A stretch of DNA of 64,000 nucleotides from an uncultured Candidatus Actinomarina sp. (GTDB lineage Bacteria; Actinomycetota; Acidimicrobiia; Actinomarinales; Actinomarinaceae). A program made the translations under genes and the position numbers. Below the pieces are notes generated by a model, which saw nothing but the letters and a program-made list of their open reading frames with translations, had not been told where the DNA came from and searched no databases. How positions within the stretch are numbered: position 1 is the stretch's first letter; every line of letters begins with the position of its first letter. The DNA lies in NCBI GenBank assembly GCA_902593795.1, contig CACJJR010000002.1, positions 124,001-188,000 of the forward strand, read 5' to 3'. This document shows positions 1 to 64,000 of the stretch, piece by piece.

Positions 1-492
1 AGGGATTTCTAAAAAAGCAGTTTTGATAGTTTGAAGATTAGTACCTTTGTTAATTTTGTTATGAGTCACTAAATAAAGTGCCATAAAAATTGCTGGAAAT
101 TCCATTACGACTAAAACTGCAGACATGTAATTATCAAAGTCTTGATTAGTAGTTGATAAATATGCAATAGCTGTAACAAATGTAACAGCACTTACAGATC
201 CATATGTACCAGAAAGTGCAGCAGCGTCATCAGTGTTGAGTATATTTTTAAGATAAATGTAAGCAATAGCTGGAATTAAAAGAGCAAATAAAATTCCAAG
301 AGACAACGCACTGATAACATCATTTATAAAACCATTTTCTTGAAGACTCAAACCACCTTTAAGTCCGAGTGCAAGTAATAAATAGTAACCTAAATATTTA
401 GAAATTGAGTTTGGAAGACTTAATTTAAAGGTAATACCAATGATTATTCCAGAAAGGAATAATATTAGTGCTGGATTAAGTACGGCTTCCAT
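1..492 (-). CDS. SbtA-like sodium-dependent bicarbonate transporter, 3' end outside window
   Basis: The N-terminal 164 residues are visible and the gene runs off the left edge. The start is ATG at 492. The protein is strongly hydrophobic, with several membrane segments and the run YLLLALGLKGG, which resembles the LLTKIGLTGG region of cyanobacterial SbtA. A later stretch (DDAAALSGTYGSVSAVTF) resembles the SbtA segment after the third helix. The family imports bicarbonate with sodium in cyanobacteria; in a heterotroph it could feed anaplerotic carboxylation. The family call rests on remembered motifs; the substrate is inferred. Confidence 0.75.
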   Translation of the reverse strand, partial: MEAVLNPALILFLSGIIIGITFKLSLPNSISKYLGYYLLLALGLKGGLSLQENGFINDVISALSLGILFALLIPAIAYIYLKNILNTDDAAALSGTYGSVSAVTFVTAIAYLSTTNQDFDNYMSAVLVVMEFPAIFMALYLVTHNKINKGTNLQTIKTAFLEIP

Positions 493-542
493 TCAAATAA
501 AAATGATAGTTAGATAATAGATTTGTATTGTCGTATTGAAAA

Positions 543-1304
543 TTATTTTATTTTTCTTACTAACTCTTCAACTCTATTGATGTCGACTTTTTTAGCAACA
601 TCGTTGTCAAATTTGAAACTTGTCCCAACAATTAATATATCAGCTAAATCTTCATAAGCATCTACATTTGAAGATGTAACTCCGGATCCAATTGCAAGTT
701 TTCCAGTTGGCACAATATTTCTTACTTTTTGTAAGTCTTCAATGTTTATCTCATGCCCTGTACCATCACCAGTTACTATTACAACATCTGCACCTGCTCT
801 TTGTATAAGTTCTTCAGCATGATTTTCTATCTTTGAACCTGGTGCTGGAACTGCATGCTTTACAAAGACATCAGCATATATCTCAATATAATTATTTAAG
901 CTTGATTTAAATTGGTTAACTTCATGAGCATCTCCCTCAATGATTCCTTGATCAGTAAACATTGTGTTATTTAGGACATTAATTCGTACGAATTGTGATT
1001 TAGTAGCTTCAGCTATTGCCAAAGCAGAAATACCATCATTCCTTAATACATTAATACCAATTTTAATATCTCTTTCAATTGATAAATTTTCAACAACTGT
1101 TGTGAAGCTTGCAAGGGTTCTTTTAGAGATATTATCTTTTACAAATGGTGTATCTCCAAAATTCTCAACGATAATTCCATCAACACCTCCATAAATTAAA
1201 CTATTTACATCTTCTTGAGCTAGATCAATTATTTCGTCAATTGATAACCGATTAGAAGGGGAGCCAGGCAAGCTCTTTAGATGAACTACTCCGTAAATTT
1301 GCAT
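543..1304 (-). CDS. BtpA/SgcQ family TIM-barrel protein
   Basis: A 253-residue protein opening with IYGVVHLKSLPGSP, the N-terminal signature of the BtpA/SgcQ family. It carries barrel-type motifs such as GGVDGIIVENFGDTPF and a C-terminal phosphate-binding-like region (AIGSGVTSSNV, then ILVGTSFK). BtpA was named for photosystem I biogenesis in cyanobacteria, but the family is common in non-phototrophs, where its reaction is unknown. Its ATG overlaps the upstream gene's stop by one base (TAATG), so the two are probably translationally coupled. The family call is firm; the function is open. Confidence 0.82.
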   Translation of the reverse strand: MQIYGVVHLKSLPGSPSNRLSIDEIIDLAQEDVNSLIYGGVDGIIVENFGDTPFVKDNISKRTLASFTTVVENLSIERDIKIGINVLRNDGISALAIAEATKSQFVRINVLNNTMFTDQGIIEGDAHEVNQFKSSLNNYIEIYADVFVKHAVPAPGSKIENHAEELIQRAGADVVIVTGDGTGHEINIEDLQKVRNIVPTGKLAIGSGVTSSNVDAYEDLADILIVGTSFKFDNDVAKKVDINRVEELVRKIK

Positions 1305-2068
1305 TATATTTTTACGTGATTTAATTTAACGAATTTTTTAGCAAAGTCACCTTCAGTAGATAATGTTAATTTATGACCTTTTGGAACTCTTCCTGTAACT
1401 ACTCTACACCAATCACTTGCATTACCTTTTATACTATTTTCACTTTGCTCGTTACCAAATTGCCAAGCTTTATATTCTGGTCCAATAAGTTCAATTCTTA
1501 AATCCTGATTCTTAATTTTATTGACTTTGCTTGCTTGCTCTGCATTTAACCATCCAAATAAAGCAACATGTTCAATCCTCACTGTATCTTCATAATCTTT
1601 CTTCATAGCATCATACACATCTAGACTATGAGCCCATGTTTCTGCTAGTTTTGTTACAGCAAATGTGCGGCAGTCAATTTCATTTTTCCACCATGTAATT
1701 TTCTTTCCAGGTGAAGACTTAGCCAGTATCTCAATAACTGATGCTCTTGACATCCTCCACCACTCAATTACATCTTGAGGTCGCATATCGCTACCTCTTT
1801 TTATTGCTTCTTTTTCAAACTTTTCCAGTCCTTTTGGCCCTCTGTATTTATTAAAATCAGAACCTTTTTTCTTCAGTGCATTATGTGCTAAATCTTCAAG
1901 TCCGGCTAAATAGCTTACATGGGCAGTGATATTCCAATTTTTATATGTTGTTTTTGTATTCCAATTCCTAACAGGGATGCTTTGAAGATATTGGTCCAAT
2001 AACTGCTGTTCTGCAACGAGATTACTTAATATTTCTTGCACTTTGTTAAGTTTACTTGAGTAAATCAA
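1304..2068 (-). CDS. TIGR03084-like metal-binding protein, DinB/maleylpyruvate isomerase fold
   Basis: A 254-residue protein with an N-terminal DinB-like helical bundle (NWNITAHVSYLAGLEDLAH near residue 50) in which the His residues would bind a divalent metal. The pattern matches the mycothiol-dependent maleylpyruvate isomerase/TIGR03084 group typical of Actinobacteria. A middle motif (TETWAHSLDVYDA-like, with LAETWAHSLDVYDA) and a C-terminal SCP2-like part (GRVPKGHKLTLSTEGDF) fit that family. The start is TTG, preceded by TGGAG about 5 nt upstream. It leads a two-gene operon with the BtpA-like gene. The substrate is unknown. Confidence 0.72.
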   Translation of the reverse strand: MIYSSKLNKVQEILSNLVAEQQLLDQYLQSIPVRNWNTKTTYKNWNITAHVSYLAGLEDLAHNALKKKGSDFNKYRGPKGLEKFEKEAIKRGSDMRPQDVIEWWRMSRASVIEILAKSSPGKKITWWKNEIDCRTFAVTKLAETWAHSLDVYDAMKKDYEDTVRIEHVALFGWLNAEQASKVNKIKNQDLRIELIGPEYKAWQFGNEQSENSIKGNASDWCRVVTGRVPKGHKLTLSTEGDFAKKFVKLNHVKI

Positions 2069-2123
2069 TTAACTCCAGTGGCAATTTCATGAAAAAAAAC
2101 TTTTTTTAAAATAAGTTTCTATT

Positions 2124-2129
2124 TATGAT
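2124..2129 (+). promoter_or_regulatory. leaderless -10 element for small protein gene
   Basis: TATGAT lies exactly 6 nt before the ATG at 2136 and no Shine-Dalgarno sequence is present, so transcription probably starts at the start codon. Confidence 0.6.
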
Positions 2130-2135
2130 GCATTT

Positions 2136-2351
2136 ATGAAGAAAATATTTAAGTTTATTTTATTTATTTTAGGTTTTAAATACGTTATAAAACTCATGGA
2201 TGAGAATGTTGATATAAAAATTCAAATTAAAAAGCTTAGAAACGAACTTGCTAATTTAGAGACAGAAGATTTAGAAAATAAATTAAAAGAATTTTTCAAA
2301 AAGTACGATCCAAAATTTAAAGATCAAGAAGAAAATCAAGAAGATTTTTAA
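2136..2351 (+). CDS. small protein with hydrophobic N-terminus and coiled coil
   Basis: A 71-residue protein of unknown function. Residues 1-20 are hydrophobic and basic (a short membrane anchor). Residues 25-55 are heptad-like and charged, with KKLRNELANLETEDLENKLK suggesting a coiled coil, and the tail is acidic. It sits 18 nt before the Ddn-like gene and probably shares its transcript. A well-placed -10 element supports it as a real gene. No family was recognised. Confidence 0.6.
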   Translation: MKKIFKFILFILGFKYVIKLMDENVDIKIQIKKLRNELANLETEDLENKLKEFFKKYDPKFKDQEENQEDF

Positions 2352-2369
2352 AATACTTCAATAAAATCA

Positions 2370-2819
2370 ATGTGGAGATTATTTGGTAAGTCAGCACATC
2401 TATGGCCTAACTGGTTATATAAATTAATTTCCAATATTCATTCAAAGATGATGAAATTTAATCACACCTACATCGGTGAAATAATTATTGGAGATCACAT
2501 ATTGATGCTTGAAACTATTGGCAATAAATCTAAACAAGTTAGAAAAACTCCTTTGACTTATGCAAACTATGAAAATTCTTATATAGTTGCAGCGTCCTTT
2601 AGTGGAAGTGATAAAACACCTGATTGGTATCACAATTTATCTACTTACAATCCTTATATAACTGTTGATGGTGTACGTTTTGAAGCAACATACGAATTAA
2701 TTGAATCTTCAGAGAAAGATTTTTTTTGGAGTTTATTAGATGAAGTTTATCCTACTTTTCAGATGTATAGGAAAAGAACGACTAGAGACATACCGTTAAT
2801 TAAATTTTCTAAAGTTTAG
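2370..2819 (+). CDS. Ddn-like deazaflavin (F420)-dependent nitroreductase family protein
   Basis: A 149-residue protein of the DUF385/Ddn split-barrel family. The features are an early LMLETIGNKSKQVRKTPL block, which matches the LLTTTGRKSGQPRTTPL cofactor-binding segment, then YIVAASFSGSDKTPDWYHNL, which matches the GG...P.W..NL segment. Members bind coenzyme F420H2 and reduce quinones or nitro compounds, and are abundant in Actinobacteria. The last 11 nt overlap the convergent CobS-like gene. The true substrate cannot be told from sequence. Confidence 0.82.
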   Translation: MWRLFGKSAHLWPNWLYKLISNIHSKMMKFNHTYIGEIIIGDHILMLETIGNKSKQVRKTPLTYANYENSYIVAASFSGSDKTPDWYHNLSTYNPYITVDGVRFEATYELIESSEKDFFWSLLDEVYPTFQMYRKRTTRDIPLIKFSKV

Positions 2820-3798
2820 GCTTAAGGGATGGACCTTTCCTCACAATAGTGTTCCATAAAGTTTTGTAATGGTCTAGATCTTCTTTATTGACATGCGGTA
2901 ATACAAAATTTTCCCAAGTATCTTTTAGTGGGTCAGTTGATTCGGAATACACATCTAAACCTATTGGTATTCTTTCAACGATAGTTCTCAAGCTCATCGG
3001 AGTTTCAATATTTATACTTATGTCTTCAGACATGAATGAATTGTTCACTTCAGTTGCTAGTTTTATGATTAAATCTGTATATTCGTTTTGTAAATTAGGA
3101 TATCTTTTTTCAAAAATAGCATTTAACTGTTCTTTGTTTGGGAAAGGTTTGTCCCAGATAACCCATCTATCTGCAAAGGCCTTATTTAGAGATTGTGTTC
3201 CAGCATAATCTCTTAAACTTGTTGGGTTCATAGTTCCAAATATAAAAGTGTCTTCTCGAAGTGTTAGTACTTCTCCGTTGGGAAGTTCTAATTTTTTATG
3301 CCTATCAAGTAAAGAATGTAAAGCAAAAAGAACTTCTGGACCGGCTGCATTAAGTTCTGAAAGATTTACTATCGCGGGCCCTCTAAGGGCTCTAGTCAAT
3401 TCACCATCTTGCCATCTGCTTTCAGTTCCACCCTTACCATCTCCGTAAAGCTGGACTGAACCCAAAAGTGTTACATCACGAACTTCTCCCGATAGAGGTA
3501 TTCTGTAATAAGGAAAGTTTAATTTAGCAGCGAATTGTTCAATATCATGGTCTTTACCTGTTCCCATGTGTCCCATGAGTGCAATATGAATAGGAATTTC
3601 GTTTTTAAATGATTTAGTTTTAGAATTTAGTACTTTTGCTAGCCTAAATTGCATTCCTAAATCTACATAAAATTCATCCACTTCTGGAATGCGATTACTA
3701 CGAGATTCATAATCGTCAATTTTTTTATCAAGATTGCATGACGGTATTTCGATAGACTGCTTTTCATTATCAGGATTAATAAATTTTTTGGCAACCAT
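2809..3798 (-). CDS. CobS/MoxR-like AAA+ ATPase with degenerate Walker motifs
   Basis: A 329-residue AAA+ protein of the MoxR/CobS type. The segment after the P-loop (IEQFAAKLNFP) and the late AFADRW resemble cobaltochelatase CobS. Key residues are altered: the P-loop is GHMGTGKD (residues 76-83), with Asp where Ser/Thr normally helps bind Mg, and Walker B is AIVNLSELN (about 142-150), with Ser for the usual Asp before Glu. Sensor 1 (FGTMNPT) is intact. Its ATG overlaps the upstream VWA gene stop by one base, so the two form a chelatase-like ATPase/VWA pair. The target is unknown; no CobN or BchH subunit is nearby. Confidence 0.78.
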   Translation of the reverse strand: MVAKKFINPDNEKQSIEIPSCNLDKKIDDYESRSNRIPEVDEFYVDLGMQFRLAKVLNSKTKSFKNEIPIHIALMGHMGTGKDHDIEQFAAKLNFPYYRIPLSGEVRDVTLLGSVQLYGDGKGGTESRWQDGELTRALRGPAIVNLSELNAAGPEVLFALHSLLDRHKKLELPNGEVLTLREDTFIFGTMNPTSLRDYAGTQSLNKAFADRWVIWDKPFPNKEQLNAIFEKRYPNLQNEYTDLIIKLATEVNNSFMSEDISINIETPMSLRTIVERIPIGLDVYSESTDPLKDTWENFVLPHVNKEDLDHYKTLWNTIVRKGPSLKPKL

Positions 3799-5750
3799 TA
3801 CGCAACTCCAGATGTTAATTTAATGTTTTTTATAAGTATATCCTTTGTGATGTTTACTATGGAATGAATTAATTGTTCAGGCTTTTCTATTTGCACATTG
3901 TTAATATATTCTCTCCATGAACCTCTATTTCCAATTCCTATCCCAATAACATCAACTCCACTTTTAGTTGCAAAGTTTATACTATTTTTTAACTCACTTA
4001 GTGTTCCTCTTGTCATTCCATCAGATAGCACAACTAACATTTTTGAGTTTGATGGATGATTAAGTAATCTTTTGGTTGCATGCATAATATTTATTTCATC
4101 TATGTTTGTTCCTTTTTCAAACATACTTATTGGAGGAGTCAATTCTTTAGAAATTCCTATATCTATAGAGTCTCTTAAGTTGCGTGAGAAATCTATAAGT
4201 CCAATAAATTGTTTATAGTTTTCTCTCCACGAGTCTTTGAACTCCTTAATAAAATAATGATTAGCTGTATTGTAAAGTTCTTGTGCTGATGACCCATATG
4301 TTCTATTAAGCATTGAAGAAACAGCAAATTTTCTACGGTTATACATTCCATCATTTTCAGTATGTTCTGACGCAAATCCTCTATTAAAAATTGAAACTTC
4401 AAAGTCTATGTCTAATTCAAAACATATTTGAGAAAGATAACTTGCTCCTATTAAAGCTGAAGCAAGAGACCATGGATGCAGTTCGTCTTTGTTCTTTTCG
4501 ATCATTGAACCACTTCCATCAATAAGTAATGATATTGCGTATGATTTGTTTGAAAGCCTTTGCTTTTGTTCGTACATCCTTTCGTATCTTCCAGAAGCAA
4601 GCATGATTGGAACATGTGGTGATAAATCACCTTGATCATAACCGCTTATTCTTTGTCTTTTTTGATTATGTATAAAGTAAGGCTTTATCTTATTTGTCAC
4701 CTTGTAAATTGGTAGATTCCATTGCTGCAAAAGAGATTCATAAGTATGTAGGCCATTTTTATACAGATTTTTAAAGTTTTCAGGAACTTTATTTTCGACA
4801 ACTTTAGCTGTATTTCCCGATGGAAAATATATAGTTGAAGACGCACCAACTTTAGAAATATGGTCATCCATTAAGTTCAACTTATCTTCATTGTTTTTAG
4901 AATCTGTCTGACCTAAAAACTTTTGCAAGGTATTTCCTGTTGTTACATTATTTGAAGAGGGGATAAGTACTTTGCTCAAGTCATTAATTACATTATCATC
5001 TAAAGATTCTTCTATTTCTTTCTGTTCGCCAAGATTATATTTTTCTAAATCAGGAAGAATATTATATCGTTTACATATGTCTATCATTTGCACTGTTGCT
5101 TCCACAACTTCAGAAACATTTACAGCTTCGTAATTTAGTGTTTTGAGTATGTGTAGAGATTCATTTAAAGCACTTACAACTGATTTTTTATAATTTTGAA
5201 ATTCCGGATTTATATAAGTTGTAATTGAATGAAACAGCAAAGCTAAATATTGACTAAAGTTGGTAAGCTTTCTTATTTCAGCGAATGATTCTGTATAAAT
5301 ATCTTTGAGTATTGAATTAAGTCCTTCATATTGTTTTACAAAAATCTTTTCCTCAATTGAGTGTATTAAAATATCAAATACATATTTTCCAAATGGGCCT
5401 GTAAGAATTTCAAGTACGTCTTCTATATCTTCAACATCATCAAGTTCATCTTGAAATATATTTCTTAATGATTCTGAATCTAATGAATAATTCTTAGTTG
5501 CATGTATTGCTTCATGGACAACGGTCCCAATCATAACTTCATCTCTGTCCAATTTCGTTTTAGAAATAGTATTAACCAAAATAGATGGGTTAATAACAAT
5601 ATCGTTTTTACTATTTGATTTTGATCTTCCGTAACGAAGTGATAGGTTATCATTATTCATTTGTGTTTGTAACAGTCGAGTAATAGCAGGTCTTATTTTT
5701 TCAAAATCTTCTACAATTTGCGTTTCTATATTTTTTTTCTTTGAATTCAT
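3798..5750 (-). CDS. VWA-domain protein with N-terminal HEAIH motif, partner of the CobS-like ATPase
   Basis: A 650-residue protein with two recognisable parts. Near residues 76-83 is VVHEAIH, a zincin-like HExxH motif seen in VWA/metallopeptidase-like proteins. From about residue 400 is a von Willebrand A domain with an intact MIDAS (LIDGSGSM, later VVLSDGMTRG). The middle (about 250-310) is low-complexity and charged. MoxR/CobS ATPases usually act with VWA proteins to remodel a partner or insert metal, as CobS does with CobT. A candidate -10 (TAATGT) lies 7 nt before the ATG. Whether the HExxH site is catalytic is unknown. Confidence 0.78.
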   Translation of the reverse strand: MNSKKKNIETQIVEDFEKIRPAITRLLQTQMNNDNLSLRYGRSKSNSKNDIVINPSILVNTISKTKLDRDEVMIGTVVHEAIHATKNYSLDSESLRNIFQDELDDVEDIEDVLEILTGPFGKYVFDILIHSIEEKIFVKQYEGLNSILKDIYTESFAEIRKLTNFSQYLALLFHSITTYINPEFQNYKKSVVSALNESLHILKTLNYEAVNVSEVVEATVQMIDICKRYNILPDLEKYNLGEQKEIEESLDDNVINDLSKVLIPSSNNVTTGNTLQKFLGQTDSKNNEDKLNLMDDHISKVGASSTIYFPSGNTAKVVENKVPENFKNLYKNGLHTYESLLQQWNLPIYKVTNKIKPYFIHNQKRQRISGYDQGDLSPHVPIMLASGRYERMYEQKQRLSNKSYAISLLIDGSGSMIEKNKDELHPWSLASALIGASYLSQICFELDIDFEVSIFNRGFASEHTENDGMYNRRKFAVSSMLNRTYGSSAQELYNTANHYFIKEFKDSWRENYKQFIGLIDFSRNLRDSIDIGISKELTPPISMFEKGTNIDEINIMHATKRLLNHPSNSKMLVVLSDGMTRGTLSELKNSINFATKSGVDVIGIGIGNRGSWREYINNVQIEKPEQLIHSIVNITKDILIKNIKLTSGVA

Positions 5751-5804
5751 TTACATAACATTATCATTAATAACTAATGTTATAAGTATAAGGAATTATG
5801 CAAT

Positions 5805-6557
5805 ATGAATGAAATTGCTAGTAAGACAGTTTTAATCTCAGGCGGAGCTGGTGCCATGGGTCAGCTTATTTCTGAATATATAAAGACTAGAAAAGATTTT
5901 ACGATTTCTGGTATTCATGATCCAAGCTATGATGGCGGTGATTATAAACTTTATAAAGATCTTTCAGACATAAAAGAAGAGTTAGTAATTGAATTTTCTC
6001 CAGCGTCTGTAATAAATAAAAACGTTGAAAAATTAATAAATTCTAGTGCAAACCTTATCATAGGATCGTCGGGCCTAAGTGTAGAAATGGCATCAAATCT
6101 AAAAAATTCAGCAAAAAATAGAAAAATTATTGTTATACCTAACTTTTCAGTTGGCGCTGCTTATCAAAAGTTATTTTCAAAAGCTCTTTCTGAAGAATTT
6201 AGTTCCGTAAGCATTGTTGAAAAACATCATAGTAAAAAACAAGATGCACCGTCTGGCACAGCTGTAGACCTTGCTAACAGCCTTTCTTCCGAACTACCTT
6301 CTATTGAGCAAGGTGGTAAATTTTTTGATGTAAACAAGATTAATAATAAAAATATATATTCATTGAGAGGGGATGAATATTTAGCAGAACAAATTGTTAA
6401 TTTTGCTAATGACTATGAATCTTTTCATCTTGAGCACAAAGTTAATGATAGAAGAGCATACTTATATGGAATGAAGATAGTTCTCGACCAATATAACGAA
6501 TTAGAAGGTTTTAATTTAGGTTTAGAAAATATAATAGCTGACAAGATTAAAATCTGA
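5805..6557 (+). CDS. dapB: 4-hydroxy-tetrahydrodipicolinate reductase
   Basis: A 250-residue enzyme of the diaminopimelate/lysine pathway that reduces the DapA product with NAD(P)H. The Rossmann loop GGAGAMG is at 13-19, IPNFSVGA at 111-118, and the catalytic block with His-His at 141-142 and KKQDAPSGTA at 144-153. The length is normal. An AAGGAA-like site lies about 10 nt before the ATG. The stop is followed 2 nt later by dapA, so the two consecutive pathway steps are coupled. Confidence 0.96.
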   Translation: MNEIASKTVLISGGAGAMGQLISEYIKTRKDFTISGIHDPSYDGGDYKLYKDLSDIKEELVIEFSPASVINKNVEKLINSSANLIIGSSGLSVEMASNLKNSAKNRKIIVIPNFSVGAAYQKLFSKALSEEFSSVSIVEKHHSKKQDAPSGTAVDLANSLSSELPSIEQGGKFFDVNKINNKNIYSLRGDEYLAEQIVNFANDYESFHLEHKVNDRRAYLYGMKIVLDQYNELEGFNLGLENIIADKIKI

Positions 6558-6559
6558 TT

Positions 6560-7441
6560 ATGAACGATTTTGGTAAGTTGCTAACGGCCGTGATTACTCC
6601 TTTTGACAGTAATGGAGTTCTAAGCACAGATACTTTGTGGAGATTATGTAAAAAGTTGGTCCATGAGAAATCCGAAGGGTTGGTCTTATCTGGAACAACT
6701 GGTGAATCTCCAAACCTAACAAAAGAAGATAGAAAAATCATCTACTCAACTGCTAAAGACTCTGTAGGGGATAAAGCAAAAATTATTGCAGGTACAGGGA
6801 CATACTCAACAAGAGAATCCATAGAGTATACAAAAATGGCAAACGATCTGGGTGTTGATGGAATTATGATAGTTACACCTTATTACTCTAAGCCATCACA
6901 AATAGGAATACTAAAACATTTTGAAAGTATTTCTGAAAATACTGAATTACCAATAATGGCTTATAATATTCCAGTCAGAACAGCAACACTTATTGAAATC
7001 GAAACACTTGAAAAGTTAGTTGATGATATAGGTATTCACTCAATAAAGGATGCAGTTGGTGATTTAGAATTTTCTAAAATTGAATTAGAAAGATTAAAAG
7101 ATAAAGTTGATGTTTATTCAGGCAATGATTCTGAAACTATAGAGTTTATGAAAATGGGAGGAAAAGGAGTAGTCTCTGTTGCTTCGCATATTGTTGGTAA
7201 AGAAATATATCAATTAATTGAATACATTTGTTCTGATGAACTTGAAGCCGCAGAACAAATACAAAATACACTTCTGCCTATTTTTGATATGTTGTTTGAA
7301 GAACCAAGCCCGGGTCCTGTAAAGTATCTTCTTACAGAAACGTGGGAAGATGTCGGGTCTCCACTTATGCCTATTACTAATATATCGTCCGATTTAGCCA
7401 ATAAAATACTAGAAAATTATAAAAAAATTAAAAAAGATTAA
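6560..7441 (+). CDS. dapA: 4-hydroxy-tetrahydrodipicolinate synthase
   Basis: A 293-residue TIM-barrel aldolase that condenses pyruvate with aspartate semialdehyde. GTTGES (45-50), the catalytic Tyr in MAYNIPVR (Tyr134) and the Schiff-base Lys in SIKDAVGD (Lys163) are all present. It is cotranscribed with dapB. In mycobacteria an RNase J gene normally sits between dapA and ftsK; here it is absent and ftsK follows after 35 nt with its own promoter. Confidence 0.96.
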   Translation: MNDFGKLLTAVITPFDSNGVLSTDTLWRLCKKLVHEKSEGLVLSGTTGESPNLTKEDRKIIYSTAKDSVGDKAKIIAGTGTYSTRESIEYTKMANDLGVDGIMIVTPYYSKPSQIGILKHFESISENTELPIMAYNIPVRTATLIEIETLEKLVDDIGIHSIKDAVGDLEFSKIELERLKDKVDVYSGNDSETIEFMKMGGKGVVSVASHIVGKEIYQLIEYICSDELEAAEQIQNTLLPIFDMLFEEPSPGPVKYLLTETWEDVGSPLMPITNISSDLANKILENYKKIKKD

Positions 7442-7464
7442 ACTTTCTCTTCTTTTATTTATGG

Positions 7465-7470
7465 TATAAT
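7465..7470 (+). promoter_or_regulatory. leaderless -10 element for ftsK
   Basis: A consensus TATAAT lies exactly 6 nt before the GTG start at 7477, with no ribosome-binding site, predicting an mRNA that starts at GTG. Confidence 0.75.
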
Positions 7471-7476
7471 GTCAAC

Positions 7477-9864
7477 GTGGCTGTAAAGACATCCACTCGC
7501 AAAAGGGTAAATGGGCGAAAGCGGGTGTCTAAACAAAACAATTTAATAAACGTAGACAGGGCAATAAATACACTAAAATCTACAACTACTTCAACTTTAT
7601 CTAAATTCGTCCAATCTTATCAAGCTGTTGCAGTTTTTATGTTTTCTTTTGCTGTACTTACTTCTCTATCTATCTTTTCTCAAGGTGGTCCTGTAGGGGA
7701 GGTTATTTTTAATGTAATACAATGGTGTTTCGGCTATGGAGTTTTTGCATTACCTGTATTCTTTTTTTATGGAGCAGCAATATTAATAAGAGATCGCAGT
7801 ACTGTTAAAGCCCAAAGAGTTCTTGTCGGAACCTTTTGGGTTCAAATTTTCTCATCTGCAATTTTTCACTCTTTAATTCATTCACAACCTTTATCATTAA
7901 GCTCAGGTACAGAGTTATTGCTAAATTCTGGTGGACACATTTCAGCTTTTATTGTTTACCCATTAACAAACAGTGTTGGCCTTCAAATGACACACACTTT
8001 ACTTTTACTCGGATTAATAATGTCTGTTTTATATATGACTGATATTGAACTCAAAGATTTAATTGGTGGAATTCAAGCAATTATAAAATACATATATAAA
8101 TTCATATATGCTTTTGTACTAGCTAGAAGAGAGTCTAATAAAATCTTTATTGAAGATATTTACAAAGACAATGATAATGAAGAAACTGAAGAGAAGTCAG
8201 CAAAATTATCTACTAAGAAAATTAAACAGAAAGAATCAAACGTTTCTGATATAACTGATTTTAAGGAAAAAAAGACTACTATTACTAAACCTAAAAATGT
8301 AAAAAATAAAGTAAATAATAAAACGGAGTATAAGCTTCCACCAGTTAAGTTGTTAAAAAGTGGTTCTTCAGTATCTACTTCCAAGAAGCTGTTACAAGAA
8401 ACAGCAAGTGACTTAACACAATTGCTCAAAGAACATGGGGTAGAGGCAGAATTAACAAATGTAGTTCCTGGACCTACTGTTACAAGATATGAAATTGAAT
8501 TAGCTCCAGGTGTAAAAGTGTCAAAAGTAACATCACTTTCTCATGACATAGCATATGCCCTTGCAACTCCAGATGTTAGATTATTAGCACCAATTCCTGG
8601 CAGAAGTGCCATAGGTATTGAAATTCCAAATAGACAAAGAAAACTTGTATCTCTTGGTGATGTTCTTTCATCCAAAGAGGCATCAGCTGAAAGCCATCCA
8701 TTAAATGTAGGATTAGGGTTAGATATATCTGGTAAGCCAAGATTCTTAAATTTATCTGAACTTCCACATGTTTTAATTGCTGGTCAAACAGGTGCTGGTA
8801 AATCTTCATCTATAAATTCAATTGTTACCTCTCTTTTAGTTAGGACTAATCCAGATGAAGTAAAAATGGTGATGGTCGATCCTAAGAGAGTTGAATTAGG
8901 TCAGTACAATAATGTTCCTCACTTATTAACAAAAGTAATAACTAATCCTAAAAAAGCTGTAGATGCATTGGGATGGGCTGTATCTGAAATGGATAGAAGA
9001 TATGATTTACTAGCTGATAGTCAAGTAAGAGATATAAATGGATACCACGAAAAATATGATGCTGGATTATTAGATGAAGAAAAATTTGATCGATTTCCTT
9101 ATATAGTAGTTTTTATCGATGAATTAAATGATTTAATGATGGTTGCTGGTAGAGAGGTAGAATCTGCAATTGTGAGATTAGCTCAAATGGCAAGGGCTAT
9201 TGGAATTCATTTAGTTGTCGCAACACAAAGACCATCAGTTGATGTGATTACAGGTGTTATGAAAGCTAATATTCCATCTAGGCTTGCATTCTCTGTAGCA
9301 TCTACAACTGACTCAAGAGTTATCCTTGATCAATCAGGAGCAGAAAAATTAATTGGACTTGGCGATATGCTAGTTGTTACTGCTTCTAATCCTCGACTGG
9401 AAAGAATACAAGGTGCTTGGGTCACAGAGGGTGAAATTAAAGATGTAGTCTCGTGGGTCAAAGACCAGAAAGAAGCTGTTTATAACCCAGCTGTTACTGA
9501 AGAGCAAAAATCTACATCTGTAACATCATCTGATGATTTTGGTGAAGACGAAGAATTAATTGCTACAGCAAAAGAATTAGTCATACGTTCACAATTAGGT
9601 TCTACTTCTATGCTACAGAGAAAGCTTAGAGTAGGTTTTGCTAGAGCTGGAAGATTAATGGATATCTTGGAATCTCAAGGTATCGTTGGTCCATCAGAAG
9701 GCTCTAAAGCCAGAGAAGTATTTATAACTGTTGAAGAGTTTGAATCGAACTCTCTTTCTTCAATAAATGATTCTACAACTGAAGTATCTCATGAAGTTGA
9801 ATCTGATAATTCTGAAGAAAACCAAAAGAATGATGAATCAGAAGATAATTGGTTCGAAGAATAA
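7477..9864 (+). CDS. ftsK: DNA translocase FtsK/SpoIIIE
   Basis: A 795-residue septal DNA pump for chromosome segregation. Several N-terminal membrane segments (about 45-215) are followed by a charged Lys/Glu/Thr-rich linker (225-290). The motor has Walker A GQTGAGKSS near 436 and Walker B VVFIDELND near 546. The C-terminal winged-helix gamma domain (about 700-765, with LGSTSMLQRKLRVGFARAGRLM) reads KOPS sites. The start is GTG with a TATAAT 6 nt upstream. It is convergent with and directly abuts the phnE gene. Confidence 0.97.
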   Translation: MAVKTSTRKRVNGRKRVSKQNNLINVDRAINTLKSTTTSTLSKFVQSYQAVAVFMFSFAVLTSLSIFSQGGPVGEVIFNVIQWCFGYGVFALPVFFFYGAAILIRDRSTVKAQRVLVGTFWVQIFSSAIFHSLIHSQPLSLSSGTELLLNSGGHISAFIVYPLTNSVGLQMTHTLLLLGLIMSVLYMTDIELKDLIGGIQAIIKYIYKFIYAFVLARRESNKIFIEDIYKDNDNEETEEKSAKLSTKKIKQKESNVSDITDFKEKKTTITKPKNVKNKVNNKTEYKLPPVKLLKSGSSVSTSKKLLQETASDLTQLLKEHGVEAELTNVVPGPTVTRYEIELAPGVKVSKVTSLSHDIAYALATPDVRLLAPIPGRSAIGIEIPNRQRKLVSLGDVLSSKEASAESHPLNVGLGLDISGKPRFLNLSELPHVLIAGQTGAGKSSSINSIVTSLLVRTNPDEVKMVMVDPKRVELGQYNNVPHLLTKVITNPKKAVDALGWAVSEMDRRYDLLADSQVRDINGYHEKYDAGLLDEEKFDRFPYIVVFIDELNDLMMVAGREVESAIVRLAQMARAIGIHLVVATQRPSVDVITGVMKANIPSRLAFSVASTTDSRVILDQSGAEKLIGLGDMLVVTASNPRLERIQGAWVTEGEIKDVVSWVKDQKEAVYNPAVTEEQKSTSVTSSDDFGEDEELIATAKELVIRSQLGSTSMLQRKLRVGFARAGRLMDILESQGIVGPSEGSKAREVFITVEEFESNSLSSINDSTTEVSHEVESDNSEENQKNDESEDNWFEE

Positions 9865-10668
9865 TTAACTCTTAGCTACTTTACCTTTAATTATCCTATT
9901 TCTAATTGAAGCTGATATTGCGTCTGCAACAAGGACCAAAACAATTGTACATATTAAAACTGTGCCAGCTCTTGGAAAATCTCTGAACCTTAATTGATTT
10001 ATTAATTCCTGACCAACTCCACCAGCACCAATTACTCCTAAAACAGCTGACGCTCTTAAGTTAATTTCAAAACGATATAACCAATATGAAGTTATTGTTG
10101 GCATTACTTGCGGTATAACACCAAAAATTAATTCGTTAATTTTAGACCCTCCAGATGATTTTATAGCTTCAAGAGGTCCCTCATCTATTCCTTCTATAAC
10201 TTCAGATGATAATTTACCCAATGTCCCTATAGAGTGTATTCCTAAAGCAAGTGTTCCTGTAAAAGCACCTAATCCAGTTATAGGTAGAAACACAAATGCC
10301 AAGATTAATTCCGGAAACGCTCTTATTGCATTCAATATTTGTTTTGTAATTCTGCTTACTGCTCCAGCTGCAACATTATGGGCAGCTAAGAATGAAATAG
10401 GAAAACTAAAGATAGCACCAATTACTGTTCCAGCCCATGCAATAAAAAGTGATTCAAAAACTTTAGGTATGATCCTATCAAAAGCTTCTTGACTTGTATC
10501 TAAAGGAAACATAGCACCCACTAAAATACCGATTTGTCTAGGAGCATCAATAATTCTTGCAATTGTTATTTCTAGTCCAGCAGCTGACCATAACGAGGCA
10601 AATATTATTGCTGATGTCAGAGTATATTTTAATATTTTGTGACTTAATGGCTGCTTTGGAATATTCAT
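9865..10668 (-). CDS. phnE: PhnE-family phosphonate/phosphate ABC permease (second copy)
   Basis: A 267-residue inner-membrane permease with about six membrane segments and the EAA-type loop (EGPLEAIKSSGGSKINELIFGVIPQ) that docks on the ATPase, plus the family motif GVIGAGGVGQEL. It overlaps the upstream permease gene by 4 nt. With the other permease it would form a heterodimeric channel. The exact phosphorus substrate is not set by the sequence; no C-P lyase genes are in view. Confidence 0.9.
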   Translation of the reverse strand: MNIPKQPLSHKILKYTLTSAIIFASLWSAAGLEITIARIIDAPRQIGILVGAMFPLDTSQEAFDRIIPKVFESLFIAWAGTVIGAIFSFPISFLAAHNVAAGAVSRITKQILNAIRAFPELILAFVFLPITGLGAFTGTLALGIHSIGTLGKLSSEVIEGIDEGPLEAIKSSGGSKINELIFGVIPQVMPTITSYWLYRFEINLRASAVLGVIGAGGVGQELINQLRFRDFPRAGTVLICTIVLVLVADAISASIRNRIIKGKVAKS

Positions 10669-11453
10669 AATATTCTTTTTCTAATCCAAACACTGAACTG
10701 TTCAATCAAAATAACTACAACAAGGATAATTACAATAATTGGTGAAATTCTATCAAACCTTAAGAAAATTCTCTGGGTCTCAATAATCCTACCTACACCA
10801 CCAGCTCCTACTAGTCCTAGAATTACACTTGCTCTAATACATAATTCAAAAATATATAAAAAATAAGCTGTAAAGTTTGGAAGAACCTGGGGTAACGCTG
10901 ATGTAAAAACAGTTTGATTATGTGAAGATCCAGTAGCTTTTGCTGCTTCCATTGGTCCTGGGTCAATACTATCTATAGTCTCAGATAATAATTTACCCAT
11001 AATTGCTAATGAAAACATAATTAAAGCTAATACGCCTGCAAAAGGTCCTATACCTACAGCAACTGTAAAAAGCATCGCCCAGAATAAATCAGGAATTGTT
11101 CGAACTAAATTTAAAAAAGACTTGTACAAAAAATATGAATATTTGTTTAAATTTGTAGCTCTTGAGGCATAAAAAGATAGCGGTAGTGCAAACGCACAAC
11201 CAACAATACTTGCAAGTATTGCTATTTGTACGGTTTCTACAAGAGCATCTGCTGTATTTTCCCAAGCCCAGCTCCACTTAGGGTTAAATAATGGATCTGT
11301 AACGATTGCTCTGTTTGCTAAATTTTCTGTAAAATCTTGTAAGTTAAAACCAACTCTTTGAAATGAAAATAATGTAAAAAGTATCGCAAAAGGTATTCCA
11401 ATTGTAACTAAATATGATGGAGGAGGTTTCTTTGGAATATTAGTCATTACCAA
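10665..11453 (-). CDS. phnE: PhnE-family phosphonate/phosphate ABC permease (first copy)
   Basis: A 262-residue permease with the same fold as its neighbour: an EAA loop (DPGPMEAAKATGSSHNQTVF) and LGLVGAGGVGRII near the C-terminus. It overlaps the ATPase gene by 14 nt and the second permease by 4 nt, so all three are translationally linked. Paired, non-identical PhnE subunits are common in phosphonate/phosphite importers. Confidence 0.9.
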   Translation of the reverse strand: MVMTNIPKKPPPSYLVTIGIPFAILFTLFSFQRVGFNLQDFTENLANRAIVTDPLFNPKWSWAWENTADALVETVQIAILASIVGCAFALPLSFYASRATNLNKYSYFLYKSFLNLVRTIPDLFWAMLFTVAVGIGPFAGVLALIMFSLAIMGKLLSETIDSIDPGPMEAAKATGSSHNQTVFTSALPQVLPNFTAYFLYIFELCIRASVILGLVGAGGVGRIIETQRIFLRFDRISPIIVIILVVVILIEQFSVWIRKRIL

Positions 11454-12207
11454 TTAAATCAGAAGACTTGATAGAACGACCATAAATATTTTCAAAATCT
11501 TCATCAGATACATCATCAACGTTTCCATCAAAGACTAATTTTCCATCCCTTAGACCGATTAGCCTATCACCAAACTCCTTAGCTAAATCAAGAAAATGTA
11601 AATTAACGATTGTTGTTATACCTAATTCTGTATTTATCTTTTTTAAATAATTCATCACAACTCTTGATGTAATTGGATCTAATGAGGCTACTGGTTCATC
11701 TGCGAGCATTACTTTAGGTTTTTGGGACAATGCTCTTGCAATGCCTACTCTTTGTTGTTGGCCTCCTGAAAGATTAGACGCTCTTACATAAGCTTTTTCA
11801 AGAATTTCTACTTGTTCTAACGCTTCGAACGCAAGTTGCTTTTGATCTTTAGGCCATAAACCAAATATAGATCTAAATGTTGAGATAGTACTTAATCTAC
11901 CTGTTAGTACGTTTTTTAATACAGTAGATCTATTAACTAAATTAAAAGTTTGAAATATCATACCTATTTGAGATCGTATATTTTTTAATTCTCTTTTTTT
12001 AGCATTTGTTACATCTTTTTCTTGTAAATAGACAGTTCCATTTGTAGGTTTAACAAGATTATTTATAGTTCTGAGAAGGGTTGATTTACCAGCTCCAGAG
12101 AGCCCAACAATAATTATAAAATCACCCTCTTTTATTTCTAAATCTAGATCTTTGAGAGCTTCAACACCACCAGGATAGGTGACACTTACATTTTCAAATT
12201 TAATCAT
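11440..12207 (-). CDS. phnC: PhnC ATP-binding subunit of phosphonate/phosphate ABC importer
   Basis: A 255-residue ABC ATPase from the ATG at 12207; a TTG 9 nt upstream is a less likely start. Walker A is GLSGAGKSTL, the Q-loop GMIFQTFNLVNRSTV is typical of PhnC, the signature is LSGGQQQRVGIARAL, Walker B is VMLADEPVASLDP, and the H-loop His follows in NLHFLDLA. It energises the two permeases. A strong hairpin lies immediately upstream, between this gene and phnD. Confidence 0.93.
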   Translation of the reverse strand: MIKFENVSVTYPGGVEALKDLDLEIKEGDFIIIVGLSGAGKSTLLRTINNLVKPTNGTVYLQEKDVTNAKKRELKNIRSQIGMIFQTFNLVNRSTVLKNVLTGRLSTISTFRSIFGLWPKDQKQLAFEALEQVEILEKAYVRASNLSGGQQQRVGIARALSQKPKVMLADEPVASLDPITSRVVMNYLKKINTELGITTIVNLHFLDLAKEFGDRLIGLRDGKLVFDGNVDDVSDEDFENIYGRSIKSSDLIGND

Positions 12208-12217
12208 TGTAGACAAA

Positions 12218-12251
12218 TTTTAACCGGGCTGTAGAAACAACCCGGTTAAAA
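12218..12251 (-). terminator. 11-bp inverted repeat between phnD and phnC
   Basis: The arms 12218-12228 and 12241-12251 are perfectly complementary (TTTTAACCGGG / CCCGGTTAAAA) with a 12-nt loop. It follows the phnD stop and precedes phnC. Such intercistronic hairpins in importer operons stabilise the binding-protein mRNA or partly terminate, giving more binding protein than ATPase. The T-run downstream is short, so partial readthrough is expected. Confidence 0.75.
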
Positions 12252-12259
12252 ATAATGTT

Positions 12260-13396
12260 TTATTCGTCGTAAAGTCCGAATTCTTCTGCAGCTTGTTTTA
12301 CTACATCAAATTCTGAATTGTCTGCCGGAACAACGTCAGTCCAACCGTATATTTCATCCATTACAGCAGCTCCTTCTTCAGTAGCCATATAATCTGATAA
12401 AATTTGATATATTTTATTCTTCATATCCTCTGGTAGGTCACTTCTTACAGCAACAACGTCATTTGGAATTTCATCTGATATTCCGATAGCAATAACTTTT
12501 TCACCAACATCTGGGTTAGTTTTTCTTAAAGTTCTTCTTGCATCATCATAAGTTACTCCAAATTTTGCATCACCGTTATATAGTCCGGAGATTACTCCAT
12601 CATGTGAACCAGCAAATACTTGAGTTATGTCTTTTTGGTAATCAATACCCATATTTTTTAACTGTAATGAAGGATATAGGTATCCAGATGTTGAACCTTC
12701 TTCAACAAATAATACTTTTTCACCCTTTAACACATTTAAGTCTGCCTCACATGCATAACCTGGGCTGACTGTTACATCAACACCATCAATATTTCTGACT
12801 TCGGGGATTTTACCGTCGTCACCAAAAGTCCAACCAACTTGTAATGCTTTAACATCTGGTGATTCAGTTTCAGAACCCAAAATGAGTTGTGGTACTCCAT
12901 CAATGTTTTCAAAAGCACCAATTACTGGTGGCGCATTACATACACTTGGATCTGTTGTCCAGAAGTTAGCATGGTAAGAACCAGAACCATATCTTACAAC
13001 CTTTGCTATTGCTTCTATTCGTGTTGGGAATACATTTAATGCATTTACATAACCTAATGTATTAAATGCTCCAATGTCAGCTTGACCAGAACCCATTGCA
13101 ACTAATAGACCTGAAAAGTCACTAGTTACGAATCCTTCAACTTCAATACCTAACCCATTAGTCAAAACTTCCATTAATGGTTTGATATTATCTTGAAGGT
13201 CAGCTTGTTCTGCACTTGGAATGAAACCAAAAGTTATTTTATCTAATGTCTCACCAACAGTAACTGCTGGTGAATCTAATGTCTCGGCCTCCTCAACAAC
13301 TGCAGGTTCTTCTACAGTTTCCTCATCAGCACTACCACCACAGGCAGCAAGAACCAATGATAAAACAAGTAGAATAAGAAATGATTTTTTAGTCAT
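12260..13396 (-). CDS. phnD: PhnD-family phosphonate/phosphate-binding lipoprotein
   Basis: A 378-residue extracellular solute-binding protein. A signal peptide ends in the lipobox LVLAACG (lipid Cys about 19), followed by an acidic linker. The body has phosphorus-binding family motifs: ITFGFIPSAEQ, GSGQADIGAFNTLGYV, VLFVEEGSTSGYLYPS (the phosphate-contacting loop) and GVTYDDARRTL. A strong ribosome-binding site (GGAGGAAA) precedes the ATG. First gene of the phnDCEE operon, whose ligand could be phosphonate, phosphite or phosphate. Confidence 0.92.
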   Translation of the reverse strand: MTKKSFLILLVLSLVLAACGGSADEETVEEPAVVEEAETLDSPAVTVGETLDKITFGFIPSAEQADLQDNIKPLMEVLTNGLGIEVEGFVTSDFSGLLVAMGSGQADIGAFNTLGYVNALNVFPTRIEAIAKVVRYGSGSYHANFWTTDPSVCNAPPVIGAFENIDGVPQLILGSETESPDVKALQVGWTFGDDGKIPEVRNIDGVDVTVSPGYACEADLNVLKGEKVLFVEEGSTSGYLYPSLQLKNMGIDYQKDITQVFAGSHDGVISGLYNGDAKFGVTYDDARRTLRKTNPDVGEKVIAIGISDEIPNDVVAVRSDLPEDMKNKIYQILSDYMATEEGAAVMDEIYGWTDVVPADNSEFDVVKQAAEEFGLYDE

Positions 13397-13459
13397 TTTT
13401 CCTCCGCTAGCTTATAAGCTCATCATACATAATTTTTATATAACGTTCTCTTTTTAAAA

Positions 13460-13942
13460 TTAAAAATTTGTTAAATCTATCTCACCGTAAGTTCGAGAAA
13501 TTATATTTCCATTTGTATCAAGCACCACAGTTATGGGTTGACCAACAATTTTAAAATAGTCTCTAAGTTCAGGTGTGGAAAATCCAATTCTAAGTTGTCC
13601 ATTTAAATTTTCATTAACCCAGCTCATTGTTGTTTCATACTCACTATGCGCTAAAGCTAAAACATCATATTCATCTGATAACTTAGCTAATTCATTTTCT
13701 ACGACAGGCAACTCCCGTCTACAGATACCTCAGTAATCGGCCCAAAATAGAATGATAGTTTTCTTATCTGTGATATTTTCTACAACGACAGCCTCAGTTG
13801 AATCTATGTATTTAAAAGAAGTTTCAGTAATAGCATCTGTTGACTCTGCAACAACGTTTAATGATTCACTTCCTAGTTCATTACTTGCTCCATATGAGCA
13901 TGAAATTAACAAAATAATGAATATTGGTAAATATCGTTTCAT
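13460..13942 (-). CDS. TlpA-like thioredoxin-fold lipoprotein with UGA at the first catalytic Cys (candidate selenoprotein)
   Basis: Read through one in-frame UGA, this is a 160-residue lipoprotein with lipobox LLISCSY, a thioredoxin-fold core and a late cis-Pro loop (VGQPITVVLDTNGNI). The UGA at 13732-13730 falls in FWADY-U-GICRRELPVVE, where TlpA/ResA proteins have W-C-x-x-C-R-x-E-x-P. So U replaces the first (nucleophilic) Cys and the second Cys is kept. A leaderless -10 (TATGAT) sits 6 nt before the ATG, and a hairpin after the UGA fits bacterial SECIS rules. The family would reduce or isomerise exported proteins. The alternative is a nonsense-mutated pseudogene; no sel genes are in this window. 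Confidence 0.72.
13700..13732 (-). promoter_or_regulatory. candidate bacterial SECIS element after in-frame UGA
   Basis: On the minus strand the UGA (13732-13730) is followed by 10 nt, then a 6-bp stem GACGGG/CCUGUC (13719-13714 with 13708-13703) closing a 5-nt loop AGUUG. The loop begins 17 nt after the UGA and has G as its second base. Known bacterial SECIS hairpins have the loop about 16-37 nt downstream with a G in the first two loop bases, so this fits, though the stem is short and has one G-U pair. Confidence 0.5.
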
Positions 13943-13948
13943 GATTTA

Positions 13949-13954
13949 ATCATA
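13949..13954 (-). promoter_or_regulatory. leaderless -10 element for the TlpA-like gene
   Basis: TATGAT on the minus strand ends 6 nt before the ATG at 13942, and no ribosome-binding site is seen. It argues that this UGA-containing gene is still expressed. Confidence 0.6.
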
Positions 13955-13977
13955 ATATTATTGATGAATAACCTTGC

Positions 13978-13983
13978 TATCCT
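13978..13983 (+). promoter_or_regulatory. leaderless -10 element for cinA
   Basis: TATCCT stands 6 nt before the GTG start at 13990. It fits the TANNNT-N6-start pattern repeated in this window. Confidence 0.5.
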
Positions 13984-13989
13984 AATTAT

Positions 13990-15183
13990 GTGAATATTGC
14001 ACTTTTGAGCGTTGGTACAGAAATATTATTGGGTGATACAGTTAACACTAATCTAGCATCACTAGGTCAGATCCTGTACAGTAATGGCTTCATGCTCTCA
14101 TCAGAAAAAACTGTTTCTGATGATAAGGAAATGATTCAAGATGCTATCAATGAAATGCTTCAAAATAATGATGTCATTATAACTTGTGGTGGAATTGGAC
14201 CGACAGAGGATGACTTTACTAAAGAAGTTATTTCTGAAATGCTTAATTTAACGCTTATCGTTGACGAGGATCATCTTACATGGATGAAATCACGATGGGA
14301 GAGTAGAGGTATGAATATGCCCTCTACAAATATTAAACAAGCTGAAATTCCCGAAGGCGCAACTAAATTGAATAACACAACTGGAACATCACCTGGAATT
14401 TACATTGAACACAAAAATAAACATATTTTTATACTCCCTGGACCACCGAGAGAGTTTATACCTTTAGTAACAGATGAGTTAATACCATTTCTAAACAACA
14501 AATTTACAAAGGTAGAAAAAGATTATGAATTTATTTTATTTTTTAATGAAGCAGAATCAGCTTTAGCAGATAAGATTGATAATTTTAAGCCTGAAGGATT
14601 AGACATTGCTTACTTAGCTAGCAAAGGAATTATTAAATTACGTATTGATAAGAATTCAGTCAGTGATAGTTTGTTAAAAGATTTTAAATATCAAATTGAA
14701 AATACATTAAAAGAGAACATATTAAGTTATGAAAATATCCCAGCTTCTAAAGTGTTGTTAAATAAATTAAAAGAAAATGATTACACAATATCCTTAGTAG
14801 AAAGCGTTACGGGTGGTGCATTTTCTAAAGAACTAGTAAACCATGCAGGCGCAAGCGAAACATTAATTGCGTCAAATGTGTTGTATTCAATGGATGCAAA
14901 AAAAGAATTACTAAATGCAGAACCGATAGAAGACTGGAAAATTCTTACTGAAAGTTTAGCAATAGAATCAATGAATAAATATAATTCATCAATTGGGCTA
15001 GCAGTTTTGGGTGAAGCTGGTCCCATACCATCAAGTAACTATAAAATTGGTGAAATATTTATCTCTATTTGTATAGGTGGTGAAATATCTAATTTCACAC
15101 ATAAATTACGTGGAAATAGGGAAGATATAATAAATAGAGCAGTAAACAACTGTATTTGGGATTTATTAAATCTAATTAAGTAG
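13990..15183 (+). CDS. cinA: CinA family protein (competence/damage-inducible, NMN deamidase-type)
   Basis: A 397-residue two-domain protein. The N-terminal MoCF-like domain (1-165) shows LSVGTEILLGD, CGGIGPTEDDFTKE and ILPGPPREF. The C-terminal CinA amidase domain (from about 250) has VESVTGGAFSKEL, where Ser is the usual catalytic residue. CinA often precedes recA in Actinobacteria and Firmicutes, as here. The GTG start has a -10 6 nt upstream. CinA proteins recycle pyridine nucleotides (NMN deamidase) and are linked to competence and damage. Confidence 0.93.
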   Translation: MNIALLSVGTEILLGDTVNTNLASLGQILYSNGFMLSSEKTVSDDKEMIQDAINEMLQNNDVIITCGGIGPTEDDFTKEVISEMLNLTLIVDEDHLTWMKSRWESRGMNMPSTNIKQAEIPEGATKLNNTTGTSPGIYIEHKNKHIFILPGPPREFIPLVTDELIPFLNNKFTKVEKDYEFILFFNEAESALADKIDNFKPEGLDIAYLASKGIIKLRIDKNSVSDSLLKDFKYQIENTLKENILSYENIPASKVLLNKLKENDYTISLVESVTGGAFSKELVNHAGASETLIASNVLYSMDAKKELLNAEPIEDWKILTESLAIESMNKYNSSIGLAVLGEAGPIPSSNYKIGEIFISICIGGEISNFTHKLRGNREDIINRAVNNCIWDLLNLIK

Positions 15184-15212
15184 TTGCTATCGAACAGATG
15201 TTCGATTATAAT
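15184..15212 (+). promoter_or_regulatory. recA promoter with LexA operator in the spacer
   Basis: TTGCTA (15184-15189), a 17-nt spacer and TATAAT (15207-15212) form a good promoter. The spacer holds TCGAACAGATGTTCGA (15190-15205), a palindromic match to the actinobacterial/Gram-positive LexA box CGAAC-N4-GTTCG. LexA bound here would directly block RNA polymerase. Confidence 0.9.
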
Positions 15213-15270
15213 TTGTCATATACAGATGTTTTAATAGTTATTAATTAATGTAATTAAATAGGAGAAAACA

Positions 15271-16323
15271 ATGGATAAAGACAGGGAAAAAAAACTAGAA
15301 ACAGTATTTTCACAAATAGAAAAACAATTTGGTGAGGGTTCTTTGATGAAGCTTGGTTCAGATCAAGTTAGACAAATTCCTTCTATTTCAACAGGGGCGT
15401 TATCGATAGACCTTGCATTAGGTATAGGCGGCGTACCAAGAGGTAGAGTTATAGAAATCTACGGTCCAGAAAGTTCAGGAAAAACAACACTCTCACTGCA
15501 TATTGCTGCTGAAGCGCAAAAAGCTGGAGGAGTAGCAGCTTTTATTGATGCAGAGCATGCTCTAGATCCAATTTATGCAAGTGCTCTTGGAGTCGACATA
15601 GACGAGTTACTTGTTTCACAACCTGACACGGGTGAGCAAGCACTAGAGATAGCAAATATGTTAATTGATTCTGAAGGTGTAGATGTAGTTGTTATTGATT
15701 CTGTAGCTGCTTTAGTTCCACAGGCAGAAATTGATGGAGAAATGGGCCAATCACATGTTGGTTTGCAGGCAAGATTAATGTCTCAAGCATTAAGAAAACT
15801 TACATCTTCTATTAATAAAACACAAACTACTGTAATTTTTATTAATCAAATTAGAGAAAAAATTGGTGTTATGTGGGGATCTCCAGAAACTACAAGTGGA
15901 GGTAGGGCACTCAAGTTTTACGCATCTGTGAGAATTGATATAAGAAGAATTGAAACATTAAAAGTAGGTGCTGAAATGATTGGAAATCGAGTCCGAGCAA
16001 AAATTGTTAAAAATAAAGTGGCACCGCCTTTTAAAGAAGCTCAGTTTGATATCATGTTTGGTCAAGGTATCTCTAGAGAAGGAAGTTTAGTTGACGTTGG
16101 GGTTGAACATGGAATAGTTAGAAAAGCTGGTGCATGGTTTACATATGATGAAATTCAACTTGGACAAGGAAAAGAAAACTCTAAACGATTTTTAAGAGAG
16201 AACGTTGATATAGCACTTCAATTAGAAACTGATGTTTATAAAGCAGTAGGTTTAATTGAGTCTGATGAAAGTGATGAAGAAGATATTGTTGATGAATCAG
16301 AAGATACAACTGCTGAAAAATAA
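15271..16323 (+). CDS. recA: recombinase RecA
   Basis: A 350-residue recombinase with all core motifs: [20 protein letters not shown], Walker [10 protein letters not shown] (about 65-73), [19 protein letters not shown], and [17 protein letters not shown]. The C-terminus is acidic. AGGAGA lies 7 nt before the ATG, giving a leadered transcript with an approximately 50-nt 5' UTR. Filaments on single-stranded DNA trigger LexA self-cleavage. No recX follows; miaB comes next under its own promoter. Confidence 0.98.
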
Positions 16324-16349
16324 TACAAGTATTATTTAAATAACAAATT

Positions 16350-16355
16350 TATAAT
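16350..16355 (+). promoter_or_regulatory. leaderless -10 element for miaB
   Basis: A consensus TATAAT is exactly 6 nt before the GTG at 16362, and no ribosome-binding site is present. Confidence 0.7.
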
Positions 16356-16361
16356 TCAATT

Positions 16362-17738
16362 GTGGAACAAACAGTTGAAATTAAGTCAAAAATAAATATT
16401 AATCCGTCACGGGTTGGTAAAAAATATTATGTGAAAACTTTTGGCTGTCAAATGAATGTGCATGACTCTGAAAAGATTGCTGGTATGTTCGAACTTGATG
16501 GGATGATCAAAGCTAATTCTGAAGATAACGCAGATGTTTTATTTATTAACACATGCACAATACGTGAAAATGCTGATGACAAGTTGTACGGTACATTAGG
16601 TCAATTAAAGCAATGGAAAAGTAAACAAACTGATAGAAAATTATTAGTAGGTGGTTGTGCTGCACAAAAAGATAAAACATTAGTAAGAGACAGAGCCCCT
16701 TGGGTTGATGTAGTTTTAGGTACACATAATCTTACAAATATAATTAATTTATTAAATCAGTCTGAAGACTGGGGACCATTAACTGAGGTTGTTGACGAAA
16801 TTGAACAAATGCCAACTGACGCCCCATCTATTAGAGAATCAGAGTCATCAGCTTGGCTTACAATTCAAATCGGCTGTAATAATTCTTGTACTTTTTGCAT
16901 AGTTCCATCTGTTAGAGGCCCTGAAATAAGTAGAAGGCCTGGTGATATTATTAATGAAGCAAAGCTATTAGTTGATACTGGAGTCAAAGAGATTACCTTA
17001 TTAGGTCAAAATGTTAATTCTTATGGTCGTGATTTAAAGATTGATAACAAAAGTTCACCTTACTTTGCAAATCTTCTAAGACAGCTAAATGAAATTGATG
17101 GATTGCAAAGAATTCGTTTTACCTCACCACACCCTAAGGACTTTAAAGAAGAAACAATATTTGCTGTTAGAGATTTAGATAAAGTTTGTAATCAGATACA
17201 TGTACCCTTACAAAGTGGAAGCAGCAAACTTCTTTCAAAAATGCATCGGGGTTACAACAAGGAACGTTTTATTCAAAAAATTGATATGATAAAATCGATT
17301 ATTCCTGATGTATCACTAACTACGGATATAATTGTCGGTTTCCCAGGGGAAACGGATGAAGATTTTTCTGACACTATGGATATAGTTAATTATGCTGAAT
17401 TCGACTCTATCTATATGTTTCAATTTTCACCAAGACCTGGAACAGCAGCTTATGATATGGAAGAAGATTTTGTTAATAAAGAAATGATTACTAAACGCTT
17501 TCAATATTTGAAAGATAAACAAACAGATATAAGTTCTAGAAGACTTAAAAGGTTTATTGGGACTTCTCAATCAGTTCTCATTGAAAATACTTCCAAAAAA
17601 AGCGATAATATATTTACAGGGAAAATTAATAGTGGCCAAATTACACATATCGATAAAACTGGAGTTTCTGTTGGAGATCTAGTAAATGTTAATATTGTTG
17701 ATTCGACCCCTTTTTATTTGAAAGCAGAAAAAATCTAA
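16362..17738 (+). CDS. miaB: tRNA-2-methylthio-N6-dimethylallyladenosine synthase
   Basis: A 458-residue radical-SAM methylthiotransferase acting on i6A37 of tRNA. The N-terminal domain carries the auxiliary-cluster cysteines in FGCQMN, NTCTIREN and VGGCAAQ. The radical-SAM motif is GCNNSCTFC (CxxxCxxC), and a TRAM domain ends the protein. It acts after MiaA, whose gene follows one base after this stop. The start is GTG with TATAAT 6 nt upstream. Confidence 0.96.
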   Translation: MEQTVEIKSKININPSRVGKKYYVKTFGCQMNVHDSEKIAGMFELDGMIKANSEDNADVLFINTCTIRENADDKLYGTLGQLKQWKSKQTDRKLLVGGCAAQKDKTLVRDRAPWVDVVLGTHNLTNIINLLNQSEDWGPLTEVVDEIEQMPTDAPSIRESESSAWLTIQIGCNNSCTFCIVPSVRGPEISRRPGDIINEAKLLVDTGVKEITLLGQNVNSYGRDLKIDNKSSPYFANLLRQLNEIDGLQRIRFTSPHPKDFKEETIFAVRDLDKVCNQIHVPLQSGSSKLLSKMHRGYNKERFIQKIDMIKSIIPDVSLTTDIIVGFPGETDEDFSDTMDIVNYAEFDSIYMFQFSPRPGTAAYDMEEDFVNKEMITKRFQYLKDKQTDISSRRLKRFIGTSQSVLIENTSKKSDNIFTGKINSGQITHIDKTGVSVGDLVNVNIVDSTPFYLKAEKI

Positions 17739-17739
17739 T

Positions 17740-18564
17740 TTGTTGTATTTTCTTACTGGTATTACTGCATCAGGTAAATCAAATTTAGCTCATAAGATTG
17801 CTGTAGAAAATAATATGTCTGTATTATCTGTTGACTCTATGGCGGTATACAGAGGTTTAGATCTGTTGACTGCTAAACCAACTGATGTAATGCAAGCTCA
17901 GGTTAAATATTACGGTATAGATATAGCTGATTGTGATCAAAACTTTTCAATTATCGATTATTTAAATTATTTAATTGATCAAGAAATACCAGAAAAGTCT
18001 TTTAATGAAGATATTCTAGCTGTTGGTGGGTCTGGTTTATATGTAAAAGCTATTATTGATCGCTATGAATTCAAACCTACTGATCCAGCTATAAGGTCAG
18101 AATTAGAGCAATTAAATTATGATCAATTAATTAAATTTCATGAGCTTAATGAAATACCAATTCCTGAAATAGAATTAAATAAAAGACGCTTAATGAGAAA
18201 TATTGAAAGTTATATATTGGAGGAATCAAAATATGTATTTCCAAATGTGTGTGTTCCTGAAAATTATGTTGGAATATTTTGGGACCATCCAGAATATAAA
18301 AACAATATAGAAAGAAGAACTAAATACATGATTGAAAATGGATTAATAGATGAAATTAATAAAATTCAAAATCCATCAAAAACTGTACTTCAAGCTATAG
18401 GTATGAACCTTTCTGAAAATCTTGAAGAAAATATTAATATAAAAACTAAAAGACTTGCAAAAAAACAAATTACTTGGTTTAAAAAAGAAGAAAAATTAAG
18501 AATGATTAAATCTGATAAAGAACATGAAGTATACAATTCTATGATGGAGATTATTAATGGCTAA
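17740..18564 (+). CDS. miaA: tRNA dimethylallyltransferase
   Basis: A 274-residue enzyme that transfers dimethylallyl to A37 of tRNAs reading U-starting codons, slightly shorter than the usual 300. The P-loop is GITASGKS, followed by SVDSMAVYRGLD, GGSGLYVKAII and AIGMNLSENL where other members have AIGYKE. The start is TTG (one of two adjacent TTG codons) immediately after miaB, so translation is coupled. The end overlaps dapF by 8 nt. Confidence 0.93.
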   Translation: MLYFLTGITASGKSNLAHKIAVENNMSVLSVDSMAVYRGLDLLTAKPTDVMQAQVKYYGIDIADCDQNFSIIDYLNYLIDQEIPEKSFNEDILAVGGSGLYVKAIIDRYEFKPTDPAIRSELEQLNYDQLIKFHELNEIPIPEIELNKRRLMRNIESYILEESKYVFPNVCVPENYVGIFWDHPEYKNNIERRTKYMIENGLIDEINKIQNPSKTVLQAIGMNLSENLEENINIKTKRLAKKQITWFKKEEKLRMIKSDKEHEVYNSMMEIING

Positions 18565-19291
18565 TTTTGCATTTATGTCTGGAACGGGTAACGATTTTCT
18601 TGTTGGTACTTACGAAGGTCCTGTATCTGAGATTCAAATTATTGCTTTAGTTAGTGATGCTGAATACGAAGTTGATGGAGTAATTTTTGTTGAACCAATC
18701 AATGAAGAAATTGTAAAAATGTATTATTTTAATAATGATGGTTCCAGTGCAGAATTATGTGTAAACGGTGTACGATGTGTTGCAAAATATTCAATAGATA
18801 ACTCATTTGTAGATTCAAATATATTTACCGTCAATGCACCAGTTGGTGATATAAAAGTAGTCGTTGATTCTGATAATGTTGAAATAGAGGCACCTATACC
18901 AATGTTTGATAACAACGAAATAATTTTAAATGAATTAGTTGGTATAGAATCTACAGTTGGTAATCCTCATTTAATGATTGAGGTTAAAGATGTTGATAAC
19001 ACAGATTTAGAAAGTTTAAATAATGAAATTATTGAATCAGATAAATTTCCTAATGGAGTAAACATTGAAATTTATGAACTAATAAATAGTAATTACATAA
19101 AAGCTAGAGTTTATGAAAGAGGCGTGGGGGAGACTGATGCATGTGGCTCTGGTGCATTATGTTTGTTTAATTATTTAAATAAAACACAAAAATTAGATAA
19201 TAATTCTTTTGTTATGTATCCAGGTGGAGATTTAAATTTAAGATTCGAAAATGATAAATTATTTCTTTCCGGTGAAGTTATATATCTCTAA
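18557..19291 (+). CDS. dapF: diaminopimelate epimerase
   Basis: A 244-residue enzyme making meso-DAP for peptidoglycan and lysine. The catalytic cysteines are in ELCVNGVRC and in TDACGSGAL; the family usually has CGNG at the first site, so the Gly-to-Val change is mild. The N-terminal substrate motif is MSGTGNDFLV and the late substrate-binding segment is ARVYERGVGETDACGSG. It overlaps miaA by 8 nt and converges on lexA with a 14-nt overlap. Confidence 0.95.
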   Translation: MANFAFMSGTGNDFLVGTYEGPVSEIQIIALVSDAEYEVDGVIFVEPINEEIVKMYYFNNDGSSAELCVNGVRCVAKYSIDNSFVDSNIFTVNAPVGDIKVVVDSDNVEIEAPIPMFDNNEIILNELVGIESTVGNPHLMIEVKDVDNTDLESLNNEIIESDKFPNGVNIEIYELINSNYIKARVYERGVGETDACGSGALCLFNYLNKTQKLDNNSFVMYPGGDLNLRFENDKLFLSGEVIYL

Positions 19292-19862
19292 ATAAACTTA
19301 CTACTTTACCAACAGGTTGGGTGTTTTCATTAATTTCGTAATTTTTATAATTTTTATTGGCAGGAATTAGGTATTTTTTTCCAGATATAGAATCTAAATA
19401 TTTTATTGTTGCTTCAGTATCATTTATCATGAATGCACCGATATCTCCATTCTTAGGTTCGATATTTTTATCTATAACAACTATATCTCCATCATGTATT
19501 CCAGCTTCAATCATTGAATCTCCATTAACTTTTAAGGCAAATAAATCTTTAGAATATTTTTCTTCAAGAATTGGTATTTCACCAACTTTATTTTCTTCGG
19601 CTAATAGTGGGGTTCCAGCTGATATCTCACCAATTACTGGTATTGTTTTGAAATTTGTTATTTTTTTATTGTTCGATATCGACCTTGATAAATTTGCTTT
19701 CTTTGAAAGATGTCCTTTTTTAACTAAATTATCAAGATGGTACTGTACTGAACTTGTTGATTTAAGATTTACAGCAGTAGCAATTTCTCTTACAGAAGGA
19801 GCATGGCCTTCTGAATTCAACTTTTTATTAATATAATTTAAAATTTCTGTTTGTTTATTCAT
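19278..19862 (-). CDS. lexA: SOS repressor LexA
   Basis: A 194-residue repressor. The N-terminal winged helix includes HAPSVREIATAVNLKSTSSVQYHLDNL. The C-terminal S24 peptidase part has the Ala-Gly cleavage site in GEISAGTPL, Ser in NGDSMIEAGIHDGD and Lys in TEATIKYLD. It controls its own promoter through the box at 19885-19900 and recA through the box at 15190-15205, and shares its upstream region with a divergent LysM gene. Confidence 0.97.
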   Translation of the reverse strand: MNKQTEILNYINKKLNSEGHAPSVREIATAVNLKSTSSVQYHLDNLVKKGHLSKKANLSRSISNNKKITNFKTIPVIGEISAGTPLLAEENKVGEIPILEEKYSKDLFALKVNGDSMIEAGIHDGDIVVIDKNIEPKNGDIGAFMINDTEATIKYLDSISGKKYLIPANKNYKNYEINENTQPVGKVVSLFRDI

Positions 19863-19870
19863 ATATTTTA

Positions 19871-19900
19871 ATTATAGCATAATTTAGAACATATGTTCGA
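19871..19900 (-). promoter_or_regulatory. lexA promoter with LexA operator, shared divergent region
   Basis: On the minus strand TATAAT is at 19876-19871, 8 nt before the lexA ATG. The LexA box (19885-19900, AGAAC-ATAT-GTTCG core) overlaps the expected -35. The same box lies 23 nt upstream of the -10 (TATATT) of the divergent LysM gene, so one operator can repress both. Confidence 0.88.
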
Positions 19901-19923
19901 AAAAAAATGTCACACCCAATTTA

Positions 19924-19929
19924 TATATT
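19924..19929 (+). promoter_or_regulatory. leaderless -10 element for the LysM gene
   Basis: TATATT is 6 nt before the ATG at 19936 and no ribosome-binding site is present. The LexA box ends 23 nt upstream. Confidence 0.65.
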
Positions 19930-19935
19930 GTCTAT

Positions 19936-20208
19936 ATGAAGTTAAAGATAAAATTTATAGTTATTTTGTATATATTAAGTACTTTTATGATCATCGGAAC
20001 GAAAACTCCTTTAAATGATTCAAATGTTCAATACAATTTAGCAACATTTGAATACAAAATCAAAAATGGAGACACTCTATGGACAATCGCAACACAATTC
20101 AACCATAAAAATTATGAAAAATTTATATATATAGTTAAAAATATAAATAATTTAGAAGATTCAACACTTTTAGTGGATCAGATACTCATTTTGCCAATAA
20201 ATATTTGA
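19936..20208 (+). CDS. LysM-domain membrane-anchored protein, candidate SOS cell-division inhibitor (ChiZ/DivS/YneA-like)
   Basis: A 90-residue protein with one N-terminal membrane segment (about 4-22) and a single extracytoplasmic LysM domain (40-90; YKIKNGDTLWTIATQF...LLVDQILILP) that binds peptidoglycan. It is divergent from lexA and shares its operator, with nrdR downstream. That is the arrangement of Rv2719c (chiZ) in Mycobacterium, divS in Corynebacterium and yneA in Bacillus, which halt division after DNA damage. It is very short and has no hydrolase domain. The role comes from context. Confidence 0.8.
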   Translation: MKLKIKFIVILYILSTFMIIGTKTPLNDSNVQYNLATFEYKIKNGDTLWTIATQFNHKNYEKFIYIVKNINNLEDSTLLVDQILILPINI

Positions 20209-20243
20209 TACAAGATTTAGAGATTACTATAATGACACTATAT

Positions 20244-20681
20244 ATGGTATGTCCTTACTGCAATAAAGAAGAAACGAACGTTATCGATTCAAGAAAAAAT
20301 ACTGAAGGTAGCTCAATTCGAAGAAGAAGAGAGTGTCCAAAGTGCGATCTTCGCTTTACGACTTATGAAAAAGCTGATATTGGTCTCATGGTTCAAAAAA
20401 GAAGTGGTGAAATTCAAGAATTTGATTATGAAAAGCTGTACAAAGGCATTGAAAATGCTTTTGGAGGTCTTGATATAAATGATAAAAAATTAAAAACCCT
20501 TGTAGATAACATCCATAACGAAATAAAAACAAATGGAAACAAAGTAAAGACCGAAATTATTGGTGAAACAGTACTTATAAATTTAAAAGAAACAAACAAA
20601 GTAGCTTATTTACGATTTGCTTCAGTTTATAAAGAGTTTTCAGACGCCTCAGACTTTGAAAAAGAGGTTGCAGAGTTATAA
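20244..20681 (+). CDS. nrdR: transcriptional repressor NrdR
   Basis: A 145-residue regulator of ribonucleotide reductase genes. The zinc ribbon is CPYCNKEE...CPKCDLRF and the ATP-cone covers about 45-135. The start is set at the ATG at 20244 (MVCPYC), as in the family. A TATAAT at 20228-20233 covers the alternative upstream ATG and so rules it out. It follows the LysM gene as in mycobacteria. Confidence 0.95.
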   Translation: MVCPYCNKEETNVIDSRKNTEGSSIRRRRECPKCDLRFTTYEKADIGLMVQKRSGEIQEFDYEKLYKGIENAFGGLDINDKKLKTLVDNIHNEIKTNGNKVKTEIIGETVLINLKETNKVAYLRFASVYKEFSDASDFEKEVAEL

Positions 20682-20682
20682 A

Positions 20683-21753
20683 TTAGGGTAAAGAGGTAAA
20701 ATTACCATAATTAGTCAATGATTTATCTTTAAATGTACTCAAAGCATTCTCATATGCTCTTGATTCAGATTCTTTGTTTAAATAAATAGCTGTTGCTATG
20801 GACTGTGCAACATCGTATTCATTATTTCGTAAAGCTCCTAAATATCGTCCATGAAGATTTTCGGCAGTAGTAATAGCATTATTAACAAGCGTTTTATGAT
20901 TTTCAAATTCTTCTATATCAGGCAAACTTGAGTAATTAACTTTGCTTTGAGCAATAATATTGGACAGATCTGAAGTTATAGCTTCAATATTTACATTTTC
21001 TTCCTCTACTGGAAGATCAGTATATATCAACACCTCTGAAATTAAGATTCTGTATGATAAAACAAGGTCAAGTTCATTCACCAAGTTAAAAATATTAGTT
21101 AAATTACCATCAACACTTGCGGTATCTTCTATATTATTTCGATTATCTAGATTATTTCGATACTGGATAAGTGAAGACTCAATTTGTTGAAGGTTTGCAC
21201 TCGCATTTGAAACATCATATTTTGAATAAAAGGTATTTGTTGAAACATCTATCAAATTTGGTAGTAGTTCTATCAATTCATTGGAATTATTAGTAACTGT
21301 GACAGCTTCCTCAATAACCGCTTCTTGATTGTTTACATAATTAAAGTAAGTATTTACAGCGATAGAGCCTACTGAAATTATAGATATTAGAATAAACGAA
21401 GGAACTACCCATTTACGTCTACTTTCTAGATCAGACCATACTTTTTGAATTTGTTGAGTAATATTTAACGGATTGAACGTATCGGTTGGAGTATTATCTG
21501 AAATATTTGTAGGTGAAGTTGAATCAGCCATATATGCTTCAATACTTGATGGAGCTGGACTAATTTCTTGTGTAGTGCTTATTAATGTTTCAAAGGTATT
21601 CTCATTTACCGATTCAGCTTCTTCAGATATTGTGCTTTCGTATGATGAGTTTTCAATTAAAGTATCTGATTCAAAACCTAGAAGATCAAGAATTTTTATT
21701 TTATTACTGCTTTTTGTTTTATTTATTAAGAAATAATCTCTAATATTCATCAT
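20683..21753 (-). CDS. hypothetical single-pass membrane protein
   Basis: A 356-residue protein of unknown function. The N-terminal 115 residues are acidic and Ser/Thr-rich. One membrane segment (about 120-142, VVPSFILISIISVGSIAVNTYF) is followed by an extracytoplasmic helical domain rich in Asn, Glu and Leu. The layout resembles a cytoplasmic tail with an external sensing or structural domain. It converges with nrdR and is divergent from dut, with a very short intergenic region. No family was recognised. Confidence 0.7.
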   Translation of the reverse strand: MMNIRDYFLINKTKSSNKIKILDLLGFESDTLIENSSYESTISEEAESVNENTFETLISTTQEISPAPSSIEAYMADSTSPTNISDNTPTDTFNPLNITQQIQKVWSDLESRRKWVVPSFILISIISVGSIAVNTYFNYVNNQEAVIEEAVTVTNNSNELIELLPNLIDVSTNTFYSKYDVSNASANLQQIESSLIQYRNNLDNRNNIEDTASVDGNLTNIFNLVNELDLVLSYRILISEVLIYTDLPVEEENVNIEAITSDLSNIIAQSKVNYSSLPDIEEFENHKTLVNNAITTAENLHGRYLGALRNNEYDVAQSIATAIYLNKESESRAYENALSTFKDKSLTNYGNFTSLP

Positions 21754-21766
21754 TGAAAGGGTACCA

Positions 21767-22210
21767 CTGCAAAATAATTTTAATATAAAAATAAAAATTC
21801 TTAGTGAATTTGGAAAAATACCTAATAAAAGTCATGCAGACGATATTGGCTATGACTTATATTCTGATGGAGAATATGTTATTGAACCAGATAATGTAAA
21901 GCTAGTGAATCTTGGCATATCAATACAACTTCCGAAAAATGTTGGAGGCTTTGTTTTACCAAGGTCTGGTTTAGCCAGTAAACATCTTATTGCTCCAATA
22001 AATTCACCAGGGTTAATAGATCCAGGTTATACAGGCGAGCTAATGGTTCCATTAATGAATTACTCTGATGAGAGTTATATAGTTACAAAACATGAAAGAG
22101 TAGCACAGTTAGTTGTTATTACTACTGGAACTATAACTTTCGATGAAGTGTCAGATTTAGACGTTTCTGATAGATCTAAAGGTGGATTTGGGTCTACTGG
22201 AAAAAATTAA
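21767..22210 (+). CDS. dut: dUTP diphosphatase with non-canonical start
   Basis: Hydrolyses dUTP to dUMP. All five dUTPase motifs are present: DDIGYDLYSD, PRSGLASKH, NSPGLIDPGYTGEL, RVAQLVV and RSKGGFGSTG. No ATG, GTG or TTG occurs in frame before motif 1: the frame is open from 21737 but offers only CTG at 21767, ATT at 21752 or 21797 and ATA codons. CTG at 21767 is chosen because AAAGGG (21756-21761) lies 5 nt upstream, giving 147 residues, the usual length. A GTG at 21905 would remove motif 1 and is rejected. dut lies near nrdR, so nucleotide genes are grouped. Confidence 0.88.
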   Translation: MQNNFNIKIKILSEFGKIPNKSHADDIGYDLYSDGEYVIEPDNVKLVNLGISIQLPKNVGGFVLPRSGLASKHLIAPINSPGLIDPGYTGELMVPLMNYSDESYIVTKHERVAQLVVITTGTITFDEVSDLDVSDRSKGGFGSTGKN

Positions 22211-22247
22211 TTTTATTAATTAAATCTATTATTAATATAAAAGTTAC

Positions 22248-22320
22248 GCGGAAGTAGCTCAGCTGGCAGAGCGCCACCTTGCCAAGGTGGAGGCCGCGGG
22301 TTCAAATCCCGTCTTCCGCT
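22248..22320 (+). tRNA. tRNA-Gly (GCC anticodon)
   Basis: A 73-nt cloverleaf. Acceptor GCGGAAG pairs with CTTCCGC, discriminator T; anticodon stem CCACC/GGTGG with loop TTGCCAA; T arm GCGGG-TTCAAAT-CCCGT. No CCA is encoded. Confidence 0.97.
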
Positions 22321-22326
22321 CTACAT

Positions 22327-22397
22327 GGCGACGTGGCGGAGTGGCTACGCAGAGGTCTGCAAAACCTTGTACACCGGTTCGATTCCGGTCGTCGCCT
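22327..22397 (+). tRNA. tRNA-Cys (GCA anticodon)
   Basis: A 71-nt cloverleaf. Acceptor GGCGACG pairs with CGTCGCC, discriminator T; anticodon arm GAGGT-CTGCAAA-ACCTT; T arm CCGGT-TCGATTC-CGG type. It lies 6 nt after tRNA-Gly, so the two are cotranscribed. Confidence 0.97.
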
Positions 22398-22406
22398 CAA
22401 ATAATT

Positions 22407-23078
22407 ATGATTGCTATTACAGGTTCTGGAGAATTCTTACCATCGATACTTGATGTAGATAAAAAGTTGCTCAGTTATATTAAAGAGACACCTAAAGCAT
22501 TAACTTTCTCTACAGCTGCTGGTAAAGAATCTGATGAGCGGCTCCTATATTGGCAAAACTTAGCGGTAGATCATTTCTCCACTCTCGGAGTTGAACACAA
22601 ACATTTTGATGCTAGAAATAGAGATGATTTAAATCAAGATATTGTTTTAGATGAAATGAAGAATGCTAACTTTATTTTCTTTTCGGGAGGTTCACCCACA
22701 CATTTATTTGATTCGATTCAAGATTCTAAATTTTCTCAAGAACTTAAAAATGTTGAAAATAGAGGAATCATTGCAGGATGCAGTGCTGGTGCAATGATAA
22801 TGGGTGAGAAAATGATTAAAGGAACAGGTCTGAATTATATAGCAAACACAATTGTCATACCTCATTACGGTGAAAGTTTTTATTCCTGGATTTCAAATAC
22901 AGTGAAAGTTTTAAACAGAGGTAAATATAAATTGCTTTGTTTAGAAAAAGATACATATTTTATCAAAGATAAGAATGAATATAGAGTGCTGGGTAAACAA
23001 CAAGTACATATTATTTATAAGAAAGAGCACTACACGTTTTCTGATGGTGACAAAATAGATCCAATATTATTAACATAG
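22407..23078 (+). CDS. peptidase S51 (dipeptidase E/cyanophycinase-like) family protein
   Basis: A 223-residue class I glutamine-amidotransferase-like hydrolase. The nucleophile elbow is AGCSAGAM (catalytic Ser), preceded by FFSGGSPTHLF, which matches the GGxxxxL loop of S51 peptidases. The start is the ATG at 22407, 9 nt after tRNA-Cys; reading further upstream would run through the tRNAs. The family cleaves Asp-X dipeptides or cyanophycin-like substrates; the substrate here is unknown. Confidence 0.85.
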   Translation: MIAITGSGEFLPSILDVDKKLLSYIKETPKALTFSTAAGKESDERLLYWQNLAVDHFSTLGVEHKHFDARNRDDLNQDIVLDEMKNANFIFFSGGSPTHLFDSIQDSKFSQELKNVENRGIIAGCSAGAMIMGEKMIKGTGLNYIANTIVIPHYGESFYSWISNTVKVLNRGKYKLLCLEKDTYFIKDKNEYRVLGKQQVHIIYKKEHYTFSDGDKIDPILLT

Positions 23079-23082
23079 TCAT

Positions 23083-23727
23083 ATGTGTGGAAGATATTAT
23101 GTTGATGTTTCTAAGGATGAACTTTCCTTTGTAAAAAACTTTAGTGAATTTGAGTATGAACAAAATTTTAACGTTGCACCACAAGCAGTAGCTCCTTGTA
23201 TTATTGATAATAATTTAGTTGCTGTTAATTGGGGTTACTTTCCCGATTGGTTGAAGCAACAATCTAATCCACGTCCATTATTTAATACGAGGTACGAGTC
23301 ATTGCTAGAAAAGAAGACGTTTACTTCAGCCTTCAAGAATTCTAGATGTTTAGTACCTATTACAGGTTGGTATGAGTGGAAAGAAGAGGAAGGTATTAAG
23401 CAACCGTACTATTTTTTTAGTAATTCATCAGAAACTTTAATTGCAGCGGGGCTTTATTGGAATAGAAGTAGTGGCGATATAGAGTCATCTATTATTACAA
23501 GAGAAGCAGTCGCAGATTTACAAACTGTTCACAATAGATCACCATTATTACTCAATAAAGAAAAACGTGATTTATGGATGTCCGATATTTCAAGTGAAGA
23601 AATTTATGCAGAGATTTTAGACTATTCATATAGTGATATAGAATTTTATAAAGTAGATAGGGCAGTAAATAATCCAAAAAATAATAATGAATCACTTATT
23701 CAGGAATTTAAAGAGGTACCTTTTTAG
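23083..23727 (+). CDS. SOS response-associated peptidase, YedK/HMCES family
   Basis: A 214-residue protein starting MCGRYYVD: after Met removal, Cys2 forms the covalent crosslink with abasic sites in single-stranded DNA. Other conserved parts are the Asn/Arg in NTRYESLLEK, WYEWKEE (the catalytic Glu) and TVHNRSPLLL (the conserved His). It shields abasic sites at replication forks. No LexA box is visible near it; it lies 4 nt after the S51 gene. Confidence 0.95.
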   Translation: MCGRYYVDVSKDELSFVKNFSEFEYEQNFNVAPQAVAPCIIDNNLVAVNWGYFPDWLKQQSNPRPLFNTRYESLLEKKTFTSAFKNSRCLVPITGWYEWKEEEGIKQPYYFFSNSSETLIAAGLYWNRSSGDIESSIITREAVADLQTVHNRSPLLLNKEKRDLWMSDISSEEIYAEILDYSYSDIEFYKVDRAVNNPKNNNESLIQEFKEVPF

Positions 23728-23930
23728 TGAATAGTCAGTCGCCTATATATTCTCTTAAATTTACAATTAGCTGGATATTTATATATGGTCTTATTGTTTT
23801 TATTCTATGGCAGTTTATTCAAATATTTTTAGCAATATATATTGGTTTATGGGTCTTGAATCTTTTAATTGAAGTTGTAGAGAGATTGTTTCTTAGATTT
23901 GGAAAAAGAATTATTACCGTAGAGAAATAA
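23727..23930 (+). CDS. small membrane protein
   Basis: A 67-residue protein. A long hydrophobic stretch (about 15-50), probably two membrane segments, ends in a basic tail. The GTG start overlaps the YedK stop (TAGTG), so it is translationally coupled. No family was recognised. Confidence 0.6.
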   Translation: MNSQSPIYSLKFTISWIFIYGLIVFILWQFIQIFLAIYIGLWVLNLLIEVVERLFLRFGKRIITVEK

Positions 23931-23972
23931 TCAATTTATAAAGTTCTAATTTAATGCTATATTTTTACATAC

Positions 23973-24046
23973 GGGAGATTAGCTCAGTCTGGCAGAGCGC
24001 TACCTCGACAAGGTAGATGTCACAAGTTCAAATCTTGTATCTCCCA
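23973..24046 (+). tRNA. tRNA-Val (GAC anticodon)
   Basis: A 74-nt cloverleaf. Acceptor GGGAGAT pairs with ATCTCCC, discriminator A; anticodon arm CTACC-TCGACAA-GGTAG; T arm ACAAG-TTCAAAT-CTTGT. Confidence 0.97.
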
Positions 24047-24055
24047 CAAAGAAAT

Positions 24056-24412
24056 TCAATCTGCGTATTTCTCCGCACCCATAAAATGTATTGAAACATA
24101 ATCTTCGTCTCCTATAACCCAACTATCGTGTGGCTTATTTGAAACATAGAAGATATCACCAGGGTTCATTATTTTAGGTTCTTCATTTTCAAATTTCGCA
24201 GTTGCTTGCCCTTCAATAACCATTCCAAGATGTTCCACTTCACAGAATTTTGTGCCAGAAAGATGCGTGACGTCTTCTGACCATTTCCAGCCTTTTTTAT
24301 AAGTTGCTCTTCCTATTGTCATATTTGGCATATGAACAATTTCGAACTTTCCTTTTTCAAACTCTCTTGTTTCGTCAGGATTATCAAACTGTTTTAATAT
24401 AAAGTCATCCAT
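24056..24412 (-). CDS. small cupin-domain protein
   Basis: A 118-residue single beta-barrel. VEHLGMVIEGQATAKFE and then NPGDIFYVSNKPHDSWVIG match cupin motifs 1 and 2, although the usual HxH metal ligands of motif 1 are reduced (EVEHLG). It probably binds a small ligand or metal; the substrate is unknown. It lies 9 nt after the next upstream gene on the same strand. Confidence 0.75.
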   Translation of the reverse strand: MDDFILKQFDNPDETREFEKGKFEIVHMPNMTIGRATYKKGWKWSEDVTHLSGTKFCEVEHLGMVIEGQATAKFENEEPKIMNPGDIFYVSNKPHDSWVIGDEDYVSIHFMGAEKYAD

Positions 24413-24421
24413 ATTTATATT

Positions 24422-24913
24422 TTACTTTTTATTAATAACAAAATTTACATATGGTGTATTTAAACCAAGAATCTTCTGTTGTTCATAATCAAATTTCTCA
24501 ATAAAACCTGCAATATAATAATGTTCGTTTATATTCTCATCTCCTCCAGTAAATGAGTTAAGTGCATTGTCTCTTCTCCGCCAGTATGATTTTTTAAAAT
24601 CTGGATTTTCTTTATAAGAAAGAGGATTATATGTTGTTATTGAGTTTTCAATTGGGATCAATTTATCACATAGTCCTTTGTATTCATCACCTATTTGTAC
24701 TTCATATCCACCAAGTTCGTATTCGAAAGCTTTTATAACGCAGAATTTATGATATTTAAAATCAATAGTATTCCAAATAGATTCAACATGAGATGAGTCA
24801 ATAAACGCGTATTCCTTGTTTTCCTTAAAAACAATATTTAATAAATAGAGCGCATCAAAGTAAGTTATATAGACTTTATGATTATTTTTTGATGAGTAAA
24901 AATTATTGTCCAT
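24422..24913 (-). CDS. hypothetical protein
   Basis: A 163-residue soluble protein with many aromatic residues and no recognised family. The start is set at the ATG at 24913, because a TAATCT lies 7 nt upstream; the frame is open to a TTG at 24943. It shares the strand and a 9-nt gap with the cupin gene, so the two probably form an operon. Confidence 0.55.
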   Translation of the reverse strand: MDNNFYSSKNNHKVYITYFDALYLLNIVFKENKEYAFIDSSHVESIWNTIDFKYHKFCVIKAFEYELGGYEVQIGDEYKGLCDKLIPIENSITTYNPLSYKENPDFKKSYWRRRDNALNSFTGGDENINEHYYIAGFIEKFDYEQQKILGLNTPYVNFVINKK

Positions 24914-24974
24914 AAACAATAGATTAATATTCTTTGGATACAACTAGTTGAAGTAGTAAATCTAAATATACGTA

Positions 24975-24980
24975 TATACT
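24975..24980 (+). promoter_or_regulatory. leaderless -10 element for the DUF1295 gene
   Basis: TATACT is 6 nt before the ATG at 24987. This decides the start against the in-frame TTG at 24981. Confidence 0.65.
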
Positions 24981-24986
24981 TTGTTT

Positions 24987-25865
24987 ATGAGTAGGCAAGT
25001 TAAGAACATCATTAATATTTCAGTTTTTCTTATTTGTATAGCATTAATCAATATTGCTGGTCAAAATATTGAATTAGAAATTAGGGGAGTAAATGCTTTC
25101 ACCTTTATATTGATTGTTGCAGTTTTGGTTCAAGTTATTATTTTTATTCCATCTTTTTTGCTGAAAACAGAGAAGTATTACGACTTAGTTGGCAGTCTCA
25201 CATATATAACAACTATATCGTTTGCGTACTTTGTTGTTGAGGACAAAACAATTATAGATTCTATTATTTATTTTTATGTAATGATTTGGGCATCAAGATT
25301 AGGTATTTATCTATTTAGAAGAGTTCAAAAAGATGGAAAAGATGTGAGATTTGAAAAAGCAAAGAGACATTTCTTCTGGTTTCTCCAATACTGGATGGGA
25401 CAGGCATTATGGGTTTGTTTAACTGCGTGTGCAGCAATAATTGCTATTTTATCTCCTGAAGATGACTCATTACCAGTATTAGCAATGGTAGGTATGGCAC
25501 TATGGATTACGGGATTTACAATTGAATCTGTATCTGATTATCAAAAACGAGCATTTAGAAAAGATAACAATCCAAGTCAATCATTTATACATACAGGTTT
25601 ATGGGCAAGGTCAAGACATCCCAACTATTTTGGAGAGATTACACTCTGGATCGGTATTGCTGTTATTGCATTAAATACTCTGACCGGTGTTGAATACATT
25701 ACGCTTATTTCACCAGTGTTCGTATATGTATTATTAACACGAATGAGCGGTATTAATTTACTTGAATCTATTGCAGATGAGAGATACGGTGACTTAGAAG
25801 AATATCAACGATACAAAAGAAATACTCCTGTATTAATTCCTAAACTTTCTAAAGATAAAAAATAA
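24987..25865 (+). CDS. DUF1295 / steroid 5-alpha-reductase-like membrane protein
   Basis: A 292-residue protein with about seven membrane segments. The C-terminal signature FIHTGLWARSRHPNYFGEITLWIG and the late LLESIADERYGDLEEYQRYKRNTP are typical of the DUF1295/isoprenylcysteine methyltransferase-like superfamily. Homologues bind NADPH or SAM and act on lipids or sterols; the reaction here is unknown. Its last 33 nt overlap a convergent small ORF. Confidence 0.88.
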   Translation: MSRQVKNIINISVFLICIALINIAGQNIELEIRGVNAFTFILIVAVLVQVIIFIPSFLLKTEKYYDLVGSLTYITTISFAYFVVEDKTIIDSIIYFYVMIWASRLGIYLFRRVQKDGKDVRFEKAKRHFFWFLQYWMGQALWVCLTACAAIIAILSPEDDSLPVLAMVGMALWITGFTIESVSDYQKRAFRKDNNPSQSFIHTGLWARSRHPNYFGEITLWIGIAVIALNTLTGVEYITLISPVFVYVLLTRMSGINLLESIADERYGDLEEYQRYKRNTPVLIPKLSKDKK

Positions 25866-25979
25866 TCCAATTCCAATAGCTATTAACTGGTAATAGGGAA
25901 GTGAATCGTATCTTATTATAAAATTATACCCAATTCCAATAATGCCTAAACCAACTGCAAGTTTCTGCCAGTTCTTCAT
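25833..25979 (-). CDS. 48-residue membrane protein downstream of the panB-like gene
   Basis: The ATG at 25979 directly follows the stop of the panB-like gene (TAAATG), so translation would be coupled. Two hydrophobic segments are separated by a short polar turn (RYDSLPYYQ), and the tail is basic (FRKFRN). The last 33 nt are antisense to the DUF1295 gene. No family was recognised. Its membrane character and tight spacing favour a real gene. Confidence 0.5.
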   Translation of the reverse strand: MKNWQKLAVGLGIIGIGYNFIIRYDSLPYYQLIAIGIGLFFIFRKFRN

Positions 25980-26810
25980 TTATAAATTATTTAATTGTTC
26001 GAGGAGGTTATCTTTCTCTCCAGGTAGCATTTCTACAGTGTGTTCACTACTTGGATAACTACCTGAGTCGACATCATCTTTGAAGCCTTTTACTGCTTTT
26101 GCTCTCTCAGTATTTAGTTTTTCTTTAATTTCTTTTCCATTTCCCCAGGATTTAGCATGTCTGGGCATTTTAATTCCTGTTGTTTCACCGCATATATCTT
26201 CAAAAAATAAAAACATGACATCTCCACCTGATCCTGAACCAAGTGAGTTAATAACTAAAGAAGTATGTTTTTTAATTTCTGTTAAAGCATCTTCTGCCAC
26301 ACATTCAACTTCTGCTCCAAAAGCTCCAGCATCTTCTAATCTTTTCATGTCTTTTAATATAGATATTGCTTCATCTGCAGTTTTACCTACGGTTCTTATT
26401 CCACCATATTTAGTAGCCATTGATGGAACCATACCTACATGGCCCTGTACTTGCATGCCTTCTTTAGCTAGCATTTCAACAACATCAAAGCTTCTTGGAG
26501 TTAGTACTGAATCAGCTCCTGCCATCATGACATCAAACGCACCTCGAAGTATTTCTTCGTTAGTAATAAACCTTCCAGCAAATAATGCTGCTGTAATAAA
26601 AGTATTTGGAGCTCCATTTCTAACATCCTGGTACCAATCGCTTCCAGTAATAATCATATCTATATCTTGATTAGCTATAATTTCTGCCTCTTCTTTATTG
26701 GCTGCAGTTACTTGGGTCATTTTTATATTGTTTTTTTTGTTTGAGATAATATCTCCAACTGTGATATTACGTTCTACTTGTTCGTGCCCAAACGTATAAA
26801 TTCTTTTCAT
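25980..26810 (-). CDS. PanB-like ketopantoate hydroxymethyltransferase family protein
   Basis: A 276-residue TIM-barrel protein of the phosphoenolpyruvate mutase/PanB superfamily. VQGHVGMVPSMATKYGGIRTVGKT matches the PanB segment MGHIGLTPQ...GGYKVQGK, and DAGAFGAEVECVAEDA matches EAGAFAIVLE. The metal-binding N-terminal part (MIITGSDW) departs from the usual VGDSLGM. It may therefore be a paralogue acting on a different 2-keto acid rather than true pantothenate PanB. The start is the ATG at 26810, given by TATAAT 6 nt upstream; the frame stays open further, into a tRNA remnant. Confidence 0.8.
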   Translation of the reverse strand: MKRIYTFGHEQVERNITVGDIISNKKNNIKMTQVTAANKEEAEIIANQDIDMIITGSDWYQDVRNGAPNTFITAALFAGRFITNEEILRGAFDVMMAGADSVLTPRSFDVVEMLAKEGMQVQGHVGMVPSMATKYGGIRTVGKTADEAISILKDMKRLEDAGAFGAEVECVAEDALTEIKKHTSLVINSLGSGSGGDVMFLFFEDICGETTGIKMPRHAKSWGNGKEIKEKLNTERAKAVKGFKDDVDSGSYPSSEHTVEMLPGEKDNLLEQLNNL

Positions 26811-26816
26811 GTAGGT

Positions 26817-26822
26817 ATTATA
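26817..26822 (-). promoter_or_regulatory. leaderless -10 element for the panB-like gene
   Basis: TATAAT on the minus strand ends 6 nt before the ATG at 26810. It abuts the tRNA-Phe remnant, so the promoter lies at an integration junction. Confidence 0.7.
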
Positions 26823-26830
26823 CGTGACCA

Positions 26831-26877
26831 CTTGTCTGAAAAACAAGGGGTCGGCAGTTCGATTCTGCCTCTGGCCA
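26831..26877 (+). pseudogene. 3' half of tRNA-Phe (GAA), 5' half missing
   Basis: An anticodon arm CTTGT-CTGAAAA-ACAAG (anticodon GAA), T arm GGCAG-TTCGATT-CTGCC and 3' acceptor TCTGGCC-A are intact. The sequence before is a promoter rather than an acceptor and D arm. A 3' tRNA fragment is the usual remnant of an attachment site after integration at a tRNA gene. Confidence 0.85.
26835..26864 (+). repeat. 30-bp direct repeat, left copy
   Basis: Identical over 30 bp to 28454-28483. It covers the anticodon loop to the T loop of tRNA-Phe. The two copies bracket a two-gene segment and resemble attL/attR. Confidence 0.85.
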
Positions 26878-26937
26878 CAAGGGTTTTCTGGTATCCCAAG
26901 CAAAATTGTGACCAATTCTGTGACCACCTAGTTTGGA

Positions 26938-27981
26938 TTATTTTTTAGTTTTGTTAATGCTTAAGCTTGCAAAGACTTTAGAAAAATCTAAATTACCACC
27001 TTTTCTATAATTTTCCCAAGAACCTAACTTATTTTCTTTTAAAAAATTATTAACAATTTCATTGTCTCCACTAAGTAATTTCTTACTTACTTCGAGTTCT
27101 AATCTAAATCTATTGTAAAAATCATTTGCAAATTTATTAACCATATCAATTAATTCAGTTTTGTTATCAAACTCAATAATCTCATCTATACCTTTTGTAA
27201 AATCAAGTGTAAAAAAAATAATATAAAAATTTTTTGTTTTAAAGTAAATTGATTCATTATCTCCTTCTAAAGTTTTAATTTCAATCCCGTCTCTTCTAAG
27301 CTCTATTTTTGAAATATTTGTGTATTTAATATCAAGCTGCTCGGTTCCATTAAAAACTAACTTGTCTTTTTTTATATCAAGACGACCCTCTTGTAATTTA
27401 TTAAATTCTTCTTGAGTAGAAATCATTTTAAAAAAAGTATTTATCTTTTTTAAAATACCTACTTCGGATGGTGTATATTCTTTTTTCTGAATTGAAAGGT
27501 AACCAAGGAGTAGAAACATCCACACCCATTGGGTTGTTCTTGCTGGTGGTTTACTCAATTCGTGATAAGGTTTTTTGGGATTATTTTTATTCATACCTAA
27601 TTCAACATCCTCAAATGTGAATTCTATATCATTGTCTTTAGCTTTATCAATAAATTCTTCACTCCATTCATCAACTTGTTCTTTGAAAAGATCAAATGAA
27701 TGTTTTTGAAAATCTTCCATTAATTCTATAGAATCTTTGGTTACATTTTCTTGAAGTTCTTCATCTACAAGGTCGAAAAACCACCCTACATAGACAAGAG
27801 CAAATAATCCCAATATACCTATAGGCCATCTCATAAAATATGAAATAACAAAAATAATACCCCAATTGCTACCATCTAAATTATTGTTAAGAATTAGATT
27901 TGGGGTTATAAATATAAGACCCGTAAAAGAAATAATAACTATTTCTATCTTAAGTTTTTGAAAAAATTGTTTATTACTCAT
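26938..27981 (-). CDS. hypothetical membrane protein inside the repeat-flanked segment
   Basis: A 347-residue protein from the ATG at 27981. Two N-terminal membrane segments (about 14-35 and 42-68) precede a charged cytoplasmic region. A third short hydrophobic stretch follows (WVWMFLLLGYLSI, near 165), then a PH-like beta-rich region (LDIKKDKLVFNGTEQLDIKY...IELRRDGIEIKTLEG). No family was recognised. Its ATG overlaps the stop of the upstream small gene by one base. Confidence 0.7.
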   Translation of the reverse strand: MSNKQFFQKLKIEIVIISFTGLIFITPNLILNNNLDGSNWGIIFVISYFMRWPIGILGLFALVYVGWFFDLVDEELQENVTKDSIELMEDFQKHSFDLFKEQVDEWSEEFIDKAKDNDIEFTFEDVELGMNKNNPKKPYHELSKPPARTTQWVWMFLLLGYLSIQKKEYTPSEVGILKKINTFFKMISTQEEFNKLQEGRLDIKKDKLVFNGTEQLDIKYTNISKIELRRDGIEIKTLEGDNESIYFKTKNFYIIFFTLDFTKGIDEIIEFDNKTELIDMVNKFANDFYNRFRLELEVSKKLLSGDNEIVNNFLKENKLGSWENYRKGGNLDFSKVFASLSINKTKK

Positions 27982-28214
27982 TAAAAACCTAGTATAAAAT
28001 CCATTTCTTCTGGATACATTTCGAGATAACAATCTAATGATAAAAGTTGATTTGAGTATATTCCACCAAAAAAGAGATCGTCTTTAGTGCTTTTTATCAA
28101 ATTTATTTTAAATAATGAATTGCTATGTTCATCTTTTCTTAACATTAACTCTTTGATAAGTAAGAAAGTATTGGCATCTTTTACCTTGGTACTTGTGTTA
28201 AATAAATTTTCCAT
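27981..28214 (-). CDS. hypothetical small protein, first gene of the repeat-flanked segment
   Basis: A 77-residue protein from the ATG at 28214, preceded by AGAGG. It is soluble, charged and unrecognised. It is coupled (TAATG) to the 347-residue membrane protein, and the two look like a unit, possibly cargo of a mobile segment. Confidence 0.6.
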   Translation of the reverse strand: MENLFNTSTKVKDANTFLLIKELMLRKDEHSNSLFKINLIKSTKDDLFFGGIYSNQLLSLDCYLEMYPEEMDFILGF

Positions 28215-28232
28215 AAAACCTCTTCTAAATAC

Positions 28233-28257
28233 AAAAAAACGGCCTATGCCGTTTTTT
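28233..28257. terminator. bidirectional hairpin terminator
   Basis: ACGGC-CTAT-GCCGT is flanked by an A-run on the left and a T-run on the right, so it can terminate in both directions. It lies upstream of the two-gene segment and insulates it. Confidence 0.8.
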
Positions 28258-28432
28258 AAATATTGCCATATTAGAAACAAAAAAGCAAATTATGGGTTTC
28301 TTATATAATTAAAAAACTATGACCAAACTATGACACGCTCGCTTTTGAAGTCTCTTTTAATCTACGCTAACTGCGATATATTGGCTCTGTATAACGAGCG
28401 TAAATTCAAACAGAATAAGTTATAATCAACTA
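28258..28432. other. gene-free stretch between terminator and tRNA-like remnant
   Basis: No credible gene in about 175 bp. It holds a TATAAT (near 28421-28426, plus strand) that would drive the tRNA-like remnant, and TGACCAA/TGACAC half-repeats near 28320-28340 that resemble TGACC repeats at 26909-26930 on the other side of the insert. It may be eroded mobile-element DNA. Confidence 0.4.
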
Positions 28433-28498
28433 AGGTCAAATGGTTAGCCCATATCTGAAAAACAAGGGGTCGGCAGTTCGATTGCGCATATTGGCACA
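28433..28498 (+). pseudogene. degenerate tRNA-Phe-like sequence, right copy of the 30-bp repeat
   Basis: It contains the 30-bp repeat at 28454-28483. The anticodon stem and T arm no longer pair fully, and the ends (GGTCAA...TTGGCA) pair weakly, so it is not a functional tRNA. It is best read as the other attachment-site half or a decayed tRNA. Confidence 0.6.
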
Positions 28499-28571
28499 AT
28501 CGTTTACATCATTGAATTGAAATATTAGTTACTCTGATATTTCTAATTAACATTATTAGAAAAATTTATTA

Positions 28572-28577
28572 TATAAT
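28572..28577 (+). promoter_or_regulatory. leaderless -10 element for ndh
   Basis: TATAAT stands 7 nt before the ATG at 28585, with no ribosome-binding site. Confidence 0.6.
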
Positions 28578-28584
28578 TTAAATA

Positions 28585-29823
28585 ATGTCAAAAATTGTAA
28601 TCATAGGTGGAGGTTTTGGTGGCCTTAGTTTTTTACAAACAGCTCGAAAAAGCAATAACGAATTTACGCTTATAGATAAAACCAATCATCATCTTTTCCA
28701 ACCTCTTTTATATCAAGTTGCTACTGCTGTTTTATCACCTGCAGACATAACAGTACCTATACGTAATTTATTTAAAAATGATAACAATGTAAAAATTACA
28801 CTAGGTGAAGTTGTAGACATTAGAAGGGAAAAGAAACAAGTAGTTTTAAAAAATGACGATGTAATTGACTATGATCAATTAATAATTAGTACTGGGGCAA
28901 GCTATTCGTACTTTGGTAATGAAGATTGGGGAAAATATTCAAATGGTCTCAAAAACATTAATGATGCTTTAGATATTAGAGATAAAATACTAAAAGCTTT
29001 TGAAAAAGCTGAAAATGAAACTGATAAAAAGAAACAAAAAAAGTATCTAAATTTTGTAGTTATTGGAGGTGGTCCAACTGGAGTTGAAGTAGCAGGATCA
29101 ATTGCTGAGATTGCTTTCAAAGATATAAACAAAGAATATAGAAATTTTAATAGTAATGATTCAAATGTTTATTTAATTGAGGCAGGAAGTAATATTCTTC
29201 CTTCTTATAGTTCAAAATTATCAAATAAAGCTTCTAAATATTTAAAAAAAATGGGTGTAGAAATAAAAATTAATGAAAAAGTAGAAGATATTGAAGATAT
29301 GTTAGTCACTACTGATAAAGGAAAAATCGAATCAGATAATATTATCTGGGCAGCTGGTAACAAAGCTAGTTCCCTTATAGAACTTCTTGATACTGAAATG
29401 GATGCTGAAGGTAGAGCGATAATTAATCAAGATTGTTCAATTAAAAAAGATGACAGTATTTATGTAATTGGCGATGCAGCTAATTTTATAGGCGTTAATG
29501 GCGAACCGTTACCAGGGATCGCACCAGTTGCAATACAGCAAGGAAAGTATGTTGGGTTCAATACCAAAAAAAATATTTCTAAAGAAAATAGAAAGCCTTT
29601 TAAATATAGGGACAAAGGAATGATGGCAACTATTGGTGGGTTTAAAGCTATAGGTGTTGTAGGTAAATTTGAAATATCTGGATTTATCGCTTGGTTGTTT
29701 TGGAGCTTAATTCATTTAGTTTATCTTATTGGTTACAAATCAAAGTTTGTTGTAGCTATTGAATGGATATTTGCTTTTTTCTTCAATAAGCGAGGAACTA
29801 GATTGATATATCGAAATAATTAA
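28585..29823 (+). CDS. ndh: type II NADH dehydrogenase (NDH-2)
   Basis: A 412-residue FAD/NAD(P)-binding oxidoreductase. The FAD dinucleotide fold is IIGGGFGGLSF, HHLFQPLLYQVATAVLSPADI is the NDH-2 hallmark, the NAD fold is VIGGGPTGVEVAG, and the FAD-binding end is YVIGDAA. Hydrophobic segments near the C-terminus (about 365-405) anchor it to the membrane. It passes electrons from NADH to quinone without pumping protons. It stands alone, under its own promoter. Confidence 0.94.
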   Translation: MSKIVIIGGGFGGLSFLQTARKSNNEFTLIDKTNHHLFQPLLYQVATAVLSPADITVPIRNLFKNDNNVKITLGEVVDIRREKKQVVLKNDDVIDYDQLIISTGASYSYFGNEDWGKYSNGLKNINDALDIRDKILKAFEKAENETDKKKQKKYLNFVVIGGGPTGVEVAGSIAEIAFKDINKEYRNFNSNDSNVYLIEAGSNILPSYSSKLSNKASKYLKKMGVEIKINEKVEDIEDMLVTTDKGKIESDNIIWAAGNKASSLIELLDTEMDAEGRAIINQDCSIKKDDSIYVIGDAANFIGVNGEPLPGIAPVAIQQGKYVGFNTKKNISKENRKPFKYRDKGMMATIGGFKAIGVVGKFEISGFIAWLFWSLIHLVYLIGYKSKFVVAIEWIFAFFFNKRGTRLIYRNN

Positions 29824-29826
29824 TAA

Positions 29827-30027
29827 CTAGCAGTCAAAATCTAAAAAAAAGCAACTATTTCGCCAAAAGAGAATTGAAAACAAAATAAACATTAGACCAA
29901 ACAAATATTTGTAATTATCAATAATAAAAATTTCTAATTTATTTTTATATTCTTTACTTTGGATTCTAGTTATAACATTTGTGAAGTTAATAATGACTAA
30001 TGCTGCAATAACAAGTATGTAGATCAT
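29827..30027 (-). CDS. small two-pass membrane protein
   Basis: A 66-residue protein with two hydrophobic segments (about 2-20 and 40-58) and a Cys-containing, Phe-rich tail (NSCFFLDFDC). It follows the DoxX-like gene by 8 nt on the same strand. Unknown function. Confidence 0.5.
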   Translation of the reverse strand: MIYILVIAALVIINFTNVITRIQSKEYKNKLEIFIIDNYKYLFGLMFILFSILFWRNSCFFLDFDC

Positions 30028-30035
30028 TTTTTAAA

Positions 30036-30479
30036 TTATGGTTTATCTCTAACACTTGAACCAACTACAAGCGCTGCAGAAATGATGATTAAATTTTTAA
30101 TAATATATTGACCTTCGACTGTTAATCCAAACGGAAAACTTGTAAAACATACTTCAGGTAAAAGTATTAGTGGTAAAAATGTTCCTGGCATTTGTATAAA
30201 TAAAAGTAGTATTGAGAATCTTATTAATGGTTTTATGCACATTGTCACTCCAATAATTACTTCCCACCAACCTAAAATAGGTACGAAATCAGCAGGGTCA
30301 TTAAACCAATAAACAGTATTTTCAACTAGCTCTTGAGCTGGACTTAGTCCAAAAGGTTTTAAAATACCAAACCATATATAACAAATGCCTAAAGAATATC
30401 TCAATAAAGTAGTACCCCAACGGGACATAAAACTAATAATTAAAATATCTAAATCATTAAGTGATTTTATGTTCTTCAT
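30036..30479 (-). CDS. DoxX/DUF417-like membrane protein
   Basis: A 147-residue protein with four membrane segments. LLRYSLGICYIWFGILKPFGLSPA and GWWEVIIGVTM resemble the DoxX/DUF417 group (small quinone- or redox-linked membrane proteins). It is divergent from the 82-residue gene at 30592. Function is not established. Confidence 0.68.
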   Translation of the reverse strand: MKNIKSLNDLDILIISFMSRWGTTLLRYSLGICYIWFGILKPFGLSPAQELVENTVYWFNDPADFVPILGWWEVIIGVTMCIKPLIRFSILLLFIQMPGTFLPLILLPEVCFTSFPFGLTVEGQYIIKNLIIISAALVVGSSVRDKP

Positions 30480-30591
30480 ACAATTACTTTATTGCTAATC
30501 CTTATTTACTAAAAATCAGATAAATTAAAGAATTTTGAATTAAAATAAAAAAATGAAGAAATTAGTCTTTTACATTATAAAAGTACTCTAA

Positions 30592-30840
30592 ATGGGACAT
30601 TGGATAGACGCTCTTTTTAAGTACATGGAACGCTTCTTTGATCGTTCTGGGGACTCAGACAAAAAGAGACCATCAAAAATTATGATTCAGATAGTTCTAA
30701 TGAGTGTATTTCCAGTATTGTATACTCTTACTTTGATGCCACCAGGGGTTACTGCTATACAAGTCATCTCTGCTGGTGTTGCATTTCTACTTATCATGCT
30801 TTTTGCTCTTAGAGTTTTGAAATATTTCAAAATAATGTAA
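30592..30840 (+). CDS. small two-pass membrane protein
   Basis: An 82-residue protein. A soluble charged N-terminus (RFFDRSGDSDKKRPS) is followed by two membrane segments (about 32-47 and 52-75) joined by a Pro/Gly loop. No family was recognised. Confidence 0.55.
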   Translation: MGHWIDALFKYMERFFDRSGDSDKKRPSKIMIQIVLMSVFPVLYTLTLMPPGVTAIQVISAGVAFLLIMLFALRVLKYFKIM

Positions 30841-30859
30841 ATAACTTTTATTTATTTAG

Positions 30860-31762
30860 TTATTGAATTGCTAAAGGGTCTCCATATTCCCAAGTTACAC
30901 TTCCACCACGATCTAATTGTTCAATTAAATTCATATCTTCTTCATCAATTCTGAAATCAAGGTCAAAGTTTTCTTGCATACGAACTATTTGTATACTTTT
31001 TGGTAGTATTGCATATCCAAGTTGAAGAGCCCATTTAAGAAGAACTTGTGCTTCAGTAACATCATATTTTGAAGCCATTTTTTTAAAAGGTGATTCCAAG
31101 TCATTTCCATCTTTATACATTTCATCAGTTTTAAGACTATTTTCACCATCTTTATGTCTCCAAGTTGAAAGAGGTACAAGACTACTATATGCAATAATAT
31201 CGATATCATTTTCTTTAAGATATTGAACTAATTCTGGTTTTTGAGACCAAGGATGTATTTCTATCTGATTAGCTGAAGGTAGGGGGTATCCTTTATCATT
31301 TAATTGTTCAATATGGTTGATACCCCAGTTAGAGACACCAATATTTTTCACCTTGCCCTGTTCTTGTTGTGTTAATAATGTCTCCCACTGTTCTAATCTT
31401 TTGTTCTTAGCATGAGGGGAGTGAATTAGATAAAGATCTACATAATCAACATCAAGATTTCTAAGGCTTTTATCTAAAGATTTTATAGCACCAACATTAT
31501 TCTTGACCCTATCTACTTTTACTAAACCTCCAGGCCATAATTTTGTAGTAATTGTTAAATCACTACGTTTTAAATCTTTATCTTCATAGATTCTTTTTAA
31601 TGCCCTACCTACACCATCTTCATTTCTATACACAGCTGCTGTATCAATATGTCTGTATCCATACTTAATAGCGGCATACGTCATATCTTCGGATTCTTGG
31701 GAATTCATATTATATGTTCCTAGACCTATGCGTGGCACTATGTGATTTTTACTCTTATCCAT
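30860..31762 (-). CDS. aldo/keto reductase
   Basis: A 300-residue NADPH-dependent barrel enzyme. The catalytic tetrad is visible: Asp and Tyr in HIDTAAVYRNEDGVG, Lys in TTKLWPGG, and His in LIHSPHA. GVSNWG and the NADP-binding ILPKSIQ follow as usual. It reduces carbonyls to alcohols; the substrate is unknown. The ATG lies 2 nt after the stop of a 26-residue ORF, so it is probably translated by coupling. Confidence 0.92.
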   Translation of the reverse strand: MDKSKNHIVPRIGLGTYNMNSQESEDMTYAAIKYGYRHIDTAAVYRNEDGVGRALKRIYEDKDLKRSDLTITTKLWPGGLVKVDRVKNNVGAIKSLDKSLRNLDVDYVDLYLIHSPHAKNKRLEQWETLLTQQEQGKVKNIGVSNWGINHIEQLNDKGYPLPSANQIEIHPWSQKPELVQYLKENDIDIIAYSSLVPLSTWRHKDGENSLKTDEMYKDGNDLESPFKKMASKYDVTEAQVLLKWALQLGYAILPKSIQIVRMQENFDLDFRIDEEDMNLIEQLDRGGSVTWEYGDPLAIQ

Positions 31763-31764
31763 TT

Positions 31765-31845
31765 TTAAAATAACAAATACAAAAATCCAAACAACAGTGG
31801 AATCAGGAGAACAAAACTCAATAAAATAATTCTTTTAGGTTCCAT
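31765..31845 (-). CDS. 26-residue membrane peptide upstream of the aldo/keto reductase
   Basis: It starts at the ATG at 31845 with TAGAAT 6 nt upstream, the standard leaderless layout here. The peptide is basic at the N-terminus (MEPKR), then nearly all hydrophobic. Its stop lies 2 nt before the reductase ATG. It could be a true micro-protein or a leader that couples translation; the promoter favours real translation. Confidence 0.5.
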   Translation of the reverse strand: MEPKRIILLSFVLLIPLLFGFLYLLF

Positions 31846-31851
31846 ATATTA

Positions 31852-31857
31852 ATTCTA
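31852..31857 (-). promoter_or_regulatory. leaderless -10 element for the 26-residue ORF and reductase
   Basis: TAGAAT on the minus strand, 6 nt before the ATG at 31845. It is the only promoter-like element seen upstream of the reductase. Confidence 0.5.
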
Positions 31858-32018
31858 TATTTGGTTGAGAACAAAATTTCTTAAAGATAAATAAATAATA
31901 ACCAACCAAAATACTTTCTCCAATCTTTTAGTTACCCAGAGTTTGTCATATTTGTAATACAGACCAAAAAAAAGTAACAATTTATTCATCATCGTAATTC
32001 TTAAAATACATCATATGC

Positions 32019-32051
32019 AAAAAAGAGTCCAGTTTCCCGAACTCTTTTTTT
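32019..32051. terminator. hairpin terminator
   Basis: AAAAGAGT (32021-32028) pairs with ACTCTTTT (32041-32048) around a 12-nt loop, followed by more T. A-runs and T-runs on both sides make it usable in both directions. The rest of 31858-32107 shows no gene. Confidence 0.7.
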
Positions 32052-32107
32052 GAGGTAACAGGCTTATTACCTAATAAATATATTAATCACTAATAGAATT
32101 AAAACAT

Positions 32108-32497
32108 ATGACATCTTTATACAAATTAGAAATTTATAAGAAACCATTAGATGCAATAAAAAATGGTACTAAGCATATTGAAATACGTACTAATAATTCG
32201 TATGAAGCCATTGATTATTCACTTTTAAAAGTTAACGATGTAATTTCATTTCAGATAATTAATGGCCCACCTTTTATTAATTTAGATGTAATAACACCTG
32301 ACGCTTTAAAAGTAAAAGTTAAAAGAGTTACAAATTATCGAAACCCGGAGGAGTTACTTCTTAATGAAGGTCTCCAAGTACTCTCAACTTTAGTAAATTC
32401 AATAGATGAAGGTATTAAAATGTTGTATAGTTTTCATGAATATGAAGATATGATTCCCATTCATGGTATCTTCGCAATCGAAATTGAGATAGTCTAA
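32108..32497 (+). CDS. ASCH-domain-like protein
   Basis: A 129-residue protein. IYKKPLDAIKNGTKHIEIR followed by LLKVNDVISFQI matches the ASCH/PUA-like layout (K-x-I-x-x-G-x-K-x-x-E-x-R ... GD-x-I-x-F). It ends with IHGIFAIEIEI. ASCH proteins bind RNA or act as small amidohydrolases. TAGAAT lies 8 nt before the ATG. It overlaps the convergent membrane gene by 4 nt. Confidence 0.7.
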   Translation: MTSLYKLEIYKKPLDAIKNGTKHIEIRTNNSYEAIDYSLLKVNDVISFQIINGPPFINLDVITPDALKVKVKRVTNYRNPEELLLNEGLQVLSTLVNSIDEGIKMLYSFHEYEDMIPIHGIFAIEIEIV

Positions 32498-33081
32498 TTT
32501 TCTGAACGGATATCAAAATACGGCATAAAGAACTGTAGAACACGACCTATTGACAACACTATAACAACAGAAGCTATACCAATTTTTCCACCTAGTAAAA
32601 ATCCGATTGAAAATGCTACTAACTCTAACAGTGTTCTCGCATTGCCAATCTTGAATCCTAATTGTTCTAGACCAACCATAATTCCATCCCTAGGGCCTGC
32701 ACCTAAGTCTCCTCCAACATAAATTGCAGTGCCAGCACCTATTAAGGTTATGCCAGTAATTAAGTAAGTGACTTGAAGATAAATACTTCCTGCATTAGGA
32801 ATAATGTTTATTACAAAATCTGCAGTAAGTCCAATCCAGAATGCATCAAAAATTGTTGCTATACCTGGTTTTTGTTTAAGAGGTATCCATAACAAAAGAG
32901 CAAGTAGGGATGTAAGAATACCTGCTTGACCGTATGTAATATTTATAGTTTTAGATATACCATCATGCAAAACACCCCATGGTCCAAGACCTAAGTTTGC
33001 CATATAATTAAAGGCAACACCTATTCCTATCATTGTTATACCAGAAAACGCTTGAAAGTATCTACGGACCAATATGGGCAT
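32494..33081 (-). CDS. YczE/YyaS/YitT family membrane protein
   Basis: A 195-residue protein with five membrane segments. GPWGVLHDGISKTINITYGQAGIL and GAGPRDGIMVGLEQLGFKIGNARTLLE are repeats typical of YczE-like proteins. The function of the family is not known. Confidence 0.82.
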   Translation of the reverse strand: MPILVRRYFQAFSGITMIGIGVAFNYMANLGLGPWGVLHDGISKTINITYGQAGILTSLLALLLWIPLKQKPGIATIFDAFWIGLTADFVINIIPNAGSIYLQVTYLITGITLIGAGTAIYVGGDLGAGPRDGIMVGLEQLGFKIGNARTLLELVAFSIGFLLGGKIGIASVVIVLSIGRVLQFFMPYFDIRSEN

Positions 33082-33131
33082 ATATCAATGTAACATTTTG
33101 TATTATTTAGATTATTATTCAAATATAAATT

Positions 33132-33245
33132 ATGGCAGACAAAGAAATAACAGAAGCTAGACGACAAGCACGTAAGAAAAAGCACATGCTTAAAAGAAGA
33201 GGTCGTTTAGATTTCAGAACCAATAGAACTGGTAAGAGAAAATAA
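33132..33245 (+). CDS. 37-residue very basic protein, possible ribosome-associated peptide
   Basis: It starts at the ATG at 33132 and ends 49 nt before typA. About 40% of residues are Lys or Arg (ARRQARKKKHMLKRRGR, then RTNRTGKRK), with a few acidic residues only at the N-terminus. The composition and length resemble small actinobacterial ribosomal proteins such as bS22 and bL37, but I could not match either. It lies next to a ribosome-binding GTPase gene. It may instead be a nucleic-acid-binding peptide. Confidence 0.6.
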   Translation: MADKEITEARRQARKKKHMLKRRGRLDFRTNRTGKRK

Positions 33246-33294
33246 ATTATCAATTTAGTTATCAATACTTAGATTAAATATATACTGCATTCTT

Positions 33295-35085
33295 ATGCCA
33301 AAAGACAATATACGAAATATCGCAATTATTGCCCATGTTGATCATGGTAAAACAACCTTAGTTGATGGATTGTTACAACAAAGTGGTACTTTCAGTGACC
33401 ATACAGTAGTTGAAGAAAGAGTCATGGACTCTGGTGATTTAGAGAAAGAACGTGGAATTACCATTACATCAAAAAATACGGCAATACAGTATCAAGATGT
33501 AAAAATCAATATTGTAGACACGCCTGGTCATGCTGACTTCGGTGGTGAAGTTGAGAGAAGTTTAAATTTAGTTGATGGTGTTCTTTTATTAGTAGACTCA
33601 AGCGAAGGTCCACTACCTCAGACAAGGTTTGTTTTAAAAAAAGCATTAGAAAAAAAATTACCTGTAATTTTAGTAATCAACAAAATTGATAAACCAGATG
33701 CAAGAGTCGAAGAAGTTGTACAAGAGACTTATGACTTATTCATTGACTTAGATGCTAACGATGAACAAATTGAGTTTCCTATTATTTATACGAATGCTAA
33801 GGATGGCATCGCAGTAAATAATATCAATGATGATCCAAAAGACCTAACCCCTTTATTTGATTTAGTTATTAATTATTTTGATGGTCCTGATACTACAGAC
33901 TCATCAAAGACACAATTTCTTGTTACTAACTTAGCTTATGATTCATATGTTGGTCAGGTAGCTATAGGACGTTTGGATAGCGGTACTCTTGATATAAATA
34001 CAAAATATAGTTTATGTACTGAAAATGAAATAAAAAATAATGTCAAATTGTCAGCATTGTATACATTTAATGGATTAGATAGAAAAAATGTAGAAGTTTT
34101 AGAATCGGGGGATATTATTGCAATTGCTGGAATTGAAGATATCAATATAGGAGATACAATCGCGGACAATGAAAATCCAGAACCTCTCCCAAGAATAAAC
34201 ATAGATCAGCCTACCGTTTCTATATTCTTCAATGTGAATAATTCACCATTTGCAGGCCGAGAAGGAAATTATGTTACTTCAAGAAATCTTATTGAAAGAT
34301 TAGAAAAAGAAGTTCTTAGCAACGTTTCTTTACATGTTTCTCTTACGGATAAAACTGACGTATTTGAAGTTAAAGGCCGAGGCGAATTGCAAATGGCAGT
34401 CCTTATTGAAACTATGAGAAGAGAAGGATATGAATTCATGGTTTCAAGACCTGAAGTAATAACTATTGAAAAAGATAACAAAAAACATGAACCAGTTGAA
34501 ATTGTATACATAGATATACCTGATGATTATGTAGGTGCTGTTACTAAAAATTTATCAAGTAGAAAAGGAAAGATGACTAGTTTGATGAATAATGGTTTTG
34601 GAAGAACGACTTTAGAATTTGAAATTCCTTCAAGAGGTCTAATTGGTTTTAGAAATCAATTTCTTACAGAAACTAGAGGTGCAGGAATTATGAATACATT
34701 ATTTGATTCATATAAAGAATGGTTTGGAGATATTCCCCAAAGAACTTCAGGTGTTTTAGTTGCCGATCGTGATGGAAAAGTAACTTCTTATGCAAGTCTA
34801 GCAATGGCAGACAGGGGAGTATTATTTGTGCCTCCAGGAACAATGGTATATAAAGGAATGATTGTAGGAGAAAGAAATAATGAAGGTGACTTAGTTGTTA
34901 ATATTACAAAAGAAAAAAAACTTACTAACCATAGAGCTTCTGGGTCAGATGACACAATTCCATTAAGACCACCTCAGTTAATGTCATTGGATCAATGTTT
35001 AGAATTTATTAGTGATGATGAGTTTGTTGAGGTAACTCCAGAAACCATAAGATTAAGAAAATCTAATTTAAATGTTAAAACTTAA
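33295..35085 (+). CDS. typA: ribosome-associated translational GTPase TypA/BipA
   Basis: A 596-residue GTPase. IIAHVDHGKTTLVDGLL (G1), RGITI (G2), VDTPGHADFGGEV (G3) and NKIDKPDAR (G4) are followed by the beta-barrel, GRGELQMAVLIETMRREGYE and SRGLIGFRNQFLTETRG. It aids large-subunit assembly under stress and cold. TATACT lies 8 nt before the ATG. It overlaps ogt, convergent, by 11 nt. Confidence 0.97.
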   Translation: MPKDNIRNIAIIAHVDHGKTTLVDGLLQQSGTFSDHTVVEERVMDSGDLEKERGITITSKNTAIQYQDVKINIVDTPGHADFGGEVERSLNLVDGVLLLVDSSEGPLPQTRFVLKKALEKKLPVILVINKIDKPDARVEEVVQETYDLFIDLDANDEQIEFPIIYTNAKDGIAVNNINDDPKDLTPLFDLVINYFDGPDTTDSSKTQFLVTNLAYDSYVGQVAIGRLDSGTLDINTKYSLCTENEIKNNVKLSALYTFNGLDRKNVEVLESGDIIAIAGIEDINIGDTIADNENPEPLPRINIDQPTVSIFFNVNNSPFAGREGNYVTSRNLIERLEKEVLSNVSLHVSLTDKTDVFEVKGRGELQMAVLIETMRREGYEFMVSRPEVITIEKDNKKHEPVEIVYIDIPDDYVGAVTKNLSSRKGKMTSLMNNGFGRTTLEFEIPSRGLIGFRNQFLTETRGAGIMNTLFDSYKEWFGDIPQRTSGVLVADRDGKVTSYASLAMADRGVLFVPPGTMVYKGMIVGERNNEGDLVVNITKEKKLTNHRASGSDDTIPLRPPQLMSLDQCLEFISDDEFVEVTPETIRLRKSNLNVKT

Positions 35086-35350
35086 CATTTTCTAATTTGA
35101 GTAATTCCTTTTTCTTTTTTACCCCTCCAACTCCGCTATAACCACCCAGTTTTCCATCTGATCTAATTACTCTATGGCAGGGAATTATTACTGGATACGG
35201 ATTTTTACCACAGGCATTAGCAACTGCTCTTGAACTATTTGGCTTGCCTATAGCTATAGCGAGATCTTTATATGTTCTTGTTTCTCCAAAGGGAATTTTT
35301 GATATTTCCTTCCAAACTGTCCTTTGAAAGTATGTCCCTTCAAGTTTCAT
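35075..35350 (-). CDS. methylated-DNA-protein-cysteine methyltransferase, single-domain form
   Basis: A 91-residue protein made of the C-terminal Ogt/MGMT domain only. FQRTVWKEISKIPFGETRTY, the helix-turn-helix with Arg finger (SSRAVANACGKNP) and the active-site PCHRVI are intact, so it is a repair enzyme rather than a Cys-less ATL. It lacks the usual N-terminal domain. It removes O6-alkylguanine. It shares a 3-nt gap with the lipoprotein gene upstream. Confidence 0.92.
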   Translation of the reverse strand: MKLEGTYFQRTVWKEISKIPFGETRTYKDLAIAIGKPNSSRAVANACGKNPYPVIIPCHRVIRSDGKLGGYSGVGGVKKKKELLKLENVKF

Positions 35351-35353
35351 GAT

Positions 35354-36865
35354 TTATTTAGATAAAGTTAGATTTTGCAACTCTTCATTAGTAGGAAGTA
35401 TTAATAATTGTTCTTCTCTATCTTTTAACATGAAAGCATCAAAATCTTTATAGAATTTATCTACGTCCATACCGAAAAGTTGCTGAAAAGTTGTCTCCCA
35501 ACCATTACCAGGGTTTTTACTTTCATTTTCTGACCAGTTTCTATAATAACCAAACATAAGTTTCTCGTAATTATCCTTATCTAGAGATAGTAAATATAGA
35601 TGAGCCCACTGACCCCCTGTGTATTGAAATGCAAATTCTCTTGGTATACCATTATTTGGATTATCATATGATTCATACAGCTCTGTTTGATATTCATAAT
35701 CTTTCAAAGATACTTTATCGTTATTGCTCGCAGCAACTGATATTACATTCCTAGCTTCATCTAAGCTTTCCTCAAAAAATTTTTTTGCGTCTATATTGTT
35801 ATCAAATTGTGTTGCTAAGATTGGCCCTGCAAACTCTGCACCACCTTCTTCAAGCCATGTAGGCATAAGATATACTTGGTTAGGTTCGTCGTTATAAATA
35901 GTTTCTTCGGGGTTGTCTAACCACGTTTTTGGAATTCCGAATAAATTCTCATCTTCAAATAGGTAAATTAATCCATTTTGATGAACATGAAAAAATTCAT
36001 GCGCAAAGATTTTAATTGCTGCATCCCTTCCCGAGTTCTCCCAATTATCAACAAACAAAGCTACATTGCCACCATTAGATTGACCTCTCCAGTCAACTCC
36101 AGCCGCAGCAAACCTATTACCCCAAGGATCTCTATTATTTGCACAATCTTCAATTTGTGATTCTTTTAGAAAATCATATATAGAGCAATCATCAAGATTT
36201 ATTTGTTTTAATGTTTCATCTGAGGCTTTATTTTGATCAACTAAAGTTAAATTTATAGGCACGTAGATACCTAATTCATCAATAAAAAAATCAAATAAAT
36301 TAATTACAGTTTTTTCCCATTCATCGTCAATTAGTTCGTCTTGATAAAAGTTATAGCAAATTTTTTCATTACCTTGCCAATAGTATTCGTAGTAATTAAA
36401 TGCACTATCTTGGTTTTTTGGAATAGGGAGGTCAGAATAAAAACCTTTTTTACATTCAAGTGCGGTATTTGTTTCAAATACTTCGTAATTATCTTCCTCG
36501 CTATATTCATTTGAGTCATTATCCGTAGACATGCTTTTCATTTTTTCTTCACACTCTCTTGATGTAGATTTAAAATTATCAATAAAATCTTGGGAGTAGC
36601 CATCATCAAACTTGATCAATATATTATTGTCAGTAAATTCAGGTGAAGGTATTGGATTTATCCCATTATCGCTTAAGCATTCAAATAATATTTCTATATC
36701 AAAATCAGCAGGATATTCTAAAACATTATCATCAGTAGATTTCTGAGATTCGCTTGTTTCACCTTCATTTGTATCGGGTTCGATTTCAAGTATTACGTTT
36801 GAATTTTCAGAATCTCCACCACATGAAATTAAAAAAATAAATAAGAATATAATATATTTTTTCAT
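35354..36865 (-). CDS. predicted zinc metalloprotease lipoprotein
   Basis: A 503-residue lipoprotein with lipobox FLISCGG and an acidic Ser/Asp/Glu-rich linker (20-55, 110-135). The body has FAHEFFHVHQNG (H289) and, about 50 residues later, WLEEGGAEF. An HExxH helix followed by a Glu in a W-x-E-E-G-x-A-E helix is the gluzincin zinc site, so a surface protease is likely. The family is not one I can name. TATAAT lies 5 nt before the ATG. Confidence 0.72.
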   Translation of the reverse strand: MKKYIIFLFIFLISCGGDSENSNVILEIEPDTNEGETSESQKSTDDNVLEYPADFDIEILFECLSDNGINPIPSPEFTDNNILIKFDDGYSQDFIDNFKSTSRECEEKMKSMSTDNDSNEYSEEDNYEVFETNTALECKKGFYSDLPIPKNQDSAFNYYEYYWQGNEKICYNFYQDELIDDEWEKTVINLFDFFIDELGIYVPINLTLVDQNKASDETLKQINLDDCSIYDFLKESQIEDCANNRDPWGNRFAAAGVDWRGQSNGGNVALFVDNWENSGRDAAIKIFAHEFFHVHQNGLIYLFEDENLFGIPKTWLDNPEETIYNDEPNQVYLMPTWLEEGGAEFAGPILATQFDNNIDAKKFFEESLDEARNVISVAASNNDKVSLKDYEYQTELYESYDNPNNGIPREFAFQYTGGQWAHLYLLSLDKDNYEKLMFGYYRNWSENESKNPGNGWETTFQQLFGMDVDKFYKDFDAFMLKDREEQLLILPTNEELQNLTLSK

Positions 36866-36923
36866 AAGCGATTATAGGCTGTTTGTTTATTGTATATATG
36901 TAATTACTCATAGTAATATTTAA

Positions 36924-36995
36924 ATTGCTATCTATTTTGAGGAATTTAAATAGCAATATGATAAGGGGTTTCTCCAGGATGGGAACCCTCTTATC
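36924..36995. ncRNA. tandem hairpins in the divergent lipoprotein/cytochrome b561 region
   Basis: Hairpin 1 pairs ATTGCTAT (36924-36931) with ATAGCAAT (36950-36957). Hairpin 2 pairs ATAAGGGGTT (36961-36970) with AACCCTCTTAT (about 36984-36994, one bulged T), with more pairs inside. They fill most of the 181-bp gap. They could be a small RNA, a 5' regulatory structure of the cytochrome gene, or terminators. I see no known riboswitch pattern. Confidence 0.4.
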
Positions 36996-37046
36996 TTTCT
37001 AAAAATATTATTTCGTATTGTTTAGGTTGATTGTATTATTCATTTA

Positions 37047-37613
37047 ATGGAAAATTCGCATACACCTCTCGCTAAATTTATTCACTGGACCTTTACTATC
37101 CTGTATGCTTACGGAATATTTAAACAAGTTGAAGACCTTGAAGAACTAGATAATGTAGCCTTACTTAATTTTGAAATATTTTTTGCAATTGTATTCTTAA
37201 TTATTGTTTTACTGAGATATTTTTACATGAAAGATGTGAAGACTCTTCTTGGTGCACATGAAGAAATGCACAAGGGTCATTTATTTATAGCAAAAGCTAC
37301 ACATAGGCTTGTTTACTTTAGCTTGATAATGTTACCAACTACAGGGTTGTTGATAGCAGGCATATTAGCTGCAGGTATTCCAGGTATGCAAGTAGCTATA
37401 GCTATACATGAATTTTCTGCTTTTCTCAGTTACGTAACAATAGCTATACATGTAGGCGCTTCATTTTATTCAAGATTTAAAGGCGAGGGAGTATGGAATG
37501 GTATGGTGCCTGTGTGGAAGGAAACTGGTAAAAGAGATTCTTCGTTAATCACAAAATTAGAAAATGTTGAAAATAAGTTTTATGATGAAATTGACGATAG
37601 ATTAATAAAATAA
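37047..37613 (+). CDS. cytochrome b561-like membrane protein
   Basis: A 188-residue protein with four membrane segments and His residues placed to hold two hemes (LAKFIHWTF, KATHRLVYFS, AIHEFSAFL, TIAIHVGASF). It matches prokaryotic cytochrome b561, which oxidises quinol or removes superoxide. TATTAT lies 7 nt before the ATG. Confidence 0.85.
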   Translation: MENSHTPLAKFIHWTFTILYAYGIFKQVEDLEELDNVALLNFEIFFAIVFLIIVLLRYFYMKDVKTLLGAHEEMHKGHLFIAKATHRLVYFSLIMLPTTGLLIAGILAAGIPGMQVAIAIHEFSAFLSYVTIAIHVGASFYSRFKGEGVWNGMVPVWKETGKRDSSLITKLENVENKFYDEIDDRLIK

Positions 37614-37617
37614 TTAA

Positions 37618-38013
37618 TTAAATACGATCAGATCTTCCTTTAAAAAGTCGTACAAATAAACTTTCATTATCTCTAACAGGGTTATAAGAATTGTTACCTT
37701 TGATAACATCTGTTAAATCCTTATTATCGGATTCAAATTTTTCGAACTCTTTTAGAGTTTCTTCATCGTATATATCAGCATCTTCTTCAAGATTTTCTGT
37801 AGAGCTTTCTTCAATACTGTCTTTTTGAGTATTTCTTGGTGATCGTGATAGAAAATATACAATCACTAAACCAACTAATGCTCCGTTTACACTTTCACCA
37901 GAGAAATCTCCAGATATAAAATCATTAACTATTCCAAATCCAATAGAAAAAAATATGAATACAGCAAAAAATCTTCTTATTATTAAAGAAATAGTTATTC
38001 TTTTCGTTTTCAT
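37618..38013 (-). CDS. hypothetical membrane protein with acidic tail
   Basis: A 131-residue protein with two membrane segments (about 12-30 and 40-58), then a strongly acidic region (65-105) and a basic end (FKGRSDRI). Unknown function. It lies 10 nt after the gene at 38024-38398 on the same strand. Confidence 0.6.
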   Translation of the reverse strand: MKTKRITISLIIRRFFAVFIFFSIGFGIVNDFISGDFSGESVNGALVGLVIVYFLSRSPRNTQKDSIEESSTENLEEDADIYDEETLKEFEKFESDNKDLTDVIKGNNSYNPVRDNESLFVRLFKGRSDRI

Positions 38014-38023
38014 CTAAATAAAC

Positions 38024-38398
38024 TTAATTTAAACCAGCTTTGTATGTTTTTATTTTTGGTCCCATAGCAGCTAAGTTTTCCTTCATTTCATCTGATACGT
38101 CACCTAAAATCGTCATATTATCAAAGTTAGCTATCTCACGAAATTTAAGATTGACTGGAGTACCTATTGCTTTAGTAGCAATTTCTTTAAAACTCTCAGC
38201 ATTATCAAATTCTTCAATTAATGTTGCTGTGTTTGTGTTTTCATCAACGTACCATTCAAACTTCTTAAGACCTTCAACACCTAAACTCTCAATAAATTGA
38301 CATTGTTCATTTTCAATAAAATCTATAAACTCATCTGCTGATGCATAACTTACATCGATGATAACTCTTAGTTCTCCACTGTCTTTATGTAATTCCAT
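38024..38398 (-). CDS. antibiotic biosynthesis monooxygenase-like (ABM/dimeric barrel) protein
   Basis: A 124-residue alpha/beta protein. SLGVEGLKKFEWYVDENTNT followed by LIEEFDNAESF resembles the ferredoxin-like ABM or quinol-monooxygenase fold. AAAGGAG lies 6 nt before the ATG, so this is a leadered gene. No catalytic residue can be named. Confidence 0.55.
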   Translation of the reverse strand: MELHKDSGELRVIIDVSYASADEFIDFIENEQCQFIESLGVEGLKKFEWYVDENTNTATLIEEFDNAESFKEIATKAIGTPVNLKFREIANFDNMTILGDVSDEMKENLAAMGPKIKTYKAGLN

Positions 38399-38445
38399 TA
38401 AATCTCCTTTAATAACAAATCTTATATTAATAATAATGTTTTATG

Positions 38446-38498
38446 AACGCTTCCCTTACAAGGAAGAAGTCACAGGTTCAAATCCTGTAGCGCCCACA
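38446..38498 (+). pseudogene. 3' part of tRNA-Val (UAC), 5' part missing
   Basis: Anticodon arm CTTCC-CTTACAA-GGAAG (38450-38466), T arm ACAGG-TTCAAAT-CCTGT and the 3' end AGCGCCC-ACA are intact. The acceptor 5' strand and D arm are absent. The 13 bases CCACAAGGGTTTT at 38494-38506 also follow the tRNA-Phe remnant (26875-26887), suggesting that both came from the same kind of integration event. Confidence 0.85.
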
Positions 38499-38557
38499 AG
38501 GGTTTTTCCTTAATCTTTTGGATAAGTTTAACCTCGTAATCTATTTGTTAACCAAAA

Positions 38558-38914
38558 TTATATATCTTCAAAATATCTTGGTTCTTGATTTGTCATATTC
38601 ATTTCAGAAACCTCTCCCAATGTAACAGGTGCATCAGCACCTCCTGGAATAGTATCTATATCATCAATAGGGTTTCCAAATATCAATTCTTCATCATTTA
38701 ATAGCTTTTCCAGTTTATCTACAATTTCTCCTATCGCATCGTAATAATCTTCAACAAACGCCTCAGCATCCCAATCGAGTTTGCCCATTTTTTTTAACTC
38801 GTTAAATTCACTTTTAAATTCTTCAATTTTTTCTTTTGATACATCCTCTATAGGTAGAGAAAATACCTTGACTTGAAAAATCAGTAACTCTTTGGCGTAC
38901 TCATTCCAATCCAT
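38558..38914 (-). CDS. hypothetical acidic protein
   Basis: A 118-residue soluble protein, helical and acidic, with Trp/Tyr near the N-terminus (MDWNEYAKELL) and an IDDIDTIPGGADAP loop. No family was recognised. It follows the next gene by 5 nt, so the two may be one operon in the stretch after the tRNA-Val remnant. Confidence 0.55.
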   Translation of the reverse strand: MDWNEYAKELLIFQVKVFSLPIEDVSKEKIEEFKSEFNELKKMGKLDWDAEAFVEDYYDAIGEIVDKLEKLLNDEELIFGNPIDDIDTIPGGADAPVTLGEVSEMNMTNQEPRYFEDI

Positions 38915-38919
38915 AATAT

Positions 38920-39495
38920 TTAAATACTTCTTCCGTAGAAGCTTATTTCTTGCAGTACACAGCTTTTTGTATCACTTAAATCAAGGTATTTTGTTGGTGG
39001 ATATGCATTAAATACTTCAATTTTTATTTTGTTTACATTCTCATTTATATCAAACCATTGAGAAATATTATTATCTTCTAGATTTCTCATAATAGGGCTT
39101 TCATCAACTCCTTGATTGTATGTACGCAGACGAAATTCTTTGATATTATATCTTGTACTAAATAAATCAGTGTCTTCTACATTTTCAATTACGATGAATT
39201 CTAAAAATATATCTTTTTCAAATGTGAAATGTATCCAAGTAGGTAAAGTGCAAGAGTTTTTATCATCACTCCAGTATGTATTATCTAAATCATACAAGTT
39301 CTCACAAGAATATTCCTCTGAAAGTGTTGGTGATGAGGAGCATTTTACAGGATATATCATTTGAAGTATTGCTTCTTCAGAGTTATCAGCTTGTATTACA
39401 CCGTTTGAGTTTGAATTAATTGAAATTAATAAACTTAAGAATGATATTGATAAAATATAGAATAAAACAAAACTAAAATCTGATATTTTTTTCAT
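38920..39495 (-). CDS. exported protein with discoidin-like (NADase-type glycan-binding) domain
   Basis: A 191-residue protein from the ATG at 39495, with an N-terminal membrane/signal segment (6-26). KCSSSPTLSEEYSCENLYDL followed by DNTYWSDD and TWIHFTFEKDIFLEFIVIEN resembles the discoidin/NADase-type glycan-binding layout, with four Cys that may pair outside the cell. The start follows from TATACT 6 nt upstream; the frame extends further, but the promoter would then be inside the gene. Confidence 0.55.
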   Translation of the reverse strand: MKKISDFSFVLFYILSISFLSLLISINSNSNGVIQADNSEEAILQMIYPVKCSSSPTLSEEYSCENLYDLDNTYWSDDKNSCTLPTWIHFTFEKDIFLEFIVIENVEDTDLFSTRYNIKEFRLRTYNQGVDESPIMRNLEDNNISQWFDINENVNKIKIEVFNAYPPTKYLDLSDTKSCVLQEISFYGRSI

Positions 39496-39500
39496 AACCA

Positions 39501-39507
39501 TAGTATA
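39501..39507. promoter_or_regulatory. overlapping divergent leaderless -10 elements
   Basis: Plus TAGTAT (39501-39506) lies 6 nt before the ATG at 39513. Minus TATACT (39507-39502) lies 6 nt before the ATG at 39495. Five of six bases are shared, and the two start codons are only 17 nt apart, so the two promoters should exclude each other. Confidence 0.55.
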
Positions 39508-39512
39508 TAAAT

Positions 39513-39818
39513 ATGATCTCAAAAAATGATAAATTAGAATTGTTTTCCTCAAAAAAAACTAAGGATCACTTGAAGCTTTATATTGATACTGACTTAAAAA
39601 ATCTTGATGGTACTTGGTGTTTTTTTTGTAATATAAAATTAAAGAAAGATAATAAAAATTTTCAAAATTGGTATGCAGTTAATAACAATGCAGAATTTGA
39701 ACAATTTAAGAAGATTGCTTTGGATGAATTGGAATATAAATTTGGAGATAATGAAGTGATACCAAGATTCTTTTATGTGTGCAATGAATGTTTCAAAAGT
39801 TCCAGTAATATTTTTTAA
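39513..39818 (+). CDS. small zinc-ribbon-like protein
   Basis: A 101-residue protein. CFFC (near 31) and CNEC (near 92) form two CxxC knuckles that could bind one zinc ion. The middle is Lys/Asn-rich. Unknown family. It is divergent from the discoidin-like gene and followed by two copies of AACCGCACAA. Confidence 0.5.
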   Translation: MISKNDKLELFSSKKTKDHLKLYIDTDLKNLDGTWCFFCNIKLKKDNKNFQNWYAVNNNAEFEQFKKIALDELEYKFGDNEVIPRFFYVCNECFKSSSNIF

Positions 39819-39877
39819 CCGCACAAAAACCGCACAAATTTTCTAAAAAGTATTTTTTACCATTTATTATGAAAATG

Positions 39878-40045
39878 ATGATAAACAAAAAAGAATTAGG
39901 TCGTTTACTTATACTTTTAACTTTAGTTTGGCCAGTATTTGGCTTTACTAGCTCTAACTACACTCCAACTCAGGTAATTCTTGTTGTTATATTTGCGTAT
40001 CTTGGAGTACGTTTATGGTACATCACATATATAAAAAATAAATAA
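39878..40045 (+). CDS. 55-residue two-pass membrane protein (copy 1)
   Basis: Two hydrophobic segments (about 9-23 and 33-48) are joined by a TSSNYTPTQ loop and end in a basic tail. In-frame ATGs also lie at 39869 and 39875; 39878 is chosen because TATTAT lies 7 nt before it. A related sequence lies at 43065-43252 (WPV-x(5-6)-N-[YF]-T-x-TQ...Y-x-GVRL), so this is a small gene family. Confidence 0.6.
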   Translation: MINKKELGRLLILLTLVWPVFGFTSSNYTPTQVILVVIFAYLGVRLWYITYIKNK

Positions 40046-40126
40046 TTTATATAAGTTCTAGTTGACTACAAGTGTTTTACAGAATATTTAGAGAAATCAT
40101 AATATTTATTGTGTAATAATTACTAT

Positions 40127-41326
40127 GTGAAAAAAGTAGAAACTTTATACAATACATCAATTCCAATTGAAGGAATATGTCATGAAGACTTCCAAGAAGT
40201 TGCAGAAATTTTTGCACAAAACTTTGATATATATGAAGAGATAGGTGCTTCTATCTGTGTTGTTGTTGATGGAGAAGTTGCTGTAGACCTTTGGGCTGGT
40301 TATACAGATAATCAAAAGCAAGACAAATGGAATGAAAACACTCTTGCAGTTGCTTTTTCAAGCACAAAAGCTGCTCTTGCACTATGCGCACATTTATTAA
40401 TTGACAGAGACGAACTTAATGCAAAAGAAAAAGTTACAAAATACTGGCCTGAATATGGAAAAAGTGGAAAAGAAAATACAACTGTAGAAATGATATTAAA
40501 TCATTCAGCTGGCCTGCCAGCATTAAAAACACGTGTCAGAGATGGAGGTTTTTTTGATTGGGACTATATGATTGAACTTCTTGAAAATGAAGAACCATTT
40601 TGGACCCCAGGAGAACATATAGGATATCACATGATGACTACTGGATGGTTAATAGGAGAACTTATTAGAAGAATAACTGGTAAGTCTCTTGGTCAATATT
40701 TTAACGATGAAGTGAGTGAGCCATATAATTTAGATTATTGGATTGGATTACCTGAAAGTGAAGTTGATAGAGTAGCTAAAGTTACTCCATTTAAACCAAG
40801 TTCTAATGACAAACCAAGTGGTTTTGCAACAGCTTTCAGATCAGATCCAGATTCTATGCAGAAATTATCCTTAACGAACACAGGTGGATACGATTACAAT
40901 GCAAAAAAAACTTACAGAGCTGAGATAGGGGGCGTTGGAGGAATAACCAACGCACGTTCATTAGCTGGAATGCTTACACCACTAGCTAAAAACAATGAAA
41001 AACTTCTTTCCAAGAGCGCTGTAAAGCGTCTTAGTAAATCAAATAAAAAGTCTGAAATTGATAAAATGCTTCTTTTGCCTACAAGTTTTTCAGAGGGTTT
41101 TATGTTGAACATGGATAATAGAGACAAGTTTGAAGGTGAAGGTGGTTCATTTATGATTGGGAAAAATGCTTTTGGACATGTAGGTTATGGTGGAAGCAGC
41201 GCTACTTTTGCCGATCCTGATTATAAGATTTCTTTTGGTTACGTTGTTAATAAATTAGGTGGAGAATTTTTAATTAGTGATAGAGCCCAAAAATTGATTA
41301 ATGCTTCTTACAATTCTATAAAATAA
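40127..41326 (+). CDS. serine beta-lactamase-like hydrolase (class C/EstB family)
   Basis: A 399-residue serine hydrolase of the beta-lactamase/DD-peptidase fold. The S-x-x-K motif is SSTKAAL, after AVAFSS. The second motif is the YHM block near 168, and HVGYGGSS near the C-terminus fits the HxG motif of EstB-type esterases. There is no clear signal peptide, so it is probably a cytoplasmic esterase. The start is the GTG at 40127, 6 nt after AATAAT; the frame extends to a TTG at 40109. Confidence 0.88.
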   Translation: MKKVETLYNTSIPIEGICHEDFQEVAEIFAQNFDIYEEIGASICVVVDGEVAVDLWAGYTDNQKQDKWNENTLAVAFSSTKAALALCAHLLIDRDELNAKEKVTKYWPEYGKSGKENTTVEMILNHSAGLPALKTRVRDGGFFDWDYMIELLENEEPFWTPGEHIGYHMMTTGWLIGELIRRITGKSLGQYFNDEVSEPYNLDYWIGLPESEVDRVAKVTPFKPSSNDKPSGFATAFRSDPDSMQKLSLTNTGGYDYNAKKTYRAEIGGVGGITNARSLAGMLTPLAKNNEKLLSKSAVKRLSKSNKKSEIDKMLLLPTSFSEGFMLNMDNRDKFEGEGGSFMIGKNAFGHVGYGGSSATFADPDYKISFGYVVNKLGGEFLISDRAQKLINASYNSIK

Positions 41327-41362
41327 TAAGTTAATTTTTAAATTCTATGGAATAATGACTAA

Positions 41363-42841
41363 ATGAAATTTAAATTAATTCTATTATTAATATTTTTAAT
41401 CTCCTGCGGTTCTGACTCTACAACTGAAAATTTAAGTTCAGATAACTATCAAGATGAAGAGTATGAAGAGGAATCAGATGATGAAGAGGAATCAGATGAT
41501 GAAGAGGAATCAGATGATGAAGAGTATGAAGAGGAATCAGATGATGAAGAGTATGAAGAGGAATCAGATGATGAAGAGGAATCTCAAGACCAAGATAATG
41601 AAGGTGAATCACTGTATGACGAATATGGGGAATGGGATAAAGGCACAACATATTTTGACACCTCATCATCAACAAGTTCTGGGTGGTATATGGGTCAAGG
41701 AACAGACCGTGAAGAGCATGTCCATGAAGGAATGCAGACTTCAGATGGAGGATTTATAGCTATTGGTCATCATTGGGAGAAAGAGGAAGACCCAACTGGA
41801 TTTACAGATATGATCATATTGAAAACAGATTCCAATGGTAAAGAATTATGGCAGACAATTATTGGAACTGCTGACAAGTTCGATGTAGGTTACGCAGTAG
41901 ATGAATTATCCGATGGCTATGTTGCTAGTGGAGGTCTTCACAAAGATGGTTATCAAAAAAGTGCAATAGTCAAACTTGATATTAATGGAAACATAATATG
42001 GCAGAAAATATTTAATCATTCTGGTGTTGGCGGTATAAGAGGTATAGAAGTACTTTACAATGACGATATTGTTGTAACTGGCTACAAAGAAGGAGATGAA
42101 GAAGGATTTTTATTCATTTCTGATGGTTCACAAGGTTTTATAACAAAATTATCAACAACTGGAGAAGTAATTTGGGATAAAAACTTATCTGCTATGCAAG
42201 GTACAAAAGTTAAGAAAACATCTAAAGGTGGATTCGTGGTAGGTTCTGTTGAATGGGTTGATGCAGGTTTAAACGCAGCAATGCATTATCTAGACTCAAA
42301 CGGAAATACACTTTCAACAAAATTATTTGGTGGCAACAACAATAATGTTCAATTATTTGATATGGATATTACTGATAATGACTATGTTGTGTTTACAGGA
42401 CACACTACAGGATTTCAGACCGCTAATTGGGATTGCATTGTGATGCTTATTGATGATCAGGGCAATGAAGTTTGGAAAAATATTTTCGGAAATCCTAGAG
42501 GCTATGATCCAAAATTCATACTGGATGAGTGTTATGGAGTTAGAGAGACTCTCGATGGTGGTTTCGTAGTAACCGGTGGTACCGGTGACCATTCAGATTA
42601 TTTTGGATCTGGTCATCCAAATGGAACATCTGATGAATGGAAAGTTTTATTATCTGAGTTTGATAAAGATGGCAATATGACGTCAATAAATGTTTTTGGT
42701 GGCGGTCTTGATGTAGGTAATGATGCCGGAGAATTTATAGACGTAACATCCGATGGCGGATACATTGTTTTTTCTGACACAGACTCTAAAGGCTCTAAAG
42801 GTCCAAATAATTTTGGGTTTTTATATGTAAAGAATCCATAA
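41363..42841 (+). CDS. lipoprotein with acidic tandem repeat and beta-propeller-like domain
   Basis: A 492-residue protein with lipobox FLISCGSD. Residues about 30-75 are a near-pure Asp/Glu/Ser/Tyr repeat. The rest has repeated blocks of the type W-x(2)-I-[IF]-G...D-x-G-G-[FY]-[VI]-x-x-G (DGGFIAIGHHW, KGGFVVGSVEW, DGGFVVTGGTG, DGGYIVFSDTD), which suggests an extracellular beta-propeller. The acidic stalk would hold the domain away from the membrane or bind Ca. The binding partner is unknown. Confidence 0.75.
   Translation: MKFKLILLLIFLISCGSDSTTENLSSDNYQDEEYEEESDDEEESDDEEESDDEEYEEESDDEEYEEESDDEEESQDQDNEGESLYDEYGEWDKGTTYFDTSSSTSSGWYMGQGTDREEHVHEGMQTSDGGFIAIGHHWEKEEDPTGFTDMIILKTDSNGKELWQTIIGTADKFDVGYAVDELSDGYVASGGLHKDGYQKSAIVKLDINGNIIWQKIFNHSGVGGIRGIEVLYNDDIVVTGYKEGDEEGFLFISDGSQGFITKLSTTGEVIWDKNLSAMQGTKVKKTSKGGFVVGSVEWVDAGLNAAMHYLDSNGNTLSTKLFGGNNNNVQLFDMDITDNDYVVFTGHTTGFQTANWDCIVMLIDDQGNEVWKNIFGNPRGYDPKFILDECYGVRETLDGGFVVTGGTGDHSDYFGSGHPNGTSDEWKVLLSEFDKDGNMTSINVFGGGLDVGNDAGEFIDVTSDGGYIVFSDTDSKGSKGPNNFGFLYVKNP
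41453..41583 (+). repeat. in-frame tandem DNA repeat in the lipoprotein stalk
   Basis: Units of 15 nt (GATGAAGAGGAATCA) and 24 nt (with GATGAAGAGTAT inserted) alternate in frame and encode DEEES and DEEYEEES. Near identity at the DNA level suggests recent slippage, so copy number may vary between strains. Confidence 0.9.
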
Positions 42842-42875
42842 TATTTTTTGCAAAAAAGTTATAAAGATTCTTAAT

Positions 42876-42995
42876 TTAATTAATGAGTGTTAGTAAAAAA
42901 GTAAATGGAACAGAAATAAGAGCAAAAGAAATATAAATAAGAAACAACATTATGACCGACATAATTGTTCCTATAATAATTTTGTTTAAATTCAT
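42876..42995 (-). CDS. possible 39-residue membrane peptide
   Basis: A short ORF on the minus strand: a few polar residues, then about 30 hydrophobic residues. TAAAAT lies 7 nt before the ATG, but AT-rich DNA gives such ORFs easily. It has no coupling partner. The rest of 42842-43064 shows no other gene. Confidence 0.3.
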   Translation of the reverse strand: MNLNKIIIGTIMSVIMLFLIYISFALISVPFTFLLTLIN

Positions 42996-43064
42996 AAATG
43001 TTATTTTAAGATTTTTTACTATTTTTCATAAATTAATAAATTAATTAATTTATCTTATAATTAA

Positions 43065-43252
43065 ATGAAAAGGATGAATTCATTAAATACAAACCAATAG
43101 CGTGGATTGGAATACTAATTGTAGCTGCAATATCATGGCCAGTTATTAGACCAAATTTTACGAATACTCAAATATTTTTATCAGCTATTTTCTCATATGC
43201 TGGTGTTCGTCTTTTTATTTATGCATTAAAAAACAATAAACCTATGTTCTAA
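43065..43252 (+). pseudogene. two-pass membrane protein, copy 2, frameshifted at an A-run
   Basis: From 43082 the frame encodes a 56-residue relative of the protein at 39878-40045. It has no canonical start: the frame upstream meets a stop at 43058. The ATG at 43065 (TATAAT at 43056-43061) is in another frame and stops after 11 codons. Adding one A to the AAAA run at 43068-43071 would join them as MKKDEFIKYKPIAWIG. This is a sequencing error, a recent frameshift or transcriptional slippage. Confidence 0.55.
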
Positions 43253-43308
43253 TTTTCAGATAGATCACTGCACTTATAACGACGTTTTCAGCTGTTAAAA
43301 CTATCTAT

Positions 43309-43719
43309 ATGGATAAGATTTCAGAAAATATTGATTGGCAGATTGCATATTGGTACATACAAGGACTATCAACTACAGAGATAGGGAAGAAAGTCGGTAT
43401 GCATAGATCAACTATCTATAGAAGACTTCAGAAAAATTCAGTACAAGCAATAATTAACTCTTTTAGGAATGAAATGATGCAGAACTTATTTGCCGGTATG
43501 TTGGGATTAGGTAGGGAAATTATTTCTAACTATCATATAAAAGTTAAAAACAATAAAGTCTCTCCTTCAGAAATGAATGGTTTTTTAAGAGTTTTATTTC
43601 AAATGTCTCAAAAAGAAGTACCTATTGCGTTTGAAAATCCAACACTTATTGCATATATGAACAATATGAAAGATTTTGAAATCGAACCATTAAAAAAAAT
43701 AGAATTAGAAGAAGAATAA
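43309..43719 (+). CDS. helix-turn-helix protein
   Basis: A 136-residue protein. YIQGLSTTEIGKKVGMHRSTIYRRLQ (about 17-42) is a resolvase/terminase-small-subunit-type helix-turn-helix. The remainder is helical with no recognised motif, and the end is acidic. It could be a regulator or a relic of a phage small terminase. It is next to the frameshifted small gene. Confidence 0.68.
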   Translation: MDKISENIDWQIAYWYIQGLSTTEIGKKVGMHRSTIYRRLQKNSVQAIINSFRNEMMQNLFAGMLGLGREIISNYHIKVKNNKVSPSEMNGFLRVLFQMSQKEVPIAFENPTLIAYMNNMKDFEIEPLKKIELEEE

Positions 43720-43802
43720 TTTATATTATTTATTTATTTTATATCTCAATAACTGTATAGTTATTATGTCTTTTTAAAGACATGACGAAATTAAGGAGAA
43801 AT

Positions 43803-44000
43803 ATGCCGAAAGGCAAAGTGAAATGGTTTAACTCCACTAAAGGATACGGATTTATCGAAGCTGAAGAAGGCAACGATGACGTATTTGTACATATCTCAGC
43901 TGTTAAAAGTGCAGGTATGCAGGATCTTGATGAAGGTCAAGAAGTAGAGTACGACTTAGTAGAAAATAATGGAAAAACATCAGCTGAGAATCTTAAATAG
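43803..44000 (+). CDS. cold-shock protein
   Basis: A 65-residue single cold-shock domain, starting at the ATG at 43803 after AAGGAG (43793-43798). RNP1-like KGYGFIEAE and RNP2-like VFVHIS are present. It binds single-stranded RNA as a chaperone. An in-frame upstream ATG at 43782 is rejected since the ribosome site fits only the later one. A terminator follows. Confidence 0.96.
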
Positions 44001-44023
44001 ATAAAGGTTAAAATTGTTTTACG

Positions 44024-44051
44024 ACCGGTAGCATGTCTACCGGTTTTTTTT
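44024..44051. terminator. terminator of the cold-shock gene
   Basis: ACCGGTAG (44024-44031) pairs with CTACCGGT (44037-44044) around CATGT, followed by eight T. The convergent permease gene ends at its edge. Confidence 0.93.
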
Positions 44052-44802
44052 ATCCTAAAAGAATTCTAAGTGATAAAAGAACTGATACAACAACAAGGAC
44101 TGGCCGAACAACTTTCTCTCCGTTTTTTATTGCAAATTTAGAGCCTGTATATGCACCAGCAATTTGAGCAACAGCCATAATTAATCCTAAATACCAAATT
44201 ACATATCCCTGTAATGCAAAAATAATAAACGCTGCAAAATTAGATGAAAAGTTAAGTAATTTTGTTATTGCTGTTGATTCCATAATATTTGCACCCTTAA
44301 TAACAATGAATGCTAAAACAAAGAATGAACCAGTACCTGGTCCAAAGAATCCGTCATAAAATCCAATTGCAAATACAACAAGATTAAAAATGATAAGTAG
44401 TTTTTCATTTTTCTTAACACCACTTGGTCCTTTATTTGTTATAAAAAATATTGCAGCTGCGATAAGTAATATTGGAATTACAGATTCAAGGGTATCATTC
44501 GATATTCTACTTACTAATAACGTGCCTACACTTGATCCAATAAATGATAATCCAAAATATAATGTTTTCTTTTTTTCTACAAGTAAACCATTCTTGTAAT
44601 AGTTAAATGTAGATGTGAAAGTTCCAAAGCAAGATTGAAATTTATTTGTAGCTAAAACATTAAGTGGGGAAATACCAACTAAAAGCATTGAAGGTGTTGT
44701 TAATAATCCGCCACCACCTGCTATAGAGTCAATTAATGAAGCAAAAAAAGCGACAACAAATAAAATAATATAAACTGTCGTCTCTTCATATAAATAATCC
44801 AT
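44050..44802 (-). CDS. TSUP (TauE/SafE/YfcA) family membrane permease
   Basis: A 250-residue protein with about eight membrane segments. The start DSIAGGGGLLTTPSMLLVGISPLNVLATNKFQS and the repeat FYDGFFGPGTGSFFVLAFI are the family's two signature regions. Members export sulfite, sulfonates or similar anions. The substrate cannot be assigned. Confidence 0.92.
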   Translation of the reverse strand: MDYLYEETTVYIILFVVAFFASLIDSIAGGGGLLTTPSMLLVGISPLNVLATNKFQSCFGTFTSTFNYYKNGLLVEKKKTLYFGLSFIGSSVGTLLVSRISNDTLESVIPILLIAAAIFFITNKGPSGVKKNEKLLIIFNLVVFAIGFYDGFFGPGTGSFFVLAFIVIKGANIMESTAITKLLNFSSNFAAFIIFALQGYVIWYLGLIMAVAQIAGAYTGSKFAIKNGEKVVRPVLVVVSVLLSLRILLG

Positions 44803-44856
44803 ATTTAGTCACCTTATTTTATCTCGATAATTTAATAACTTTATTAGATTACAAAT

Positions 44857-45117
44857 ATGTTAGAAGAAGCCGTTTCAAGATTAATTGAAGGAGCATTGTC
44901 TGGAATTGGTATAGGTTTTATGTTCTATCTCTATCCAGTTGTCAGACATACATTTTCTGAAAAATATCGTTATAAATTTAGGTTCGAAGAAGATGGGAAA
45001 TTGCGTTTTAGAAACGAAACTATAAAATATTTAAAAATTGGTTTCTTTTATGGTTTCACTTACGGTTTCATTATGGGAACTATTATTGGTCCATTTGGAT
45101 CTCAGAACGGAATATAA
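44857..45117 (+). CDS. small membrane protein
   Basis: An 86-residue protein with two Gly-rich hydrophobic segments (about 10-28 and 64-82) around a basic/acidic middle (KYRYKFRFEEDGKLRFRNE). TAGATT lies 6 nt before the ATG. Unknown function. Confidence 0.55.
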   Translation: MLEEAVSRLIEGALSGIGIGFMFYLYPVVRHTFSEKYRYKFRFEEDGKLRFRNETIKYLKIGFFYGFTYGFIMGTIIGPFGSQNGI

Positions 45118-45164
45118 ATACTTTTACATTACATAACTAATATTCAAAATATTAACATGAATGT

Positions 45165-46628
45165 ATGAAATATTTCGGATCAATAGATCAAGGAACTACA
45201 AGTACTAAATTTATTGTATTTAATGAAGTTGGAAAAGTTATTGCAAAACATCAACAAGAATTTAAACAGTATCTTCCTAATGAAGTATCTGTTGAGCATG
45301 ATCCTGAAGAAATATGGGCTTCTGTAGTTAACTGTATAGATCAAGTAAATAAAGAATTCTCAATAGAACAGTTAGACAGTATTGGAATAACAAATCAACG
45401 TGAAACCACGGTAGCTTGGAGAAAGTCTACAGGTAAAGTACTACACAATGCTTTAGTTTGGCAAGATACAAGAACACAAAATATTTGTGATGAATTAAAT
45501 AAAAATGATAAATTAAAGGTAGAGTTTTCTAAAACAGGCTTACCTATTGCGACATATTTTTCACTATCTAAGATTTTGTGGTTGTTAAGAAATGTTGATG
45601 AAGTACAACAAGCACGATTAGATAACGATTTATGTTTTGGAACCATTGATAGTTATCTTATCTATAAATTTACAGGCAATCACGTTACTGATGTTACAAA
45701 TGCAAGCAGAACCTTATTAATGAATTTAACTTCTTTAGATTGGTTAGATAATGTTATTGATTTATTAGATATACCCAAGAGTTCTTTACCAGAAATAAAG
45801 CCATCTCTATATTCATATGGCACTAATGAAGAAATACTTAAAAATATACCAATAACTGCAGTTCTAGGTGATCAGCAAGCATCTTTATTCGGGCATGATT
45901 GCATTACATCTGGCGATGTAAAAAACACATATGGTACTGGTTGTTTTGCCTTGACAAATACTGGTAATGAAATAATTCATTCTAACAATGGTTTACTTAG
46001 TACAGTTGCTTACCAAAAAGATGGAAGTGATCCACAATATGCGCTTGAAGGTTCAGTTCCTATAGCTGGTGCTGCTGTTCAGTGGCTGAGAGATAATTTA
46101 AATATTATTAATTCAAGTACTGAAGTCGAATCTCTAGCTATGAGTGAAAAAGATAATGGAGATGTATATTTTGTTCCTGCCTTTTCTGGATTGTTTTCTC
46201 CTCACTGGGATGAAACAGCAAGAGGTGTTCTTGTTGGTTTGTCCAGATTTTCAAACAAATCCCATATTGCAAGAGCAGTTTTGGAATCTGTAGCATTTCA
46301 ATCATATGAGTTGCTTGAATCAATGGAAAAAGATATTGGTATAACTTTTGATACTGTGAATGTTGATGGAGGAATGGTTGATAACAATTTACTAATGCAA
46401 TTCCAATCTGATATTTTTGATAAAAAAGTTTTATCTCAGGATACAAATGAAATTACCGCTTTAGGAGTTGGTGCTGCCAGTTTTATGTATTTTTATGACC
46501 TACCATTAAATATGAGTTCTTTTATTACACATTCTAAAACATGGAGTCCAAATATAGATAGAAACCTAAGAGAACATTATATTTCAAAATGGTATAAAGC
46601 AATTAGTAAAGCAAAACAGTGGACATAA
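45165..46628 (+). CDS. glpK: glycerol kinase
   Basis: A 487-residue FGGY-family kinase. The N-terminal SIDQGTTSTKFIVF, GITNQRETTVAW, LGDQQASLFGHDC, TYGTGCFALTNTG and NVDGGMVDNNLLMQFQSDI are the family motifs. It phosphorylates glycerol to glycerol-3-phosphate. TAACAT lies 6 nt before the ATG. The end overlaps the next gene by 10 nt, and this is the first gene of a long operon. Confidence 0.96.
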   Translation: MKYFGSIDQGTTSTKFIVFNEVGKVIAKHQQEFKQYLPNEVSVEHDPEEIWASVVNCIDQVNKEFSIEQLDSIGITNQRETTVAWRKSTGKVLHNALVWQDTRTQNICDELNKNDKLKVEFSKTGLPIATYFSLSKILWLLRNVDEVQQARLDNDLCFGTIDSYLIYKFTGNHVTDVTNASRTLLMNLTSLDWLDNVIDLLDIPKSSLPEIKPSLYSYGTNEEILKNIPITAVLGDQQASLFGHDCITSGDVKNTYGTGCFALTNTGNEIIHSNNGLLSTVAYQKDGSDPQYALEGSVPIAGAAVQWLRDNLNIINSSTEVESLAMSEKDNGDVYFVPAFSGLFSPHWDETARGVLVGLSRFSNKSHIARAVLESVAFQSYELLESMEKDIGITFDTVNVDGGMVDNNLLMQFQSDIFDKKVLSQDTNEITALGVGAASFMYFYDLPLNMSSFITHSKTWSPNIDRNLREHYISKWYKAISKAKQWT

Positions 46629-46990
46629 CTAGAGTATTAATTTACGTCTATATTATTTTCTTCTTTGGCGCAGGAATTAATCATTTTTTAAACCCACAAT
46701 TTTATGATGCAATTGTTCCTGATTTTTTACCCTATCCAAGATTTATTCATCAATTTACTGGTATTTTAGAGATTTTAATTCCACTTCTTTTTCTGACAAG
46801 ATTTAGAAAAGAGGCTGCCTTAGTAATGATTGTTTTTCTAGTTTTAATTTATGGTGCAAATCTATATGTATGGATTAATAATCTTCCATACGGGAACTCA
46901 TACTTTACTACTCAACAACATTTTTTTAGATTTTTACTACAGCTTCTTTATATTTATATAACTTATGTAATTTATATGTATGACAATTAA
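46619..46990 (+). CDS. DoxX-family membrane protein
   Basis: A 123-residue protein with four membrane segments. FFFGAGINHFLNPQFYDAIVPDFLP and ILEILIPLLFL match the DoxX family. Start GTG, 10 nt inside glpK; its end overlaps the GH1 gene by 11 nt, so all three are cotranslated. Confidence 0.82.
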   Translation: MDITRVLIYVYIIFFFGAGINHFLNPQFYDAIVPDFLPYPRFIHQFTGILEILIPLLFLTRFRKEAALVMIVFLVLIYGANLYVWINNLPYGNSYFTTQQHFFRFLLQLLYIYITYVIYMYDN

Positions 46991-48248
46991 AGAATTCCCA
47001 TCAAATTTTATATTTGGAACAGCATTAGCTTCTTATCAGGTAGAAGGTGGAATCTACAATAATGACTGGACTCATTGGGAAAACAAAGATGATTCCGTCT
47101 GCGCTGAGCCTTGTAACGAAGCCTGTAAACATTATGAGTATTACAAAGAGGATATAGATTTATTAGTTGAACTAGGTATTAAAGCTTTTAGATTTTCAAT
47201 TGAATGGAGCAGGGTAGAGCCAGAAGAAGGAAATTTTAACCAGCAAGCAATTGATCATTATGTAGCTAAAGCTTTATTACTTTTAAATAAGAACATAAAG
47301 CCAATAATTACTTTTCATCACTTTACGACACCAGAATGGCTTATGAGTGATGGTCTTTGGGCATCAGAGAAAGCAGCAAACTCTTTTGTTAATTATGTAG
47401 ACGTTATGATGTCGCACCTTCCTAAAGAAGTGAAACTGTACAATACAATTAATGAGCCCGGAATATTCTCTATGTTTGGATATTTATCAAAAAAGAAATT
47501 TCCACCTGGTATTCAAAACGAGAAAATATTTATAAAAGCTTCAAATAATATTATTTCAGCACATAAACAAGCAATGAGAAAAATTAAAGAACATAATCCA
47601 GAAGCTAAAGTTGCAATGACGCATGCTTTACATGAATGGGATGATAGTGACACAAGTGTTCAAAAAGAATATATAAAATACCACATGGAAGATAAGTTTC
47701 TATATGCATCTGATGAGGATGATTTTATTGCCTTGCAAACATATAGTATTAGAAGAACAAGCCCCAATATTTTTTATAGAGCCATTTCTTGGATTCAAAT
47801 AAAGATTCCTTTTCTCAGAAAATATGTTTATCCAAGGTTTCGAGATATATTCTCTGGAAGACATGAATATGAACCTGAAGGAATTAGAACTACAAAAATG
47901 GGTTACGAATATAGACCTCAGGCCATTCTCTATAATCTACATAGAATTCATAGCGTTTTTCCAGAAAAAGAAATATTTATTACAGAAAATGGAATAGCAA
48001 CAGATGATGACAATGAGCGTATTGAATTTGTTACAGATGTGCTTAGTGATGTTCATTCTTATATTTCCGAATATGGAAAAGTTATGGGTTACTTGTACTG
48101 GTCTGTACTTGATAATTTTGAGTGGGATTTGGGTTATAAGATGAATTTTGGTTTAGTAGAGATAGATAAAAAAGATTATTCTCGTAAACCTCACAAATCT
48201 GCCTATTGGTATGGCAATATTTCTAAAACAAATAATTTATCAAATTAG
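46980..48248 (+). CDS. glycoside hydrolase family 1 (beta-glucosidase-like)
   Basis: A 422-residue barrel enzyme. FPSNFIFGTALASYQVEGG is the N-terminal GH1 signature. The acid/base Glu is in TINEPG (near 158) and the nucleophile Glu in FITENGIA (near 335). WTHWENKD and YWSVLDNFEWDLGY complete the site. There is no signal peptide, so it acts on imported beta-glycosides. It may release a sugar or glycerol part that GlpK then uses, for example from glycosylglycerol; that link is inferred from the operon. Confidence 0.93.
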   Translation: MTIKEFPSNFIFGTALASYQVEGGIYNNDWTHWENKDDSVCAEPCNEACKHYEYYKEDIDLLVELGIKAFRFSIEWSRVEPEEGNFNQQAIDHYVAKALLLLNKNIKPIITFHHFTTPEWLMSDGLWASEKAANSFVNYVDVMMSHLPKEVKLYNTINEPGIFSMFGYLSKKKFPPGIQNEKIFIKASNNIISAHKQAMRKIKEHNPEAKVAMTHALHEWDDSDTSVQKEYIKYHMEDKFLYASDEDDFIALQTYSIRRTSPNIFYRAISWIQIKIPFLRKYVYPRFRDIFSGRHEYEPEGIRTTKMGYEYRPQAILYNLHRIHSVFPEKEIFITENGIATDDDNERIEFVTDVLSDVHSYISEYGKVMGYLYWSVLDNFEWDLGYKMNFGLVEIDKKDYSRKPHKSAYWYGNISKTNNLSN

Positions 48249-48271
48249 TTATTAAATCTTAAACTAAGGTT

Positions 48272-48982
48272 ATGTACATAATTGCAGGATCAACAGGAAC
48301 CTTAGGTTCGGCTATAGTAAATGAACTTTCTAAGGATAATGAATTATTTTTAATTGGTAGAGATGAAGATAAATTAAAAGAGCAATCTAACAAATATAAC
48401 TGTAACTATGAAGTTATCGACTTAACAAACACTACTGAACCAAGAGAATTTTCTAAAATAATTGATGGAGAGATAGAGATAAAAGGATTAGTAAATTGTA
48501 TTGGCTCAATTCTCATAAAGCCTCTTCATGGAACATCAATTGATGAATTTAATGATGTAATCACTACAAATCTTTTTTCTTCCTATTACTTATTAGCTAG
48601 CTTTGCTAGAAGAATGAAAAATGGATCAGCCATATTTTTTTCAAGTGTTGCTGGTTCAAAAGGTTTGTCTAATCATGAAGCTATCTCGGCTGCTAAATCT
48701 GGAATTGAGGGATTCTCTAGATCAGCAGCTGCTACTTATGCAAAAGACAATCTGCGAGTAAATGTAATTGCACCAAGCATAATGGATTCCAACATGTCTG
48801 AAAAGATACTCTCCACGGAAGCTGCAAGAGAAGTATCCAAAAACATGCATCCAATTTCGAAAATTGGTGATTCAGATGATATACTTCCTGTTATTAAATG
48901 GTTATTAAGCTCAGATGCAAAATGGGTTACAGGCCAAACTATACATGTTGATGGAGGCCTATCAACTGTAAAACCAAGATAG
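48272..48982 (+). CDS. short-chain dehydrogenase/reductase family protein without the catalytic Tyr
   Basis: A 236-residue Rossmann protein. The cofactor loop is AGSTGTLGSAI, LVNCIGS stands for the NNAG motif, and SSVAGSKGLSNHEAISAAKSG for the S...YxxxK block: Lys is kept but the Tyr position is Ile. Similar HEAIxAAK sequences occur in an SDR subfamily, so this may be normal for that branch. The cofactor and substrate are unknown. It precedes gcvH by 12 nt. Confidence 0.82.
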   Translation: MYIIAGSTGTLGSAIVNELSKDNELFLIGRDEDKLKEQSNKYNCNYEVIDLTNTTEPREFSKIIDGEIEIKGLVNCIGSILIKPLHGTSIDEFNDVITTNLFSSYYLLASFARRMKNGSAIFFSSVAGSKGLSNHEAISAAKSGIEGFSRSAAATYAKDNLRVNVIAPSIMDSNMSEKILSTEAAREVSKNMHPISKIGDSDDILPVIKWLLSSDAKWVTGQTIHVDGGLSTVKPR

Positions 48983-48994
48983 TAAGGGGGAGCA

Positions 48995-49357
48995 ATGTCA
49001 GAAACTAAATATCTTGAAACTCATGAATGGTACATAGTAAGTGGTGAAAGTTTTACTACAGGTATTTCTGATTATGCTCAAGGCGAACTAGGTGATATAG
49101 TATTTGTTACCTTGCCTGAGGTAGGACAGGAATTTAATAAAGGTGATGCAATTGTAGAAGTTGAAGCTACAAAAACAGTTGCAGAAGCCTATGCTCCAAT
49201 GAACTGCGTAATTACTGAAGTTAATTCAACTCTTGAAACAGAACCAGAGCTTATAAATAACGATCCAGTTGGTGAAGGTTGGATGGTTAAAGCTGAAATA
49301 AAAGAAATGGATGATTCAGGTATGTCTTACCAACAATATGAATTATTTATTTCTTAA
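48995..49357 (+). CDS. gcvH: glycine cleavage system H protein
   Basis: A 120-residue lipoyl carrier. HEWYIVSGESFTTGISDYAQGELGDIVFVTLP and VEVEATKTVAEAYAP (the lipoylated Lys in EATKTV) are the signatures. It shuttles the aminomethyl group between P, T and L proteins. AAGGGGGAG lies 5 nt before the ATG. Its stop overlaps gcvT by one base (TAATG). Confidence 0.95.
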   Translation: MSETKYLETHEWYIVSGESFTTGISDYAQGELGDIVFVTLPEVGQEFNKGDAIVEVEATKTVAEAYAPMNCVITEVNSTLETEPELINNDPVGEGWMVKAEIKEMDDSGMSYQQYELFIS

Positions 49358-50379
49358 TGTCTGAAATTAAAACTACTTCACTTTACGATTTTCATTTAAG
49401 TAAAAAAGCAAAAATGATTGATTTTGCGGGATGGTCTATGCCCTTCTCTTACGATGGGACTTTAAAAGAACATAACTACGTAAGAAATAATGCTGGGTAT
49501 TTTGATGTATCTCACATGGGAAGACTTCGTTTAAATTATTCTCAGATTGAAGATATAAATTATCTTATCTGCTCTGATCTTAAAAATATAAGTAATACAA
49601 AAGCATTGTATTCTATTTTTACTTCAGAATCTGGTACAGCTATTGATGACGTTATATTTTGGAAGTTTGAAGATGATTTAATACTTATCTGTAATGCAAG
49701 TAATACAAATAAAATAAAAACTCATTTAGATATTAATTCTATTGACTATGAAGATCTCACCTTAATAACAGACTTAATTGCTGTACAAGGTAAAAATGCA
49801 ATAGATATAGTTAGTGATATTATGTCAGTTCCTGATAAGTTTTCTACTGCTAAAGATGGTAAATATATATATGCAAGAACGGGCTACACAGGGGAAGATG
49901 GTGTCGAAGTCATGGTTGATAATAAAGAGACATTAAAATTTATTAATGACTTAGAATCCAGGGGAGTTCAACCATGTGGTTTAGGTTCTAGAGACACATT
50001 AAGACTGGAGGCTTCTTTACCACTATATGGATTTGAATTAACTGATGATATCACACCAGTAGAGGCAGGCCTTAAATGGACCATAACAAATAATGATGAT
50101 TATTTAGGCAAAGAATCGATAGATGAACAATTAAATTCAAAACAACATAAGCACCTAAAGAAATTTAATTTAAATGCTAAACAAATTGCCCGCACAGGAA
50201 CTATTTGTACTTCTGATGGTGTAGAAGGTGTAGTTACTTCAGGCAATATTTCACCTGTTTTAGGTTATCCAATAGGGTTTGTTTTATTTAAAAGTAATCC
50301 TCCTGACGATTTAGTAGAGTTTGATATTCGTGGTAATTTAATAGAGGGTAAGTTGTTATATAAGAGGTTTTTAAGTTAA
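49357..50379 (+). CDS. gcvT: glycine cleavage system T protein (aminomethyltransferase)
   Basis: A 340-residue enzyme that moves the methylene group to tetrahydrofolate. MIDFAGWSMPFSYDG, FDVSHMGRL, ARTGYTGEDGVEV and LRLEASLPLYGFEL are family motifs. One-base overlaps on both sides tie it to gcvH and gcvPA. Confidence 0.95.
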   Translation: MSEIKTTSLYDFHLSKKAKMIDFAGWSMPFSYDGTLKEHNYVRNNAGYFDVSHMGRLRLNYSQIEDINYLICSDLKNISNTKALYSIFTSESGTAIDDVIFWKFEDDLILICNASNTNKIKTHLDINSIDYEDLTLITDLIAVQGKNAIDIVSDIMSVPDKFSTAKDGKYIYARTGYTGEDGVEVMVDNKETLKFINDLESRGVQPCGLGSRDTLRLEASLPLYGFELTDDITPVEAGLKWTITNNDDYLGKESIDEQLNSKQHKHLKKFNLNAKQIARTGTICTSDGVEGVVTSGNISPVLGYPIGFVLFKSNPPDDLVEFDIRGNLIEGKLLYKRFLS

Positions 50380-51686
50380 TGTTTGTACCACATTCTGAAA
50401 TAGATTTAAAAAAGATGTTTGAAGAGCTATCAATTAGTTCTTTAGAAGACCTTTTTACACATATTCCTGAAACATTAAAGTTAAATGATGGTTTGAATGT
50501 ACCACCTTCACTTTCTGAACTTGAATCTATTGCTGAATTTGAATTATTAGAATCCAAAAATACACCAAATTTAATATGTTTTGCTGGTGGAGGTCATTAT
50601 GACGTTTATTTACCCCAAACTGTTAAATCTTTGACAATGCGTCCAGAATTCATGACTTCCTATACACCTTATCAAGCAGAAATATCACAAGGTATTCTTC
50701 AAGTCTTATTTGAATATCAATCACTTATTTGTGATTTAACTGACATGGAGCTTGCTAATGCTTCACTTTATGATGGCGCTACATCGGTGGCAGAAGCCAT
50801 TTCTGTAGCAATTAATAAAACAAAACGAGACAACGTTGTAATTTCTAGCGGATTTAATCCAAATACGAAAGAGGTTGTAAATACATTAATTGATCGTAAT
50901 AAATTCAATACTACTTATGTTGATTTAGTTGATTACTTATTTCCTGAAGACTATGTTTTCTCCCAAGATGATGCAGCATTTGTTGTATCTTTACCTCATT
51001 ATGAGGGATCGGCTCAAGACTTAACTTCAATTGTTCAAAATGCTAAAGCTGCCGGAGTTATTACTATTTGTTATGCAGATCCATCAATGCTTGGTATTTT
51101 GAAATCTCCTGGATCAATGGGTTTTGATATAGTTGTATCAGAGGGTCAATCAATGGGTTCCTCTTTATCATTCGGTGGTCCAACTGTTGGTTGGTTTGCT
51201 ACCAGAAAAGAATTAGCAAGATTAGTTCCCGGAAGAATTATTGGGGAATCAAGAGACTCAAATAATACTAAAACATATGTAATGACACTAAGGGCAAGAG
51301 AACAAGATATTAGAAGAGAAAAAGCATCATCTAATATATGTACAAACCAAACTCTTAATGCTGTAGGTTCGACTATTCATTTATCTTGGTTAGGACCAGA
51401 AGGACTTTATGAGATTGGATATCAAGCTATTCAAAAGGCATCTTATATGAAGCAAGCTCTTATTGAAAATGGATTTACAGTTCTAAATAACAATACATCA
51501 TTAAGAGAATTTTTAATCCAAACGAAAAGATTAGCTGAGGATGTAATTTTAGAAATGGGATCAAAAGGTTTCTTAGCTGGTATCAAATATTCTGATAATG
51601 AAATATTGATAGCAGTTACAGAGAAGAGAACGAGAGAACAAATAGATAATTATGTTGAATCTTTAATGGAGGTTGACAATGCATAG
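50379..51686 (+). CDS. gcvPA: glycine dehydrogenase (decarboxylating) subunit 1
   Basis: A 435-residue N-terminal half of the split P protein. FAGGGHYDVYLPQTV, YTPYQAEISQGILQVLFEYQ and LYDGATSVAEA are typical. It pairs with the subunit encoded next to form the pyridoxal-phosphate decarboxylase. The split form is usual in many Gram-positives and thermophiles, whereas many bacteria have one fused GcvP. Confidence 0.95.
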   Translation: MFVPHSEIDLKKMFEELSISSLEDLFTHIPETLKLNDGLNVPPSLSELESIAEFELLESKNTPNLICFAGGGHYDVYLPQTVKSLTMRPEFMTSYTPYQAEISQGILQVLFEYQSLICDLTDMELANASLYDGATSVAEAISVAINKTKRDNVVISSGFNPNTKEVVNTLIDRNKFNTTYVDLVDYLFPEDYVFSQDDAAFVVSLPHYEGSAQDLTSIVQNAKAAGVITICYADPSMLGILKSPGSMGFDIVVSEGQSMGSSLSFGGPTVGWFATRKELARLVPGRIIGESRDSNNTKTYVMTLRAREQDIRREKASSNICTNQTLNAVGSTIHLSWLGPEGLYEIGYQAIQKASYMKQALIENGFTVLNNNTSLREFLIQTKRLAEDVILEMGSKGFLAGIKYSDNEILIAVTEKRTREQIDNYVESLMEVDNA

Positions 51687-53184
51687 CGGTGGTAATGCAA
51701 GCTCCCTACCTCTTGTTGGAGGTGCTCCGGAACCTACGATAAATCAATTGTCTAAGCCTGGTAGAAGAGCTTCAAGGTTCCCAAAATTAGATGTTCCTGT
51801 AAGTGAAATAAATAATTCAGCAATAAGACATGACAAACCTACTCTTCCTGAAGTATCAGAACATGACTTAGTTATGCATTATTCAAGGCTTGCGCATAGG
51901 AATTTTGCTGTAGATGTTGGATTTTACCCTCTTGGATCTTGCACTATGAAATATAATCCAAGATTTGCAGACTTTGTTGCTGGTTTAAATACCTTTGCAA
52001 ATTCTCACCCAGCAACTCCTGCTGCTTTTACTCAAGGGAATTTAGAAGTTCTACATGAATTAGAAAAGTTTTTGATAGAGATAACAGGTATGGATGATGC
52101 AACGTTTCAACCACCAGCAGGTGCGTCAGGTGAGTTGACAGGTTTATTAATAATTAAAAAATATTTAGAAGAAAATAACTTAAGTAATAAAACTGACATA
52201 ATCGTACCTGACTCAGCACATGGTACCAACCCTGCCTCAGCTAAAATGGCTGGTTTTAATGTAGTTGAAGTATCAACAGACATAAGAGGTATGGTCAATA
52301 TTGAAGACTTAAAAGGATTAGTAAATGAAAATACTGCAGGATTAATGTTGACTAATCCAAACACTGGAGGGCTATTTGAAGAAAACATTATGGAGATATC
52401 AAACATAATTCATGAAAATGGTGGTCTAGTTTATTATGACGGTGCAAATCTTAATGCAATTGTAGGAGTTTGTAGACCTGGAGATATGGGTTTTGATATA
52501 GTTCATTCTAATTTACATAAAACATTTGCTACCCCTCATGGTGGAGGAGGTCCTGGATCTGGGCCTGTAGCAGTAAAAAGTTTCTTAAAAGAATATTTAC
52601 CTGGCCCAATTGTTAATAAAACTGACAATAAATTTGAGTGGTATATGCCAAAATTATCTATTGGTCGAATGCATGGATATCATGGCAATTTTCTTGTAGC
52701 TTTAAGAGCGCTTGTTTACATGAAGCTTCTAGGAAAAGAAGGTTTGGATACTTTAGGTTCTTATGCAGTCCTAAACGCAAGATATTTAAGTTCAATTATT
52801 TCAAAAGTTATTCCTTTAGCTTATAACGAGCCTTGCATGCATGAATTTGTTGCAACAGTAAAACATCTAAAGAAATCTCATAAAATTAAAGCTTATGATG
52901 TTGGTAAAGCCCTTCTTGATAAAGGATTTCATTCTCCAACTATCTATTTCCCATTAATAATTGAAGAGGCATTAATGTTTGAACCCACAGAAACACAAAC
53001 AGTAGATACACTTGATGATCTAGCTGAAACATTAAAAGTAATAATTGATGAGTTGCAGGGAGATGATGTTTCATTAGAGTCTTATCCTAAAAATTTACCC
53101 GTTGGTAGGCCAAATGAGCTTATACCTGCTAAACATTTAACAGTTAATTGGGGAGACTTTGAACTTCTTGAATTAACTGAATAA
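51679..53184 (+). CDS. gcvPB: glycine dehydrogenase (decarboxylating) subunit 2
   Basis: A 501-residue C-terminal half of the split P protein, with the pyridoxal-phosphate Lys in DIVHSNLHKTFATPHGGGG. YPLGSCTMKYNP and PDSAHGTNPASA are also present. The start is the ATG at 51679, set by GGAGG 6 nt upstream, rather than the TTG at 51673. No lipoamide dehydrogenase gene is in the window. Confidence 0.95.
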   Translation: MHSGGNASSLPLVGGAPEPTINQLSKPGRRASRFPKLDVPVSEINNSAIRHDKPTLPEVSEHDLVMHYSRLAHRNFAVDVGFYPLGSCTMKYNPRFADFVAGLNTFANSHPATPAAFTQGNLEVLHELEKFLIEITGMDDATFQPPAGASGELTGLLIIKKYLEENNLSNKTDIIVPDSAHGTNPASAKMAGFNVVEVSTDIRGMVNIEDLKGLVNENTAGLMLTNPNTGGLFEENIMEISNIIHENGGLVYYDGANLNAIVGVCRPGDMGFDIVHSNLHKTFATPHGGGGPGSGPVAVKSFLKEYLPGPIVNKTDNKFEWYMPKLSIGRMHGYHGNFLVALRALVYMKLLGKEGLDTLGSYAVLNARYLSSIISKVIPLAYNEPCMHEFVATVKHLKKSHKIKAYDVGKALLDKGFHSPTIYFPLIIEEALMFEPTETQTVDTLDDLAETLKVIIDELQGDDVSLESYPKNLPVGRPNELIPAKHLTVNWGDFELLELTE

Positions 53185-53193
53185 TATGGATAT

Positions 53194-54843
53194 ATGAATC
53201 CATCTAAGATTGATATAGATAGAAATGTTAGTAAATTAAGAGTTAACTCAGCTGAATTTTTAAATCTCGAAAAATCTACTTTAATTTCCATGCTTGAAGA
53301 AACAATAGAAAATATAACCTCTATTGCATATTATTGGGCCACATTAGCTTCAGAAAAGAAAGGTACTTTAACAAAATCTAAAGAAGGTGAAGAATGGATT
53401 GGTGGCCCATTTGCATGTATTTATGCAATCCAATATTTTATCGAATCTATTCTTAATGAAGAAGATTTGGATATTTCTAAATTTGATGATTCCACTAAAA
53501 GCTATAAAGTTTTTCCAACAAAAAATATAGAAAAATTATTATTTCCATTTTTAGAAGGTGAAGTTAAGTTTGGTAAAAATTTAAGTTTTGAACAAATAAA
53601 TGAATACAGAGGTTTTGCTAATAGATTTCAAAATAATAAACCTAAAATTACACTAGTCCTAGGTGCAGGTAATGTCTCATCGATACCTGTTCTAGATGCA
53701 TTGTTCCATATGATTGCTAATAAATCGGTAATTTATTTAAAACTCAATCCAGTAAATGATTATTTATTACCAATATTTACTCAGATATTTGAACCATTCA
53801 TAGCAAGAGGTTTTATGGTCATCAGTGAAGGTGATATGAAAGCATCACAATACCTCACCGAACACGATGGTTTTCAACATACTCACTTAACTGGATCTAA
53901 CTTTACTTACGAAAATATTGTTTATGGAAGGGTACTAAGTGATAAAGAACGAAATTTGAAAATGTTACCAAAGATAAATAAAAAACCTATAACTTCTGAA
54001 TTAGGCAATGTAACACCTGTAATTGTACATCCAGGTAATTGGTCACGTTCAGAAATTAGGCATCAAGCAAAAAAAATAGTTACTGCAAAATTAAACAATT
54101 CAGGTTTTAATTGTATAGCTGCGCAAGTAGTTGTTCTTCCTAAAGATTGGAAACACACTAATAAATTAAAAAAAGATATTAAATATTATTTACAAAAAGT
54201 GGGTGATACTACATCTTACTATCCAGGTGCATCTGAAAAACTTAGTGAACTTATGGATACAAATAATTATGAACAGATAAATGACTTATCCTGTAATACA
54301 CCATTCTTAGTTGCTGATTTAAATTTAGAAAAAGAATATGCCAACCAAGAAGTATGGTCAACTGCATTATTTTTTAAAGAAATTCCATACAGTAGTTATG
54401 AAGATTTTTGCACTAAGTCAATAAATTATGTTAACAATGATTTATGGGGTAATTTAGGTGCAACAGTTCTAATTAAGAATCATAAAAAAAGGAATAATGT
54501 TGGGATATTAAACACATATGTTGAAGATCTCAATTATGGCACAGTTGCAATAAATGAATGGTCTGCACTTGGTTTTGTTATTCCGACACTTCCTTGGGGT
54601 GGATACCCTGGAAATAAAGATAATGATATACAAAGTGGTCAAGGATATGTTCATAATTCATTATTATTTGAATCTCCACAAAAAGGTGTTGTATATTCAA
54701 AATTTAGACTCTCACCTCTAATTGATCCTCCTTGGTTTGTTACTAATAAAAAAGCTCATCGTATTTTTAAACATCTAACTTATTATCAAGCAACAAAATC
54801 AAAAATAAATTTAATTAAATTAATTTTTTCAACACTAATATAA
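53194..54843 (+). CDS. aldehyde dehydrogenase superfamily protein (acyl-CoA reductase-like)
   Basis: A 549-residue protein. A long N-terminal part is followed by the NAD-binding segment (ITLVLGAGNVSSIPVLDAL), HTHLTGSNFTYEN (nucleotide loop), SELGNVTPVIV (for ELGG-x-P) and the catalytic Cys in NNSGFNCIAAQ. It resembles LuxC/acyl-CoA reductase-type and diverged ALDH proteins. It probably oxidises or reduces an aldehyde; the substrate is unknown. It lies in the glpK-gcv operon, 9 nt after gcvPB. Confidence 0.8.
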   Translation: MNPSKIDIDRNVSKLRVNSAEFLNLEKSTLISMLEETIENITSIAYYWATLASEKKGTLTKSKEGEEWIGGPFACIYAIQYFIESILNEEDLDISKFDDSTKSYKVFPTKNIEKLLFPFLEGEVKFGKNLSFEQINEYRGFANRFQNNKPKITLVLGAGNVSSIPVLDALFHMIANKSVIYLKLNPVNDYLLPIFTQIFEPFIARGFMVISEGDMKASQYLTEHDGFQHTHLTGSNFTYENIVYGRVLSDKERNLKMLPKINKKPITSELGNVTPVIVHPGNWSRSEIRHQAKKIVTAKLNNSGFNCIAAQVVVLPKDWKHTNKLKKDIKYYLQKVGDTTSYYPGASEKLSELMDTNNYEQINDLSCNTPFLVADLNLEKEYANQEVWSTALFFKEIPYSSYEDFCTKSINYVNNDLWGNLGATVLIKNHKKRNNVGILNTYVEDLNYGTVAINEWSALGFVIPTLPWGGYPGNKDNDIQSGQGYVHNSLLFESPQKGVVYSKFRLSPLIDPPWFVTNKKAHRIFKHLTYYQATKSKINLIKLIFSTLI

Positions 54844-54847
54844 AATT

Positions 54848-55966
54848 ATGAAAAAAATTTCAATTATTTTATTAGTACTTATTTTTATATCTTGTGGTAC
54901 ATCATCAGATGATTCTGAGACAACCATTACTATCCTTGAAACATCCGACGAAACAACTACTTCAATACAAAACAGCGAGGCAGTAGTTGAGGATGATAGT
55001 GAAAATGTAAATACAGTTATAGGTTATGAATTTGATGTTGATAAGATGTCACCTTTTACTGGATTAGAGTTACCAGCAGAAACATGGCTTAAAAGACCTA
55101 GAAGAGCTATTGCTTTTAAAATTGATAATAACATTAATGCTCGTCCACAGTCAGGACTACAAGAAGCTGATGCGGTTCATGAAATATTAGTCGAAGGTGG
55201 GATGACAAGATTTCTTGCTTTTTACCTTGATAATTCATCTAAATATTTAGGTCCAATAAGATCAGCTAGACCAACTGATCCAACTATGGTTAGACCTTAC
55301 GGCGGTACTTTAGTAGTATCAGGTGCAACGGATGGTTTAATACCTTCTATAAGAGAACTTGGTGTCCCTGTTCTAGAAGAACAATCGTTACCAACAATGT
55401 TTAGAATAACAACTAGAAAAGCTCCACATAATTTATATGCTGATACAGAACTTGTGCGTGAAAAAATTAACGATAAAGGATTCTATTTTCTTCAACCTGG
55501 GCCTCAACCACTGTACTCTTTCGGTTTAGATCAAAGTACCTGGACGTCAGATGCGAATAGAGTAACAGTAAAATACTCAGAGTTCACTACTGTTATTTGG
55601 AAACTCGATGATGGAAAATATTCGAGATTTATTATTGACAGTTATTCTGATAGTAATGAAGCTGCTGCACATAATTTTATTACTCAGGAAGGTAATACCG
55701 ATATCTTAACAACCGAAACTATTGTTGTGTTACAAGGAGCTTTGTATAAAGATGCTGCTACTACATTACCAAGTGTATTAACTGTGGGTGTTGGTAAGGT
55801 TTATGTATTTAATAATGGAAAATCAATAGAAGGAACTTGGAGAAGGGGAGATATAAATGAATCTTTTGTCCTATCTGACAATCAAGGAAACTTGATACAA
55901 GTTCCACCAAGTTCGCAATGGGTTCATATTTTACCAAATGAAGGCGAAATTACAGTAAATAACTAG
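54848..55966 (+). CDS. DUF3048 (YerB-like) lipoprotein
   Basis: A 372-residue lipoprotein with lipobox LIFISCG and a Thr/Glu-rich linker. The DUF3048 core has RPRRAIAFKIDNNINARPQSGLQ, GPIRSARPTDPTMVRPYGG and RKAPHNLYAD. The C-terminal half ends in a conserved RRGD-type block (GTWRRGDINESF). Bacillus YerB-type proteins are cell-envelope proteins of unknown role. It lies 4 nt after the ALDH gene. Confidence 0.88.
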   Translation: MKKISIILLVLIFISCGTSSDDSETTITILETSDETTTSIQNSEAVVEDDSENVNTVIGYEFDVDKMSPFTGLELPAETWLKRPRRAIAFKIDNNINARPQSGLQEADAVHEILVEGGMTRFLAFYLDNSSKYLGPIRSARPTDPTMVRPYGGTLVVSGATDGLIPSIRELGVPVLEEQSLPTMFRITTRKAPHNLYADTELVREKINDKGFYFLQPGPQPLYSFGLDQSTWTSDANRVTVKYSEFTTVIWKLDDGKYSRFIIDSYSDSNEAAAHNFITQEGNTDILTTETIVVLQGALYKDAATTLPSVLTVGVGKVYVFNNGKSIEGTWRRGDINESFVLSDNQGNLIQVPPSSQWVHILPNEGEITVNN

Positions 55967-55975
55967 AATCGAATA

Positions 55976-57712
55976 ATGACAAATTTAATAGCAGGGCTTA
56001 TTTTCTTATCAACTTTCGTTCCATCTTCTAATCTTGATAAATGCCAGGATGTTAATCAATTTCATCCAGTCAAATCTGACATAATGTTACAACTTGTTTT
56101 AAAATCATACGGGTATTACGACGGAAAAATAGATGGAAAATTTGGAAATATATCAAAAAAAGCATTAATTAGTTTTCAAAACACTAACAATATAGAAGCT
56201 GATGGAATAGTAGGCACTCAAACTTGTCAGTTATTGTTAAATAAGAAACAAATTTTAAAAAAAATATCTGTAGAATCCCAAGCATCTAATTCAGAACAGG
56301 ATTTTTCGCAAGATATATATGATGCACAAGAAATATTAAAACAGTTAGGTTTGTACACGTCTCAATTAGATGGATTGAATGGCCCAGGTACTAAAAGAGC
56401 ATTAAGAAATTTTCAAACAAAAGCTGGATTAATACCAGATGCTGTTTTAGGACCATTGACTAAATCTGCACTCGAAAAAGGTGAAGATAGCTATGTTGTT
56501 GTCAACGTATCAACACCAACTGTAGTTACTGAATCTAATTCTGGATCATCCGCTGATCAATCATCTGCACTTGACTTAAGAAACTATGATACTTCTAAAC
56601 AATGTATTGTTGGATATGTTGATAGTAATGGAATATGGGTACCAGATCCATGCTTTAAGCCTGTATTCGTTTATCGATTTGGTAAAACAGCTCAGGTAAA
56701 CTCACAACAAGAATTAGATGCTTACCTCGCTGATCGTTGGTCACTTCAAAAAGAAAAAACCTATGTAACTATCGGTAGAGTCAATACACAAAATTATAAA
56801 GATGGAGTGAACTCACCGGTCAATGGATTAGTGATGCCAGCCGGCTCTAACAATAGCATTGTTATCGGTATTAAGAATGATAATAATGTACGTGCTAGAC
56901 CGCAGTCAGGCCCCCAAAATGCTGATGCGGTATTTGAGGTTTTAGTAGAGGGGGGTATGACTAGATTTATTAATATTTTTTATGAATCTGATACAACTTA
57001 TCATGGACCAATAAGATCTGCCAGACCTACAGACCCAACAGTACTTCGACCAATAGATGGTGTATTAATTGCCAGTGGTGCAACAGGTGGCTTGATACCT
57101 GAAATTATTGATATGGGTGTTCCAGTGATAACTGACCGAAGGCCTGATTATTTTAGAATATCCTCACGAAAAGCACCTCATAATTTATACGCTGATACTT
57201 ATAAATTAAAGTCGACTGCAATATCCAAAGGTTATAAAAAATCAACTAATCCACAGCCGCTTTTTCCGTGGGGAGATCCAAATATAAATACTTGGACAAG
57301 TATAAATTCATTAAAATTAAAATTTTCGTCTCAAACATCTACAACATGGACATGGAATGGATCCACTTATACTAGAACTTATTACGATGCTTACAGAGGT
57401 TCCTCTTCAGGTAATGCTCATAATTGGATAAATCAAGATGGTTCAACAGGTCAAATTACCTTTCCAACTGTTATTGCTTTATTCTGTGAACCGTACATAC
57501 ATCCACTACAGCTTCCATCCGTAAAAACAGTGGGTGAAGGTAGAGCAGTAATTATGCATAAAGGAAAAATGCTAGATGCTCGTTGGAAACGAGGGTCAAA
57601 TTTAGATCCTTTTCATATTGTAGATAGCAGTGGTAACTCTCTTCTTGTTCCTAAAGGAAAACCTTGGATTTCCTTAGTTCCGAGTACATATTCTCCTAGT
57701 TTTGACAATTAA
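55976..57712 (+). CDS. DUF3048 protein with two peptidoglycan-binding domains
   Basis: A 578-residue exported protein. A signal-like N-terminus is followed by two PG_binding_1 repeats (about 35-85: YYDGKIDGKFGNISKKALI; about 112-160: YTSQLDGLNGPGTKRALRNF), a linker, then a DUF3048 domain closely related to the upstream protein (RPQSGPQNADAVFEVLVEGG, GPIRSARPTDPTVLRPIDG). The pair look like a duplication in which one copy is lipid-anchored and the other wall-anchored. It ends the operon. Confidence 0.9.
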   Translation: MTNLIAGLIFLSTFVPSSNLDKCQDVNQFHPVKSDIMLQLVLKSYGYYDGKIDGKFGNISKKALISFQNTNNIEADGIVGTQTCQLLLNKKQILKKISVESQASNSEQDFSQDIYDAQEILKQLGLYTSQLDGLNGPGTKRALRNFQTKAGLIPDAVLGPLTKSALEKGEDSYVVVNVSTPTVVTESNSGSSADQSSALDLRNYDTSKQCIVGYVDSNGIWVPDPCFKPVFVYRFGKTAQVNSQQELDAYLADRWSLQKEKTYVTIGRVNTQNYKDGVNSPVNGLVMPAGSNNSIVIGIKNDNNVRARPQSGPQNADAVFEVLVEGGMTRFINIFYESDTTYHGPIRSARPTDPTVLRPIDGVLIASGATGGLIPEIIDMGVPVITDRRPDYFRISSRKAPHNLYADTYKLKSTAISKGYKKSTNPQPLFPWGDPNINTWTSINSLKLKFSSQTSTTWTWNGSTYTRTYYDAYRGSSSGNAHNWINQDGSTGQITFPTVIALFCEPYIHPLQLPSVKTVGEGRAVIMHKGKMLDARWKRGSNLDPFHIVDSSGNSLLVPKGKPWISLVPSTYSPSFDN

Positions 57713-57737
57713 CTTTACTTTTGTATATCAATAATGG

Positions 57738-57816
57738 TATATTAAGAGTGCGTTTCAATTAAGTGTGATACGCAGCCCTGTTGGGAAGCCCTCTTTATTG
57801 GGGGCTTCCGTTTTTT
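57738..57816 (+). ncRNA. candidate small RNA: promoter, hairpin and strong terminator
   Basis: TATATT (57738-57743) is followed about 6 nt later by a hairpin TGCGT-T-TCA...TGA-T-ACGCA (57749-57774). A terminator comes next: GGAAGCCC (57784-57791) with GGGCTTCC (57802-57809), then six T. The terminator surely ends the long operon. The first hairpin with its own -10 hints at an RNA of about 65 nt, but no -35 is clear. Confidence 0.4.
57783..57816 (+). terminator. strong rho-independent terminator
   Basis: An 8-bp GC-rich stem (GGAAGCCC/GGGCTTCC) is followed by GTTTTTT. It closes the glpK-DUF3048 operon. The LLM gene converges from the other side. Confidence 0.95.
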
Positions 57817-57820
57817 AGGA

Positions 57821-58762
57821 TTAATTTAATTCGGATAATATGTTGAGCGTATCTCCCCAAACAATGTCGGGTACATAAGCAATTAAATAAGAACAACCTT
57901 CATTTTCGTATTCTTTAATAGTATTAAAAACTTCATCTTTGGTTCCAATTAATGGTCTTTCATAGTAATAGTCTTTGGGTATGTTTGTATATTCTGCAAG
58001 TTTATCTATTTTTGTATCTAAATCACTTTTTGTTTCAGTTATTAGTACATTTGTATGTAAAGTTCTGCCAATATCATTGAAATTTCTATTTTCATTTTTA
58101 CAATGTTCTTTTAAAATATTTGATTTATGAATGAATCCTTCTACATCAACATCCCAGTTCCCATAATCTCCATACTTAGCTAAAAGTTTTAATGTTACTT
58201 TCTCTCCACCTCCGCATACCCAAAGTGGAGGATAAGGTTTTTGTATTGGTTTAGGTTGGTTAATTGCTCCGTCAATCTGATAATAAGTTCCGTTAAAAGT
58301 AGGTGTTTCTTCAGTTGTCATTAGTTTATAAATAATTAAAGACTCTTCGAGCATTTTTAACCTGACCCCAGCAGATGGATACTCATATCCATAAGCTTTG
58401 TATTCATGGTCATACCATCCTGCACCAATTGCGTACTCAAGTCTACCGTTAGACATAACATCTATATTTGATGCAACTTTTGTGAGATAAGAAGGATTAC
58501 GATAAGAGTTACATGTACACATTTGTCCTAGCCTTACCCTTGAAGTTTTTTGTGATAACGCCGACATTAATGTCCAACATTCGAATGTAGGGTCTTGTGT
58601 TGGTTTTGGAACTGTATGAAAATGATCGTATACCCATAGTGATTCATAATTTAAATTTTCTATGTGCTTTGCAGTATTGAGAATAGTATCCCATTGATCT
58701 TCTACAGGTATACCATTAAGGTCCATTCGCCATCCTTGCGGTACGAAAGCTCCTATTTTCAT
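57821..58762 (-). CDS. LLM-class F420-dependent oxidoreductase
   Basis: A 313-residue luciferase-like monooxygenase. SLWVYDHFHTVP, CWTLMSALSQKTSRVRLGQMC, GRLEYAIGAGWYDHEYKAYG and PLWVCGGGEKVT are typical of the F420-using branch (TIGR03560-like). Substrate unknown. TATAAT lies 6 nt before the ATG (58774-58769, minus strand), predicting a leaderless mRNA. Confidence 0.9.
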   Translation of the reverse strand: MKIGAFVPQGWRMDLNGIPVEDQWDTILNTAKHIENLNYESLWVYDHFHTVPKPTQDPTFECWTLMSALSQKTSRVRLGQMCTCNSYRNPSYLTKVASNIDVMSNGRLEYAIGAGWYDHEYKAYGYEYPSAGVRLKMLEESLIIYKLMTTEETPTFNGTYYQIDGAINQPKPIQKPYPPLWVCGGGEKVTLKLLAKYGDYGNWDVDVEGFIHKSNILKEHCKNENRNFNDIGRTLHTNVLITETKSDLDTKIDKLAEYTNIPKDYYYERPLIGTKDEVFNTIKEYENEGCSYLIAYVPDIVWGDTLNILSELN

Positions 58763-58768
58763 AAATTT

Positions 58769-58774
58769 ATTATA
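58769..58774 (-). promoter_or_regulatory. leaderless -10 element for the LLM gene
   Basis: TATAAT on the minus strand, 6 nt before the ATG at 58762. It overlaps the end of the upstream intergenic gap only. Confidence 0.65.
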
Positions 58775-58775
58775 C

Positions 58776-59144
58776 CTATTTTGAATTACGTCTTTTTAAA
58801 ATAGATATTAAATCTGTAAGGTCTTCTCTTGTGTCTAATTTTTTAAAATATTTTAAACCAAGATAACCAGATAGAAGTAAAAATAGTGTAAGACTTATAA
58901 AATTTATTACTTTGACAACACCCGCACCGATACATGATTTTCTATTAGGACCAAGTGTTTTAATAAATTCTTCATTATTAAGATTGGTGAATATTTCAAG
59001 AACAGATCCGCAGCTAATTTCGAATTCTTTATATAAATTTAAGGAAATACCAACATACTCTAGTGTTACATCATTAAATAGATTAAAAATACTAACAAGA
59101 AAAAGGAGAATTAAAATTATCAAAAAAGATTTTCTATTAAACAT
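58776..59144 (-). CDS. hypothetical two-pass membrane protein
   Basis: A 122-residue protein. A first membrane segment (about 6-24) is followed by an external loop with two Cys (EISCGSVL and KSCIGAG) and a second segment (about 80-100). The Cys may form a disulfide. Unknown function. Confidence 0.6.
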   Translation of the reverse strand: MFNRKSFLIILILLFLVSIFNLFNDVTLEYVGISLNLYKEFEISCGSVLEIFTNLNNEEFIKTLGPNRKSCIGAGVVKVINFISLTLFLLLSGYLGLKYFKKLDTREDLTDLISILKRRNSK

Positions 59145-59165
59145 AAACTAAATACACTTTACTAA

Positions 59166-59735
59166 ATGAATGAAATAAACATATTAGAAAATCAACTTAA
59201 ACGAATGCGTTCAATGAATAAGTTTTATCACCTACAATTTTTGAATGATGTACGTTTTTATTTTGCTATCAGCATAATTGCTTTGATTATTTCATTTAAT
59301 AATGAAAAAGTGCTGTATTTATTGCCTTTAATAGCTTTATTAGGCAGTGTTATACTTTCTTTTCATGCATATTTTCTTATATTTTCACGAAATTATTCAG
59401 AATATTTGGAAAAAAAGATTAATAAACTCTCTGATACTGAAATATTTATTACACATAAATTAGAAAATAGTTATTTTTTTCCAATACAGGATAAAAAGAT
59501 TGTAGTAGCAAAAATTGGAAAAGAATTTTCATGGTTTAGTTTTGTTACATTATTCATCACTTTCTACGGATTGTTTCTCTACGCCTACAGTGTCTATGAA
59601 ATTGTTTCAACCCTTGAAAACATTAATTATCTTATGTTTATAATTGTCCTTACAATAATTACATTTTTGGTAGGTTATTGGTGGTTTATTAAAAACGTAG
59701 GTGAATCAAGACTGAGGAGTATTTATGACGAGTAA
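59166..59735 (+). CDS. hypothetical multi-pass membrane protein
   Basis: A 189-residue protein with four membrane segments in two pairs (about 30-80 and 123-178) around a charged middle (SEYLEKKINKLSDTEIF). Unknown family. Its end overlaps the thioesterase gene by 11 nt. Confidence 0.65.
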   Translation: MNEINILENQLKRMRSMNKFYHLQFLNDVRFYFAISIIALIISFNNEKVLYLLPLIALLGSVILSFHAYFLIFSRNYSEYLEKKINKLSDTEIFITHKLENSYFFPIQDKKIVVAKIGKEFSWFSFVTLFITFYGLFLYAYSVYEIVSTLENINYLMFIIVLTIITFLVGYWWFIKNVGESRLRSIYDE

Positions 59736-60108
59736 ATTTACTAACTTTGATGGTGATAATCTCGATAACTTTCTTGGACATGAGATGATTGATATTAAAG
59801 AAAATTATGTTAAATCAAAACTCAATGTTAAAGATCACCACAAACAACCAATGGGTTTGGTGCATGGAGGCATCTATTCAACATTAGCTGAAACAATATG
59901 CTCATACGGTGCTAACTTTTTAGATCAAGGTACCTTTGTCGGTGTGAATAACAATACTGATTTTTTATCTAGTGTAGAAAATGGAGAAATTATCTGTATT
60001 GCAGAACCAATTAAGATTGGTCGGTCTTACCAATTATGGGAAGCAAAAATATATCATAATGAAAAACTTTGTGCTGTTTCTAAAGTAAGATTAAGTAAAA
60101 TAAAATGA
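59725..60108 (+). CDS. PaaI-like hotdog-fold thioesterase
   Basis: A 127-residue hotdog protein. QPMGLVHGGIYSTLAETICSYGAN matches the PaaI/YdiI motif (HGG...E), with VGVNNNTDFLSSV next. It hydrolyses acyl-CoA; possible partners include menaquinone synthesis (DHNA-CoA). It overlaps the preceding gene by 11 nt and the following gene by 4 nt. Confidence 0.9.
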   Translation: MTSKFTNFDGDNLDNFLGHEMIDIKENYVKSKLNVKDHHKQPMGLVHGGIYSTLAETICSYGANFLDQGTFVGVNNNTDFLSSVENGEIICIAEPIKIGRSYQLWEAKIYHNEKLCAVSKVRLSKIK

Positions 60109-60740
60109 AAAAATACTTTATAATTTTACTTCTTATTAACTTTTGTTCTGGAGACGGATCAGAAAATGAAGAAGTAGTAATAGAAGATGAACCAACAACA
60201 ACTATAGGAGTAACAATGAGCGATAAAGTATATGACAAACAACAAGATATGAATTTAAATATGGATTCAACTTACACAGCTGTCATAAAAACTAATTTAG
60301 GAGAAATGACTGTTGAATTTTTCTTAGATGATGCACCATTAACTGTTAATAATTTCATATCCTTATCTAGGGATGGTTATTACGATGAAGTTATATTCCA
60401 TCGTGTAATCTCAGGCTTCATGATTCAAGGTGGCGATCCTTCTGGCACTGGTCATGGAGATTATGGAAAATATCCTGGTTATAAATTTGAAGATGAATTG
60501 AATAACCAAAGACCTTATGAAAAAGGAATCCTTGCTATGGCTAATAGTGGACCTAATACTAATGGAAGTCAATTCTTCATAATGCATGTCGATTATCCGC
60601 TACCTTATAGTTATACAATTTTTGGGAAAGTAACTGATGGTCTTGATGTCATAGATAAAATTGCTTCAGTAGAAACTGATGCATCTGATAAACCCACTGA
60701 TGATGTAGTTATAAATACTGTTGAAATTCTTGAGAATTAA
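60105..60740 (+). CDS. cyclophilin-type peptidyl-prolyl isomerase, lipoprotein
   Basis: A 211-residue protein with lipobox INFCSG, an acidic linker and a full cyclophilin domain. IFHRVISGFMIQGGDPSGTG holds the catalytic Arg/Phe/Gln, ANSGPNTNGSQFFI the substrate pocket and YTIFGKV the end. It helps exported proteins fold. ATGA overlap with the thioesterase stop. Confidence 0.93.
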   Translation: MKKYFIILLLINFCSGDGSENEEVVIEDEPTTTIGVTMSDKVYDKQQDMNLNMDSTYTAVIKTNLGEMTVEFFLDDAPLTVNNFISLSRDGYYDEVIFHRVISGFMIQGGDPSGTGHGDYGKYPGYKFEDELNNQRPYEKGILAMANSGPNTNGSQFFIMHVDYPLPYSYTIFGKVTDGLDVIDKIASVETDASDKPTDDVVINTVEILEN

Positions 60741-61287
60741 ATACTGTTAATGTTTTTTTACTAAATAAACCCCCAGGTACCCCTTGGGTGTTTTTTGTTA
60801 AATATTTTGAAATAAATAATTCCTTTGTCAGATTCTTAATATAATTTTCTGAGTATTTTAATTTACTAGATAGGAATAAAGAGTAATTATTGTAATTTGA
60901 ATTTACATAGTAATTATAAATATATGCATATAAACACATCAATTCTTTCCTATTCTTTGTATTACGATTTTTTAGTACTTTAGTTATTTTTTTAACATCT
61001 AAACTATTAAATTTTTTATTACCTGTTTTCTTCTTAAAACTTATTGGATCAATTTCTGAATAATTAGTAATTTGTTTCAGAGCTTTTTTATTTAGTGAGA
61101 ATATATTTAATTTTCTAAGATCAATAGAACTTATTTCATTTGTAGATTCTGTATATATTTTTATTGATTTATTGTATAGTTGATAATCATTTACAAATGA
61201 ATAAATCAACTCAACATTATATTTTTTATTTAGTTTTTTATATAAAAAGACAATTTCTTTATTTTTAAAACTAATATTGTTTTTCAT
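60709..61287 (-). CDS. hypothetical Lys/Asn-rich protein
   Basis: A 192-residue soluble basic protein of unknown family, with repeated Lys-rich helices and many Tyr. TAAAAT lies 6 nt before the ATG. The last 32 nt overlap the cyclophilin gene and contain no known motif. The low-complexity content, close to the AT background, calls for caution. Confidence 0.5.
   Translation of the reverse strand: MKNNISFKNKEIVFLYKKLNKKYNVELIYSFVNDYQLYNKSIKIYTESTNEISSIDLRKLNIFSLNKKALKQITNYSEIDPISFKKKTGNKKFNSLDVKKITKVLKNRNTKNRKELMCLYAYIYNYYVNSNYNNYSLFLSSKLKYSENYIKNLTKELFISKYLTKNTQGVPGGLFSKKTLTVFNSQEFQQYL
60769..60796 (+). terminator. hairpin terminator after the cyclophilin gene
   Basis: CCCAGG pairs with CCTTGGG (one bulged T) and is followed by TGTTTTTT. 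It lies inside the 3' coding end of the minus-strand gene. Confidence 0.65.
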
Positions 61288-61372
61288 ATTTATATTTTAT
61301 AATCAAAATTTTGATTTATTTTAATTAACGAGGAAGTTCAAAATTACATTAAATAGAGATTAATATTAAAGC

Positions 61373-63310
61373 ATGACTATCGACATTACTTTGCCAGATG
61401 GAACAATAAGAAATTATGAATCGCCTGTAACGGGTTACGAAATTGCTGAGAGTATCGGACCTAGGCTTTTGAAAGATTCAATTTGTATTGAAATAAATAA
61501 CAATTTTAAAGACTTGTCTTATGAAATTACAGATAATAACACTGTACGTATAGTTACAAAAAAAGACCTTGATGCATTGAACATACTAAGACACTCATCT
61601 GCTCATATACTTGCTCAAGCTGTATTAAATTTATATCCTGATGCCCAATATGGGGTTGGTCCAAGTATAGAAAACGGTTTTTATTACGATTTCTTATTTT
61701 CTAAGCCATTAAAAGAAAGTGATTTATTAGATATTGAACTAGAAATGAAGAAGATTGTAAAAAGTTCACAAAATTTCGTACGATCAGAAATTACCAAAAA
61801 AGATGCTACAAAACTTTTTAAGAAACAAACTTTAAAAATTGAACTTATTGAATCTGCAGAATCTAATGAGGGTGTTGGTAATGATACAGTTTCACTTTAT
61901 CACAATGATGAATTCGTAGACTTATGTATGGGTCCACACATACCAAATACAAGTTTGTTGAAATATTTTAAGCTAACAAAACTATCTGGAGCATATTGGC
62001 GTGGTGATGAAACAAATATTCAGCTCCAAAGGATTTATGGTACATCCTGGTTCAGCAAAGAAGATTTAAATACTTATTTAATACAACAAGAAGAAGCAGA
62101 AAAGCGTGATCACAGAAAATTAGGTAATGAATTAGATTTGTTTACCACAAGTGAAGAACTAGGTTCTGGTAATTTTTTATGGAAACCAAAAGGCGCAATT
62201 CTGCGTGATGTAATTGAAAGTTATAGTAAGAAAGCACATATGAATAATGGCTATTCATTAGTCAATACACCACATATTGGTAAATCTATTCTATGGGAAA
62301 CATCAGGACATTTAGATCATTACAGCGAAAATATGTATCCACCAATCAGCCATGATGAAAACAATGAAACATATTATTTAAAACCTATGAATTGTCCTTT
62401 TCACATTCTTGTTTATAAGAGTGATCTTCATTCATACAAAGAACTACCATTAAGATATTTTGAATTTGGATCTGTATATAGGTATGAAAAAACAGGTGTT
62501 CTACATGGATTATTAAGATTACGAGGGTTTACACAAGATGATGCTCATATATTTTGCACAACAACGCAAATTAATGATGAGGTTAAAACTCTGCTTTCAT
62601 TTTCTGTAAATTTATTAGGTTGTTACGGATTAACTGAAATAGAGGCGGACTTATCTACTAAACCAAATAAATATATCGGTAGTGATAGTGATTGGGAAAA
62701 TGCTACAAACAGCTTAAAACAATCATTAACAGAACTAGAAGTACCTTTTAAAACCGCTGAAGGTGAAGGTGCTTTTTATGGTCCAAAAATAGATTTGCAT
62801 GCAAAAGATGCTATTGGAAGAAGGTGGCAATTAAGTACAATACAAATAGATTTTGCTCAACCAGATAATTTTAATATTGAATATGTAAATTCTGAAAATA
62901 AAAAAGAAAGACCAGTAATGATACATAGAGCATTATTAGGATCTGTTGAGAGATTTACTGCTGTATTGCTTGAACATTATGCTGGTAATTTACCAGGCTG
63001 GTTATCACCAACGCAAATTGATATTCTAACTATTGGTAATGTAGAAGAATATAAAGACAAACTTCTAAAAGATCTTAAAGATTATAGAGTCTCTATAGAC
63101 AATAGAAATATAAGATTAGGTGAAAAGATTCATAATTCTGAAAAATCTAAAACACCAATACAAATTATTATTGGTGAACAAGATAATAAAAAGGATACAA
63201 TTGCTCTAAACATCCATGGTGAAGATAACAGTAAGGATATTGATTATAAGGAAGGCTTGAAAATTATACGTAATACACTCAAAGAACCGGAGTTTAAATT
63301 AAATGGTTGA
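61373..63310 (+). CDS. thrS: threonyl-tRNA synthetase
   Basis: A 645-residue class II synthetase. An N-terminal TGS domain is followed by an editing domain with HSSAHILAQAV and the zinc/editing CMGPHIP. The core has NCPFHIL (Cys zinc ligand), RGFTQDDAHIF (His ligand) and IHRALLGSVERF (motif 3). The anticodon-binding domain ends it. TAATAT lies 6 nt before the ATG; no T-box is visible. Confidence 0.97.
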   Translation: MTIDITLPDGTIRNYESPVTGYEIAESIGPRLLKDSICIEINNNFKDLSYEITDNNTVRIVTKKDLDALNILRHSSAHILAQAVLNLYPDAQYGVGPSIENGFYYDFLFSKPLKESDLLDIELEMKKIVKSSQNFVRSEITKKDATKLFKKQTLKIELIESAESNEGVGNDTVSLYHNDEFVDLCMGPHIPNTSLLKYFKLTKLSGAYWRGDETNIQLQRIYGTSWFSKEDLNTYLIQQEEAEKRDHRKLGNELDLFTTSEELGSGNFLWKPKGAILRDVIESYSKKAHMNNGYSLVNTPHIGKSILWETSGHLDHYSENMYPPISHDENNETYYLKPMNCPFHILVYKSDLHSYKELPLRYFEFGSVYRYEKTGVLHGLLRLRGFTQDDAHIFCTTTQINDEVKTLLSFSVNLLGCYGLTEIEADLSTKPNKYIGSDSDWENATNSLKQSLTELEVPFKTAEGEGAFYGPKIDLHAKDAIGRRWQLSTIQIDFAQPDNFNIEYVNSENKKERPVMIHRALLGSVERFTAVLLEHYAGNLPGWLSPTQIDILTIGNVEEYKDKLLKDLKDYRVSIDNRNIRLGEKIHNSEKSKTPIQIIIGEQDNKKDTIALNIHGEDNSKDIDYKEGLKIIRNTLKEPEFKLNG

Positions 63311-63788
63311 TGGTATAGAAATTGATAAAAAAGTAGCTGAGGAATCTCTTATTCCTGAAGATTTAAACTCTTTAGCTGTTGGTAGCTATGTTGTTCCAGA
63401 TCCACGTAAACGTTCACAGTATCCCTATTTTGTTTTTGCTGTATTAATAATTACTTTTGTAACTTCCCAAGTTATAGATTATGTATCTTTTATTCCAACA
63501 TTTATCATTCTTACATTTATTATTGCTATTTTGTTTACCGTAGATAATAAATTTAAAATTCAACAACAAGAAGTTATAGAAAGAATAACAGACAAAATTG
63601 ATCACTCAATTGGATATTATTCAATAGCTTTAACTTTTCTGTTTAGTTTAAAAAATATACTTACACCAGTTTGGACAGTAATTGTTTATTCTCATGAGAA
63701 CCCACCACAATTTAAAACTATCGTAGAAATTAATGCTTTAACAGGAAAAATTGTTACCGAACCTTATTCAGAAAATATAAATGCTTGA
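63303..63788 (+). CDS. hypothetical membrane protein between thrS and a pgsA-like gene
   Basis: A 161-residue protein. A soluble N-terminus with a YVVPDPRKRSQYPYF stretch is followed by two adjacent membrane segments (about 40-75) and a third hydrophobic region (about 100-125). It overlaps thrS by 8 nt and the next gene by 8 nt, so it belongs to the same operon. Mycobacteria have a HIT-family gene at this place; this protein is not one. Confidence 0.65.
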   Translation: MVDGIEIDKKVAEESLIPEDLNSLAVGSYVVPDPRKRSQYPYFVFAVLIITFVTSQVIDYVSFIPTFIILTFIIAILFTVDNKFKIQQQEVIERITDKIDHSIGYYSIALTFLFSLKNILTPVWTVIVYSHENPPQFKTIVEINALTGKIVTEPYSENINA

Positions 63789-64000
63789 AAGATATTTTAA
63801 AAAAAGTTCAGAAACTTTCGCTAAACCTTTTATAAAATTTCTTAAAATTATTAAAGTCCAACCAAATACAGTTTCCATAGCAGGATTGTTAGTAATTATT
63901 TTGGGTTCCTATTTCTTTTATCTGGGAAATAAACAGTTAGGAATAATTTTAATTTTCATAGGAAGCGCAATAGACGGTTTAGATGGTCCCTATGCAAGGG
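63781..64000 (+). CDS. CDP-alcohol phosphatidyltransferase, N-terminal part (PgsA-like)
   Basis: The start ATG at 63781 overlaps the previous gene by 8 nt and the gene runs off the right edge. The first 73 residues are visible and end in the family motif DGLDGPYAR (D-x2-D-G-x2-A-R). After thrS in Actinobacteria this gene is usually the phosphatidylinositol-phosphate synthase, whose product is the base of phosphatidylinositol lipids. That identity is inferred from position. Confidence 0.85.
   Translation, partial: MLERYFKKSSETFAKPFIKFLKIIKVQPNTVSIAGLLVIILGSYFFYLGNKQLGIILIFIGSAIDGLDGPYAR

Follow-up and report, generated by a model that had tools for sequence, protein, structure and literature searches.

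The stretch of Candidatus Actinomarina DNA analysed here (64,000 nucleotides, the window) carries on its minus strand a frame, 13942..13460, with a single in-frame stop, TGA at 13732-13730, ahead of the TAA at its end. Read through the UGA, the product is MKRYLPIFIILLISC...FWADYUGICRRELP...LTNF. A signal peptide and a lipobox (LISC) lie upstream of the UGA, and the UGA itself falls within FWADY-U-GICRRELP, at the place where TlpA/ResA-type thioredoxin-fold proteins have WCxxC. An earlier note on this DNA had reported the single UGA in an otherwise open frame, and its coordinates and strand all proved correct when the sequence was read again. We assign the following features to the locus.

13460..13942, minus strand: putative gene of a TlpA/ResA-like selenolipoprotein, 160 codons long when the UGA is read through, ending in TAA
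13730..13732, minus strand: UGA codon, predicted to be read as Sec, residue 71, where WCxxC has its first Cys; the 29/29 genus orthologues of the first set have TGA here, as do class-level relatives
13721..13723, minus strand: codon of the putative resolving Cys74 (UxxC), an invariant alignment column
13898..13900, minus strand: lipobox Cys15 after the signal peptide (LISC), an invariant column in genus and class
13535..13537, minus strand: Pro136 of GQP at the thioredoxin-fold cis-Pro place, an invariant column; the cis-Pro role is presumed from the fold family
13703..13719, minus strand: putative SECIS hairpin, 5' arm GACGGG (13719-13714), loop AGUUG (13713-13709), 3' arm CCUGUC (13708-13703)
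13949..13954, minus strand: TATGAT, a possible -10 box 6 nt before the ATG, a weak candidate read from sequence only

The -10 element claimed in the earlier note is unsupported: TATGAT is present 6 nt before the ATG, but a promoter scan found neither a paired -35 nor a sigma-70 pair there. Serving as a -10, it might give a leaderless or near-leaderless mRNA, which we suggest only weakly. Directly downstream, on the same strand, lie the genes of a phosphonate/phosphate-type (phn-type) ABC transporter (window 9865-13396, minus strand; a binding protein, an ATPase and two permeases), and the binding-protein gene occupies this place in most relatives. All 29 of the 29 genus loci have cinA beside the gene; 26 also have the phn binding-protein gene, which short loci may have cut from the others.

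Conservation of the UGA in genus and class

Relatives within the genus came from Candidatus Actinomarina / OCS155 single-cell and metagenome assemblies. Each of the 29 orthologues first recovered, at identities down to 49%, has exactly one internal stop, and it is TGA. None of these 29 has Cys at the Sec71 codon, so an alignment of homologues at the UGA gives the Sec codon in 29/29 and Cys in 0. In the 28 that are full-length the UGA occupies one shared alignment column; an assembly gap cuts the remaining one upstream, its motif unchanged. All 28 full-length genes stop at TAA. The gene was not found in 6 of 35 genus genomes, all six of them incomplete assemblies (60-82%). The recurrence of the TGA in independent single-cell and metagenome assemblies means that it is not a read error of one assembly, and the relatives show no other internal stop and no frame break. 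With an in-frame UGA that its orthologues share, standing where a redox-active Cys would be, the gene has one of the marks of a bacterial selenoprotein.

We take Actinomarina to belong to the class Acidimicrobiia (GTDB). In a wider search of the class, the best matches (at least 95 bits) of 25 genomes, spread over six other families, likewise contain one TGA. The sequences read from 22 of these 25 genomes (5 early and 17 later) share the motif FWAEW-U-xxC, once as FFWAEW, and the lipobox Cys15 is invariant in all 24 sequences aligned from genus and class. The extra TAA flagged in two genomes is not internal, their sequences reading on to a normal C-terminus. Another family of the class has a tandem pair of Sec TlpA-like genes (locus L135 of genome G139, C28:3200-5700), each with its UGA and a hairpin of the same type.

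Median dN/dS over all genus pairs is 0.46 before the TGA and 0.28 after it, and in five close pairs the ratio lies at 0.04-0.2 on both sides. These values indicate that purifying selection acts on both sides of the TGA.

Conservation of the hairpin downstream of the UGA

Numbered from the U of the UGA, the 5' arm of the hairpin spans nt 14-19, the loop nt 20-24 and the 3' arm nt 25-30, with 16 nt between the UGA and the loop. The earlier note had the stem begin 17 nt after the codon; the 6-bp stem and the AGUUG loop are real, but it is the loop, not the stem, that starts at the 17th nucleotide. Published rules for bacterial SECIS elements call for a loop of 3-9 nt, a stem of 4-16 bp, a G in the first two loop positions, a UGA-loop distance of 16-37 nt and a minimum free energy of -7.5 kcal/mol or lower (PMC13188914). 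The claimed fit to these rules holds for the window gene (AGUUG, 6 bp, 16 nt, -10.9 kcal/mol), and 3 of 200 shuffled sequences fold equally well. Some genus hairpins are near the published energy threshold, at -7.2 to -7.6 kcal/mol.

The stem was then compared with a codon-preserving null in which synonymous codons were drawn at the window's codon usage (the first set held 23 genus sequences). Over 26 distinct genus sequences, 156 of 156 stem pairs form against 93.5 +/- 4.4 in the null, and the stem is complete in all 26 against 0.38. The 22 sequences from other families are much richer in G+C than the genus; there, 130 of 132 pairs form (null 91.1 +/- 4.5) and 21 of 22 stems are complete (null 1.6). 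Pooled, 286 of 288 pairs form over 48 distinct sequences, with compensatory changes at several pairs, and when the partner is slid by 1-3 bases the count falls from 286 to 134-180.

Two pairs illustrate how the stem is kept. Pair 3 is C-G in 39 sequences and G-C in 9, and the G-C form goes with REELPL, as opposed to RRELPV or RQELPV, coupling an Arg-to-Glu to a Val-to-Leu change. Pair 1 is G-C in 40 sequences and A-U in 6; in the A-U form Arg becomes Gln or Lys, and the Val codon mostly shifts synonymously from GTC to GTT. All these counts take the sequences to be independent, and relatedness inflates the first control, but given the codon shuffle and the range of families chance is unlikely to account for the conservation, and the comparison indicates that the hairpin is selected beyond the protein sequence. 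The gene set thus offers a case of mRNA structure constraining protein sequence, in which amino acid changes in the stem are paired and the hairpin is kept.

Selenocysteine machinery and other selenoproteins of the host

The source genome (1.07 Mb in 11 contigs, 88.9% complete) contains all four of selA, selB, selC (tRNA-Sec) and selD, whose presence the earlier note had made a check on its reading. The tRNA-Sec scores 75.4 bits, bears the anticodon UCA and matches the Rfam model over its full length. SelA scores 377 bits (326 bits with PF03841), and selB follows it directly in a tandem at L050:7245-10216, its product combining an EF-Tu domain with the SelB winged helix PF09107. At 205 bits SelB lies below the NCBIfam cut-off of 242; it is full length, adjoins selA, and its winged helix is above its own cut-off. 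SelD (373 bits; L051:8814-9839, C1:258814-259839 in the genome) itself has an in-frame TGA at the catalytic position, in GSG-U-ACK. The stem-loop after this UGA, CUCUCC-CAA-GGAGAG, departs from the usual rule for bacterial SECIS elements in lacking a G at the first two loop places. Across the genus, a tRNA-Sec above 70 bits occurs in 34 of 35 genomes, and the exception (G002, 78% complete) still carries the UGA-containing AhpD-like gene.

The AhpD-like (PF02627) selenoprotein gene lies outside the window, at locus L096 (C4:29200-31000 of the same genome), with its UGA at C4:30171. Its motif is NECEY-U-IRAH (CxxU); a match was found in 11 Actinomarina genomes, all 11 of which have the TGA, and a stem of the UCUCC-GGUC-GGAGA type is conserved downstream. 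Together with selD it supplies the further UGA-interrupted genes with downstream stem-loops that were to be looked for, and the genome would encode at least three selenoproteins: the selenolipoprotein, the AhpD-like protein and SelD.

Searches for additional members were negative. The DsbA family gave no match in 12 genus genomes, and searches of the genus for the AhpC-TSA, molybdopterin (formate dehydrogenase) and glutaredoxin families turned up none interrupted by a TGA. Formate dehydrogenase was considered as the reason for the Sec machinery and rejected, the sole molybdopterin match being a protein of about 780 aa with no stop that we take for NADH dehydrogenase subunit G. An unbiased scan for UGA genes, in which about 0.42 Mb of the genome was compared with 0.78 Mb of a relative, yielded no coding candidate beyond the AhpD-like and selenolipoprotein genes; it was partial and missed selD, whose relative was perhaps outside the stretches taken. 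The other conserved TGAs that it raised had the look of antisense frames, of tRNA regions, or of a stop with a start after it.

A natural cysteine counterpart

Cys homologues exist, as an orthologue in the close relative G056 and as Cys paralogues in the source genome itself. The G056 orthologue (locus L121, C28:213300-215000) has TGC at the Sec codon, FWAEWCPKCNVEMP, and retains 3 of the 6 stem pairs. The best tRNA-Sec score in G056, 47.3 bits, is within the range of ordinary tRNAs elsewhere in the same search. G056 therefore appears to be a natural Sec-to-Cys replacement with no convincing tRNA-Sec, and decay of the hairpin would be expected after loss of Sec. At locus L059, a Cys TlpA-like gene adjoins the gene of a DsbB/BdbC-like membrane protein.

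Fold and family of the protein

The Pfam thioredoxin and AhpC-TSA models match the selenolipoprotein weakly. An AlphaFold model built from the window and locus sequences has a pLDDT of about 90 or higher over residues 41-150, and its best matches among solved structures are Etrx1, ResA, DsbE and CcmG, at sequence identities of about 15-22%. By spacing, Sec71, Cys74 and Glu77 fall on ResA Cys74, Cys77 and Glu80, residues named in the matched ResA mutant structures. The proposal that the UGA takes the first-Cys place of WCxxC, with the second Cys and the fold intact, is borne out by the invariance of Cys74 and Pro136 and by the matched thioredoxin fold. The protein thus has the marks of the TlpA/ResA-like group cd02966, namely the thioredoxin fold, a WCxxC-type site with Sec for the first Cys, and a Pro at the cis-Pro place. 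Its scores fall below the curated NCBIfam cut-offs for ResA (NF002854, 37 against 170 bits) and TlpA (NF047696, 28 against 230 bits) and below that of NF041054, WAxxUGC_long (25.8 against 300 bits). Since it reaches none of these models, we name it a TlpA/ResA-like selenolipoprotein, neither ResA nor TlpA. Fold and motif suggest a TlpA-like function, and the signal peptide with the invariant lipobox Cys15 predicts a membrane-anchored, extracytoplasmic protein.

Proposed mechanism and alternatives

The conserved UGA, the selected hairpin, the complete Sec machinery and the fold family, each step supported by sequence, lead us to read 13942..13460 (minus strand) as almost certainly a real selenoprotein gene, in which we infer Sec insertion itself. 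SelB and Sec-tRNA-Sec would decode UGA codon 71 by way of the 6-bp SECIS hairpin within the coding sequence, and the product would be a secreted, lipid-anchored TlpA/ResA-type thioredoxin-fold protein. Sec71 would serve as the nucleophilic first Cys of WCxxC and Cys74 as the resolving thiol, with Glu77 and Pro136 completing the site. Judged from sequence and model, extracytoplasmic disulfide reduction is the most likely activity: on the outer face of the cytoplasmic membrane the protein would reduce disulfides or oxidised thiols, its presumed substrates. The selenolate of Sec71 would attack the substrate, form a selenenylsulfide with Cys74 and be reset by a membrane electron donor, the presumed partner.

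The alternative that survives best accepts Sec insertion and sees in the protein a cell-surface peroxidase or peroxide-sensing redoxin instead of a disulfide reductase. Sec lends itself strongly to peroxide chemistry, an AhpD-like protein is the other functional selenoprotein, and the AhpC-TSA and Redoxin models are almost as good a match as the thioredoxin models. The UxxC on a WCxxC frame, however, is not the TxxU of peroxiredoxins, and ResA, Etrx, DsbE and CcmG lead the fold matches; we regard a peroxidase as unlikely, though worth serious weight. It is very improbable that termination at the UGA is itself the function, with a short peptide made when selenium is scarce: the truncated 70-codon ORF would still have its lipobox, but conservation is stronger beyond the UGA than before it (dN/dS 0.28 against 0.46).

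Still less credit can be given to genome-wide reassignment of UGA (for example to Trp) or to near-cognate read-through inserting Trp or Cys. UGA is a rare stop, ending 4 of 50 long window ORFs against 37 for TAA and 9 for TAG. Against reassignment, the conserved phn permease at 11453..10665 ends in UGA, the UCA anticodon sits on the tRNA-Sec with its end-to-end Rfam fit, two other genes have UGA at the SelD catalytic residue and the AhpD-like CxxU position, and the genome's three Cys TlpA paralogues are without UGA. A pseudogene made by nonsense mutation, or a sequencing error, would leave the lone TGA in an open frame as the trace of one mutation, but its probability is negligible: the TGA recurs in all 29 genus orthologues, which come from independent assemblies, the matching genes of 25 genomes in other families have one TGA each, purifying selection acts downstream of it, and the hairpin is selected beyond the protein sequence; the earlier argument that a random nonsense mutation is improbable is sustained far beyond chance by the UGA in 29/29 and the stem in 26 distinct sequences against 0.38.

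Significance and comparison with known systems

The selenolipoprotein reading places Sec use in a marine surface-water actinobacterium that has been described as highly streamlined; the Actinomarinales genome paper makes no mention of selenium (PMC7771536). A literature search joining Actinomarina and selenocysteine found no report, most subscription papers being outside its scope. In a data set with Acidimicrobiia among its members, SelA and SelB were noted in numerous sponge-symbiont bins from various phyla (PMC5649159). Sargasso Sea DNA yielded, in 2005, 4 Sec thiol-disulfide isomerase-like (UxxC), 27 AhpD-like (CxxU) and 28 SelD sequences (PMC1088965), Trx-like 1 (321 sequences) and AhpD-like 1 (299) are among the commonest marine selenoproteins in GOS (PMC2398784), and a 2026 catalogue lists cd02966 in UxxC and UGC forms, with Sec thiol-disulfide isomerase-like proteins in its Table 1 (PMC13188914). 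The earlier expectation that Sec use would be a surprise here accordingly holds only in part: metagenomes had already revealed the UxxC family and abundant Sec use in ocean surface water (PMC1088965, PMC2398784, PMC13188914), without naming the host. What is new is this host, together with a Sec lipoprotein widespread in the class; the UxxC and AhpD-like families are not.

UGA genes are easily missed, as standard annotation calls truncated ORFs, and the interest of the selenolipoprotein lies in the clarity of the demonstration and in the host. We put at about even the chances that a Sec lipoprotein of several families in the class was kept through the extreme streamlining of Actinomarina (no Cys version being found among the 29 orthologues), that with the AhpD-like protein and SelD it pays for the Sec machinery in about 1.1 Mb, and that Actinomarina could be a major source of marine 'Trx-like 1' and 'AhpD-like 1'. 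If true, one of the smallest free-living cells would be tied to dissolved selenium. A full Sec pathway serving very few proteins in about 1.1 Mb bears on Sec retention in streamlined cells, and its presence in Actinomarina on selenium as a nutrient of ocean surface water.

With ResA, TlpA, DsbE (CcmG) and Etrx, the selenolipoprotein shares the fold, membrane anchoring, the WCxxC frame, a Pro at the cis-Pro place and a Glu three residues past the second Cys. It differs from them in having Sec for the nucleophilic Cys, in its identity of about 15-22% and in that cytochrome c maturation genes are not beside its gene. NF041054 (ResA-like WAxxUGC_long) is also Sec-containing and ResA-like but differs by its UGC motif and its 354 positions. 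The AhpD-like (CxxU) protein and Sec-SelD, known from marine metagenomes (PMC1088965, PMC2398784), are encoded in the same genome and are not homologous to the selenolipoprotein. GOS 'Trx-like 1', COG0526 (PMC2398784), is possibly of the same kind. The closest likeness, drawn by description, is to the Sec thiol-disulfide isomerase-like proteins (cd02966, UxxC; PMC1088965, PMC13188914), which have a TlpA-like fold in common with it, Sec first in UxxC and a SECIS directly downstream. The published UxxC proteins come from metagenome contigs and reads, mostly without an organism, whereas here the family gains a host, a lipoprotein nature, a genomic context, conservation within its class and SECIS covariation.
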